Shown here one piece after another: positions 1-38,127 of a stretch of 38,127 nucleotides of DNA. Below the pieces are notes generated by a model that had not been told where the DNA came from, did not search any database, and worked only from the letters and a program-made list of their open reading frames with translations. This DNA is from a virus. Where the stretch lies: positions 1 to 38,127 of IMG/VR virus record IMGVR_UViG_3300044615_001107; one strand, 5' to 3'. The position numbers and the translations under genes are program-made. The stretch's first letter is position 1. Each line of letters starts with the position of its first letter.

Positions 1-127
1 CATTCGCATTATAAGAAGCACCGGTTTGGGGGTAAAACTCGAAACTCTGTCGAATCACCTCCTCTAGTTCTGGGTAAGTCCTACGGAAGAGCATCCCAAC
101 CCAGTGCTGCTTATAAACCGAAACATC
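1..127. repeat. Terminal direct repeat, left copy (assembly overlap)
   Basis: These 127 bases are identical to 38001-38127. The terminase large-subunit frame runs through both copies and continues sensibly from base 157 downward into 38094. The repeat therefore marks where a circular map was cut, not a duplicated function. The length of 127 is a common k-mer overlap of short-read assemblers, which is an inference. The unique genome length is 38,000 bases. Confidence 0.95.
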
Positions 128-1444
128 GCTTACAAAATCCCCTAAAAGAGCGGCCGTGTTGTGCGTTGGGATAAAACTCCTTGTCACCAAAAACGTATGA
201 CTTGGAGAATCCACCGTTAAACATTGCGTCCAAACCGGATCTATCGGCTCAATATTTGTGATGTAATGCCATTTTTGAGTCTCCCTTAAAACTTTAGGCA
301 ATCTTTGACTTTTTCTAAATAGCCTAAAAACAGGTAGGGCAGTAGTCGCTTTTACAATCCAAGCTAGTTTCCCCTCTACAGGCCCATTCTTCCCGTTCGT
401 ACAAATTGGTTTTTTTGACGTGATAAATGGCTTCACCCCTAAACTGGCCAATAACTCAAAAACTCCTCTTGATAACCCTTCATTCGTATTGCAAAACTCA
501 ATTTGCCCATCCGACATACAACTGCCGTCAGTATCAAACAACCCCTGCAATAATTCTAACCGTTGTTGTGGCGATGAATGAAGATATTCTTCAGGGATAT
601 GCTTTAAATCAGTAACCCCAAGTTCTTTAAGTTCAGTAATAAAAGGGCGGTCTCGTTCAATTTTATAAGTTATATCATCATAGGTAGCCCGTTCGACGCT
701 GTATCCACAAGAAAAAAGTTCTTTTGTTAATTCCTGAGAGTCTTCCTTCCCAATGGTAATTCGACCACTATCTCGACTCCCATCACCTAACCAAACCCCT
801 AACACGTAGGGAGGAATCGGCAAATCTCTTTCCGGCTGGTCAACGGTTCCAGCTAACTTAATTGCATGATTTACTTCTCGCCCGTTTTGAACTTTTAACG
901 TCTCAAAAAGCTCCTGGGTATCCCGCATTGTCCCAGTATTCGGCTCTTTGTACTGGTATTCTCGCGCCTTATTTAGCTCGGTAACCTTTTTTTGGCTCCC
1001 CGCATTTTTAGGGTCACTTTTAGCCCGGGAAGGACGGTTTTCTCTTCGCTTTGCACGGTATTCATCAGTGCACTTATGATTAGATACTCGTTCAGCTTTT
1101 GAATAGGTAATCCAGCGATGCACATCGTCGGCGACAATTTGCTGGCCATTGTCAAACGTCAATAAATAGCACTGCCTTAAAGTCGGCTCGCTCTTAAAAG
1201 TAACGGTCGTGGGCTTGCCATCAGCATCAAAAATCACATCTCCAACTTTGAGATCGCCAACGGTAGACCACCCGTAAGTAGTTAAAACCTCTGTAGAAAG
1301 TTTCAGCCCTTTACCACCACCTCTCGCTCCGCCAAACAGTATCTCAGGAACACTCTTGTATTTAAGCAAGTCCTCTTGAGGGCCCTTCTGAGGGAACCAT
1401 ACAAGTTTAGAGGCCCGCCTTAATATCTCGTCGCTTCCGTCCAT
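1..1444 (-). CDS. terL: Terminase large subunit, N-terminal part (gene continues at 38000 across the circular join)
   Basis: This is the ATPase end of the DNA-packaging motor. Reading leftward from ATG 1444, the first 45 residues end in the Walker A sequence GGARGGGK (residues 38-45). The frame then enters a 384-residue intein (bases 1309-158) and resumes with TAALLGDF, restoring the P-loop GGARGGGK-T. It continues through base 1 into the right end of the window, giving a 989-residue precursor with a second intein near its C-terminus. Removing both inteins leaves 475 residues, a normal TerL length. The start is the first ATG after an in-frame TAG upstream; an in-frame GTG lies between them, and no strong ribosome-binding site precedes either. 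TerS lies upstream on the same strand. I translated the frame by hand and it is open throughout. Confidence 0.95.
   Translation of the reverse strand, partial: MDGSDEILRRASKLVWFPQKGPQEDLLKYKSVPEILFGGARGGGKGLKLSTEVLTTYGWSTVGDLKVGDVIFDADGKPTTVTFKSEPTLRQCYLLTFDNGQQIVADDVHRWITYSKAERVSNHKCTDEYRAKRRENRPSRAKSDPKNAGSQKKVTELNKAREYQYKEPNTGTMRDTQELFETLKVQNGREVNHAIKLAGTVDQPERDLPIPPYVLGVWLGDGSRDSGRITIGKEDSQELTKELFSCGYSVERATYDDITYKIERDRPFITELKELGVTDLKHIPEEYLHSSPQQRLELLQGLFDTDGSCMSDGQIEFCNTNEGLSRGVFELLASLGVKPFITSKKPICTNGKNGPVEGKLAWIVKATTALPVFRLFRKSQRLPKVLRETQKWHYITNIEPIDPVWTQCLTVDSPSHTFLVTRSFIPTHNTAALLGDFVSDVSVYKQHWVGMLFRRTYPELEEVIRQSFEFYPQTGASYNAN
158..1309 (-). other. Intein 1 of TerL: 384-residue class 3-type intein with LAGLIDADG endonuclease
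   Basis: This in-frame protein intron splices itself out of TerL and probably spreads by homing. It starts with Gly46 of the precursor (not Cys, Ser or Thr) and ends THN429, followed by Thr430 as the +1 residue. Splicing blocks are visible: an N-terminal LSTEVLT/GWSTVGDLKVGD region, block B with His109 and Trp111, block F with Cys408 (TQCLTVDSPSH), and block G with Thr427-His-Asn. Trp at B:12, Cys at F:4 and Thr at G:5, together with a non-nucleophilic first residue, are the signature of class 3 inteins. The centre holds two LAGLIDADG-type blocks, VLGVWLGDG (about 214-222) and LLQGLFDTDG (298-307), 82 residues apart, each with its acidic residue. The endonuclease therefore looks intact. The insertion point lies between Lys and Thr of the Walker A motif. 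Confidence 0.93.
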
Positions 1445-1599
1445 AGAGCCCCGTAAATGGCCTGTAGTGCAATGGTGATAGCGACAGGATAGCACAGGTA
1501 TCGGGTAGCGGCGCTAGTGCCTATCAGGAGGTAGAGGGGCTTTAGAAAGGGAGGTGGATGAGACTCTTCTTGGTTTAATGGGGGGTGGGGTCCCAGGGG

Positions 1600-1636
1600 G
1601 GGGGCAGTTGTTAAGGGATTCTTAAGGGCTGGAAAA
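1600..1636. repeat. Imperfect direct repeat, copy A
   Basis: It begins GGGGGCAGTTGTTAAGGGAT and matches copy B (1743-1779) at about 30 of 37 positions by eye, with no gaps. The shared core is GGGGGCAGTTGT, one variable base, then AAGGGAT, then CTT and TGGAAA. It lies just after the first G-tract in the TerS-TerL gap and may be a terminase recognition element. Confidence 0.55.
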
Positions 1637-1742
1637 AGAAGCCTTAAAGAGAGAGTAATCTTGCCGGATCTAGCTCTCCTTAAGGCTCTGAAGCGCGCAT
1701 CTCTTAGTTGAGATCCTCGTGTCGTCATGATAGCTGGATTGA

Positions 1743-1779
1743 GGGGGCAGTTGTCAAGGGATACTTGATAGGTGGAAAG
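1743..1779. repeat. Imperfect direct repeat, copy B
   Basis: This is the second copy of the repeat described at 1600-1636, starting GGGGGCAGTTGTCAAGGGAT. The two copies start 143 bases apart and both lie between the two G-tracts. Confidence 0.55.
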
Positions 1780-1979
1780 GGCTTTGGGAAAGAACAGCCT
1801 TGGGTAAATTTGCTTGGGGAGGATTGGTGGCTTACAACGCGCGTCTCCCCAGCGGGCTGGAAGTGCCTGCCGTTTTGCATCGGGGGGCGGAGGGTGGGGG
1901 GGGGTCGAATCGGCGCAAGTAGGCGAAAAAGCGGAAGAAAAGCACCTAGCGCATCGCGGAATCGGGTTCGGATTGGAAA

Positions 1980-2345
1980 CTATTGCGGCTCGGAGTCTGG
2001 CCGGATGTCGGCGATAGCTTGAAACAAGTCATCACTCGTCCTCAGTTTTCTCTGCTCATTTTCTGATGTCCGATAATAATTGCTATCGGACACTAGACTT
2101 GGGGAAGAGGATTCAATCCGTCGGCGCTCGGACTCTGCGCGTATCTCATCGAGAGTGATTGCTTCCGGAGCTACAGCGCATAACTGAATGTCAACGTGTC
2201 TGACTGTCTCTCTATCGCCGTATACCCATGAAAGGACCTCCTTCGCGGCCGCTACTTTATCGCGTGCTTTGCCATATTTGAGCACATCGCGGAGAGCATC
2301 AATTGCCTCGGGAACCAAGTGTTCCAGTCTCAGTCTAATTGTCAT
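1980..2345 (-). CDS. terS: Probable terminase small subunit
   Basis: The product has 121 residues. TerS normally forms a ring that recognises phage DNA and hands it to TerL. The first 45 residues are helical and basic (LVPEAIDALRDVLK...KARDKVAAAKEVLSW), which resembles the helical repeat in many small terminases, where residues after a helix-turn-helix read as AAKEILD-type sequence. The C-terminal half is polar and probably disordered. The position is right: same strand, directly upstream of TerL, first gene of the leftward late block. The ATG at 2345 follows AAGGACTCAACA, a fair Shine-Dalgarno. No diagnostic catalytic motif exists for this family, so the call rests on position and helix pattern. 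A small DNA-binding regulator is the main alternative. Confidence 0.6.
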   Translation of the reverse strand: MTIRLRLEHLVPEAIDALRDVLKYGKARDKVAAAKEVLSWVYGDRETVRHVDIQLCAVAPEAITLDEIRAESERRRIESSSPSLVSDSNYYRTSENEQRKLRTSDDLFQAIADIRPDSEPQ

Positions 2346-2758
2346 TGTTGAGTCCTTGGGTTTCGCAGTCCTACCATCCCACCTCTACATTAATAACCTC
2401 GATCTATACAACCACTCTCACTCACTCAACCTCGAGTTACTAACCTCACCTACCTACCGATCCACCTAATTACTTACCTCTATCGAACCTCTCTCTTACT
2501 CACCTACGATCTCGTATCTCTCGATCATCATCGTGCCGATGACTCCTCGATCTACTCGATCTATTACTCTCGTTTGATACAATCGCTGTACTTGTGTTAG
2601 CTCCCCCCTTCCCCCCTCAAGGTAGCTCGAATCAATACCCTGAAACAACATTTTTTTTCAGCTTCAATCTTGAGTCCTTTATTCAAGATTAACTTTTCAG
2701 TAGTGGTTTCGAGTGCTTAGGTTGTTTTCACTTTCCTGATAATTATTTGTGTTTATCC
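2346..2758. promoter_or_regulatory. Divergent intergenic region, pyrimidine-rich on + strand, with repeated CTCGATC motif
   Basis: This region separates the leftward late genes from the rightward early genes and holds no convincing gene. From about 2370 to 2580 the + strand is strongly pyrimidine-rich with few G, made of short CTC, CTAC and TCGAT units. CTCGATCTA occurs at 2398-2406 and twice in tandem at 2546-2563, and CTCGATC again at 2520-2526. The leftward transcript leader would therefore be purine-rich. The late promoter should lie here, but I could not pick a convincing one. The -35/-10-like pair TTGAGT and TATAGA on the minus strand has only 15 bases between. Confidence 0.5.
2666..2690. 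promoter_or_regulatory. Perfect 8-base inverted repeat (candidate operator)
   Basis: AATCTTGA (2666-2673) and TCAAGATT (2683-2690) are perfect inverted complements with a 9-base spacer. Neither strand shows a T-run after the second arm, so it is not an intrinsic terminator. It sits about 70 bases upstream of the early promoter. A regulator-binding site is the simplest reading. Confidence 0.45.
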
Positions 2759-2788
2759 TTGACATGGTCGAGGATATGGATATATCAT
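2759..2788 (+). promoter_or_regulatory. Early rightward promoter (sigma70-like)
   Basis: The -35 box TTGACA (2759-2764) is a perfect consensus. TATCAT (2783-2788) matches five of six bases of the -10 box, with an 18-base spacer. It lies 54 bases before the first early gene, and eleven closely spaced rightward genes follow. This is the best bacterial promoter I found in the window. Confidence 0.75.
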
Positions 2789-2794
2789 AGGCTT

Positions 2795-2813
2795 ATCAAC
2801 TGAAACGGTTGAT
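2795..2813 (+). promoter_or_regulatory. Dyad at the predicted early transcription start
   Basis: ATCAAC (2795-2800) and GTTGAT (2808-2813) form a perfect 6-base inverted repeat around TGAAACG, seven bases after the -10 box. As DNA it could be a repressor operator at the start point. As RNA it would be a 5-prime-terminal hairpin, like the hairpins before the next six genes. The sequence alone does not decide. Confidence 0.5.
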
Positions 2814-2841
2814 GCGATAACAACTAAACGAGGGGCACACA

Positions 2842-3033
2842 ATGGACTCATTTCTCGACAAGTTAGATGCGATTGTTTTCACCGGCATTGTCTGTTTCAT
2901 CACGTTCGGAGGTCTGTTTTTTGCGGGGCAGGTCCAGCAATCACACCGCGATACGGCTCATCAAGCGGCACAATCTAACGCTAAGGCAGAGACGGTTAGA
3001 CAGACTTTACAAGCTATCGTTGACTCTAAGTAA
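2842..3033 (+). CDS. Small single-pass membrane protein, first early gene
   Basis: The product has 63 residues. Residues about 10-30 (AIVFTGIVCFITFGGLFFAG) form one hydrophobic segment, followed by a charged helical tail rich in Gln, His and Ala. The family is not recognised. The start follows GAGGGGCACACA, a good ribosome-binding site that resembles those of the genes after it. As the first gene behind a strong promoter it is probably made immediately after infection. A role at the host membrane is possible but only inferred. Confidence 0.7.
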   Translation: MDSFLDKLDAIVFTGIVCFITFGGLFFAGQVQQSHRDTAHQAAQSNAKAETVRQTLQAIVDSK

Positions 3034-3051
3034 CTCGTAGTGTTCCCGAGC

Positions 3052-3088
3052 CTCCCCATTGCTGTGGGGAGTATCGGTAATATTACCG
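3052..3088 (+). promoter_or_regulatory. Leader element 1: hairpin plus 14-base palindrome
   Basis: CTCCCCA (3052-3058), loop TTGCTG and TGGGGAG (3065-3071) form a 7-base stem. CGGTAATATTACCG (3075-3088) follows as a perfect palindrome. The next gene starts 27 bases later behind AAAGGAACACA. The same pair of structures recurs at 3738-3774 and 4124-4162. Confidence 0.75.
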
Positions 3089-3114
3089 GATTAACAACCA
3101 AACAAAGGAACACA

Positions 3115-3720
3115 ATGAATACTGATTACAATATGCAATGGATACAATCGGCCGTAGGCAACCCCAAGGTTAGCGGGAAGAATAGGGAAGAGATCTATTA
3201 CCCATACCGGACGGGTACCGATCTAGTTGGACTAAACGGGTATGCAATGCACTTAATACGCGAACTTCCGAACGTGGAACAACCCCATCGAATTGGAACT
3301 ATTGAAGATTGGGGAACGTACCCGAATTATGAGATCCTGATAAGAGACAATAGCAATCATATCGGCGAGATCGAATCGACTCTTGAATTGCGAGAAGCCT
3401 TGAAACATGGATCCAAACTAATCGAGTACGCTCGATTGCTACGGCTGTCGAACGGTAACTTTTTAGCTAGTGAACCTAACTGCGATATCGACCTGCGGAT
3501 TCGATTCGATGGAGAATTACACGAGACTCTAGGCGATGGAACGTATATCCATCTAGGTCGATTGTTATCAGCGATAACGTTCGGTGCGAAAGACCATCGG
3601 CGAACGTGGCAATTACATACAAGCGTTGCAGGCGGTCGATATCCAAATGTTTTGCAGCTATCATCGCACAATCTAACGGCCGTGCTAGTGACATCACGAC
3701 GGCCGAGCCACGATAACTAG
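3115..3720 (+). CDS. Unknown early protein, possibly clamp-like
   Basis: The product has 201 residues and is soluble, with no membrane segment. The ATG at 3115 is chosen over upstream alternatives because it sits behind AAAGGAACACA, matching the other genes of this block. The last 60 residues alternate strand-like and helical stretches (YIHLGRLLSAITFG, then VLQLSSHNLTAVLVTS). That loosely recalls the C-terminal domain of sliding clamps, but this is a weak pattern match. Otherwise the protein is unrecognised. It is the largest product of the early block. Confidence 0.75.
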   Translation: MNTDYNMQWIQSAVGNPKVSGKNREEIYYPYRTGTDLVGLNGYAMHLIRELPNVEQPHRIGTIEDWGTYPNYEILIRDNSNHIGEIESTLELREALKHGSKLIEYARLLRLSNGNFLASEPNCDIDLRIRFDGELHETLGDGTYIHLGRLLSAITFGAKDHRRTWQLHTSVAGGRYPNVLQLSSHNLTAVLVTSRRPSHDN

Positions 3721-3737
3721 TCCAGTATCCCCGACAC

Positions 3738-3774
3738 CTCCGCATCACGGTGGGGAGTCTCGGTATCATTACCG
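3738..3774 (+). promoter_or_regulatory. Leader element 2
   Basis: CTCC (3738-3741) pairs with GGAG (3754-3757), and CGGTATCATTACCG (3761-3774) has arms CGGTA/TACCG. It is a diverged copy of the element at 3052-3088 and precedes the ribosome-binding site CAGGAGACACACA of the next gene. Confidence 0.65.
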
Positions 3775-3802
3775 GATTAAACAACCAAACAGGAGACACA
3801 CA

Positions 3803-4111
3803 ATGTATATCAACATCCACTTTGATAACCTCGAGGCGCCAGAGTTTTTCAACAGCGTGTACAAAGGACCCAAAAAGCTATTAGGCATTCGCTGGAATAA
3901 CTTCCTCGTTCAATTCCCTTCACGGAAATCGGCGATAACAGCCGCTACCCAATACAAACATTACGTTACCGATAAAGGGTATCGCTCCGTTCCGCTTATC
4001 TATAACGAATCGGTCTATGCTGGCATCGGTAACAATAGCATAAAAAAAGAAGCTGACTTACAGACAGCACGGCAATGGGTTGATTTCTACTGGCAAGTTC
4101 CTTCTGAGTAG
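3803..4111 (+). CDS. Unknown small early protein
   Basis: The product has 102 residues with mixed alpha/beta character: IHFDNLEAPEFFNSV..., a conserved-looking WNNFLVQFPSRKSAITAATQYKHYV stretch in the middle, and a C-terminal helix. There are no membrane segments or known motifs. It starts behind CAGGAGACACACA. The product is not recognised. It lies between two copies of the type I leader element, so it is probably expressed as an individually controlled cistron of the early operon. Confidence 0.75.
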   Translation: MYINIHFDNLEAPEFFNSVYKGPKKLLGIRWNNFLVQFPSRKSAITAATQYKHYVTDKGYRSVPLIYNESVYAGIGNNSIKKEADLQTARQWVDFYWQVPSE

Positions 4112-4123
4112 TATTCCCAACAT

Positions 4124-4162
4124 CTCCCCGCATCGTGGTGCGGAGTATCGGTAACATTACCG
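4124..4162 (+). promoter_or_regulatory. Leader element 3
   Basis: CTCC...CCGCA (4124-4132) can pair with TGCGGAG (4139-4145). CGGTAACATTACCG (4149-4162) is a palindrome apart from its two central bases. The sequence differs from elements 1 and 2 but the folding is kept, with CCGCA/TGCGG replacing CCCCA/TGGGG. Such compensating change argues for RNA structure. The next ATG is at 4190. Confidence 0.7.
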
Positions 4163-4189
4163 GCAACACAATTAAAAAGGACACACAAA

Positions 4190-4447
4190 ATGAAAACAGC
4201 TGAGCAAATTATAAGCGAATTGGATTACTACGCTGAACAGGAGTCGAGTGAGTCAAATATTTTTGGCGCGTTCAAAAACGGATTAGGGCAATTTTGGCCG
4301 GTTGAGTACTCGAAAAACTACAAAGGGGAATGGTGCAGATCGGTTATTCGAGATCGAGATCCTTTAAAGACGACAATGGGCGTACAAAAATATATTCGAA
4401 GTTATAAAGCCCGGTATCGGAAAGGGGAGGCGAATTCGACAAATTAA
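4190..4447 (+). CDS. Unknown small early protein
   Basis: The product has 85 residues. The N-terminal helix (AEQIISELDYYAEQE) is acidic and the C-terminal 30 residues are strongly basic (YIRSYKARYRKGE). It contains several Trp and Tyr residues (GQFWPVEYSKNYKGEW). The family is not recognised. The ribosome-binding site is AAAAAGGACACACAAA. Charge segregation of this kind occurs in phage proteins that bind host factors, but no function can be read from the sequence. Confidence 0.7.
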   Translation: MKTAEQIISELDYYAEQESSESNIFGAFKNGLGQFWPVEYSKNYKGEWCRSVIRDRDPLKTTMGVQKYIRSYKARYRKGEANSTN

Positions 4448-4453
4448 ACATTA

Positions 4454-4469
4454 GGGGGAGCAATCCCCC
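4454..4469 (+). promoter_or_regulatory. Leader element 4: GNRA-capped hairpin
   Basis: GGGGGA (4454-4459), loop GCAA and TCCCCC (4464-4469) form a perfect 6-base stem closed by a GNRA tetraloop. The ribosome-binding site AAAAAGGAG follows and the gene starts at 4489. Confidence 0.75.
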
Positions 4470-4488
4470 ACAAAAAGGAGAACACACA

Positions 4489-4749
4489 ATGCATTACACA
4501 ATAAAAAGTAACAAATTAAAGCGACAGATAACATTCTCTCGACCAGGTACCGAAGGTATCTATGTCAATTTGAATGGTAAAAGTGGGTACCTTGGGAATC
4601 AAATTTGTAGAGGTGGCGAACTGATGGGCTCCACTATTAGCATCAGTGGGGACGATGACGATCTTAAGGTCCAAGAGCAATTTGAACGGATATGTAAGAG
4701 CTGGTGGAAACAATATTGTGCGCGGTTTGATGCGGATTACTTGCCTTAA
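4489..4749 (+). CDS. Unknown small early protein
   Basis: The product has 86 residues and looks mainly beta in the first half (YTIKSNKLKRQITFSRP...GIYVNLNGKSGYLGNQICRGGELMGSTISISGDDDD). A C-terminal helix contains WWKQYCARF. The family is not recognised. It is preceded by the GNRA hairpin and AAAAAGGAGAACACACA, and followed by another G-rich hairpin. Confidence 0.7.
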   Translation: MHYTIKSNKLKRQITFSRPGTEGIYVNLNGKSGYLGNQICRGGELMGSTISISGDDDDLKVQEQFERICKSWWKQYCARFDADYLP

Positions 4750-4760
4750 GACTAACTAAC

Positions 4761-4774
4761 GGGGGGCATCCCCC
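4761..4774 (+). promoter_or_regulatory. Leader element 5: short G/C hairpin
   Basis: GGGGG (4761-4765), loop GCAT and CCCCC (4770-4774) form a 5-base stem. AAAAAAGGACACACA follows and the gene starts at 4791. Same layout as elements 4 and 6. Confidence 0.7.
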
Positions 4775-4790
4775 TAAAAAAGGACACACA

Positions 4791-5000
4791 ATGAACAACG
4801 CACAACCCTACGATCTTGACAATCCCCCACGCCGTAGGCTTAGCGATTCCGATACTAGCTTAGAGGCTAGGGCTACCCGCTGGAACGAATACAACGCCTT
4901 GCGATTCTTACCATTTTACAGCGAGGGGCAATGGAAGCGGCTTGAACGGTTAAAAACCTTACGGGTACGCGATAATCGAGTAGCTTTTAAAGAGAAATAA
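4791..5000 (+). CDS. Unknown small early protein, Arg-rich
   Basis: The product has 69 residues, is basic and helical in its second half (NALRFLPFYSEGQWKRLERLKTLRVRDNRVAFKEK), and starts with a polar Pro/Asp/Arg-rich segment. There is no membrane segment. The family is not recognised. The high Arg content could mean nucleic-acid binding, which is inference. It starts behind AAAAAAGGACACACA. Confidence 0.65.
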   Translation: MNNAQPYDLDNPPRRRLSDSDTSLEARATRWNEYNALRFLPFYSEGQWKRLERLKTLRVRDNRVAFKEK

Positions 5001-5008
5001 CACCAACG

Positions 5009-5024
5009 GGGGGAGTAATCCCCC
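5009..5024 (+). promoter_or_regulatory. Leader element 6: GNRA-capped hairpin
   Basis: GGGGGA (5009-5014), loop GTAA and TCCCCC (5019-5024) repeat the fold of element 4 with a different GNRA loop. AAAAATGGAGAACACACA follows and the gene starts at 5044. Confidence 0.75.
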
Positions 5025-5043
5025 TAAAAATGGAGAACACACA

Positions 5044-5439
5044 ATGCCAACAAAGGAACCCTACGATGTAGTTATGCGTCCAGCGATTCGAGAAGCCGTA
5101 CGCCGAGGCTCAGAGAAATTCCACGTTCCCGAGGCCGTTTTTATACTTCACGCCTTGGAATACTACTTAAAATTCCGGTGTTCTCAGCATCCCTTTACAG
5201 ACCGCATTGAATTTTTTGAGGGTAAACAGATAAGTGCGGCCAAGAATCGAGCGGAAAAAATGAGGGCAAAAATTCTAGGGTTACTAACCCCTAACCAGAA
5301 AAAAAATAAGAGAGAATCGGCACTAGAGCGGGCAAAAAAATGGCTAGAACAGAACGAAAACAATGAGGGACACAATGGGAATAAGGAAGGGAGCGAGCCT
5401 GCTGAGGATAGCGCAGAGACCGAAAGACCTAATGGATAG
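5044..5439 (+). CDS. Small early protein, possible ribbon-helix-helix-like DNA-binding protein
   Basis: The product has 131 residues. Residues 8-45 (VVMRPAIREAVRRGSEKFHVPEAVFILHALEYYLKFR) resemble the strand-helix-helix pattern of CopG/Arc-type repressors. The rest is a highly charged helix (NRAEKMRAKILGLL...) with an acidic Glu/Asn tail. The last 65 bases overlap the next gene in another frame, so the tail may vary freely. The fold assignment is tentative. The next gene has a similar layout, so the two may be distant paralogues. Confidence 0.65.
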   Translation: MPTKEPYDVVMRPAIREAVRRGSEKFHVPEAVFILHALEYYLKFRCSQHPFTDRIEFFEGKQISAAKNRAEKMRAKILGLLTPNQKKNKRESALERAKKWLEQNENNEGHNGNKEGSEPAEDSAETERPNG

Positions 5440-5683
5440 AGTCGAAAAAATGATGGTCGAAACTGGTATGACTCGGTTTCAGGTCATCGAACAGGCCATA
5501 TTCAGATACATCGAATCTGGTTGCCGCTCTTTGATGTATCGGTTGGAAGAGATCGAAGAGCGGAAAAAACTAGCGGAAGCGGTGAGATTGGAAACCCTTA
5601 GAAGACGTGCGAATCGGGAGGCTAACCCTGGCAGACGGGTAGGGAGACCAAAAAAACCGAGACCATTCAACGGGATAAGTTAA
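5375..5683 (+). CDS. Small basic protein, probable ribbon-helix-helix regulator
   Basis: The product has 102 residues. Residues 14-48 (AQRPKDLMDRVEKMMVETGMTRFQVIEQAIFRYIE) fit the CopG/Arc ribbon-helix-helix pattern, in which a strand pairs in a dimer and the second helix follows a TRFQVIEQA-type turn. A basic helix follows, then an AT-hook-like GRRVGRPKKPRPF end (GRP core flanked by basic residues). The ATG at 5375 is preferred over ATG 5363 because GAGGGACACA precedes it. The gene overlaps its neighbour by 65 bases. It probably binds DNA, perhaps to regulate early transcription. Confidence 0.7.
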   Translation: MGIRKGASLLRIAQRPKDLMDRVEKMMVETGMTRFQVIEQAIFRYIESGCRSLMYRLEEIEERKKLAEAVRLETLRRRANREANPGRRVGRPKKPRPFNGIS

Positions 5684-5702
5684 AAAAAATAAAGGAGACA
5701 CA

Positions 5703-5855
5703 ATGTTAGAAACAATAATCTATTTGGTTGTAGGCGTGATCATCGTAGTTAGTCTGGCATTTTTGGGGCTGTTCGGCTGGTTCTTCGTGAACGTTACGAA
5801 GGGGATTCAAAGAGATCAATCGGCTGTAAAGCCTTTTAAAAAATGGAACCTCTGA
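5703..5855 (+). CDS. Small single-pass membrane protein
   Basis: This is a 50-residue ORF translated by hand from ATG 5703 to TGA 5853-5855. Residues 4-30 are a long hydrophobic segment (TIIYLVVGVIIVVSLAF...) and the C-terminal 20 residues are basic and presumably cytoplasmic. The start follows AAAGGAGACACA, the block's conserved ribosome-binding site, which is the best evidence that this short ORF is real. The family is not recognised. Confidence 0.7.
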   Translation: MLETIIYLVVGVIIVVSLAFLGLFGWFFVNVTKGIQRDQSAVKPFKKWNL

Positions 5856-5900
5856 TCGCGTGCAAGTACTCGGGGACACTAAAAAAAATAAGGAGACACA

Positions 5901-6278
5901 ATGAAAACTGAACAAAAAAAAATGGTGTATCGCGATCCTTGGTTAGACCTTGGCCGCGACTTGAGGCAGTTGGTTTTTTTGAATGACGGCGGTCAAAGCA
6001 ACGTTGATCTAAAATACTCAACGAACTCCAAACGGCCCGCATATCAGTTGGCCCTTAAGGGCACCAGCCTTTATTTTTTCTTTTTTGACTCAGGAGATAT
6101 TCGGTACATCATCGGGCTCAAAAAAAATCGGATTTACGAGATGGGCGACTACAACGAACTCGACCGTGAAATGAAATGGCTGGTAATCAATGCCCGCGAA
6201 GCTTATAAAACGTACGAAAAAGCTAGAGACGACGAGGTGTTAAGTAGGGTTGGGAGCTTACCGTTAGAAAAAAAATAA
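5901..6278 (+). CDS. Unknown early protein
   Basis: The product has 125 residues, soluble and mixed alpha/beta: YRDPWLDLGRDLRQLVFLNDGG, then strands around YQLALKGTSLYFFFFDSGDIRYIIGL, then helices with DELDREMKW-like and EAYKTYEKARDDEV patterns. It starts behind AATAAGGAGACACA. No family is recognised. Confidence 0.75.
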   Translation: MKTEQKKMVYRDPWLDLGRDLRQLVFLNDGGQSNVDLKYSTNSKRPAYQLALKGTSLYFFFFDSGDIRYIIGLKKNRIYEMGDYNELDREMKWLVINAREAYKTYEKARDDEVLSRVGSLPLEKK

Positions 6279-6287
6279 GGAGACACA

Positions 6288-6443
6288 ATGTTTGAGATAG
6301 CTGGCGGAATTATTTTAGGAACACTGTTTTTTATCGGGGTGATTTTAATGTTTTCAAAGGAAGCCCGCGATAATTTACCAATAATTTTTACAGGAATCGT
6401 GATGTTATTGATGATCGGGTTTTTCCTCCTTATCAACCTTTAA
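6288..6443 (+). CDS. Small two-pass membrane protein
   Basis: This is a 51-residue ORF translated by hand. It has two hydrophobic segments (about residues 4-22 and 31-50) joined by the polar loop SKEARDN. The ribosome-binding site AATAAGGAGACACA is the same as that of the gene before it. It is the last gene of the early block before the structured leader at 6444-6617. A holin-like or membrane-perturbing role is possible from shape alone, but its early position makes lysis unlikely. Confidence 0.65.
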   Translation: MFEIAGGIILGTLFFIGVILMFSKEARDNLPIIFTGIVMLLMIGFFLLINL

Positions 6444-6617
6444 AAAAATCAAGCGGATACACTAAGCCGATAAAAAAACCTCTTTCCGGTACGCCGTCAC
6501 TGGTGTACCGTTTCAACATGCCCGCTAGTTTCGGGGCTAGGCCGTAAAGGCCCGATACCTGAGAGGGGTGCAATCTCTCAGATATCAGTAAGCAGACCCT
6601 ATGTAGCTAGAGGTGCT
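6444..6617 (+). promoter_or_regulatory. Structured leader upstream of the initiator gene
   Basis: These 174 bases hold no gene but at least three strong inverted repeats. CGGTACGCC (6487-6495) pairs with GGTGTACCG (6502-6510), nine pairs including one G-U. TCGGG (6531-6535) can pair with CCCGA (6551-6555), in competition with GGCC-GTAAA-GGCC (6540-6552). CTGAGAG (6559-6565) pairs with CTCTCAG (6575-6581), and the stem extends past one mismatch into ATA/TAT. No T-run long enough for a clear terminator follows any of them. It may be an attenuator, an RNase site or a non-coding RNA. I could not match it to a named riboswitch or ribozyme. Confidence 0.55.
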
Positions 6618-7688
6618 ATGTTTTCAAAGATACCGCCATCCCTTCCATCCGGCAAGGACGAATCTGTCCGAATCAGAATGTTTTTCAAAGCGCATACGGA
6701 CGTTTTAGAGTCAAACCTTAGCGCACACGAAAAACTTATCCTAATCGCAATTGAATCATGGAACGATGACCGAGACTGCGTATATGGCGCGGAGAGGTTG
6801 GCGCGTTACGCGAGTTGCTGCGTACGAACTGCAAAAACGGTCACCGCTGCATTAGAAAAAAAAGGGCTGATAACTATCACGCCACGAACAGGCGACACCA
6901 ACATATATAAAGCGGCTTCTTCGGTAGCCGACATTCTAAGAAATGCAGCACCCGTGCAAGAGTTGCACGCCCCCCGTGCAAATGCTGCACGCCCCCCCGT
7001 GCAAGAGCTGCACCCCACCCGTGCAACAGTTGCACCCAATAAGAATATACATAAGATCAATGATAAGATTATTGATAAGATCATCGTCGCTGACGCTCCT
7101 CTACCCACCGAACCTGAATTAAAGAATCCTTTAATAGACCTCGACTCTGTTAAAGAGCCTCTGGAAACTCTGGAAGAACCTGAGATCTCGGACCTTACCC
7201 ATCCCCCCAGAGACTCCGCGCCCCCCCTTCCCAAGAAAAAAAAGACCCCTTCACGGAACACCTCTTTCCCGAGCCCCGAATTTTGGGCAAGCGTAAAACC
7301 TAACCTCCTAAGTTGGATGAGAGACCATGGAGCCGAAGGGAGTGATGAGGTTTTGCTCCCTTGGATTGATGAGCGGCTGGAAAAACTCGAAGGAGCGGCC
7401 CTTTCCAAGAACCTAAAATTCGCGGCATGGGACCGCACCTTCATGACATGGTATCGGCATCTTATCCCAGACAAATATAAACGGGGATTCGATTGGTTCG
7501 TGCGAAACGCTGTCGACCAACCAAGATTCTTAGAAGTTTGGAAGAAAAAAAAGGATCTAGAAGCGTTTGGCTATTCCGACGAAGCAATCGAAGGCTACAG
7601 AAAAACACTTTTAAATTTTGATGAGGACAGCCCTTGGGGAGGATCCAAGATCAAGCATTTTAGAAAAACCGTACAAAAAGGAGCATAA
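6618..7688 (+). CDS. Replication initiator with internal origin (lambda O-like arrangement)
   Basis: The product has 356 residues. Residues about 20-95 form a winged-helix DNA-binding domain of the phage replication-protein type (LSAHEKLILIAIESWND... GAERLARYASCCVRTAKTVTAALEKKGLI). Residues about 110-215 are a low-complexity linker rich in Pro, Ala and acidic residues. Its DNA carries four palindromic iterons (6954-7035) and three AT-rich 12-mers (7051-7086). Residues about 218-356 are a second, mostly helical and Trp-rich domain that in comparable initiators contacts the helicase or its loader. The helicase gene follows with its ribosome-binding site inside the last codons. No primase or polymerase is present, so the host replisome is presumably recruited. 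The start at ATG 6618 follows AGAGG. Confidence 0.85.
   Translation: MFSKIPPSLPSGKDESVRIRMFFKAHTDVLESNLSAHEKLILIAIESWNDDRDCVYGAERLARYASCCVRTAKTVTAALEKKGLITITPRTGDTNIYKAASSVADILRNAAPVQELHAPRANAARPPVQELHPTRATVAPNKNIHKINDKIIDKIIVADAPLPTEPELKNPLIDLDSVKEPLETLEEPEISDLTHPPRDSAPPLPKKKKTPSRNTSFPSPEFWASVKPNLLSWMRDHGAEGSDEVLLPWIDERLEKLEGAALSKNLKFAAWDRTFMTWYRHLIPDKYKRGFDWFVRNAVDQPRFLEVWKKKKDLEAFGYSDEAIEGYRKTLLNFDEDSPWGGSKIKHFRKTVQKGA
6954..7035. repeat. Four origin iterons, GTGCA-N5-TGCAC
   Basis: The copies are GTGCAAGAGTTGCAC (6954-6968), GTGCAAATGCTGCAC (6976-6990), GTGCAAGAGCTGCAC (6999-7013) and GTGCAACAGTTGCAC (7021-7035), starting 22, 23 and 22 bases apart. Each is an inverted repeat of GTGCA around five bases. 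Copies 1 and 3 are read as VQELH. Copies 2 and 4 lie in another codon phase and are read as RANAA-R and RATVA. The conserved unit is therefore DNA, not protein. The spacing of about two helical turns would put bound initiator on one face. Confidence 0.85.
7039..7086. other. AT-rich stretch with three tandem 12-mers, candidate unwinding element
   Basis: ATAAGATCAATG (7051), ATAAGATTATTG (7063) and ATAAGATCATCG (7075) are three 12-base units in perfect register, directly after the iterons. They lie in a stretch otherwise made of AT-rich codons (Asn, Lys, Ile). Iterons next to AT-rich repeats inside the initiator gene is the lambda origin layout, so DNA melting probably starts here. Because 12 is four codons, the repeat also gives a repeated peptide, which weakens the DNA-level argument slightly. 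Confidence 0.7.
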
Positions 7689-7692
7689 AACG

Positions 7693-9015
7693 ATGAGCTA
7701 TAAACTGGAAACGGCAATTTTGAGTTGGTGTATTGTAGAACCTCAGTACATCGACAAGCTGATTGAGCGAGGCTTGAAAGAGCAGCACTTCCAAGAAGGC
7801 CGCCACAAGGCTCTCTGGCGCGTCATGGCGTTAGGGGTAGGGGTAGACAAGGGGGACGGCTACTTTGACTTACCACGGGCATTCTCGGCCCTCTCAGAGG
7901 CATCTCAGAAAGAATGGGGCTCGGTGGTTGAGCTGAGTAAGCTTATCGACAATCCAGACCGTGGGGCATCGGGCGAAGCAATGCTCTTTGAATCTCGTAC
8001 TTTGATTGACGGTTTTAAGAAAAACCAAGTTTTAAGCCGGATCAAGTCGGCCTATCTCGAGATGGAAGGCTCCTCCGATTGGCAAAAGGTTTGGGCAAAG
8101 CTAGAGCTGGAATTATCGAGTCTCAATTCTGATACTGGTCCGACTCTTCGCCATGCAGCAGAATTGTTGGAAAATTTCCTCATTCCGACTGGTGAGCCCA
8201 AAGAACGGATAAAAGTTTGTTCAGGAATAAAAACACTTGATGAAAGCTTTTTAAGGCCGGAAGGAAAGGTAATTTACTTAGGGGCAAGAACGGGAGTTGG
8301 GAAAAGCGCGCTCGCTCAACAAATAGCTGTAAAGACGGCAGAAGCCGGTACGCCCGTAGCGGTGTTTAGCTATGAAATGACACAGGATGAGAACGGCGGA
8401 AGGCTTGCTCAGTACTGCGCGAAAATTCAGGGGGACCGAGTTTGGGAAGATGATTGGACAAACGAGGAATGCGCACGGGTTTTTAATGCTGCGGAAAAAC
8501 TTCGAAGAATGGAGCTTTACATTGAATCGAATAAGTCAAAGACATTCGAAGAGCTGTTAGCAGATATCAGGCGATTAAGGCGGGTAAAAAATATCAAAGT
8601 TGTCTTTATCGACTATCTTACGCTGTTAAAAAGCTCGGCAAAGTCCTTCTCTCGACGCGAAGAATTGGAGCGGATTTGTACCGATTTGCAGAACTTCGTT
8701 AAAGAAACGGGGATTTGCTGTTTTGTGTTGGCCCAGTTGAATCGTGATGTAAAAAACAGCTTGGATAAGCCGAATCTGACGCATTTTAAAGACACAGGAC
8801 AGATAGAACAATCAGCGGATATAGCTATATTACTTTCACGGGTAAATGACGATTCGCGCTATGTTTTGGCCGATTTTGCAAAGGTCCGGTTTGGCAAGAG
8901 GCGAGAAGTGTATTTAGACGTTGAACCAGAAACGTTAACTTATAAAGAAGGGCTTCCACCTGTCGCGCCGATTGGCGCAGCGGGTGACATTTTTGCTGAC
9001 CAAAATAATTTTTAA
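7693..9015 (+). CDS. dnaB: Replicative DNA helicase, DnaB family
   Basis: The product has 440 residues and unwinds DNA ahead of the replication fork as a hexamer. The N-terminal 115 residues are the helical DnaB N-terminal domain (ETAILSWCIVEPQYIDKLIERGL...). The RecA-like motor follows: Walker A GARTGVGKS (197-205), Walker B VVFIDYLTLL (303-312), AQLNRDV (347-353), QIEQSADIAILLSR (370-383) and the basic KVRFGKRR region (397-404). It is slightly shorter than bacterial DnaB (about 470). ATG 7693 is chosen because AAAAAGGAG precedes it at normal spacing; an earlier in-frame ATG lies deep within the initiator gene. No separate helicase loader gene is evident, so the initiator may load it directly. 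Confidence 0.93.
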   Translation: MSYKLETAILSWCIVEPQYIDKLIERGLKEQHFQEGRHKALWRVMALGVGVDKGDGYFDLPRAFSALSEASQKEWGSVVELSKLIDNPDRGASGEAMLFESRTLIDGFKKNQVLSRIKSAYLEMEGSSDWQKVWAKLELELSSLNSDTGPTLRHAAELLENFLIPTGEPKERIKVCSGIKTLDESFLRPEGKVIYLGARTGVGKSALAQQIAVKTAEAGTPVAVFSYEMTQDENGGRLAQYCAKIQGDRVWEDDWTNEECARVFNAAEKLRRMELYIESNKSKTFEELLADIRRLRRVKNIKVVFIDYLTLLKSSAKSFSRREELERICTDLQNFVKETGICCFVLAQLNRDVKNSLDKPNLTHFKDTGQIEQSADIAILLSRVNDDSRYVLADFAKVRFGKRREVYLDVEPETLTYKEGLPPVAPIGAAGDIFADQNNF

Positions 9016-9033
9016 TAAATACAGGAGACGCAC

Positions 9034-9429
9034 ATGATAGGCAGGGACTGGTTAGCCGAGGCGGTTGCTTACTTCAGCGAGGAAAAACAAAAATTAAAAA
9101 CGGAGACACCAATGATAGACGATGATAGAGCGAAACAACTAATCGAGGAGAGCGCAGAATCCCTCAACCAAAAAAACGCTTATACCCTTGGGAAAAGAAA
9201 GTTGCAGGAAGAGGCAACCCCGTATATCGAGGCCTATAGAACACATGAAGAAAAGTATTTAATCAAAGCTGTGGAGAGCCTGTTGAGCGAAGCGATTGAC
9301 AAAGAAGATATTCGCCTAGTGGTAATTGCTCGGGAAGCGCTGAAAGCATTGAGACAAAAACCTAAAACCGATCTTAATTTTTCGAAGATTTGGGACCCGG
9401 AATTGAAAGCTGTTGATTGGACGAAATAA
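9034..9429 (+). CDS. Unknown helical protein between helicase and SSB, with two possible starts
   Basis: The product has 131 residues, charged and helical, with no membrane segment. The family is not recognised. The ATG at 9034 follows CAGGAGACGCAC. An in-frame ATG at 9112 (residue 27) follows CGGAGACACCA, an equally good copy of this phage's ribosome-binding site. Both a 131- and a 105-residue form may be made. Its location suggests a replication accessory role, which is inference. Confidence 0.75.
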   Translation: MIGRDWLAEAVAYFSEEKQKLKTETPMIDDDRAKQLIEESAESLNQKNAYTLGKRKLQEEATPYIEAYRTHEEKYLIKAVESLLSEAIDKEDIRLVVIAREALKALRQKPKTDLNFSKIWDPELKAVDWTK

Positions 9430-9452
9430 CAATAAAACAAGGAGATAAAACC

Positions 9453-9779
9453 ATGACAGACACATCAGTAATAAACATGATTCGAGTGCGCGGCGAAGTT
9501 AAATCAGTGGAAGAGTTTTGGAGCAAAGACGGACGCTCGCTGTCGAAGATAAGAATCGATTTAGACCTTACAAAGTTTGGGCAAAACTTCGCCATCCTTA
9601 CCATAGATGGCGAGCTTGCAAAACACGCGAGAATCGGGGCAATTGTTGAGATAAAGGGCAAGCTAGGCGGTAAAGAGCATAACGGCAAAATGTTTGGAGA
9701 TGCAAAGGTGACTGACATCGTTGAGATTCAGCCACCACCAAAAGCGCATCCGAATGACGATGACGTTCTTCCGTTTTAA
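9453..9779 (+). CDS. ssb: Single-stranded DNA-binding protein
   Basis: The product has 108 residues: an OB-fold with strands INMIRVRGEVKSVEEFW, SLSKIRIDLDLT, FAILTIDGELAKHARIGAIVEIKGKLGG and GDAKVTDIVEIQ. A short Pro-rich linker and the acidic tip DDDVLPF follow. That tip is the SSB signature used to dock partner proteins. It is shorter than bacterial SSB because the linker is reduced. The ATG at 9453 follows CAAGGAGATAAAACC. It sits in the replication block after the helicase and probably also serves the RecT system. Confidence 0.85.
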   Translation: MTDTSVINMIRVRGEVKSVEEFWSKDGRSLSKIRIDLDLTKFGQNFAILTIDGELAKHARIGAIVEIKGKLGGKEHNGKMFGDAKVTDIVEIQPPPKAHPNDDDVLPF

Positions 9780-9791
9780 AGTGGAGCAGTG

Positions 9792-10106
9792 ATGGAATTG
9801 ACCGACAAACAAAAACAGAAAATCGAGATTCGGGACCTTCAAAGCTTAGGTAAATCATTGTACGGCGACCTACAGAAAAACGCTCGAATGATGAACGCTC
9901 TGCTGGTGCGAGTAGACGAAAACGACGAAGCAGCAATAAGGAGATTGAACCAATTCAAGCACGAACAATTGTATCTAGCGGAGAAAATCTACAGATGCCA
10001 CGAGAGACTAGACGAATTAGGAGAGATATTAGAACTAAAATGGCCCCTAAATAGGTTCGCCGAGAAGCAAAGAAAATGGATTGAATCAGTAGGAAGACCG
10101 CAATGA
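9792..10106 (+). CDS. Unknown coiled-coil protein
   Basis: The product has 104 residues, almost entirely helical and highly charged (DKQKQKIEIRDLQSLGKSLYGDL..., NQFKHEQLYLAEKIYRCHERLDELGEIL). The ATG at 9792 follows GTGGAG; an adjacent GTG at 9789 is a less likely start. It overlaps the next gene by four bases (ATGA), so the two are probably translationally coupled and may form a complex. No family is recognised. Confidence 0.7.
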   Translation: MELTDKQKQKIEIRDLQSLGKSLYGDLQKNARMMNALLVRVDENDEAAIRRLNQFKHEQLYLAEKIYRCHERLDELGEILELKWPLNRFAEKQRKWIESVGRPQ

Positions 10107-10339
10107 TACCAGGCGAAGCGTTGTTAATTCGGAAGCAACGCGCCGTCCGTGAGATGCAGTTTGAACTCGCAGAATGGGCGCGGAGAGAAGAACGGGTTTT
10201 GATGAAAAAAACCGTAGACGAAGGGCAAAAAGCGGAAGATGATAGGATGCGTGCGTTATTTAGAATCGCTGAAACTAAGCAACGCATCCAAAAAGAGATT
10301 GAGCAGTACGAGATGGAAATTAAGTTGTTAGAGATGTGA
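10103..10339 (+). CDS. Unknown small coiled-coil protein
   Basis: The product has 78 residues, helical with heptad-like spacing (MQFELAEWARREERVLMKK..., TKQRIQKEIEQYEMEIKLLEM). Its start overlaps the previous stop as ATGA. No family is recognised. Paired coiled-coil genes between SSB and a membrane protein suggest an oligomeric accessory factor, which is inference. Confidence 0.7.
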   Translation: MIPGEALLIRKQRAVREMQFELAEWARREERVLMKKTVDEGQKAEDDRMRALFRIAETKQRIQKEIEQYEMEIKLLEM

Positions 10340-10366
10340 AACACACAAAAAAAGAAAGAGAAACAC

Positions 10367-10711
10367 ATGAAAAAGATAGTAGATTGCAAGACAGAAATTA
10401 GAAAAGGCGAACTGTATCAGACAAAGTTCTACAGTGACGGCAGCAAGGAAGAACGCCGCATTGATGATGCTCAGATGAGTAAGTTGATGCGGGCGATCAT
10501 GGACCAAAAAGAAGCCATCGCTGACCGCCCGAATCTGAAACTGATTAAAGGCGGCAAACAGTCTGGAATGGCGGATATCGGCTGGATTGCTCTTTGTTCG
10601 CTCGTCTGGATCACAGTCATGATTCTCGGTTGCGTTGAGCAAGATGATAGATGCGTGACTCCTGGCTGGTCAAAGCATAAAGATTGTTACGGGGAGCCTG
10701 TAGATTACTAA
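10367..10711 (+). CDS. Unknown protein with one C-terminal membrane segment
   Basis: The product has 114 residues. The first 65 are charged (CKTEIRKGELYQTKFYSDGSKEERRIDD...). Residues about 68-88 (ADIGWIALCSLVWITVMILG) are a membrane segment, followed by a short Cys-containing tail (CVEQDDRCVTPGWSKHKDCYG). The start follows AAAGAGAAACAC. The tail would be periplasmic, where its cysteines could pair. No family is recognised. Confidence 0.65.
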   Translation: MKKIVDCKTEIRKGELYQTKFYSDGSKEERRIDDAQMSKLMRAIMDQKEAIADRPNLKLIKGGKQSGMADIGWIALCSLVWITVMILGCVEQDDRCVTPGWSKHKDCYGEPVDY

Positions 10712-10728
10712 CAAAAAAAGGGCGCGAG

Positions 10729-11070
10729 ATGGAGATAAAACACCTCATCCCTTACACCGACGACGATGACGTAGGCCGCATCCAAGAGCATAGCCTCTGG
10801 TGCGGTGTCATCGAAAGGCTGGTGCTAGACCTTCGCGCCCCTCTCGACCACCCTTTGCGAATACGGCAGAGGGCTATCCGCGACTTCCTACTTCACATCG
10901 ACTTTATGCGCGAGATTCTCGAAGAACGGTGCGGTTTCGCAGAGTCGATTGCCGCTGGCTATTTTAAAAAGCTCGAAAACTTAGTCAAACAAAGTCAAAA
11001 AGAACTCGACACTGGCATTGTAAAGGTTCTTCCCGTGCGAAGCTGGTGGGCAAAGAGGCTCATACAATGA
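10729..11070 (+). CDS. Unknown helical protein
   Basis: The product has 113 residues. It opens with an acidic segment (IPYTDDDDVGRIQEH) and continues as amphipathic helices (WCGVIERLVLDLRAPL, RQRAIRDFLLHIDFMREILEERCG, YFKKLENLVKQSQKEL). ATG 10729 is chosen because it avoids overlapping the previous gene, although the ribosome-binding site (AAAAGGGCGCGAG) is only moderate. It overlaps the next gene by four bases (ATGA). Not recognised. Confidence 0.7.
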   Translation: MEIKHLIPYTDDDDVGRIQEHSLWCGVIERLVLDLRAPLDHPLRIRQRAIRDFLLHIDFMREILEERCGFAESIAAGYFKKLENLVKQSQKELDTGIVKVLPVRSWWAKRLIQ

Positions 11071-11453
11071 ATATCATCATCATTTTTCTGACTCTGTTGG
11101 GCATAGCTATTGGCGCGTGGGGATACAAGACCCGCGAAGACCGTTTAGGCGGGATGCCGTGGTCGGATATCTCTCAGGCTCAACTAGAACTGCACCACAA
11201 ACTTGTCATTGCCATGGCTGACCGAGCGCACTTGGACCCCGCCTGCAGAGAGCTCCTGCGGCATCAGGTAAAGCTCCTTAAATCGGTAGGTGTCGTAGGT
11301 AAGGAGGTGCTGGACGTGTCGCCTAGCGTGCTTTTAGAGCCTCCTAAGCCGCAGTCTGACGGCTTTACTAAAATCTCTGAAAACAAATGGGTAAGAAATG
11401 AAGAAAAACAAGAAGGGTTCGGATTCTACGACCGCGATACCGGATCTGAGTGA
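11067..11453 (+). CDS. Unknown membrane-anchored protein
   Basis: The product has 128 residues. Residues 2-19 (NIIIIFLTLLGIAIGAWG) are an N-terminal membrane anchor or signal sequence without a lipobox, followed by a soluble domain. The start overlaps the previous stop as ATGA. Its last 56 bases overlap the VRR-NUC gene in another frame. Not recognised. Confidence 0.65.
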   Translation: MNIIIIFLTLLGIAIGAWGYKTREDRLGGMPWSDISQAQLELHHKLVIAMADRAHLDPACRELLRHQVKLLKSVGVVGKEVLDVSPSVLLEPPKPQSDGFTKISENKWVRNEEKQEGFGFYDRDTGSE

Positions 11454-11781
11454 GCATCAAATACAGTGCGCTGTTGTTGATTATTGTGCGCTGAAAGGTA
11501 TCCCAGTGTTCGCCATCCCTAACGGCGGAGACCGGCATGTGGCGGTGGCGGTCAAACTAAAGAAAGAGGGCGTTAAATCTGGCGTTCCAGACCTTTTTAT
11601 ACCGATTGTAAACAGCAAGTACGGCGGTCTTTTCATCGAAATGAAACGACCGAAGGGCAAATTAAGTGACGTTCAAAAGTTTTGGCTGAATCTGTTAGAG
11701 GACCAAGGCTATCGGGTAAAGGTCTGCTACGGAGTGGACGAGGCGATTCGTTGGATTGATGATTACTGCGGAATCGCTTAG
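11398..11781 (+). CDS. VRR-NUC domain nuclease
   Basis: The product has 127 residues and is a stand-alone VRR-NUC nuclease of the PD-(D/E)XK superfamily, common in phage replication modules. Visible motifs are the helix HQIQCAVVDYCALKG, then GVKSGVPDLFIP with the catalytic Asp of GxPD, then LFIEMKRPKGKLSDVQ with the ExK pair, then the terminal strand and helix YRVKVCYGVDEAIRWI. Such enzymes cut flap or branched DNA, a plausible job at replication or recombination intermediates. The gene overlaps its predecessor and ends 25 bases before a strong terminator. Confidence 0.9.
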   Translation: MKKNKKGSDSTTAIPDLSEHQIQCAVVDYCALKGIPVFAIPNGGDRHVAVAVKLKKEGVKSGVPDLFIPIVNSKYGGLFIEMKRPKGKLSDVQKFWLNLLEDQGYRVKVCYGVDEAIRWIDDYCGIA

Positions 11782-11805
11782 ACTTGTCTTGTGTTTCTTT
11801 TTTGA

Positions 11806-11842
11806 CCCTCCACGTCCTGAATGGGATATGGAGGGTTTTTTG
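11806..11842 (+). terminator. Intrinsic terminator of the rightward replication operon
   Basis: CCCTCCA (11806-11812) pairs with TGGAGGG (11829-11835), followed directly by TTTTTT. It lies 25 bases after the VRR-NUC stop and next to the end of the leftward glycine-rich genes, so it separates two convergent operons. Confidence 0.85.
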
Positions 11843-11843
11843 T

Positions 11844-12113
11844 TTACTCTTTCAGCTCGTCCGTACCATCTGAGTGACTGCTCCCGTCAACTGGTCCGAA
11901 CCCGAAACCCGTTCCGTCTAAATTCGATCCTCCATCGCCAAAAGCGCGATAATCCCCAAAATAGAAGCCTCCTAAATTCGTATAAAAGCCACGTCCAAGA
12001 CTCGTGCCCCATCCATAGCCGAACCCTGAGCTTGCTCCAACCCCAGTATGAAAATCAGCCGCGCGGCCATCGCCAAAACAGAGAGTATCTTCTAGATCTT
12101 CCATTCCATTCAT
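11844..12113 (-). CDS. Glycine-rich protein 3
   Basis: The product has 89 residues from ATG 12113 (or 86 from ATG 12104, MEDLEDTL). It is rich in Gly, Phe, Asp and Ser in short GX units (FGDGR, GFGYGWG, GTGFGFGP). It is the last gene of the leftward recombination operon and overlaps the previous stop as ATGA. Alternating-glycine proteins can form extended or polyglycine-helix structures, but nothing here shows a function. It shares the MEDL start, within a 14-base DNA match, with the 28-residue ORF at 12300. That suggests internal duplication. Confidence 0.55.
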   Translation of the reverse strand: MNGMEDLEDTLCFGDGRAADFHTGVGASSGFGYGWGTSLGRGFYTNLGGFYFGDYRAFGDGGSNLDGTGFGFGPVDGSSHSDGTDELKE

Positions 12114-12316
12114 GCTTCACCTTCATTCCCATCGCCATCGCCATAGCCATCGCCAGAGCCCCAGCCATCGCCAGAGCCATAGCCAGAGCCATCGCCATAG
12201 CCAAAGCCCAAGCCATCGCCCAAGCCATAGCCATAGCCCCAACCAAAGCCAGAGCCAGATCCCGATGCGCTACCCGAACCGCAAATGATTTTATTTTTGT
12301 CACTTATATTCCCCAT
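12110..12316 (-). CDS. Glycine-rich protein 2, near-perfect GX repeat
   Basis: The product has 68 residues. After a 12-residue polar start (GNISDKNKIIC), glycine occupies every second position to near the C-terminus, alternating with Asp, Ser, Tyr, Phe, Trp, Ala or Leu. The DNA is a run of diverged hexamers, GGCGATGGCTAT-like on the coding strand. The start follows AGGGGCGTAA. It overlaps the preceding small ORF by 17 bases and the following one by four. The pattern could be a repeat artefact, but the intact frame and overlapping starts favour translation. Confidence 0.55.
   Translation of the reverse strand: MGNISDKNKIICGSGSASGSGSGFGWGYGYGLGDGLGFGYGDGSGYGSGDGWGSGDGYGDGDGNEGEA
12116..12260. 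repeat. Degenerate hexanucleotide repeat tract
   Basis: On the + strand the tract consists of units of the form CCATCG, CCATAG, CCAGAG and CCAAAG joined by CC/GC. It encodes alternating Gly-X on the minus strand and Ala/Ile/Arg dipeptides on the plus strand. A shorter piece of the same repeat (GCCAGAGCCAAAGCCAGAGC) is at 12350-12370. Such tracts change length by slippage. Confidence 0.65.
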
Positions 12317-12386
12317 TTACGCCCCTATTTATGTTCCCCCACTCATAGCCAGAGCCAAAGCCAGAGCCAAAGCTTAGATCTTCCAT
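12300..12386 (-). CDS. Glycine-rich protein 1, 28-residue ORF
   Basis: A small ORF reads from ATG 12386 to TGA 12302-12300. It starts MEDLSFGSGFGSGY and ends in a polar tail (NRGVNGEYK). It overlaps the end of the DUF6948-like gene by 13 bases in another frame and the next glycine-rich gene by 17 bases. Its MEDL start lies in the 14-base sequence TAGATCTTCCATTC (+ strand, 12375-12388), which recurs at 12093-12106 under the MEDL codons of glycine-rich protein 3. It may be a real coupled peptide or the remnant of a duplicated larger gene. Confidence 0.4.
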   Translation of the reverse strand: MEDLSFGSGFGSGYEWGNINRGVNGEYK

Positions 12387-12892
12387 TCATCCACCCCATA
12401 AAGATTTTCCACAGCTTCAGGAGTCAACGGGATAATCTCGCAAACGCCAAGAACCGTTATCTCTGGAACGATGACCGAAAACTTGCACTCTTTCGGTTTT
12501 TTAACGCCCTCGACTGCCATCTGAGAGAGGGAACAAGCACCTGCCCATGCCCATACGCGACGGGAATTAAGCAAGGTGACTTCATCGCCGTGCTTGCTTG
12601 CAAGGTTGCCAAAATGCACCCCTGAATTGGCCGAGCGCACTAAAACGTAAGGGCGAAATAGTGGCTCGGCTTCCGGCTCTTCATACGCTTTAATCGCAAG
12701 AGCAAAAAAAGCATGTTCCTTCGGACCGTATCGGTCGAAGAACTCGTTCATGATGCGTTCTTCTGTATCTTGAACGGCTTTATTAAAACCAGCCAAATAA
12801 GCTTCGCTAACCATCTTTAAAAGTAACCCAGAGTCATTCTGTTCAAAGAACTGCATTGCGTATTCGTGAGCTAAATCGTTGCGTGTTGTCAT
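12374..12892 (-). CDS. DUF6948-like protein
   Basis: The product has 172 residues. The C-terminal half (YVLVRSANSGVHFGNLASKHGDEVTLLNSRRVWAWAGACSLSQMAVEGVKKPKECKFSVIVPEI...) follows the pattern of a phage family I recall as DUF6948, marked by V(R/T)-Gly-Val-Hxx-hydrophobic strands and a W-GACSLSQ-A-EG motif. The N-terminal 60 residues are an acidic helical extension. The function is unknown; the family usually sits among recombination and early genes, as here. The start follows AAAAGGAACAAC. The family name is from memory and should be checked. Confidence 0.7.
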   Translation of the reverse strand: MTTRNDLAHEYAMQFFEQNDSGLLLKMVSEAYLAGFNKAVQDTEERIMNEFFDRYGPKEHAFFALAIKAYEEPEAEPLFRPYVLVRSANSGVHFGNLASKHGDEVTLLNSRRVWAWAGACSLSQMAVEGVKKPKECKFSVIVPEITVLGVCEIIPLTPEAVENLYGVDEWKI

Positions 12893-12902
12893 GTTGTTCC
12901 TT

Positions 12903-13367
12903 TTATTTGATTATCACGTTTTGTCTTTGAACCAGCTTACAGTGCGGCACCTCCGCCCCTGCTTTTAGCGCCGCCTTGAGCTTTTGTTTATCGGCGTACC
13001 ATTTTGGAACGAGATAATCGTCGGGTATTTTCTCCTCGAACCCCTGCTCAATCTCTAAAGCTTCCGAGGCTCTAAAACTAATCTTTGCGTACCCTAAATC
13101 CGCCTTTTGTCCGCCTGTGAGCCGTCCCGCTGAGTCCTTGAGGCGTTCAATGCGTTTCGCGGTATCGGCCTTCAGTTGGTTGAGTCTCGCTATTTCGTGC
13201 GAGAGCCCTTCTAGCCGTGCGACCTCATTCAGATAGGCGCGTGTAACTCCGTGCAGCCATTTCTCGGCTTTCTCTTTGTCTTCGAGTAGTCGTTCGACCA
13301 CTTCAGTTATCTCGCCTTCCGATTCAAGTAAAAGCTCTTCAATCTGTTGTTCAATCTCGTAAATCAT
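12903..13367 (-). CDS. Gp157-like recombination-associated protein
   Basis: The product has 154 residues of the Siphovirus Gp157 type: an acidic helical N-terminus (YEIEQQIEELLLESEGEITE), a central coiled coil, then FRASEALEIEQGFEEKIPDDYLVPKWYADKQKLKAALKAGAEVPHCKLVQRQNVIIK. The end of that stretch (IPDDY, K..LK.ALK.G..V.G..L) is diagnostic. The family occurs next to single-strand annealing recombinases and is thought to support recombination or resistance, without a proven activity. It starts behind AAAAAAGGAAACACAA and a UNCG-capped hairpin. Confidence 0.85.
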   Translation of the reverse strand: MIYEIEQQIEELLLESEGEITEVVERLLEDKEKAEKWLHGVTRAYLNEVARLEGLSHEIARLNQLKADTAKRIERLKDSAGRLTGGQKADLGYAKISFRASEALEIEQGFEEKIPDDYLVPKWYADKQKLKAALKAGAEVPHCKLVQRQNVIIK

Positions 13368-13386
13368 TTGTGTTTCCTTTTTTAAT

Positions 13387-13402
13387 GGGGACCGGAGTCC
13401 CC
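13387..13402 (-). promoter_or_regulatory. UNCG-capped hairpin before the Gp157-like gene
   Basis: On the minus strand GGGGAC (13402-13397), loop TCCG and GTCCCC (13392-13387) form a perfect 6-base stem with a UNCG-type tetraloop. It lies between the RecT stop and the ribosome-binding site AAAAAAGGAAACACAA. The layout is the same as leader elements 4-6 of the rightward early block. Confidence 0.7.
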
Positions 13403-13408
13403 TTTTGT

Positions 13409-14173
13409 TTACCCTTGGAATGTCTCAAACGCAGTTTCTATTTCCGCTTCCGTTGGATCTTGTGACCGCATCACGCCAGCCAAATACTCATCGAACGCTG
13501 TAATCGACTCTTCGGGTATCTTAGCAATGCCTGTTTTATCTACGATGCCTTTGAGTTCCGTGACTTTACGAGCTACCTTGGCTTTGGTGTCGCGGTCCCA
13601 CGTTTTATCCAATACGAATTCAGAATAGACCGGATCTGGTCTCATCGCTTCAATCACTACATCAGGACGCAGCGGCAGAGTTGGGTTCATCGGCTCAATC
13701 TCTTCAGCTTCGTCGGCAGTCGGAATGCCCTCTAAGACAAACGGAGCCACCGCCCTGACCGCTTCGCTCTGAGCACGTCTCAGGAGCATCGAACGAGGAT
13801 GGTTCTTCCAGTTGTCTTTGTTCGTAAGCCCTGCTTTTGTCGCCTGCTCGAACGTCCACTTTACTCGGGCAGAACCGCCGGCGGGGTGCGATAGGGTGAT
13901 ATCCGCTTCTTTCTCGTTCAAGGAGTGGATTTCCTGCTTGCCACCACCTGCCAAGAACTTTGACATCATTGTTTGTGAGGTGATCGCAGCGCGGCCTTGG
14001 ATGACGTGGTACTGTCGGCAAGCAACCATTGGATGTAACCCTTCAGCTTGGCATAGGAGCATCAGCGCCATCGCCTGCGTAGGGTCCTTGACACCGAATA
14101 GGCCGCTTTTGCAGACCACGTTCGCCATCGTTTCAACGTCTTTCATTGAGAGTGCTGGGAGATTGTTTGTCAT
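13409..14173 (-). CDS. recT: RecT-like single-strand annealing recombinase
   Basis: The product has 254 residues. These proteins coat single-stranded DNA and anneal complementary strands. Recognised features are PTQAMALMLLCQAEGLHPMVACRQYHVIQGRAAITSQTMMSKFLAGGG, then LSHPAGGSARVKWTFEQATKAGL, then DNWKNHPRSMLLRRAQSEAVRAVAPFVLEGI. All fit the RecT core order (AEGL.P, YH.I.GR, A..M...F...GG, W....A..AGL..KDNW...PR.ML..RA.SE..R...P). The C-terminal third is a less conserved helical domain. The partner 5-prime exonuclease usual in RecE/RecT or YqaJ pairs is absent from the operon. The start follows AAAGGAACACC. Confidence 0.88.
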   Translation of the reverse strand: MTNNLPALSMKDVETMANVVCKSGLFGVKDPTQAMALMLLCQAEGLHPMVACRQYHVIQGRAAITSQTMMSKFLAGGGKQEIHSLNEKEADITLSHPAGGSARVKWTFEQATKAGLTNKDNWKNHPRSMLLRRAQSEAVRAVAPFVLEGIPTADEAEEIEPMNPTLPLRPDVVIEAMRPDPVYSEFVLDKTWDRDTKAKVARKVTELKGIVDKTGIAKIPEESITAFDEYLAGVMRSQDPTEAEIETAFETFQG

Positions 14174-14185
14174 GGTGTTCCTTTG

Positions 14186-14449
14186 TTAAATAAACATGTC
14201 ATCGCTGTTTGCGTAGATATCAAAGTCAAAGCCCTCGGCGACTAGCTCGTCCATCAAAATGAAGTTGTTGCTGTCGAGTGCTTCGTGGGCAGCGCAAATC
14301 GTCGCCCCATCGAATTGAGAGTTGTAGTACTTCAGATATCGCAGCTCTTCAGCCAGTTTCTTCAACTGTCGAAGGTTCGATACAGACTTGTGCACGTATT
14401 CCCGAATCTCGCGGAATCCGTCTATGTAGAATCGTTTGCTTTTTCTCAT
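14186..14449 (-). CDS. Unknown small protein, first gene of the leftward recombination operon
   Basis: The product has 87 residues from ATG 14449, which follows AAGAGGCAAAG. The frame extends further upstream, but ATG 14449 avoids crossing the divergent control region. The basic N-terminus (RKSKRFYIDGFREIREYVHKSVSNLRQLKKLAEELRYLKYY) is helical and the C-terminus is acidic (DELVAEGFDFDIYANSDDMFI). Not recognised. Confidence 0.65.
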   Translation of the reverse strand: MRKSKRFYIDGFREIREYVHKSVSNLRQLKKLAEELRYLKYYNSQFDGATICAAHEALDSNNFILMDELVAEGFDFDIYANSDDMFI

Positions 14450-14470
14450 CTTTGCCTCTTTGTTTTTGTG

Positions 14471-14499
14471 TTGCACCCGCGTACTGCATTGGGTAGAGT
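14471..14499 (+). promoter_or_regulatory. Candidate promoter for the HTH-like regulator
   Basis: TTGCAC (14471-14476) and TAGAGT (14494-14499) are separated by 17 bases and lie 31 bases before ATG 14531. Both boxes are imperfect. An interrupted dyad TTTCGCAATTCCGAAA (14503-14518) overlaps the expected start point and could be an operator. Confidence 0.4.
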
Positions 14500-14530
14500 G
14501 AGTTTCGCAATTCCGAAAGATGAGGTCAAC

Positions 14531-14812
14531 ATGAAAAGAGATGAAAAACGAAACTTTCTTTACACGCTTCGCACATTCTGCGAGATGACAATAACGGAGG
14601 CTTCGCAAGCTGGGGGAATTCCGATCAGCGTTGTGCACGAATACGAGACAGAAGGCGTGCGGCTACTTCCGATTCGTTATTTGATTGCAATGAAGCGAGA
14701 AGCCAACGTTTCTTGGGAGACAGTTGGGGAGCTGATGGAGAAATGGAACGAGGAGAGGCCGTTGCGCAAGAGGCCAAAAACTAGTCGACTCGTTTTGAAG
14801 GTCGAGGGATAG
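14531..14812 (+). CDS. Small helix-turn-helix-like regulator
   Basis: The product has 93 residues. Residues 8-55 (NFLYTLRTFCEMTITEASQAGGIPISVVHEYETEGVRLLPIRYLIAM) match the helix pattern of Cro/XRE-type HTH proteins: TITEASQAGGIPISVVHEYE corresponds to the turn and recognition helix. The C-terminus is basic. It is divergent from the recombination operon, the usual place for a regulator of that control region. The start follows GATGAGG. Its 3-prime end overlaps the convergent lipoprotein gene by 32 bases. The HTH call is by pattern only. No integrase is present, so it is not evidence of lysogeny. Confidence 0.6.
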   Translation: MKRDEKRNFLYTLRTFCEMTITEASQAGGIPISVVHEYETEGVRLLPIRYLIAMKREANVSWETVGELMEKWNEERPLRKRPKTSRLVLKVEG

Positions 14813-15320
14813 ACCAGTGAACGCACCCGCACCGGACCACAATCTTTCCGTGTTTCTTCTCAAGGCGTTCCCCAGTCCAACCATCGAGGATATGGACCTG
14901 TCGGGTTCCAGCGGTGCCAATCTCGTCGTGGTGAGCCCCTTTATGCCGCGCTTTTAACCCTGCAAAGGAGCACTCTAGCTCTGGTCCTAACTCATTCGGG
15001 AGAATCGCAACCGCCCAGTTTTGGGTATCGCTTTCAGGCTTCCAGACGAATCCCCGCTTGTGTCCGTCAACTGGGTTCCGAGCCCCACATTTGACTTCTA
15101 AGGGCTCTTTGTTTTCAACGAGTACAATCGGGCTAGGAGTTGGTGTCGGTGCTACTGTCGGGGCAACTAGGGGCTCTATCGTCGGCGTGGCACTCGGTGC
15201 AACCGATGGCTCGGCAGAATTCTTGGAGTGACGTTGAATCGCACTTAAGACCTGTTCGGCCACTTTCAGATGCTCTGCCGAACAAGCGGTTAGAAGTATC
15301 AGGGGAATCAGTTTTTTCAT
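14781..15320 (-). CDS. Lipoprotein of the lysis region
   Basis: The product has 179 residues from ATG 15320, which follows TTTTAGAGGC. The N-terminus KKLIPLILLTAC is a signal peptide with lipobox LTAC (Cys13). A Pro/Thr/Val/Ala-rich linker follows (about residues 38-65, PTPTPSP), then a C-terminal domain with several Cys, His and Trp residues. An outer-membrane spanin would be lipid-anchored and often Pro-rich, but spanins lack such a large cysteine-rich domain, so this is a weak option. A surface or exclusion lipoprotein is the alternative. It is the last leftward late gene. Confidence 0.75.
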   Translation of the reverse strand: MKKLIPLILLTACSAEHLKVAEQVLSAIQRHSKNSAEPSVAPSATPTIEPLVAPTVAPTPTPSPIVLVENKEPLEVKCGARNPVDGHKRGFVWKPESDTQNWAVAILPNELGPELECSFAGLKARHKGAHHDEIGTAGTRQVHILDGWTGERLEKKHGKIVVRCGCVHWSIPRPSKRVD

Positions 15321-15424
15321 CGCTTTTGCCTCTAAAACCCCTCCCCTCACCTCTCGGGGGACCCTCTCCACCCACTTTTTGACTAAATCCGAGCCAGAAA
15401 GGAGCGGGAGAGGGTAGGGGAGAG

Positions 15425-15481
15425 TTACTTCTTGCCACCCTTGCCGCTTTTTTTACCGCCTTTCTTTCCGCCGCACGCCAT
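15425..15481 (-). CDS. 18-residue Lys/Gly peptide in the lysis cassette
   Basis: ATG 15481 to TAA 15427-15425 encodes MACGGKKGGKKSGKGGKK. The ribosome-binding site GGAGG overlaps the stop codon of the holin-like gene (TAGGAGGCTTTATG), which supports translation. The peptide is strongly cationic and has one cysteine. A role in lysis, DNA condensation or none at all cannot be told apart from sequence. Confidence 0.5.
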   Translation of the reverse strand: MACGGKKGGKKSGKGGKK

Positions 15482-15489
15482 AAAGCCTC

Positions 15490-15672
15490 CTATTTTTTGC
15501 TTGAGAAAAACTGAACCAATTTCAAAATAGTTCCGACTAGTGCCAGGACCAGCCCGATTGGCTCACCGACTCCGATGAGATTCGCGGGTAGGTCAATCGT
15601 CTGAGCGAGAGACAGAAGCCCTGCACTTGATGCGAAACTGGCATTTGCTACTGCATTTGTTTTATCTGACAT
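15490..15672 (-). CDS. Putative holin, single membrane segment
   Basis: The product has 60 residues. Residues about 34-56 (GVGEPIGLVLALVGTILKLVQFF) are a membrane segment and the tail SSKK is basic. The N-terminal half is weakly amphipathic (ANASFASSAGLLSLAQTIDLP). It overlaps the end of the endolysin gene by 11 bases, and this pairing is the main reason for the holin call. A single-segment holin is less common than the two- or three-segment classes. Confidence 0.65.
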   Translation of the reverse strand: MSDKTNAVANASFASSAGLLSLAQTIDLPANLIGVGEPIGLVLALVGTILKLVQFFSSKK

Positions 15673-16105
15673 AAATCCCCGTTCTCATCATTTCAGCTAA
15701 TCTGCGGGCGCGTTTCCCTGTTTGCTTCGCCCACCTTGAGTTTAGCATGTGATCGGCGGCCTCTGCCCATTTTTTTTCTCTGACGGCGGCAAGGGTATCG
15801 GTAAACTTGGCAAAGCCTCCGGCACCCATCTGGAAGACCATCGAGGTCAAAACATCTTGTCTCACTTCGTCCATCTCGCCCCAAACTGGACCAACTACTT
15901 TCTCAGCGGAGCCTTGGGATTTCGCGATATCGTGTCTTAGCTGAACAAAGATGGCTTGATCACAAAGGCCGTTTGCTTCTAGATTAAAACCCACGCCGAT
16001 GGTAAGCTTCCCCCGCGGACAGGTGTACATACGATTGTGGAACCCCTCATCTCGTATGAGCATCTTCATCAACGGCGTGTTCTCTAACGATTTCAAATCG
16101 GCCAT
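15662..16105 (-). CDS. Endolysin, GH24 T4-type lysozyme
   Basis: The product has 147 residues and is a muramidase that cleaves peptidoglycan. The catalytic signature Glu-8aa-(Asp/Cys)-5aa-Thr is present as Glu20 (RDEG), Cys29 and Thr35 in GKLTIGVGFN. The remainder (VGPVWGEMDEVRQDVLTSMVFQMGAGGFAKFTDTLAAVREKKWAEAADHMLNSRWAKQTGKRARRLAEMMRTG) is the usual C-terminal lobe. There is no signal peptide or SAR anchor, so release should need a holin. The annotated start overlaps the previous gene by 59 bases; ATG at residue 13 is the alternative. Confidence 0.92.
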   Translation of the reverse strand: MADLKSLENTPLMKMLIRDEGFHNRMYTCPRGKLTIGVGFNLEANGLCDQAIFVQLRHDIAKSQGSAEKVVGPVWGEMDEVRQDVLTSMVFQMGAGGFAKFTDTLAAVREKKWAEAADHMLNSRWAKQTGKRARRLAEMMRTGIYVR

Positions 16106-16433
16106 TTTTCATCCCTGCTGAGTATCCTAAAAGGTTAAGAATCAATAGCGTCACGGCAAGCGTAAAGCCCCCGACTTGTATCAAGTGCGCTGGTCGATGG
16201 CTCTGAATCGCTTGTGTTGTGAGTGACGTTATCTGCGAGATTAACGCGCTCTGGCGAGTCTCGATAGCGGCTAAGTCCGAGCGAATCTCAGCAACCGATT
16301 GAGCCTGTAACGTCAAACTCGTGGGCAAGGTGGAAAGAGCGGTCACATTCCGCGTGAGTTCGACAATCGCCTCAGTCTGAGTCCGAAGGTGCTCGACAAC
16401 ATCGCATAGGTTTACCCGCTCTTCCTCGGTCAT
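16047..16433 (-). CDS. Coiled-coil protein with C-terminal membrane segment (XhlA-like architecture)
   Basis: The product has 128 residues. Residues 1-80 are helical with heptad-like repeats (DVVEHLRTQTEAIVELTRNVTAL..., VAEIRSDLAAIETRQSALISQITSLTTQ). Residues about 86-106 (QVGGFTLAVTLLILNLLGYSAG) form one membrane segment, followed by a charged tail. The layout recalls XhlA-type lysis accessory proteins, and its place just before the endolysin fits. Its 3-prime end overlaps the endolysin start by 59 bases. Confidence 0.7.
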   Translation of the reverse strand: MTEEERVNLCDVVEHLRTQTEAIVELTRNVTALSTLPTSLTLQAQSVAEIRSDLAAIETRQSALISQITSLTTQAIQSHRPAHLIQVGGFTLAVTLLILNLLGYSAGMKNGRFEIVREHAVDEDAHTR

Positions 16434-17687
16434 TTATGCCCCCTCTAATGCAGCAATTCTAGCCTCCAATGATTCAACCGTTAAGCTGAGTTCTTTGACG
16501 GCTTGAACAAGCACGGGAATCAAACGGCTGTAATCCATCGCTAGTTTTGTGAGGGTAGGATCTTCTCCTTGAATAACTTCTTTTGTGTCGTAAACTGCTT
16601 CGGGAATAATGCTAATTACTTCTTGAGCTATAAATCCAAGCTGCGGTGTGGCTGGGTCGGCTTTATATTTGAACGAGCAAGGTTCTAGTTGCGTTATTTC
16701 ATTCAACCCATAATGAAGAGGGGACACATCTTCTTTTAACCGAATATCCGAAGTTTGGGTTCCAACAATCGTCCCTCCTGTTGTTCCTATATTGGATTCA
16801 GAAGTTGATGTCCTCAAAACATCCGTGTTGTCGTGCCATAAACTATTAAATTGCCCGTCTTCGGCTTGAAGTCTTACCGCTCCACATGCATCGGTAATTC
16901 CTGAGTGCTTGTAAGCAAGGATCTGAGCCCATCGCGTATTCGAGCCGACTTTGCCTTGTGCGACCACATCCGCAAACTCAGTATCGGCAATGCTATCGCT
17001 TGCTACTTTTAACCGATGAGATCCGCTCGGCTTGTAAAAGTACTCTTGAGTAATGGCAGGCAAGCCATCATCAGTATTTGTCCCGACGAGAAGATTGCCA
17101 CCGGACGTAACCCGAGCCCGTTCTATTGCCGAAGTAAAAAGGGTAATCGCACTCGCATCTGAACCATAAAGGCTAAGGGTACCTGTCCCGCGATGGACTA
17201 ATTCAGAATTTGCGTTCGCACCGCCACCACGAATGAAGCGACACCCATAATCTGAATAGGTGGTATCTCCGATAAGATCGACGTAAGCATTCCCGGAGCC
17301 TGTTCGCCCTTCCCCGATGTTTATAGAGCAATCTTGGGTAGTCGTCGCCGCAGATCCGATGGTAATACCTGCTGCGGCATTGGTTACGTTTAATGATCCA
17401 GTTGAAAGAGAAGTGTTAATCTGGCCAAGCGTTGCATACTGGTCCGATGCTGTGGCACTCCCAACGCCCGTATGCTTAAACCCCGCCATAGGCTGATTGC
17501 CCGTAGCCGCCTTAGAGCCGTTTGCCTTGACACAATCGGTCAACGCTGTGGCCACGTCATTCATCTCGGCATCGTGCTCTGTTGCGGAGATTATAGGGTT
17601 AGCTTGCGCTGCTCTTTGAGTCCAGAGTGTGCTTCCGCTCAAAGTGCCGTTAGTTCTTGTGTAGTTTCCGCTGCCGTCAAAGCCCAT
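16434..17687 (-). CDS. Tail fibre with C-terminal S74 intramolecular chaperone
   Basis: The product has 417 residues. The N-terminus (FDGSGNYTRTNGTLSGSTLWTQRAAQANPIISATEHDAEMNDVATALTDCV) is a common virion-attachment segment. The middle is beta-rich and Gly/Ser/Thr-rich. From about residue 312 the S74 domain begins: SDIRLKEDVSPL with presumed nucleophile Ser313 and Lys318, then EPCSFKYK, QLGFIAQEV and a C-terminal coiled coil (LVQAVKELSLTVESLEARIAALE). Such domains trimerise the fibre and then cut themselves off before the serine. It is probably the host-recognition fibre. Confidence 0.9.
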   Translation of the reverse strand: MGFDGSGNYTRTNGTLSGSTLWTQRAAQANPIISATEHDAEMNDVATALTDCVKANGSKAATGNQPMAGFKHTGVGSATASDQYATLGQINTSLSTGSLNVTNAAAGITIGSAATTTQDCSINIGEGRTGSGNAYVDLIGDTTYSDYGCRFIRGGGANANSELVHRGTGTLSLYGSDASAITLFTSAIERARVTSGGNLLVGTNTDDGLPAITQEYFYKPSGSHRLKVASDSIADTEFADVVAQGKVGSNTRWAQILAYKHSGITDACGAVRLQAEDGQFNSLWHDNTDVLRTSTSESNIGTTGGTIVGTQTSDIRLKEDVSPLHYGLNEITQLEPCSFKYKADPATPQLGFIAQEVISIIPEAVYDTKEVIQGEDPTLTKLAMDYSRLIPVLVQAVKELSLTVESLEARIAALEGA

Positions 17688-17712
17688 TTTGTTCTCCTAT
17701 TTACGCAACTTT

Positions 17713-19890
17713 TTATTCTTCGGCTGTTAATCTCGATAGCCCGCTAGCTGACAATGCTGTGCTTAGTTCTTTTTGAATATAGCTATTAAACAAACTATCA
17801 ATCTTTTTACGTCCAGCTTTGGTCTTTTGAAGATCGCGTAAAAACATCTGACTTGCTTTTAGCTTTGTCACTGCATCGTCGCCTTGGCTAAACAAGTACT
17901 TAGCAATCTCTTTATCTGTAATAGGGTTATTCTTTGTTCCAAGAACGCTCTTTGCAGTATCAACTATCCAGCTTCGGACTCCACGCCTACCCGCAACGAA
18001 GTTCAAAAAGCTGTCAACGTTATCGGCAATCGTTGTTTCGTTTAACTCTCGAATCTGTCTTGCCATCTCCTGCCGTGGCTGAGTAGGCGACCCTCCTAAT
18101 ATTTTGTTTTTGAATTTAACAAAGTCAGTTAGCCGCCTTACTTGACCAAGCATCTTTGTGGCGCGTTCCTCTCCAACTAGTGTCACCATCTTTTGAAAGC
18201 GTTCGTTCCCTTTTTCAAACGGAGCATTAATTAATCGCTGACCTTGTTCTTGGCTGTAAGCTCGTTCAATCGCACCTGCTACTGAGCGTTTTATCTTATC
18301 AACGGCTTCCGTTCCCCCTTGCTTTTCTACAGCGTTTACAATCATCTTAAAGGAATCTGGGTCTACTTCAGAACTCATTAAACGCTCGCCCGGCTTCCCT
18401 AAAGGTCCACCGCTTAGGATGTTTTGAACTTGTTGTTCAACATCCGCACTCATCCCTTTTGCTTCTGGCGCAGCTTCTTTATAGGCTAATCTTCTTTCCG
18501 GCAAATCGGGATTCCGAGCCACCAATTCATCCTCAATAGTCTTAAGGAGCTTCCTCCCTGGAATATCTGCAATTTTTATTTGCGTTTCTTCTAGGTATTT
18601 CCGAGGGTTCTTTAATGCTTGTTTTAATTGCGAGGCTACTTGGTTTGCAACCTCTTGACTTCTAATATCTGGAGCCGCTTCCCCCTTCGGATACGTTGTA
18701 GCAATATAATTGCTGGCAAGAGATTGATAAGTAGGATCTTCTGATGCCCGTGTAATTTCAGGAGAAAATTCAATCTTTGGTGGCAATGCTTCCTGTCTGT
18801 ATGGTTGATTTATCCCAAACTGACGGGGAACCTCTTCTTGTCCATATTCATTAACAACGCGATAAGGGACTTCTTCCTTAAATGCTCCCTGATAGATTTC
18901 TTTGCCGCGGGCTGATAGTGCCTGTTGCCCTTTTTGTAATGTTTCTTCAAGAGCTTCATACCCTTCTCGCTGAGATGGTAAAAAGCCTTCTGATTTACCC
19001 AATGGCTCCATAATCATGCCCATTTGCTGATTAAGAGTCTCAGGCGATGTCCGACCTTCTAATGCCTGAGTAGCAATTTCAAGCCCTGCTGGTCCTTGAG
19101 CATACGTTCCAGCGATGCCTTGAGTAACTGGCCCTAGTGATTCGGCAACGGTCTCCATCCCGCCTTGTCCGGCTTCTGCTGCTAATCTTTGTGACTCGAT
19201 AGCTTGTTGAATCTTTTCGGGTGTCATGCCCGCCACTTCTTCCTTGCCGAGCGTTTCAACTATCTGTTGTTCGCCCCGAGATAGAACGGTATCTGGCATC
19301 TTTGTATTTGGAATCCCAATCTTTGAGCCTAAATACGAAGGTAGTCCAGTTCGACTAAGACCACTGCCCAATGCCATCATTCCACCAGCACCAGCCGCTT
19401 CGACTCCGCCACTTAAAATACGTGCGACCATATCCGCCTCGGGGCTAGGTCTGGAAGAACCTTTTACAAACGATTCAAGTAAGTTAGTAATAACCGGAGA
19501 CCTTAAAGCAGCTTCGCCTAGCGATCCGGCCCTTTTATAAATGCCCATAGGAGTAAAAGCCCCAAGAGCTTCATACCCTAATGCAGTTTTTGGATTTTCT
19601 TGCCGATACTGATTTGCAAGACTTCTTAGGTCAGACGCCTCAACATTTGGGATAAGCCCTGCTAGTGCATCAAGAGTGTAATCGCCCACTGGAGAAAACG
19701 CGCTTCCCATTGCAAGGATATTGCCCGCAAAATCTTTACTTCTTTCCGTGGCCCAATCCTGTATCCCTGAAAGATACCCAGTGTCTTGTAAAACGTCATT
19801 AACTTTAACGTCCCCAAATACTTCTTCCCGCGATAGGTTAATTTCTTTTATTGTGCCATCTGGTAATTGAAGAAATTGTTTTTCAGCCAT
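17713..19890 (-). CDS. Large internal virion (ejection) protein
   Basis: The product has 725 residues. It is mostly helical and rich in Gln, Glu and Ala, with Gly/Ala-rich weakly hydrophobic stretches in the first third (GNILAMGSAFSPVGDYTLDALAGLIP, GVEAAGAGGMMALGSGL). It ends in a basic helical region. There is no enzyme motif. The place after the tail-hub gene and before the fibre, and the run of similar large low-complexity proteins, match the ejection proteins of P22-like phages, which leave the head with the DNA and may form a conduit through the cell envelope. Identity within that group cannot be fixed. Confidence 0.7.
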   Translation of the reverse strand: MAEKQFLQLPDGTIKEINLSREEVFGDVKVNDVLQDTGYLSGIQDWATERSKDFAGNILAMGSAFSPVGDYTLDALAGLIPNVEASDLRSLANQYRQENPKTALGYEALGAFTPMGIYKRAGSLGEAALRSPVITNLLESFVKGSSRPSPEADMVARILSGGVEAAGAGGMMALGSGLSRTGLPSYLGSKIGIPNTKMPDTVLSRGEQQIVETLGKEEVAGMTPEKIQQAIESQRLAAEAGQGGMETVAESLGPVTQGIAGTYAQGPAGLEIATQALEGRTSPETLNQQMGMIMEPLGKSEGFLPSQREGYEALEETLQKGQQALSARGKEIYQGAFKEEVPYRVVNEYGQEEVPRQFGINQPYRQEALPPKIEFSPEITRASEDPTYQSLASNYIATTYPKGEAAPDIRSQEVANQVASQLKQALKNPRKYLEETQIKIADIPGRKLLKTIEDELVARNPDLPERRLAYKEAAPEAKGMSADVEQQVQNILSGGPLGKPGERLMSSEVDPDSFKMIVNAVEKQGGTEAVDKIKRSVAGAIERAYSQEQGQRLINAPFEKGNERFQKMVTLVGEERATKMLGQVRRLTDFVKFKNKILGGSPTQPRQEMARQIRELNETTIADNVDSFLNFVAGRRGVRSWIVDTAKSVLGTKNNPITDKEIAKYLFSQGDDAVTKLKASQMFLRDLQKTKAGRKKIDSLFNSYIQKELSTALSASGLSRLTAEE

Positions 19891-21821
19891 TAGGGTCTCC
19901 TAAGCATTTTTGTCCCAAATGGAACGCCAAGCTTGTTTGCAGTAACAAGGTCCAATACGCCATTGTCAGGGTCGCCGTTCCAATACTTATTGAAACTTGT
20001 ATTTCTTATCTTTTTATTACGGTCTTCTATTAATTGGAGGGCGACGACTTGGGCTGCCTCTTCAGACTTTTGATAATAATCACGCGCTAATTTTGCATAA
20101 TCTTCAATTCTTTTTTTTGCTTCAGGTGGCAAATCAACGCTTCTGCCTAACCAGCTATTTGCATAGGCCAGCATCTCATCTTTTTTAGTTACAACGCCCC
20201 GCATGAATGATTCTCTATCACCTTTTTGCACTACGGAATCATCAAGGCTACGGATAAACTCGGTAATCGCTCCATTTGTCGCGGCAGGGTTGTTTTGGGC
20301 AAAAGCTTGTTTTAATTTCCCGTAAGCGTCTTCTGCCAAATCGTACTTGGTCTTTTTAGTAATATATTCTGGCGCTATTTTCGCAACAGCTTCCTCAAAC
20401 GCGGCTGACTCTTTTAATTGTTTTCCACTCGCGTTAGCCCTAGTGGTCCTACCCATTAATCCTGCTAAAGGGTTGCGGGTTGCTTCAGGTGTTGCGGTTG
20501 CAGTTGGCGTTGCTTGTACTGCAAGGGGTTGGGTTGTTGTTTGAGTTGTAGGTAACTTACTAATGCCTTGTTGATACGAGTTTATTTCGTCTGCACTAAG
20601 CCCTAGTTGCTGAAGAGCGTCCACGGCTTGCTGTTGAGTTGTCGCTGTTATCGGGGTTCCTTGCTGTGCTGCTGGTGGCGCAAATTGTTGGCCGCTTCTA
20701 AGTTGCTGTTGTAATTGATTGTTCCGAGCAAGTAGCGCCTTTCTTCGGCTGTCTAAATTAGCAAAAGCCGTTTCTACCTCCTTTTCATCTGCATCTGTTT
20801 GTGGAAGCAATTTGCCTAACCGATCCATTTCCCGATCGATGTTTTGAATATCCTTATCGTTAAAATTGAACTCTGTGTTAAGCGCAGAACGAGTCGACGC
20901 TTGGGTTCTTAGTCCCTGTTCTAATGGAAGCATTTCTGTTTGTACGCGAGTTTTTGCGGTTTGCGCTTCTCTGAAAGGGATGGTTGCTTCCGCCGCTCTT
21001 GCGGATGCCTCCATATTTTGAAGCCTAGGCCCTCGCAATTGTCGCTCGGTGGCCGTTCTTTCTTCCTGTAATACGCCTGTTTTTTGCCGTTGTTCGATTT
21101 GGGCTTGTCGGGCTGCCGCTTCTTGCCTTGTTTGTTCTTCCGTTTGCTGTCTTATTTGTTCTAATTGAGGTCGAATGCCTTCAACTGGCAGTCCCGTTTG
21201 AGCTGCAATCTGTTCTGCAATTGTTGGTGGAACGTTACCAATTCCTGGCTTCGCAAAGATATTGGCGGCATTTGTCAATGCGGTTGCTCGTCGGTCTTGT
21301 TCAGCTTTAACTGCCGTGCGTTCCGCATCCTGCATCTTCGTCCCCAGTTCGAGGATCTGACTTGCTTGGTTCGGATACTTGTTCATCAATCCGAACAATG
21401 CCGCCGATTTCGATTGTGGCGCTGGGGGAGGGACGATTCCATCTTCTAATGTTTTGCCAACTAAACTTTCTGGGTATTCCCCTTTCTTTATTGGCTCTCC
21501 TGTATACGTGCCTTTTCCGCCAAGAATAGCCGCTAAATCTTGCCCTAGACCTCGCTTTTCAGAGGCTTGCAATTGAGAACCAGCAATCTGACCTGCGCCA
21601 CCAAGAAGCCCTGCAAGTAGGTTAAAACGGTTTGCCTTGCGAATATCCTCATCAAGAGCCCCTGCGCCTGGGACCATCTCTACTCGCGAGGCAAGTTTAC
21701 CGACTCCTTCGAGAATAGAGCCCCAATCAAGGTAACTACTGGACGGTGCAGAAGAGCCACCGCCCCCAAACAGAGACGAGCCTACGTTGATGATAGTTGG
21801 TATCCAATCTGCGATGCCCAT
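19890..21821 (-). CDS. Large internal virion (ejection) protein, coiled coil
   Basis: The product has 643 residues. It starts with a Gly/Ser-rich amphipathic segment (GIADWIPTIINVGSSLFGGGGSSAPSSS) and a hydrophobic NLLAGLLGGAGQIAG stretch. A long Gln/Glu/Arg-rich coiled coil and Thr/Pro/Ala-rich linkers (about residues 385-460) follow, and it ends in a soluble helical domain. It shares one base with the next gene. The family is not recognised; the ejection-protein role is inferred from gene order and composition. Confidence 0.68.
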   Translation of the reverse strand: MGIADWIPTIINVGSSLFGGGGSSAPSSSYLDWGSILEGVGKLASRVEMVPGAGALDEDIRKANRFNLLAGLLGGAGQIAGSQLQASEKRGLGQDLAAILGGKGTYTGEPIKKGEYPESLVGKTLEDGIVPPPAPQSKSAALFGLMNKYPNQASQILELGTKMQDAERTAVKAEQDRRATALTNAANIFAKPGIGNVPPTIAEQIAAQTGLPVEGIRPQLEQIRQQTEEQTRQEAAARQAQIEQRQKTGVLQEERTATERQLRGPRLQNMEASARAAEATIPFREAQTAKTRVQTEMLPLEQGLRTQASTRSALNTEFNFNDKDIQNIDREMDRLGKLLPQTDADEKEVETAFANLDSRRKALLARNNQLQQQLRSGQQFAPPAAQQGTPITATTQQQAVDALQQLGLSADEINSYQQGISKLPTTQTTTQPLAVQATPTATATPEATRNPLAGLMGRTTRANASGKQLKESAAFEEAVAKIAPEYITKKTKYDLAEDAYGKLKQAFAQNNPAATNGAITEFIRSLDDSVVQKGDRESFMRGVVTKKDEMLAYANSWLGRSVDLPPEAKKRIEDYAKLARDYYQKSEEAAQVVALQLIEDRNKKIRNTSFNKYWNGDPDNGVLDLVTANKLGVPFGTKMLRRP

Positions 21822-21824
21822 TGC

Positions 21825-22916
21825 CTAGCTCCTCATTCTGATTTGTGATTCTCTGCTGCCGCCGCGCTCTTCTTTTTCCATAATCTTGGTGGCTTCTTCA
21901 GGGCTTAACCCGAGTCCCGCAATTCCCCTTGACGCGTCGGGTTGACGAATCAAATATTGAAACCGCTCGTTTCTAAGCAACGCCACACGATCTGCATATT
22001 GTTGAGCCTCTTCGCCTTGTCCTGCTCTTTGCATTGCCGCAATAGCCAATCGGTTCGCCCTTTCTAGGTCTCCCTGTCTTTCGGCTGACTTTATTTTTTC
22101 TTTTTCAAGTTTTGTCAGAAGTTTGTTGTTTTGGATATCTGACAGTATTCGCTTTTGCTCAAGTTTGTAGGTTTTCTCCCACTGCCTTTCTGCCGTTCCA
22201 ATCTTGCGCTCTTCCTGTCCAATCTTGCGCTCTTCCTGAGCCGCACCAACGGCCTGTAGCGTGCGATTAAACTCAGCGGTAGTAGCACCCTCGGCGAATT
22301 GTCGCGCTTGCTGGCGGGCTTGTGCTGCCTCTAATGCGCGTGATTCTGCAAGGGCTTGCTGTTCGCCTCGATATGCTTGCGAGTCTGGTGAGATACCTCT
22401 ATCGGCAAGGTATTGCTCTCGCTGCTGTTGTTCTCGCGCTTGCCGCTCTGCTGCACCAACGGTGATATCGCCTAGCTCCTGCTCGTACCGTTGTTGAAAC
22501 ATCTGAGCTAATTCTTGTTGAGTCGGAAGACGGTATCCACCTGTAAGGGCTTGCTGAGTCTGCTCCGCGGTTGGAGTTTGTGTGAATGGAGCTGGAGCGG
22601 TAATAGGTTTTCGCGTTTGTTGCGGTGCCGTAGCAGCAGGAGGCGGCTTCACGGGCTCTGACATTGGAATCCGTATTTGCGCCTGTGGCACTAACTTGCC
22701 GGAGGGGTCCCTATATAGACCAGGCGAGACTCTTGTATAACCCGATGGAGCTTTAAACGTAGATTGAGCTGATGCCGCTTGAGGAACTGTCGTCGTTGCC
22801 GGAGGATTGAACGCTTCCTTTGCTTGCTCATTCGGCTGCCCCATCCTATTGCCTGGATAGTTTGGGTCGCGTGCTGGCTGTGTTGATGTTCCTGGCATTG
22901 TTTTTCTAACGGCCAT
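21825..22916 (-). CDS. Virion protein with long Gln/Arg/Glu coiled coil
   Basis: The product has 363 residues. The first 120 are Pro/Thr/Ala-rich and disordered. The next 200 form a strongly charged helix rich in Gln, Arg and Glu (QQEL..., AERQAREQQQREQYL..., RKIGQEERKIGTAERQ). The C-terminus is a short helical end. It overlaps the hub gene by one base. It is probably the third ejection-type protein or a tail-associated rod. Not recognised. Confidence 0.65.
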   Translation of the reverse strand: MAVRKTMPGTSTQPARDPNYPGNRMGQPNEQAKEAFNPPATTTVPQAASAQSTFKAPSGYTRVSPGLYRDPSGKLVPQAQIRIPMSEPVKPPPAATAPQQTRKPITAPAPFTQTPTAEQTQQALTGGYRLPTQQELAQMFQQRYEQELGDITVGAAERQAREQQQREQYLADRGISPDSQAYRGEQQALAESRALEAAQARQQARQFAEGATTAEFNRTLQAVGAAQEERKIGQEERKIGTAERQWEKTYKLEQKRILSDIQNNKLLTKLEKEKIKSAERQGDLERANRLAIAAMQRAGQGEEAQQYADRVALLRNERFQYLIRQPDASRGIAGLGLSPEEATKIMEKEERGGSRESQIRMRS

Positions 22917-24418
22917 TAGAGTAATCCTCCGGTCTCAAATGTGATTGCTGCTGCGTAAAACTCGTACGGTCCTGTGGTGCTTTCAAAAGCAAAACTGATA
23001 CTTGCGGCCCGCCCAAAGGCTGTAAGCGAATAAACATCCTCTCCCCGAATCTTGGGAGCACTCCAAAGAGCTTGATTCCAAAGTCCGGCGTTCCAGTTAA
23101 ACCCACCTTCATTATTTTGAGTCGTATAAGTAAATGGGGCTTCCTTAAAATCGACATCAGTTCCAATTGAAAACGTTTCGCCTAGTGCACTTTTTACATG
23201 TGGACGAATCATCGTGAACCGCTTTATTCGCGCTCGGTCTTTGAAATAATTATAGGCGATATGCACTTCGCTTTTTATTGGGGCTCCGTTATCGAGCGTC
23301 CCTGTTTCGGCTTTAAATACCCGCCCATTCGTCCCGCCGAAATAAATGCTATCGCCAAACGAAGCCCATACTTTTGCTTGCATTCCAGTGTATTGAGCCC
23401 ATGCCCCTCGCTCAGGGTTAAGCACGAATTGTTGCGCTATATTCGGGATTGGGATGTTAAAATAAACGGCTTTCCCACCGCTGTGATATGCGGCGTTCCA
23501 TCCATCCGCACCACCGTAATCTTGCGCGGCTGCCAAAAAAGCCTGATTTATATTTGCCGTTATACTGGCGTAGGAAGAATTATTCCCACCTGCAAGAAGC
23601 GAGGAAAGAGGGGTAATACCAGCTTTATGAATGATGAGCAGATCCGAGCCGAGTCCTAAGTATCCTCGTCGTCCGGCAACTGGCTCAGGAAGGAAAAACC
23701 GTCCAGCAATCGCCCAGTTGTTCGCATCGTCTGGGTCTGTTCCAGAGTATAGAAGTACTTCACCTTCACTCGATACGATTACAAAGTAATCAGTCAACCC
23801 AACGCCTGTATCTCTAGACCATGAAGAGACAAACTGGACCGTGCCGCCTCGCTGCAACAGGTAGCTATAATCAATCCGGTGCATCTGCCCTTGAAACGCT
23901 GCCGTGTTGCTGTTCCAAACATAGCTGGTGTTCTTTTCAACGACAAAAAGGCGGCTTTTATACTGGCAACCTTGTATCAAGTTTGACGGCGTTAGGTTAT
24001 GCACCTGCCCGTTAAAACTAGGCTGACTCCACGTTGTCCCGTCATACATTTGGGGCGTATCGGTACCGTTAAAGAACAGTATCCGGGTGCCAATTAAAAC
24101 ATGCTGCCAAGTGCTATTTGTGATTGCTGGACCTAACGCAACCGAGCTTGAAGATGTAACGTCGTAAAATCGAGTCCCTGCACACGCAATTAGCTTGCTG
24201 CTTCCATTCGCTAGAGGTAACTCAACAAGCGTATTTACATCGCTAGTGTTACCAGTGATGAGGCAATGAGGCGTATATCCTCGGCGCGTCCTTACAAAAC
24301 CATCATCCGGAAACGCATTAATCATTTTAATGGCGTAGGTAGGGTCCATCTGATCAAGAGGGTCGCGGGTGTTCCATCCGCCTGTTGGTGCTGATATGGT
24401 TGCGGTTGTGCTTCTCAT
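22916..24418 (-). CDS. Tail hub/stabilisation protein, beta-propeller-like (P22 gp10-like)
   Basis: The product has 500 residues, almost all beta with repeated short strands ending in aromatic residues and YSG/FNG turns (ILFFNGTDTPQMYDG, LFVVEKNTSYVWNS, YFVIVSSEGEVLLYSG, DSIYFGGTNGRVFKAETG). The opening TGGWNTRDPLDQMDPTYAIKMINAFPDDGFVRTRRGY is typical of phage proteins that close the portal channel and form the tail nozzle. The C-terminus is a beta-sandwich-like region. It lies two genes after the adaptor. The P22 gp10 comparison is by architecture and order, not by sequence identity I can compute. Confidence 0.72.
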   Translation of the reverse strand: MRSTTATISAPTGGWNTRDPLDQMDPTYAIKMINAFPDDGFVRTRRGYTPHCLITGNTSDVNTLVELPLANGSSKLIACAGTRFYDVTSSSSVALGPAITNSTWQHVLIGTRILFFNGTDTPQMYDGTTWSQPSFNGQVHNLTPSNLIQGCQYKSRLFVVEKNTSYVWNSNTAAFQGQMHRIDYSYLLQRGGTVQFVSSWSRDTGVGLTDYFVIVSSEGEVLLYSGTDPDDANNWAIAGRFFLPEPVAGRRGYLGLGSDLLIIHKAGITPLSSLLAGGNNSSYASITANINQAFLAAAQDYGGADGWNAAYHSGGKAVYFNIPIPNIAQQFVLNPERGAWAQYTGMQAKVWASFGDSIYFGGTNGRVFKAETGTLDNGAPIKSEVHIAYNYFKDRARIKRFTMIRPHVKSALGETFSIGTDVDFKEAPFTYTTQNNEGGFNWNAGLWNQALWSAPKIRGEDVYSLTAFGRAASISFAFESTTGPYEFYAAAITFETGGLL

Positions 24419-25602
24419 TTACGCTCCCACGGTGGTACATAGACTGGGGATTCGTAAATTCTAGGTTGTTCTGTTTGCCACTTCTGAACATTCGGGTCGT
24501 TGTACAGAATATTCGCCGCTTCTTGGTACGTTTCAGGAGTCCAGTTGATATCGACTGTTCCTTTTTGTTCTGTAACCAGCCCATTCCGTAACGCAATATC
24601 CATCATTTGCAGCCGCTTTTCTTCTGGTAGGGCGGAATATTCTTTTCCAAAAGTTTCAAAGTTCGTTGCAAATTGTTGAATATCTTGAGCCTTTAAGTCG
24701 GCGTCTTTACCACTGTTAGCAAACTTATTATTTACCCACTGACCTTTGTCGTTATAACCAACAAAGTCTTTTGACATAGTCTTATCTTGCGCTTTTAACG
24801 CTGCGTCTTTGGTATCGACCCATTCAGGTTTTAAGCCGGTAAACCCGTAGTATTTTTCAAGGCGTTCCCATCTGTCTTTTTCGTAGTTTTTTTGACGAGG
24901 TGAAAATAGTTTGCCTAATAAGCCACCGCCTCCGGCTCCTAACAATAAGCCTGCTCCGATTCCTAATGGCCCCAAGGCGATTAATCCAGCCGTCCCAAGC
25001 AATCCAGCCGTTCCAGCTCCAAGAGTTGCCCCCGCCATAGCTCCAGCGGTCGCCCCTTGCCTTTTGTTGATAACTCTTGAAAGGTCATAACCACCCTTTG
25101 CCGCAGCAATTGCACTAGCAGCTGTCCCAAGAGCTGACCCCGCTTTGCTGGCTCCAACGTTTGCACCTTTAACCCCTGATCCGGCGACAGAAGAAGGCGC
25201 GACCATTGTCCCGCCCTTAATTGAGGTTCCAACAGCGGTAGTTCCAGGGGCTAGACTACTTGCTCCAGCTCCATAACCTGCAACTGAAGAAGGTGCAATT
25301 ATTGTTCCGCCGCTTGCTGCTGTTCCCACCGCGGTATAGCCAGAAGGGACGGCAATGCCTGGAGCGATCACAGACGTTGCTGCCGGAGCCGCACTTGGAG
25401 CTAATGCTTCAGCAACACGGTTCCTTATTTCACCTTTTAATTCCTCTTTACCAATCTCGACAGCACGACCACCGATCTGTTCAAACGATGTAGGCGTATT
25501 CGTCTGAGTAATAACCTGCGGTGCCCCTGATGGACTAGTGGTTGCCTGTTGCCTCCTCTTTTGTTCGCGCCTAAACCACTCGGCGTAATCAACATACGGC
25601 AT
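24415..25602 (-). CDS. Gly/Ala-rich virion protein with membrane-active segment
   Basis: The product has 395 residues. Residues about 88-145 contain an internal duplication (TAVGT, GGTIIAPSSVAG; then TAVGT, GGTMVAPSSVAG). Residues about 183-231 are a long Gly/Ala/Leu stretch able to span a membrane (GAMAGATLGAGTAGLLGTAG, then GLLLGAGGGGLLGKLF). The C-terminal 160 residues are a soluble helical domain with several Trp and Tyr. It overlaps the hub gene by four bases. It is probably an ejection or membrane-penetration protein; the Gly-zipper-like segment supports this but does not prove it. Confidence 0.65.
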   Translation of the reverse strand: MPYVDYAEWFRREQKRRQQATTSPSGAPQVITQTNTPTSFEQIGGRAVEIGKEELKGEIRNRVAEALAPSAAPAATSVIAPGIAVPSGYTAVGTAASGGTIIAPSSVAGYGAGASSLAPGTTAVGTSIKGGTMVAPSSVAGSGVKGANVGASKAGSALGTAASAIAAAKGGYDLSRVINKRQGATAGAMAGATLGAGTAGLLGTAGLIALGPLGIGAGLLLGAGGGGLLGKLFSPRQKNYEKDRWERLEKYYGFTGLKPEWVDTKDAALKAQDKTMSKDFVGYNDKGQWVNNKFANSGKDADLKAQDIQQFATNFETFGKEYSALPEEKRLQMMDIALRNGLVTEQKGTVDINWTPETYQEAANILYNDPNVQKWQTEQPRIYESPVYVPPWERK

Positions 25603-25605
25603 CGG

Positions 25606-27597
25606 TTACCCTTGAATAAACATGGCATGAGTACTGCCTGTCGATACTTTGCGAATGTTTGGCAAGCTACTTATTAAGACTGGAGAGTTTGCGCCTTGTG
25701 TTCCATTCCCAATGTAACCCTGTGTCGAACCCCATCCCCAAAGTTCTCCATTAGTTTTTAAGGCGTGTCTCATTTCAGTATAAGCACCCACTTTACTAAA
25801 GGATGCCCAATTTGTTGCGGATCCTACTTGGAGAGGGGTTGTGCTTGAGGTTGTTCCCCCGAGCCCTAATGCGGCTGCGCTAATTGCGCCGATTGTGTTC
25901 CCCCAACTCCACAGCGTTCCATCCGTTTTAATCGCATGACTAATATGGGTACTACATGCAACCTTTGCCCAATTATTTGCCGTCCCAATTTGGGTTGGGC
26001 TGGAAAAAACTCCCCCTGGGCTGCCTGTTGTAATCTGTCCTGCCGAACCGTCTCCCCATCCCCATAACGTACCATCAGCTTTTATGCCAAGAGCGTGACC
26101 TCCGTAAGAGCCCCCATTCGTTGCAGCTACGCTTAACCATGTTCCCGGTATTTGAATTGGGGTCGCAGAACTTGTTTGATTGCCTTGGCCAAGCCATCCA
26201 TAGGAGTTTCCGCCCCATCCCCATAAGGTGTCATCTGTTTTTAATGCCAATGTAAAGAAGTTAGTACAAAATACCTCTTTCCAATTTGTATCGGTTCCAA
26301 CCTGCAAAGGAATTAAACTTTGGGCACCGCCTGGAATCATAAAAACGTTATTGTTGTCTCCTCCCCATATCCACATAGTGCCATTGCTTTTTATTCCTGC
26401 TGAGTAATAAAGCCCCGAACTAACTTTTGCCCAATCTGTAGCTGTTCCAGCTTGTGTTGGCTGCGATCTTTGAGTCGTGGTGCCATCGCCAAGTTGACCG
26501 AAATTATTGCTACCCCAACCCCAAAGCGTACCATCACTTTTTATTGCAAGAGTGCTGTGCAAATTAGGATACCCTTCGCACTCAATATCAATCCAATTAC
26601 TTCCACTAATTGTATTTGTTGGGTAAAGAAAATCTGTGCTACCAGCTAATTGGTTTACACTATTGCTTCCAAACCCAAACAAAACACCAGGATAAACTGG
26701 CACAGTAGGCACAACCGGAGTTACAGGGGTACTACTTACACCACCGATAAACCCAACATCTCGGCATCCGGTATCAAGAAACCCACAGTTATAGCGGAAT
26801 ATATTACTAGTCCTACCGCCGTTGCGTTCGGCTAGATCGTTCCTTAACCCGATGTTAAACTCGGCTTCTAGATCCTGATACTCAAGCCCCTTCATGCGGT
26901 AGAATCGGGCTAAAATGCCTTTCATCAGGATTGAGGACTCAATTAAAGGCTCGTCGGTATCAGCGATAAAACGCTCGTAAAGGACGTTCGCTTTACGAGT
27001 CCAAGTGATAGTCCCATCGGCTCCATTGTTGGCGATTGTAGGGGCAGAAGTGCCCGCTGTGCCGCTTGTGTTCGCAGTCCAATACTCACCATCGGAGAAC
27101 ACCCACATGCCCGCTGTGACGCTCATAGAGGCCGCCCATTCTCGGGGCTTTATCCATGTCTTTGAGCGGTAAAAGAGGCTGATTGTTTCATTACCTACCG
27201 GAGTAGGATGCATCGCAACGGCTCGTGCGCCTTTGCTGTTTTGCGATACGCGAAATGCAAACTTAATTCCGGCGTTACCCGTTTGTGTAAGTGCCTGCCA
27301 TTCCCGAGGCGTTATTGGGCCTCGTATCGGAGTCATGTCGCCCGTGTACCATGCGGTCGAATCGAGTAGTTCAGCGCAATCAGCGGGAAGCGTCTGGTTA
27401 GTTCCAGCAACAAGGGAGAGGGAAGAGAGCTTAGTAAGCTGTGGCCAATCGAACATCCGAACGGCTTCAATGCCTCGTTCGTTGGCAATCGCTAGCAACT
27501 GTCTAGTTGTCGCGTCCGTATTGTTGATTATGGATGTCGGGCGAGGAAAGCCACCAAAATCACAAGCATCTTGGAGAACAGATAGAAGAGTCGCCAC
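25606..27597 (-). CDS. Tail adaptor fused to a seven-bladed RCC1-type propeller
   Basis: The product has 663 residues. Residues 1-285 look like a P22 gp4-type or T7 gp11-type tail adaptor: N-terminal helices (LLSVLQDACDFGG..., RQLLAIANERGIEAVRMFDWPQL), strands with LPADCAELLDSTAWY, and a terminal helix pair (MKGILARFYRMKGLEYQDLEAEFNIGLRNDLAERNGG). An inserted WVFSDGEYWTANTSGTAG... unit at about 165-200 resembles small carbohydrate-binding inserts of phage tail proteins. After the Pro/Val/Thr linker (about 288-304), seven RCC1-type repeats follow, marked by (S/T)(D/N)G-LWGWG cores at about 354, 404, 454, 507, 558 and 615. The half blade GVLFGFGSN at 304 is closed by the final STHAMFIQG. The fusion is unusual: adaptors normally end after the first part. 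Confidence 0.8.
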   Translation of the reverse strand: MATLLSVLQDACDFGGFPRPTSIINNTDATTRQLLAIANERGIEAVRMFDWPQLTKLSSLSLVAGTNQTLPADCAELLDSTAWYTGDMTPIRGPITPREWQALTQTGNAGIKFAFRVSQNSKGARAVAMHPTPVGNETISLFYRSKTWIKPREWAASMSVTAGMWVFSDGEYWTANTSGTAGTSAPTIANNGADGTITWTRKANVLYERFIADTDEPLIESSILMKGILARFYRMKGLEYQDLEAEFNIGLRNDLAERNGGRTSNIFRYNCGFLDTGCRDVGFIGGVSSTPVTPVVPTVPVYPGVLFGFGSNSVNQLAGSTDFLYPTNTISGSNWIDIECEGYPNLHSTLAIKSDGTLWGWGSNNFGQLGDGTTTQRSQPTQAGTATDWAKVSSGLYYSAGIKSNGTMWIWGGDNNNVFMIPGGAQSLIPLQVGTDTNWKEVFCTNFFTLALKTDDTLWGWGGNSYGWLGQGNQTSSATPIQIPGTWLSVAATNGGSYGGHALGIKADGTLWGWGDGSAGQITTGSPGGVFSSPTQIGTANNWAKVACSTHISHAIKTDGTLWSWGNTIGAISAAALGLGGTTSSTTPLQVGSATNWASFSKVGAYTEMRHALKTNGELWGWGSTQGYIGNGTQGANSPVLISSLPNIRKVSTGSTHAMFIQG

Positions 27598-27675
27598 GTT
27601 TCAAAATCCTGTAAGACTTCAAAACGGAGAGGCTCTAATAAAGGGCCGCCGTCGGTAACGCTCTTTACGGGTACA

Positions 27676-27704
27676 AAAGGGGGGTCGAGCGGTGTCCCCC
27701 CTTT
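27676..27704 (-). terminator. Intrinsic terminator or strong intercistronic hairpin
   Basis: On the minus strand AAAGGGGGG, an 11-base loop and CCCCCCTTT form a 9-base stem, followed by one more T. It lies between the coiled-coil gene (ends 27737) and the adaptor (starts 27597). The T-run is short, so it may only attenuate read-through and so lower expression of the tail genes relative to the coat. Confidence 0.6.
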
Positions 27705-27736
27705 ATCTTATGTTAATTGCAGCTATTTTGCCACAA

Positions 27737-28300
27737 CTACTTTTTGCCTTTTACAATCTCTTTCAACATATCTTGTAACTCTGCATTTTGCTTCTGCATC
27801 GCCGCCATCTGCTCTTTTAGGGCTTCGACTTCAGCATTCGGAGTAGGACGAGCGTTTAAGTAATCCTGAGAACGTCGCCGCATGTTCATTGCTCCGATTC
27901 CGATAGCGGAAAGAGCGTGGTCGCCTATTTTTGACAGCTGTTCGACCGAAAACACATGGGCTCTTGTGCACATATCTTTTTGCACTTCGGTAAACCCAAG
28001 AACATCAAGAGGGGTGCCCAAGTCTTGACCTTCGTCAAGTTTCCATCGTCGATAGATTTCGGAGAATCTTTTAACGTCATCTGAGGTTGCAATCCTGACT
28101 ATGGTATCGCCACCCGGTACTTTAATCTCGATATATTCAATCTGTACTTCAGGGTCGTACACGTCGCGGCCTTCTATACGGCTCTCCTCGCTCTTGAATT
28201 TTGGCCCCGTATAAAACCTCACCCGCAGTGCGGAGTCGTCACCGTGGCGCATCCTCTGGCCTGGAAGGGGCATTCTATCTTCTTGTATCTGCGGAAACAT
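27737..28300 (-). CDS. Unknown virion-region protein with C-terminal coiled coil
   Basis: The product has 187 residues. It begins with a Pro/Arg-rich segment and strands (RVRFYTGPKFKSEESRIEGRDVYDPEVQIEYIEIKVPGGDTIVRIA). A helical domain follows with GFTEVQKDMCTRAHVFSVEQLSKIGDHALSAIGIGAMNMRRR, in which VFSVEQLSKIGDHAL resembles a helix-hairpin-helix turn. It ends in the coiled coil VEALKEQMAAMQKQNAELQDMLKEI. It lies between the decoration-like and adaptor genes. The family is common in podophages in my recollection but has no known function. The start follows TGAGGATTT. Confidence 0.65.
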   Translation of the reverse strand: MFPQIQEDRMPLPGQRMRHGDDSALRVRFYTGPKFKSEESRIEGRDVYDPEVQIEYIEIKVPGGDTIVRIATSDDVKRFSEIYRRWKLDEGQDLGTPLDVLGFTEVQKDMCTRAHVFSVEQLSKIGDHALSAIGIGAMNMRRRSQDYLNARPTPNAEVEALKEQMAAMQKQNAELQDMLKEIVKGKK

Positions 28301-28319
28301 AAATCCTCATTGGTTAATA

Positions 28320-28339
28320 GGGGAGAGCCGCCCCTCCCC
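28320..28339 (-). promoter_or_regulatory. Intercistronic hairpin in the capsid operon
   Basis: On the minus strand GGGGAG (28339-28334), an 8-base loop and CTCCCC (28325-28320) form a perfect 6-base stem. It sits between the decoration-like stop and the ribosome-binding site of the next gene (start 28300). It resembles the early-gene leader hairpins, and no T-run follows. Confidence 0.6.
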
Positions 28340-28351
28340 GTTAGTTATGCC

Positions 28352-28855
28352 TTAGTTGCTCGCCTGATAAACAAGCTCGCCAGGGCAGAAAATACGGATG
28401 TTAGCATCCGCCGCAGACACCGCCGCTGAATCACTGTGGAACGCATTAAGCGTCTTACCTGTGATGGCCGCATCGTCCAGTTTCCCGTCAGTCGTGCTAA
28501 GGGATATCTGAGCGTTAGCCGCAATCGCCGCCGCTGAAGTAGCGTTGAGCAGTCCACCAGTTCCAACCCATGCGTAGTTACCGTTTGGGATGTTATCAAA
28601 CTGAGGAATACAAACAGCCCCTGCGCTTGCATCATCACCCGCAGCTTTTAACTCAAGTTCACCGCTTGAGCTATTTACTCTCAAGAAATACGCCAACCGA
28701 AGCGTGGCAGCACTTCCAAGAGCATTTTTCACAAGACGGTAAATCTTGCCATCTTTACCGATAACAACGTGACCAGTGACAAATCCCACTGGAAGCGTTG
28801 GCGCGTTCCATTCCAATTCAACCCCACCAAGGGGCTCATATATTCCAATACCCAT
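28352..28855 (-). CDS. Probable capsid decoration protein
   Basis: The product has 167 residues, beta-rich with small residues: FVTGHVVIGKDGKIYRLVKNALGSAATLRLAYFLRV, then AGAVCIPQFDNIPNGNYAWVGTGGLLNATSAAAIAANAQISLSTTDGKLDDAAITGK. The arrangement (exposed strand with DGK.YRLV.NALG, then GNYAWV..G, then a sandwich with T.DGKLDD) resembles head-decoration proteins of the DUF2190-like group. It directly follows the coat gene, the usual place. It was recognised by pattern only. Confidence 0.68.
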   Translation of the reverse strand: MGIGIYEPLGGVELEWNAPTLPVGFVTGHVVIGKDGKIYRLVKNALGSAATLRLAYFLRVNSSSGELELKAAGDDASAGAVCIPQFDNIPNGNYAWVGTGGLLNATSAAAIAANAQISLSTTDGKLDDAAITGKTLNAFHSDSAAVSAADANIRIFCPGELVYQASN

Positions 28856-28873
28856 TTTATAAGCCTCCTAGCA

Positions 28874-29851
28874 TTAAGGTTTAGCGTGTCCCTGAAGGAA
28901 CAAGTTGCGAGCGGTCATGTTACCAGCCCATGCAAGGTAACGGACAGTTGCATCTTGGTTGAACGAATCACGAGCTTTCAAAGGCACGAAGTTACGCTTC
29001 GATGCAGTTTTGAAGAACAGGTGGTTCATGTTCAGGAAGTGAGTTGTGGTTGCATTCGCAATACCCTGATACCCACCGCCGTTAACAACTGGAACGCCCA
29101 TGAACTCAAGGCCAGTGCCAATCGTATCCACGGTGCCTTCACCCACTTTCATAATGCGCTGGATGGTCTGCAAGGACTCTCTGTAAAGTCTAAAATGCGT
29201 TCCACCTGCGTATACGAGGGTAGGTTTTTCAGCGTTACGGGTTAGTCCGTCGAAACAGATTCCGTAAAACTGCTGAATATTGGCATTGGTGAGGGAAGCA
29301 AACCCAAGATCGGAAGCATCAAATATCTGATTCCGCGCCCAGGTATAGGTTCCTCGATCAATTCCACCAACCGAACCAGAAGTGTTTGCAGAAGGGTTAA
29401 GGAGTCCCAAACCACCAATCTGCTTTCCACCGTCGGCTGTCCCATCGGATTCAACGTCCGTTGCCATCGAGTTCATCATCGTGTACTCAGCAGCTTCGAT
29501 CCTCTTTTCAAGGAGGTCAAATACCTGCTCAGGTCCAGTGTTCTGAACGTCGCTTTCAAGTCCGTTAATTACAACGGCAACCGCTACCTGCTTCCAGTTA
29601 AACCGGAAAGCCGTAAACTGTTCGGTCTGAGAAGTGTTAAGAACCTCAGAACCAGCATAACGCTGATAAGAGGGGTTTTCTGCAAACAGCTGCTCTTCGA
29701 GGATGGATTCCCCACCCGAAACTAGCTTCTGGTTGTCTTTCATAAAACGAAGCAAAGGGATGTTTTTCGATATCCCATCTGCCATCTTTTTCGATCTCTT
29801 GTACATCGTTACGGTGAGCATTTCACCGATAGATGCGTTAGGCGTTGCCAT
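28874..29851 (-). CDS. Major capsid protein
   Basis: The product has 325 residues. The gene follows the scaffold and precedes the decoration-like gene, and the sequence has HK97-type features. There is an N-terminal arm (SIGEMLTVTMYKRSKKMADGISKNIPLLRFMKDN) and an E-loop-like EEQLFAENPSYQRYAGSEVLNTSQTEQF. The spine helix is EQVFDLLEKRIEAAEYTMMNSMATDVESDG. An A-domain-like TLVYAGGTHFRLYRESLQTIQRIMKVG precedes GLEFMGVPVVNGGGY. It builds the icosahedral head. The family is not assigned more narrowly. Confidence 0.82.
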   Translation of the reverse strand: MATPNASIGEMLTVTMYKRSKKMADGISKNIPLLRFMKDNQKLVSGGESILEEQLFAENPSYQRYAGSEVLNTSQTEQFTAFRFNWKQVAVAVVINGLESDVQNTGPEQVFDLLEKRIEAAEYTMMNSMATDVESDGTADGGKQIGGLGLLNPSANTSGSVGGIDRGTYTWARNQIFDASDLGFASLTNANIQQFYGICFDGLTRNAEKPTLVYAGGTHFRLYRESLQTIQRIMKVGEGTVDTIGTGLEFMGVPVVNGGGYQGIANATTTHFLNMNHLFFKTASKRNFVPLKARDSFNQDATVRYLAWAGNMTARNLFLQGHAKP

Positions 29852-29861
29852 TATTTATCCC

Positions 29862-30833
29862 TTAAAAATATCCAGTTTCTTTTGCCGCCTGCATTAAGGC
29901 TTCGCGGATATTGGCAGGTTCCTTCGTCCTAGTAGGCGCACCGCTAATGCCACTAACTCCGCTAGCTGCTCGCCTTACAGATTGTGGTACTGGCTGTGGC
30001 TTTCTTAATGAAGCAAAAGAAGGGTGGCGCAGTGCAGCTCCGTAGGCCGTTTCAAGTTGTTCCTCAAACGAGAGGTAGGGATAGCTTTGCTGAATTTCGG
30101 GAATAATCTGGGCCATTGCTTGCCGGACCTCGGCAAAATGCGGCTTTGCAGCCCCCCAGTTATTTACGTAGTCAGTTAGTTGCCCTAACTCAATTTGCCT
30201 CTGCTGTTCTGCAATACCTTGTCTTTGCGCTTCAATTTGACTCTGCTGGTCCCTTAACTGCCATCGCGCTTGCCTTACTTCAGGCGGTTCGTTCAGCTCT
30301 GGGTCGCTTGCAAGGTCGTGCAGGGAGATACGATTCATATCGGCAAAACGCTTGATAAACCCCGAAGGGTCTTTCATCATTTCGCCCCGTTCAGCCAAAA
30401 GACGTTCAACGATCTGGCCTCTGGATACGTTATGTTTTTGTAACTCTGCGTCATACGGTTTAAGAGCCTTATCAACATCCTCAAAGGTCTTCCGCATGTT
30501 TGCAAACTGCCCTCCGATCTTGCTGATATATGAGTGCATTTGGGCTTCGCGCTGATTGATGTACTTTCGCACATCCTTCGGCACGCTTGCCCAACGCTGG
30601 CGCATCTCAGCAACCCACTGTTCAGGCTCAGGGATGTCCTCGTCCGTTTCACCTAAGACTGGCTCCTCTTCAGGAGTTTCTTCGGCTTCTTCTTCAAAGG
30701 TGGCTTCCTCGTCGTCGCCTGCTTCATCGGTCTGTGGTAAATCTGGTTCTTCGGCCTCCTCAACCTCCGAGCCTTCGTTAAGCTCGTTGAGATCCTCAGC
30801 CGCTTCCATTAAATCATTTCGCACGTCGCTCAT
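29862..30833 (-). CDS. Capsid scaffolding protein
   Basis: The product has 323 residues. The first 75 are extremely acidic (EVEEAEEPDLPQTDEAG and EEAEETPEEEP), followed by a long helix (MRQRWASVPKDVRKYINQREAQMHSYISKIGGQF...) and a Gln-rich coiled coil (QLRDQQSQIEAQRQGIAEQQ). It ends in a basic segment (RKPQPVPQSVRRAASG) that would bind the inner capsid surface. Composition and position just before the coat gene are typical. No protease domain is seen, so scaffold would leave intact as in P22. Confidence 0.85.
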   Translation of the reverse strand: MSDVRNDLMEAAEDLNELNEGSEVEEAEEPDLPQTDEAGDDEEATFEEEAEETPEEEPVLGETDEDIPEPEQWVAEMRQRWASVPKDVRKYINQREAQMHSYISKIGGQFANMRKTFEDVDKALKPYDAELQKHNVSRGQIVERLLAERGEMMKDPSGFIKRFADMNRISLHDLASDPELNEPPEVRQARWQLRDQQSQIEAQRQGIAEQQRQIELGQLTDYVNNWGAAKPHFAEVRQAMAQIIPEIQQSYPYLSFEEQLETAYGAALRHPSFASLRKPQPVPQSVRRAASGVSGISGAPTRTKEPANIREALMQAAKETGYF

Positions 30834-31243
30834 CGGCGTAATCCTTCGGTTATATCGTTAGGGTCGACTTCTTCGCAGTCTCTTAACTCCTGCGGAACGT
30901 TCGCGTTTATGTAGTCCTTATTGCCTTTCATCGCAGCGGTATACCAGGCTTTTATTTCTTCGATATCGTCTTTTAATCCGTCTAATTTCCTATTTTGATG
31001 TTTGCCAACCATATCCCAGGTGCGTTTATCGTCAATCTCGACGTACCCTTTTTCTTTCGTTACACGACGAAACGCGCTCTTGCTGTCAAAGGTTTCACCA
31101 GTTGCGGGGTGCCATGTAGGGTTAATGGTATCTTGATGAACGGCAGGGGCAGAGGAGACAATCACAGTCGGAACTTTCTCGACAAGCTTTTGCGTTGCCG
31201 AATCGTATACCCACTTGCCGCGCACCCCTTGAATATCAATCAT
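30830..31243 (-). CDS. Unknown small protein before the scaffold
   Basis: The product has 137 residues. An N-terminal strand region (QGVRGKWVYDSATQKLVEK) precedes TWHPATGETFDSKSAFRRVTKEKGYVEID and a helical C-terminus (KLDGLKDDIEEIKAWYTAAMKGN). It overlaps the scaffold start by four bases (ATGA) and the previous gene by four. It resembles the small soluble proteins commonly found between portal and scaffold in podophages. The function is unknown. Confidence 0.65.
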   Translation of the reverse strand: MIDIQGVRGKWVYDSATQKLVEKVPTVIVSSAPAVHQDTINPTWHPATGETFDSKSAFRRVTKEKGYVEIDDKRTWDMVGKHQNRKLDGLKDDIEEIKAWYTAAMKGNKDYINANVPQELRDCEEVDPNDITEGLRR

Positions 31244-31701
31244 AACTCTTGCATTAAATAAGTTAAAAGAAGCTGTAATTCCTCGTATTCTTCCGCTTCC
31301 TTTCGTTTTTTCTCTTCTTGATACAGTCTAACGGCTTTTTCGTATTCCTGCTTTATATATTCTTCTAGTCGAATCTTAGCTTGATACGCTTCTGCTGCCT
31401 TATTTAGCTCATTTGCTTTTATTTGCAGCTCTAACAACTGGAAACTAATGGCGATTTGTTCTTCAGCTAATCGCAAAGCTTCTTGTTGTTTCTCTAACGA
31501 CTGGCGTTCACTTTGAGCTTGTTGCGCCGCGTCTATAGCGGAAACAGTTTGCTGCAACTGCTTCTTAATCTTCTTTACAACGCGACGCGCTTTTCGTGGT
31601 TCGCCTTTTTTACGCTCCTCAATTATCCATATCTCTTGGTATATTTTCGATATGGGAGGAACTGGAGGTTCCCCAAAGTTTTGCAAAAGCGTTAAAAGCA
31701 T
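31240..31701 (-). CDS. Coiled-coil virion-region protein
   Basis: The product has 153 residues. After LQNFGEPPVPPISKIY and a very basic stretch (ERKKGEPRKARRVVKKIKKQL) comes an almost uninterrupted coiled coil rich in Glu, Gln and Ala, with heptads such as LEKQQEALRLAEEQIAISFQLL. There is no membrane segment. It overlaps the next gene by four bases. Not recognised. It could be a rod or minor scaffold in the head-assembly group. Confidence 0.65.
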   Translation of the reverse strand: MLLTLLQNFGEPPVPPISKIYQEIWIIEERKKGEPRKARRVVKKIKKQLQQTVSAIDAAQQAQSERQSLEKQQEALRLAEEQIAISFQLLELQIKANELNKAAEAYQAKIRLEEYIKQEYEKAVRLYQEEKKRKEAEEYEELQLLLTYLMQEL

Positions 31702-31705
31702 CTTT

Positions 31706-31873
31706 TTAGCTCAAAAGCGATCTTAATTTCTGAAGCGTTGCTGCCGTTGTTTCGATTTCGGCTTCAATCCTAACGATCTGCTGGATATCCCCCAACGCGG
31801 TAGCTGTGCCTAGTTGGGAATTTAAATAACTTAATCGGTTTTCGCATAAGAATACCAATTCTTCTATATTCAT
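31706..31873 (-). CDS. Small helical protein, 55 residues
   Basis: This gene was found by hand: ATG 31873 to TAA 31708-31706. It reads MNIEELVFLCENRLSYLNSQ, then GTATALGDIQQIVRIEAEIETTAATLQKLRSLL. The pattern ENRL.YLN...A..LGD...I..IE.EI..T..TL..L is common in tiny phage proteins encoded just after fibre or propeller genes, in my recollection. It forms two amphipathic helices, probably a hairpin. The ribosome-binding site AAAGGG precedes it and it lies tightly between its neighbours. It may cap or chaperone the preceding protein. Confidence 0.75.
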   Translation of the reverse strand: MNIEELVFLCENRLSYLNSQLGTATALGDIQQIVRIEAEIETTAATLQKLRSLLS

Positions 31874-31883
31874 TTTTTACCCT

Positions 31884-33497
31884 TTAAACTAGCGCAATTA
31901 GCTCTTGAGCTGTCGTCACTAAATGCGATTGTAATAGCAGAACATCATAAAGATCCGTTCCGTCTATTGCTGCATATGCTGCCATTCTATTACCCGGTGC
32001 CGCGGTCCCAGCTTGCACAAAATCGGTCGGCGCGTAGGGAGAAAGAACCCTGTTTTTTACATCGAATCTAAATATCTGATTCAAGGCATTTGGTACGTAA
32101 ATATTCATGTAAAACATGCGGCCTTCGTTTCCAAAAGGAGAATAACATCCGCATGTGCCTACCGTTAAAGAGACCTGTCCATCATAAGTAATAGCACCCG
32201 TCCACGTTCCGGTAATGCTGCCTGCGATATCAAGAACATCAAGGGTTGCTGCTCCACCTCGGAAGAAATAGCAGAAACTATGCCGCGCGTTTCTGGCTGG
32301 ATCCGGCTGGATACCGAACGACGGTGCCCACAATCCACCTGTTGCGTTTGCCGCTGGTGCTGCGCCAAAATACGTAGTACTCCACGATCCTGCCGTGATG
32401 TTGTTGGTGCCGTTGTTTATAGTCGCATCGGTGTAATTGTAGGTGTAAACCGTGGTTGTTCCTGACGTTCTAACGAGTAACAAGTTCGGCAACTCGATGA
32501 CGTATTTTGCACTAGACGACGGCTGTGTAGTCCATGCCGTCCCGAGAGTGTAAACTGCGGAAGGTCCAGCGGTATGCGAAGCTATTATCCTTCTCTGGCC
32601 AACTGCTGCTGGCGTAACGGTATCTTCTACGATTCTGATCTGAAAATTTCTAAATTCGTTCGCTGCAACCACCGCATCTCCGAGAGTCGCTTGCCCTGTG
32701 AGGCTCGAGGCTCCTGATGCTGTTGCGGTAAGAGCTTTTCTGGCCACGAGGTTCGTGTCATAGGTAAAGGCACCCTTAATCATCCCTTCGCCTGGCACAC
32801 AATCAAAAGGCGTGTACTGCTCATCAAGGACCATCATTGAGGAGTCTGTGGCGATTGTGGCGGGAAGCCCCGTAGTGCTTAAACCCGTTGAAAGCGTGTT
32901 AGCTGCAACCTCAAAGGATCTCCAAATATTTGCGGCAACTGTTCCAGCTCCCAACATAAACACTCGACCCGCAAGGATCTCGTATCGTGCGCCGCTTGCT
33001 GGTGTAAAGCTGAACGCATTATCAACGCTTATACTCGGCGTTGTTCCCGCGCTATTACCTACGATATATCGCTCTTCGGTTTTTCCTGCGGTCGTATCAA
33101 TTATTCGGAGCTTGTATCCGTACTCTCCCGAGCCTCCTCGGTTTGCAAGCATATTTACGCCAACCGCTGTAGCTAATGCGGTACTTAGGGTCACACGAGT
33201 AGTCGTGGCTCCGGCTGCGATTGTTCCAACTGCGCCAAAACTAGGAACAAAAGACACCGCCGCACCCGATCCAAAAGTTCCCGCAAGTGCTGGCGATTGG
33301 ACAAGAGTCCATGCCTTAGTTACAATGTTATAGCGGTTTAAAACCGTGTTGCTTACTAGTTGATATACAAAAGGATTTCTCGACAAATCCGATCGTAAAT
33401 CTGATGCAATACACACACCCGCTGCATGTGCGTTTGGCGAAGGGGTTACCTGAGCCCATATGTTGCGATCGATCACTTTTTTAAATGTATTTGCCAT
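31884..33497 (-). CDS. Virion propeller-like protein with duplicated inserted module
   Basis: The product has 537 residues, beta-rich and low in charge. Kelch/propeller-like strands recur: LNRYNIVTKAWTLV, IWRSFEVAANTLST, VYTYNYTDATINNG, TLDVLDIAGSITGTWTG and IFRFDVKNRVLSPYAP. A second repeat pattern, about 75 residues long, occurs twice. Each copy has a strand ending in RI(I/V), then DT, a GK/GQ turn with E/RR, an SAG/TAG turn, and a P-S-A/G-A-x-Y-x-I ending (around residues 105-190 and 275-345). It lies directly after the portal-associated small gene, so it is probably on the virion surface at a vertex or tail. Not assigned to a named family. Confidence 0.65.
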   Translation of the reverse strand: MANTFKKVIDRNIWAQVTPSPNAHAAGVCIASDLRSDLSRNPFVYQLVSNTVLNRYNIVTKAWTLVQSPALAGTFGSGAAVSFVPSFGAVGTIAAGATTTRVTLSTALATAVGVNMLANRGGSGEYGYKLRIIDTTAGKTEERYIVGNSAGTTPSISVDNAFSFTPASGARYEILAGRVFMLGAGTVAANIWRSFEVAANTLSTGLSTTGLPATIATDSSMMVLDEQYTPFDCVPGEGMIKGAFTYDTNLVARKALTATASGASSLTGQATLGDAVVAANEFRNFQIRIVEDTVTPAAVGQRRIIASHTAGPSAVYTLGTAWTTQPSSSAKYVIELPNLLLVRTSGTTTVYTYNYTDATINNGTNNITAGSWSTTYFGAAPAANATGGLWAPSFGIQPDPARNARHSFCYFFRGGAATLDVLDIAGSITGTWTGAITYDGQVSLTVGTCGCYSPFGNEGRMFYMNIYVPNALNQIFRFDVKNRVLSPYAPTDFVQAGTAAPGNRMAAYAAIDGTDLYDVLLLQSHLVTTAQELIALV

Positions 33498-33506
33498 TTT
33501 TTACCC

Positions 33507-34022
33507 TTAAGAGATTCTAGATCTTACGCAATCAGCCCATGCGGAGAGATTCTGGCCTATCTGCCCAATTCTGCCCTGTATCCCATCAATCGTTGAAATG
33601 TTTGAAACGGTTGAAACGGTTGTAACGGCTGAAACGGTTCCGGATTCGACTACAACTGTGGAGCGTTGCCGCTGGAGAGACTTATCGTACCCTCTAGGCG
33701 AATCGAGGAGCTGAAGAACCAAATTCATCAAATTACGAACGTTTTCAACTCTTAAAGTCAACGGGTCGGTTTCGGAGATTGTAACTGGCAATGAACTTGC
33801 AGCCGTTACTGGAATTGGAGTAGTTGTTGAAACGTCGGCAATTTTTACATCTAATGGGGTAGCGGTATCTACCGATACGGGCATGGGGTTAGAACTTGAT
33901 ACATCAACCGCAGATCCATCAACTCCAACCCCAATCTTAACGCGCTGGTGCAATACGCCGCCAATATCATCTGCTGCGACGGTCGCCCCCGTTCCAGGTG
34001 TGTATCCAACGTTGTCGGCCAT
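33507..34022 (-). CDS. Unknown virion-region protein with VTTVS repeats
   Basis: The product has 171 residues. The N-terminus DNVGYTPGTGATVAADDIGGVLHQRVKIGVGVDGSAVDVS is a segment I recall from many podophage structural proteins. The middle has proline-spaced strands (PMPVSV, PLDVKIADVS, PIPVTAA, LPVTISETDPLTLRV). The helix NLMNLVLQLLDSP follows, then a TVSAVTTVSTVSNIS repeat whose DNA is a set of AACGGTT-like units. Its start overlaps the portal stop as TAATG. It is probably a head- or tail-attached beta protein. Confidence 0.65.
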   Translation of the reverse strand: MADNVGYTPGTGATVAADDIGGVLHQRVKIGVGVDGSAVDVSSSNPMPVSVDTATPLDVKIADVSTTTPIPVTAASSLPVTISETDPLTLRVENVRNLMNLVLQLLDSPRGYDKSLQRQRSTVVVESGTVSAVTTVSTVSNISTIDGIQGRIGQIGQNLSAWADCVRSRIS

Positions 34023-36391
34023 TAGCTAATCCCTCTTATTTGTGCCATCACTTGCTCTACTTCGGGCAACAGTTCCTCTGCATCCTCAATGATGACCATT
34101 TTATTACCCATCTCATCAACGCCGATTCTGCCTACGCGTTTTGTCTTTTTAGGCGCAATAGTTTTAAGCTGTGCGGCCTTATCAAGTTGCATTTTTAATT
34201 GTTCGCGTACATGCCGCAAGTCCTCGGCCCGTCGCTCTCGTTCGTCAGCTAGGGCGATTTCTTGCCGTTTTAAATCCTCTTCAACTAACTGCTTTTGAGC
34301 TTTTAACTGCAATTCCGCTTCTGCAATTGCTTTTTTCTGTTCTAACTCAATAAACCTAGTATCGACCTGCGGCTGCTGTTGTTGAGCTTGCATCTGCAAT
34401 TCGGCATCAGCTCTTTGTTGTTCAGCGGCTTGCGCTTGCATTGCCTGTTCAGCCTGTTGAGCTTGCATTTGACGTTGCTGCTCTTCAATGGCTTTTTGCT
34501 CCTGTCGAGCTTTTTCCATTTCGCCCTCTACTTCGGTGAGAGCTTTTTCAAGTTTGCCCCTTACCTCACGGCCCGCCTCAAACTGGCTTGTGGTGTACAA
34601 GGTTATCTCGTTTATGACTGGCATCAACTGAGGGATTGCTTGAGCGTGTGGAAGCAATACGTTGAATAAATTGCCTAGTGCGTTAGTTAGGTCAATTGCA
34701 GATTGTTTTGCGGCTTCTTGGTCAGCAAAAGTAGTCGAATCTGTCTCAATATCAATGCGATAATCGCTTTGAGTATCATTGCGAAGTAGGTCAATTACAC
34801 CGCCTAAATACTCTTCTATTTCAGGGTCGTTGCTGACACCTGCCATCTTGATCATGGTCTGAGGCTGGAAGTGGTTCTTTACGATTTGCGCCATTAGTGC
34901 GACAACATCGCGGCAGAACTTAGCAACTTTCCGCTGTCTGTCGCTGATACGACTCATCGCGTACTGAGTCTTTATCTGTTGAGCCCCTAAAGTCTCAGAA
35001 GCACGAGAAGTACCGCGCACAATGTCAGAGATACCCGTAATGTCGTAAATCTGTTGTTTTTCTTGCTCCATTGCGTCGTGCAGCACTCTTAAAATAGCTG
35101 CATGGTCGGCCATTGAGAGTACTTCCAGTGCGCTTTTTACGCCGCCCTGTTGTAGGTACATCTGGAAGTTAGAAAGCTGAATGTGGGTGCCGTTTGGCTT
35201 TCTTAATATATTGTCTAGCTCTGGGTTTTCGCTTCCCGAGATAGAAACAACCTTAATATATCTCGCGATATCTTGGGCTTTCTGGCAAAGCTGATTGAGC
35301 GTCTCTTGCTGGTCTTGGTAGAAACAGATATCGGGTCTTGGGATAAGTCCGGTTGTCAAAGTAGCAAAGAGAGGCTCAGGGCAGGGGAAGAACTCGTCAA
35401 AAGTAAGATACGGTTCGTCCTCTTTTAAGACCTCATTGTGGCCTTCAGCTAACCAATAGACCTTATTTGAGTCCTTGCACCAAACCTCGTATACGCAGAT
35501 ACGGTTCTTATTTATTTCCTTCTCGCCTTCTTCCTGCGACGCTTCCTCCGAGTTGCGATAATTAGTGTAAGCATCTTCCCCGAATTTCTCCTTAAACTCT
35601 TTCTTAGTTATATGGGTCTTTCGGGCTACTTTTCGAACTTCCGCCCATGTTCTTGCTGGTTCAAACAGCAGATCCGACCAATGAATGTAATCAACTACGC
35701 ATTTCTCATCTAGAAGCGTTTCAACGGGCTCCCCGTCAACGTAGTACCCTTCGTCGTCTTGTTTAACGAGGCTGGGGTCTACAGGTTGGCCCATCTCATC
35801 AACGTACTGCTCAGGGGCTTCTCCCATTCCGGGAGCTTCTTGGCCTTCCATTTCGCCCCCCATCTCCATACCCATTTCAGGCATAGGAGGCATCCCTTCC
35901 ATCGGAGGCATACCAGGCATTTGGCCCATCATCGGGGCAGGGGACTCCACTTCTTGAACTCGAATCTTAGGAGTCTCTACGCCTATCTTTGGCTCGTAAC
36001 GTACCCATAGGGCACCTTGGCCTACAACAAGGTAATCATCAACCGCACGAGACACGGCAGCATCGAATCCTGATACTTCCACTTGGAACCGTGTGCAACG
36101 CTCTAGGATCTGGCTTCCTAAACGCGCTGTAACGTCCCGAGTAGGGTACCGCCTAAATATCTCCGGTTTGGGAGGTTGGGCGTAAAGAGCTGGTTTTAGA
36201 GTATTAACAATCGACCAGAATACGTTCAATTGTGCAGGTCTTTCGCAGTATTGACTGAAATCTTCACCGGCATACAGCTGCTCACTGCGCCTTGCCATCT
36301 CGTAGTAACGGTCACGCGCCTTTTTCCACCGTCTAATCTCGGTGTGCAGGGGATGCTCTTTGTCTTTGTCGTCGCTTTCGTACTCAGCCAT
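34022..36391 (-). CDS. Portal protein, P22-like, with a Met/Pro-rich insertion
   Basis: The product has 789 residues and forms the dodecameric ring through which TerL pumps DNA. The N-terminus (RRWKKARDRYYEMARRSEQLYAGEDFSQYCERPAQLNVFWSIVNTLKPALYAQPPKPEIFRR) is typical of P22-type portals. So are the middle domain (DFFPCPEP-like FDEFFPCPEPLF and IYDITGISDIVRGTSRASETLGAQQIKTQYAMSRISDRQRKVAKFCRDVVALMAQIV) and the long Gln/Ala-rich C-terminal coiled coil that forms the barrel (about 610-760). Residues about 149-205 are an unusual insertion of Met, Pro, Gly and Glu (GQMPGMPPMEGMPPMPEMGM). Confidence 0.92.
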   Translation of the reverse strand: MAEYESDDKDKEHPLHTEIRRWKKARDRYYEMARRSEQLYAGEDFSQYCERPAQLNVFWSIVNTLKPALYAQPPKPEIFRRYPTRDVTARLGSQILERCTRFQVEVSGFDAAVSRAVDDYLVVGQGALWVRYEPKIGVETPKIRVQEVESPAPMMGQMPGMPPMEGMPPMPEMGMEMGGEMEGQEAPGMGEAPEQYVDEMGQPVDPSLVKQDDEGYYVDGEPVETLLDEKCVVDYIHWSDLLFEPARTWAEVRKVARKTHITKKEFKEKFGEDAYTNYRNSEEASQEEGEKEINKNRICVYEVWCKDSNKVYWLAEGHNEVLKEDEPYLTFDEFFPCPEPLFATLTTGLIPRPDICFYQDQQETLNQLCQKAQDIARYIKVVSISGSENPELDNILRKPNGTHIQLSNFQMYLQQGGVKSALEVLSMADHAAILRVLHDAMEQEKQQIYDITGISDIVRGTSRASETLGAQQIKTQYAMSRISDRQRKVAKFCRDVVALMAQIVKNHFQPQTMIKMAGVSNDPEIEEYLGGVIDLLRNDTQSDYRIDIETDSTTFADQEAAKQSAIDLTNALGNLFNVLLPHAQAIPQLMPVINEITLYTTSQFEAGREVRGKLEKALTEVEGEMEKARQEQKAIEEQQRQMQAQQAEQAMQAQAAEQQRADAELQMQAQQQQPQVDTRFIELEQKKAIAEAELQLKAQKQLVEEDLKRQEIALADERERRAEDLRHVREQLKMQLDKAAQLKTIAPKKTKRVGRIGVDEMGNKMVIIEDAEELLPEVEQVMAQIRGIS

Positions 36392-36474
36392 CCCGCTTTA
36401 ACCCCTACATAGAGAATCTCTCACTTAACCACATGCGATAAGGGTATCTGATATTGCCTTAAATTGAAAAGAGC
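36392..36474. other. Short gap between TerL and portal
   Basis: These 83 bases contain no gene. The sequence just upstream of the portal start (TAGGGGTTAAAGCGGG on the minus strand) gives only a moderate ribosome-binding site. No terminator or clear promoter was seen. Confidence 0.5.
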
Positions 36475-38127
36475 TTAAATCCGCCACCGATTGCTCACAT
36501 CGTCCACCGCTTCCACCAAGTCCGAATAGGTCATCGCGTTCGGGTCTCGGCGCTTCTTCTTGTCAAAACGGGGAATAACTGGCCATTGCATTGCTATGTA
36601 ACGGACGACATCAGCGCAATTATGGACAATGATTCCGCCTAAGATGGAGAAGTGATGGAGTGAAGGCACTCGGAGGCAATAAACATCACTTATTCCCGCA
36701 TCTTTGACATCAGTTACCAAAATTAGACCTTTTTTGCGATCAACAACCGCAATTTTCGTGCCATCTTCCTTTATTAAGTCCTTTGCCTCAACCCATCCGC
36801 CATGCGTCATAAAACGGTGGTCAGGCGTGCATCTTACTTTACGTCCATCCGCAAAACTGACTTCAACTACAGGTACATCTTTTTGCTTCAATCCTGCCTT
36901 ATCGTAGGCAGCTAAACCGTAATGCGTCATTACATAACCCTGCTCTGGCAATAGGGCAATTGGCGTTTGACCAACTGGCATATCAACCAAAGTATCGCCC
37001 GTGAAACAGTGGTCGGCCCCTTGCGTATCCACGTCCTCTGGCCTTCTATCATCGTGCTGAAGCATCGGGAACGTTCGAAGCAAGTGCTTGCAACTGCGAG
37101 TAAACAGCAAACTCTTTTCTCTTAGCCTCATCCGTATTTGGTTCCAGCCAGGAATTCTCGACTTATCGCTTCTTGAGAAGTAAACCCCCGCAATCGCCAA
37201 CGCATCGGCGATACTTTGACCTCCGTGGTTCTCAAATATCTGGTTATCCGCCGGCCCTGGCTCAATTCTTCTCTTTATGGTGGATTCTCGCTCTGTAATG
37301 CCGTCTCGAATGTCAACAAGGGACATTTTTAAGCCCTCATCTTTATCATTTCCCCCGTACCATTCTCTCAAAATGACAATCGAGCCCTTCTTGATGCCCC
37401 TCCAGTCCTCTCCAGCATAGGTATACCAGAGCACAGCAAAAGGGTGATAAGTCCCATGGTCATACGCCCTATAAATCTTCCAGTGATTCGGGATGTCATC
37501 GGGGTCAATCGCATCAATAACGTGTTCTTGGCTAAACTCAGGGAAGTAGGCACCGGCAACAACGTCCCAATCCCCATGCAACCACGCCCGCACCATCTCA
37601 GGGCTCCCAATCTCATGAAGCCTTTGAACGTACGTCGGGTCGGCCTTCATCAGAATCTGGTTATCCGTGACTCTAGAAGGGATGAACATCCTATGAAGTC
37701 CGGTGTCTTGTTCAAGAAGCTTATAGCCTTGAGGGTTCTCGGCTATCCCGTAACGCGCCTTTACCCATCCATGGCCCACGCCTCCCGGGTTCGCAGTTAA
37801 TCGCAACCGTTTATGAGGCACATCGTGAGGGCTTCTCAAACAAGCAATCATCTGGGTGAACCCCTCATCGGTGGCAAAGTTACCGACCTCATCGAAGCCC
37901 AGCCACGTTAAATTGAAACCTTGATAATTGGTCGCGTCCCTTGCATGCGCCATATACCTCAAGTAAAGCTTAGCCCCATTAGGCCACTTCCAAACCTTCT
38001 CATTCGCATTATAAGAAGCACCGGTTTGGGGGTAAAACTCGAAACTCTGTCGAATCACCTCCTCTAGTTCTGGGTAAGTCCTACGGAAGAGCATCCCAAC
38101 CCAGTGCTGCTTATAAACCGAAACATC
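36475..38127 (-). CDS. terL: Terminase large subunit, C-terminal part (continues from base 1444)
   Basis: This is the rest of the 989-residue TerL precursor; the window edge cuts the gene. In precursor numbering, Walker B is LTWLGFDE (512-519) and the coupling motif is LTANPGG (549-555). The RNase H-like nuclease has Asp662 (YRAYDHG), Asp733 (GPADNQIFE) and the third acidic motif. That third motif is split by the mini-intein: ADH (to 812), intein 813-942, then CADVVRY (from 943). The last 47 residues follow the intein and are basic. The nuclease cuts the concatemer and the ATPase translocates DNA. The protein must splice twice to be active, because both inteins break catalytic motifs. Confidence 0.95.
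   Translation of the reverse strand, partial: DVSVYKQHWVGMLFRRTYPELEEVIRQSFEFYPQTGASYNANEKVWKWPNGAKLYLRYMAHARDATNYQGFNLTWLGFDEVGNFATDEGFTQMIACLRSPHDVPHKRLRLTANPGGVGHGWVKARYGIAENPQGYKLLEQDTGLHRMFIPSRVTDNQILMKADPTYVQRLHEIGSPEMVRAWLHGDWDVVAGAYFPEFSQEHVIDAIDPDDIPNHWKIYRAYDHGTYHPFAVLWYTYAGEDWRGIKKGSIVILREWYGGNDKDEGLKMSLVDIRDGITERESTIKRRIEPGPADNQIFENHGGQSIADALAIAGVYFSRSDKSRIPGWNQIRMRLREKSLLFTRSCKHLLRTFPMLQHDDRRPEDVDTQGADHCFTGDTLVDMPVGQTPIALLPEQGYVMTHYGLAAYDKAGLKQKDVPVVEVSFADGRKVRCTPDHRFMTHGGWVEAKDLIKEDGTKIAVVDRKKGLILVTDVKDAGISDVYCLRVPSLHHFSILGGIIVHNCADVVRYIAMQWPVIPRFDKKKRRDPNAMTYSDLVEAVDDVSNRWRI
36619..37008 (-). other. Intein 2 of TerL: 130-residue mini-intein
   Basis: The element starts with Cys (CFTGDTLVDMPVG, block A) and has TPDHRFMTHGGW (block B with its Thr and His). 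It ends with block F (VYCLRVPSLHHFSIL) and block G (GGIIVHN), followed by Cys as the +1 residue. It lacks a homing endonuclease. Its length, 130 residues, is that of a minimal splicing domain. Having Cys at both the first and +1 positions, it should use the standard (class 1) pathway. The insertion site is the nuclease motif ADH|CADVVRY, where flanking residues cannot easily be lost. Confidence 0.95.
38001..38127. repeat. Terminal direct repeat, right copy (assembly overlap)
   Basis: These bases are identical to bases 1-127. Within TerL they encode the segment beginning VYKQHWVGMLFRR and continuing through the following catalytic-domain residues. Trimming one copy restores the continuous gene. 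Confidence 0.95.

Follow-up and report, generated by a model that had tools for sequence, protein, structure and literature searches.

Does the insertion that splits the ATP-binding loop of a phage large terminase (TerL) in this viral DNA, and that begins with glycine instead of a nucleophile, belong to the class 3 inteins, and what does it mean for the enzyme and for the spread of the element? We analysed the window, the whole virus record of 38,127 bases, whose minus strand carries the TerL frame, together with related terminase genes and inteins from metagenomic contigs and isolated phages. The element is, with high confidence, a class 3 intein that carries a LAGLIDADG homing endonuclease and is lodged in the Walker A loop of the terminase; it is accompanied by a second intein in the same gene, and close relatives of that gene carry from none to three.

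A terminase gene probably interrupted in both catalytic domains

The ends of the window (positions 1–127 and 38001–38127) are an exact direct repeat of 127 bases, and the map is therefore circular, with a unit of 38,000 bases. Since 127 is a common k-mer length in assembly, we take the repeat for an overlap left by the assembler, not a true end of the genome, and TerL for a gene split across an artificial break. Followed through the junction, the gene starts on the minus strand at an ATG at 1444, runs down to base 1, resumes at 38127 (equivalently 38000) and ends at a stop codon at 36475, within a single open frame of 1012 codons that includes codons upstream. The N-extein (1310–1444, minus strand) extends from the ATG to the Walker A residues GGARGGGK (1310–1333). 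The extein sequence downstream of the first intein (intein 1) begins with the residue Thr+1 at 2–157 and goes on at the other window end as the middle extein (37009–38127), in which Walker B, LTWLGFDE (37888–37911), is free of an intein in the window. The C-terminal extein (36475–36618) contains the presumed last nuclease aspartate, in CADVVRY, and ends at the stop codon. The original prediction had overlooked both the course of TerL across the ends of the circular map and a second intein (intein 2) at 36619–37008.

Once both inteins are removed, the host protein is recognizable as a terminase with its ATPase domain (Pfam Terminase_6N, E = 7.4e-8; phrog_2 and phrog_979, 9e-36 and 4e-34). For the expected C-terminal nuclease domain, of RNase H-like type, Pfam returned no match in this TerL family; phrog_2 spans the region. 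The PDB held no clear sequence relative of the window's TerL, and neither the bacterial and archaeal genomes searched with the terminase nor a DNA-level search of isolated phages yielded a relative. Elsewhere on the minus strand, in the structural module, the product of 25606–27597 has C-terminal RCC1-type beta-propeller repeats (Pfam WD40_RLD, 2.6e-45; RCC1, 2.4e-29), which seemed unusual for a phage.

Intein 2, a class 1-type mini-intein of 130 residues on the minus strand, splits a putative nuclease motif as DH/CADVVRY (a slash marks an insertion point here and below). It has Cys1 (CFTGDTLV), a TxxH block B (TPDH), a terminal IIVHN and Cys at +1, matches Pfam Intein_splicing at 44.7 bits (cutoff 35.8), and falls in the class 1 clade, where it groups with the intein of phage ctRVW222 (99/85 support). 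In the terminases of ctRVW222 and BL3, matches to the Terminase_6C and Terminase_3C nuclease domains end at the homologous insertion point. The G20c terminase has a metal-binding Asp429 and a nearby His427 at its active site (PMC5389553); judging from the likeness of the motifs, intein 2 would separate the equivalent His and Asp. Both catalytic domains of the window's TerL are thus probably interrupted, by inteins of different classes.

Junctions and class of the P-loop intein

According to the original prediction, an intein at 158–1309 separates the Walker A Lys from its Thr, and this proved correct to the base: intein 1 occupies 384 codons of the minus strand, between the P-loop residues of GGARGGGK/TAALLG. 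It opens with Gly1 (codon 1307–1309) and closes with block G, RSFIPTHN (158–181), which supplies Thr382 (G:5), His383 and Asn384 (codons 158–166) directly before Thr+1 (155–157). The block B region, QIVADDVHRW (1112–1141), contains Asp61 of a DxxH motif, His64 (B:10; 1118–1120) and Trp66 (B:12; 1112–1114), and block F, WTQCLTVDSPSHTFLV (185–232), contains Cys363 (F:4; 221–223). A further cysteine, Cys47 (1169–1171), aligns with Cys48 of the Mycobacterium smegmatis DnaBi1 intein. Two LAGLIDADG motifs lie between blocks B and F, YVLGVWLGDG (residues 168–177; 779–808) and LLQGLFDTDG (residues 253–262; 524–553), and the sequence matches Pfam LAGLIDADG_3 (PF14528) above the cutoff (E = 1.2e-6). Every motif reading made earlier, from the initial Gly and the Trp, Cys and Thr to the THN end before Thr and the pair of LAGLIDADG blocks, was right, and the residue then called Cys408 in precursor numbering is Cys363, given a TerL start at the ATG at 1444. 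Across 55 relatives, His64 and Trp66 are invariant (55/55 each), as are Asp259 and Asp261 of the second LAGLIDADG motif (55/55), and Asp176 of the first is retained in 53 of the 55; two motifs with acidic catalytic residues mark intein 1, by sequence, as carrying a putative LAGLIDADG homing endonuclease, though intact residues of this kind are no proof of activity. The Cys47 column holds a cysteine in 32/55.

The identity of the first residue is settled by relatives that lack the intein. The search for intein-free TerL genes with a GGARGGGKT-type site, suggested with the original prediction, was productive: six relatives (L012, L013, L014, L016, L018 and L021) have an empty P-loop site, GGxRGGGKTAALLG. 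In L016, which contains intein 2 and lacks intein 1 in a gene with 96% nucleotide identity to the window, ...GGTGGTGGCAAA is joined straight to ACGGCCGCT..., with 1 of 45 bases differing from the window upstream of the junction and 1 of 33 downstream. Because Gly1 differs from the following Thr, and Asn384 from the preceding Lys, the junction cannot slide, and a shift of one residue at either end fails to restore the empty allele. The intein-free relatives therefore fix both junctions, so that the true first residue, which we also examined for a possible Cys or Ser, can be neither. A class 1 assignment, which needs Cys or Ser at position 1, was rejected on this ground.

Neither Pfam nor NCBIfam yielded a useful match to the splicing domain of intein 1, the LAGLIDADG part alone being named, and so we tested its class with purpose-built alignments. 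An alignment (A1) of 19 such class 3-type inteins was used to scan IMG/VR, and the best 80 loci, together with named phages, gave 86 distinct intact class 3-type inteins, a sample drawn by likeness to intein 1. Among these listed matches, the Trp-Cys-Thr signature is present in 86/86; position 1 is Ala in 46, Gly in 11, Leu in 9, Pro in 7 and other residues in the remainder, never Cys or Ser, and the +1 residue is Thr in 50 and Ser in 36. Intein 1 has the same features: Gly1 in place of Cys, Ser or Thr; Trp66, Cys363 and Thr382 at B:12, F:4 and G:5; and at +1 a Thr, not Cys, in keeping with the Ser or Thr that characterizes class 3 at this position (PMC5222942). The class 3 inteins of L011 and L034 (YungMoney) end in TRN, not THN, with Arg as the penultimate residue.

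A tree of the splicing blocks separates 34 class 3-type rows, intein 1 included, from 12 class 1 rows that start with Cys (98/96 support), the class 1 set being small and long-branched. The comparison of class 1 and class 3 profiles that had been proposed for this element gave a clear preference: a class 3 profile from which intein 1 and its closest kin were held out scores it at 147.8 bits, well above the 42.7 of a class 1 profile, and the order is reversed for intein 2 (18.2 bits for class 3, 81.3 for class 1). By sequence, the nearest PDB entries to intein 1 are the class 3 DnaB inteins 6rix, 6riy and 6bs8 (E = 1e-15 to 1e-16). Its AlphaFold2 model (pLDDT 94.2, pTM 0.91) matches PI-SceI over the full length (Z 26–27), and the splicing part, which in the predicted model adopts the HINT fold, is closest to the class 3 DnaB intein 6bs8 (Z 20.8, rmsd 1.5 Å over 126 residues, 36% identity), which outranks every class 1 mini-intein. 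Sequence, tree, profile and predicted structure agree in supporting a class 3 placement, and with the signature residues and the fixed first position they bear out the class 3 reading made at the outset.

Such an element probably excises itself after translation. Cys363 would attack the peptide bond that links the Lys of the P-loop to Gly1, generating a branched thioester at block F (after PMC4031507, PMC5222942); the N-extein would then be transferred to Thr+1, the P-loop Thr, Asn384 would cyclise, and the exteins would be joined, restoring the GGARGGGKT P-loop. At the DNA level, the probable target of the endonuclease is the GGGK/T site of TerL genes that lack the intein, whose cleavage would let the intein spread by homing. 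In the window's TerL, both catalytic centres would stay blocked until two independent splicing reactions, that of the class 3 intein and that of the class 1 mini-intein, are complete. We infer splicing, the use of Cys363, DNA cleavage and homing, as we do the class and mechanism behind them, from the sequence and a predicted fold.

Signs of mobility and an allelic series

The earlier suggestion that intein 1 may still be mobile gains support from its presence or absence among close relatives and from its occurrence in a distant terminase, that of L009. There the P-loop intein shares 67% identity with intein 1, whereas the terminase itself is only ~40% identical where aligned; at the DNA level, identity between the two loci is about 42–44% next to the junction and 65% within the intein. 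Close alleles of intein 1 have dN/dS values of 0.07–0.21, which indicates purifying selection. Several are mosaics: L006 and L007 fall to 51–59% nucleotide identity with intein 1 at about residues 181–230, and L008 to 54–68% at about residues 141–270, in each case between flanks near 90% or more. LAGLIDADG enzymes contact DNA through the stretch between the two motifs, and this stretch appears, from the sequence pattern, to have been swapped between alleles; one may speculate that the swap altered the choice of target. The shared site in a distant terminase and the mosaic endonuclease region are strong signs that intein 1 is mobile.

Grouping contigs whose terminases are ~90% or more identical to that of the window over most of the extein, a set of close relatives made up entirely of metagenomic contigs, we find an allelic series. 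Three contigs have no intein (L012, L013, L014); four have the P-loop class 3 intein only (L003, L006, L007, L008); two have a nuclease-site intein only (L016, L018) and one a Walker B-site intein only (L021); the window, L004, L005 and L020 combine P-loop and nuclease-site inteins; and L022 (429–4322, a frame of 1298 codons) has all three, its P-loop intein being of class 3 and those before Walker B and at the nuclease site both of class 1. L022 is an 8-kb contig, each of whose three inteins is also present in another contig, and it may be a chimeric assembly. In a different terminase family, L102 (frame at 1639) likewise carries three, two of class 3 and one of class 1, so that terminases with three inteins are not unique to L022. 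A literature search for a three-intein phage terminase returned no paper, which is weak evidence given the partial journal coverage.

Occupants of a given site also vary. The P-loop accommodates two class 3 inteins, of GLKL and LLNL type, that are 43% identical, and the nuclease site two class 1 inteins, of 130 and 325 residues. On an extein tree of 14 rows, the minimum number of presence changes is 6 for the P-loop, 3 for the nuclease site and 2 for Walker B, counts that are only indicative because support for the tree is weak (2/11 inner branches starred) and recombination may affect the gene. In 17 contigs, the window included (L003–L024, L126), the sequence after the nuclease site reads CADVVRY in every intein-bearing allele and IGDCIRY or LADVLRY in every empty one. 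A class 1 intein requires Cys, Ser or Thr at +1, and since only the bearing alleles read CADVVRY, the +1 codon apparently moves together with the intein by co-conversion of the flank. The class 1 inteins at Walker B (L021/L022, L009) and at the nuclease site (L004/L005/L020/L024/L126) contain inserts of ~190–200 residues in which Pfam finds no recognised homing endonuclease; the nuclease-site insert has weak matches to phrog_30251 (terminase) and phrog_35162 (unknown).

This series, with zero to three inteins at three active-site positions in close relatives, is a less ordinary finding than one more class 3 intein. It offers matched native backgrounds in which to ask whether terminase inteins simply parasitise packaging or regulate it too, and how inteins of the two classes splice within one precursor.

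Alternative readings and known systems

The non-nucleophilic Gly at position 1 would equally be expected of a decayed class 1 intein, one whose N-terminal nucleophile and splicing activity are both gone; TerL would then be inactive, either as the host of a dead intein or as a pseudogene, and splicing of intein 1 is itself a prediction from sequence. We consider this very unlikely: the Trp-Cys-Thr signature is complete and the element sits in a clade with class 3 inteins; it is maintained in frame in seven contigs of this terminase family, under the purifying selection described above; and its block B has the DxxH known from class 3 (PMC6195587), not TxxH. A first position without a nucleophile would also suit a class 2 (KlbA-type) intein, for which Asp at F:4, Ser at G:6 and Cys at +1 are expected (PMC4031507); intein 1 has Cys363, His383 and Thr+1 there and lies among class 3 inteins in the tree, which makes that assignment still more improbable.

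A class 3 intein might do more than move. The two inteins could form a regulatory double lock, with a Cys47–Cys363 disulfide gating class 3 splicing by redox state and both ATPase and nuclease held inactive until conditions are suitable. In DnaBi1, oxidation links Cys48, the counterpart of Cys47, to the catalytic Cys and reversibly inhibits splicing (PMC6195587); the insertions here lie within catalytic motifs, and the Mic1 genome paper put forward a similar idea for that phage's terminase with two inteins (PMC7156551). Selfish homing, however, predicts insertion in conserved motifs equally well, and close relatives without one or all inteins indicate that inteins are not needed for packaging. 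Because cysteine is common in the Cys47 column, where it may be structural, and intein-free relatives exist, we give regulation little weight and regard it as an unlikely addition to mobility. A wider form of the idea would have the terminases of this phage group locked by as many as three inteins of differing mechanism, one per catalytic motif: a class 3 element in the P-loop and class 1 elements ahead of Walker B and at the nuclease motif. Natural alleles with 0, 1, 2 or 3 inteins would circulate among close relatives, and conditional, for example redox-gated, class 3 splicing would time DNA packaging. This seems to us just as doubtful.

Read as a mobile class 3 intein, the element belongs to a populous group. 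The original prediction had called the mechanism rare and best known from DnaB helicases; this does not hold for the terminase P-loop, where class 3 inteins between Lys and Ser or Thr are frequent. Insertion at GK/Ser or GK/Thr accounts for 70/86 of the intact class 3-type relatives among the matches listed, many in terminases of isolated phages, and the proportion is biased by a sample picked by likeness to intein 1, the number alone still removing the claim of rarity. Among relatives of intein 1, at least, the terminase P-loop is a main home of this class. Other hosts, identified by eye, include an MCM-like helicase (L075, frame at 1966) with a class 3 P-loop intein and a class 1 intein further along, and what appears to be a portal protein (L106, frame at 1960), a class 3 host that would not be an ATPase.

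At the same junction, class 3-type inteins occur in isolated phages that include Stenotrophomonas phage SOVA965, Vibrio phage 489E54-1, Rhodobacter phage RcKickapoo, Clavibacter phage CMP1 and Synechococcus phage B23. Their inteins resemble intein 1 in the Trp-Cys-Thr signature, the lack of a position-1 nucleophile, the LAGLIDADG domain and the insertion after the Walker A Lys and before Ser or Thr; they differ in being just 33–37% identical to it and in residing in other terminase families. In mycobacteriophages, class 3 TerL inteins (c, d and e) were reported in 2016 by Kelley et al., who showed splicing and DNA cleavage for some of the TerL inteins (PMC5050341). The mycobacteriophage intein TerL1-a shares the Lys/Thr junction of intein 1, and the TerL inteins of these phages all lie in the ATPase domain, unlike the window's nuclease-domain intein 2 (PMC5050341).

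For intein 2, the closest parallels are the nuclease-site TerL inteins of ctRVW222, Brochothrix phage BL3 and Lactobacillus phage CL2, which share its insertion point (DH/C...(x)D) in terminases that, unlike the window's, have no P-loop intein. The terminase of Microcystis phage Mic1 (L026) resembles the window's in having two inteins, one in the ATPase domain and one in the nuclease domain (PMC7156551). Its nuclease intein (DHL/C...N/CDALRY) is one residue from the point of intein 2, and its ATPase-domain intein, unlike intein 1, starts with Cys, as in class 1, and occupies another site (LLTG/C...HN/T). The combination of classes has its counterpart in M. smegmatis DnaB, which pairs a class 3 P-loop intein (DnaBi1, PDB 6bs8) with a class 1 intein elsewhere (DnaBi2) (PMC6195587). 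The two cysteines that form the redox trap of DnaBi1 have aligned counterparts in intein 1; DnaB, unlike the window's TerL, is a helicase, and DnaBi1 is without an endonuclease.
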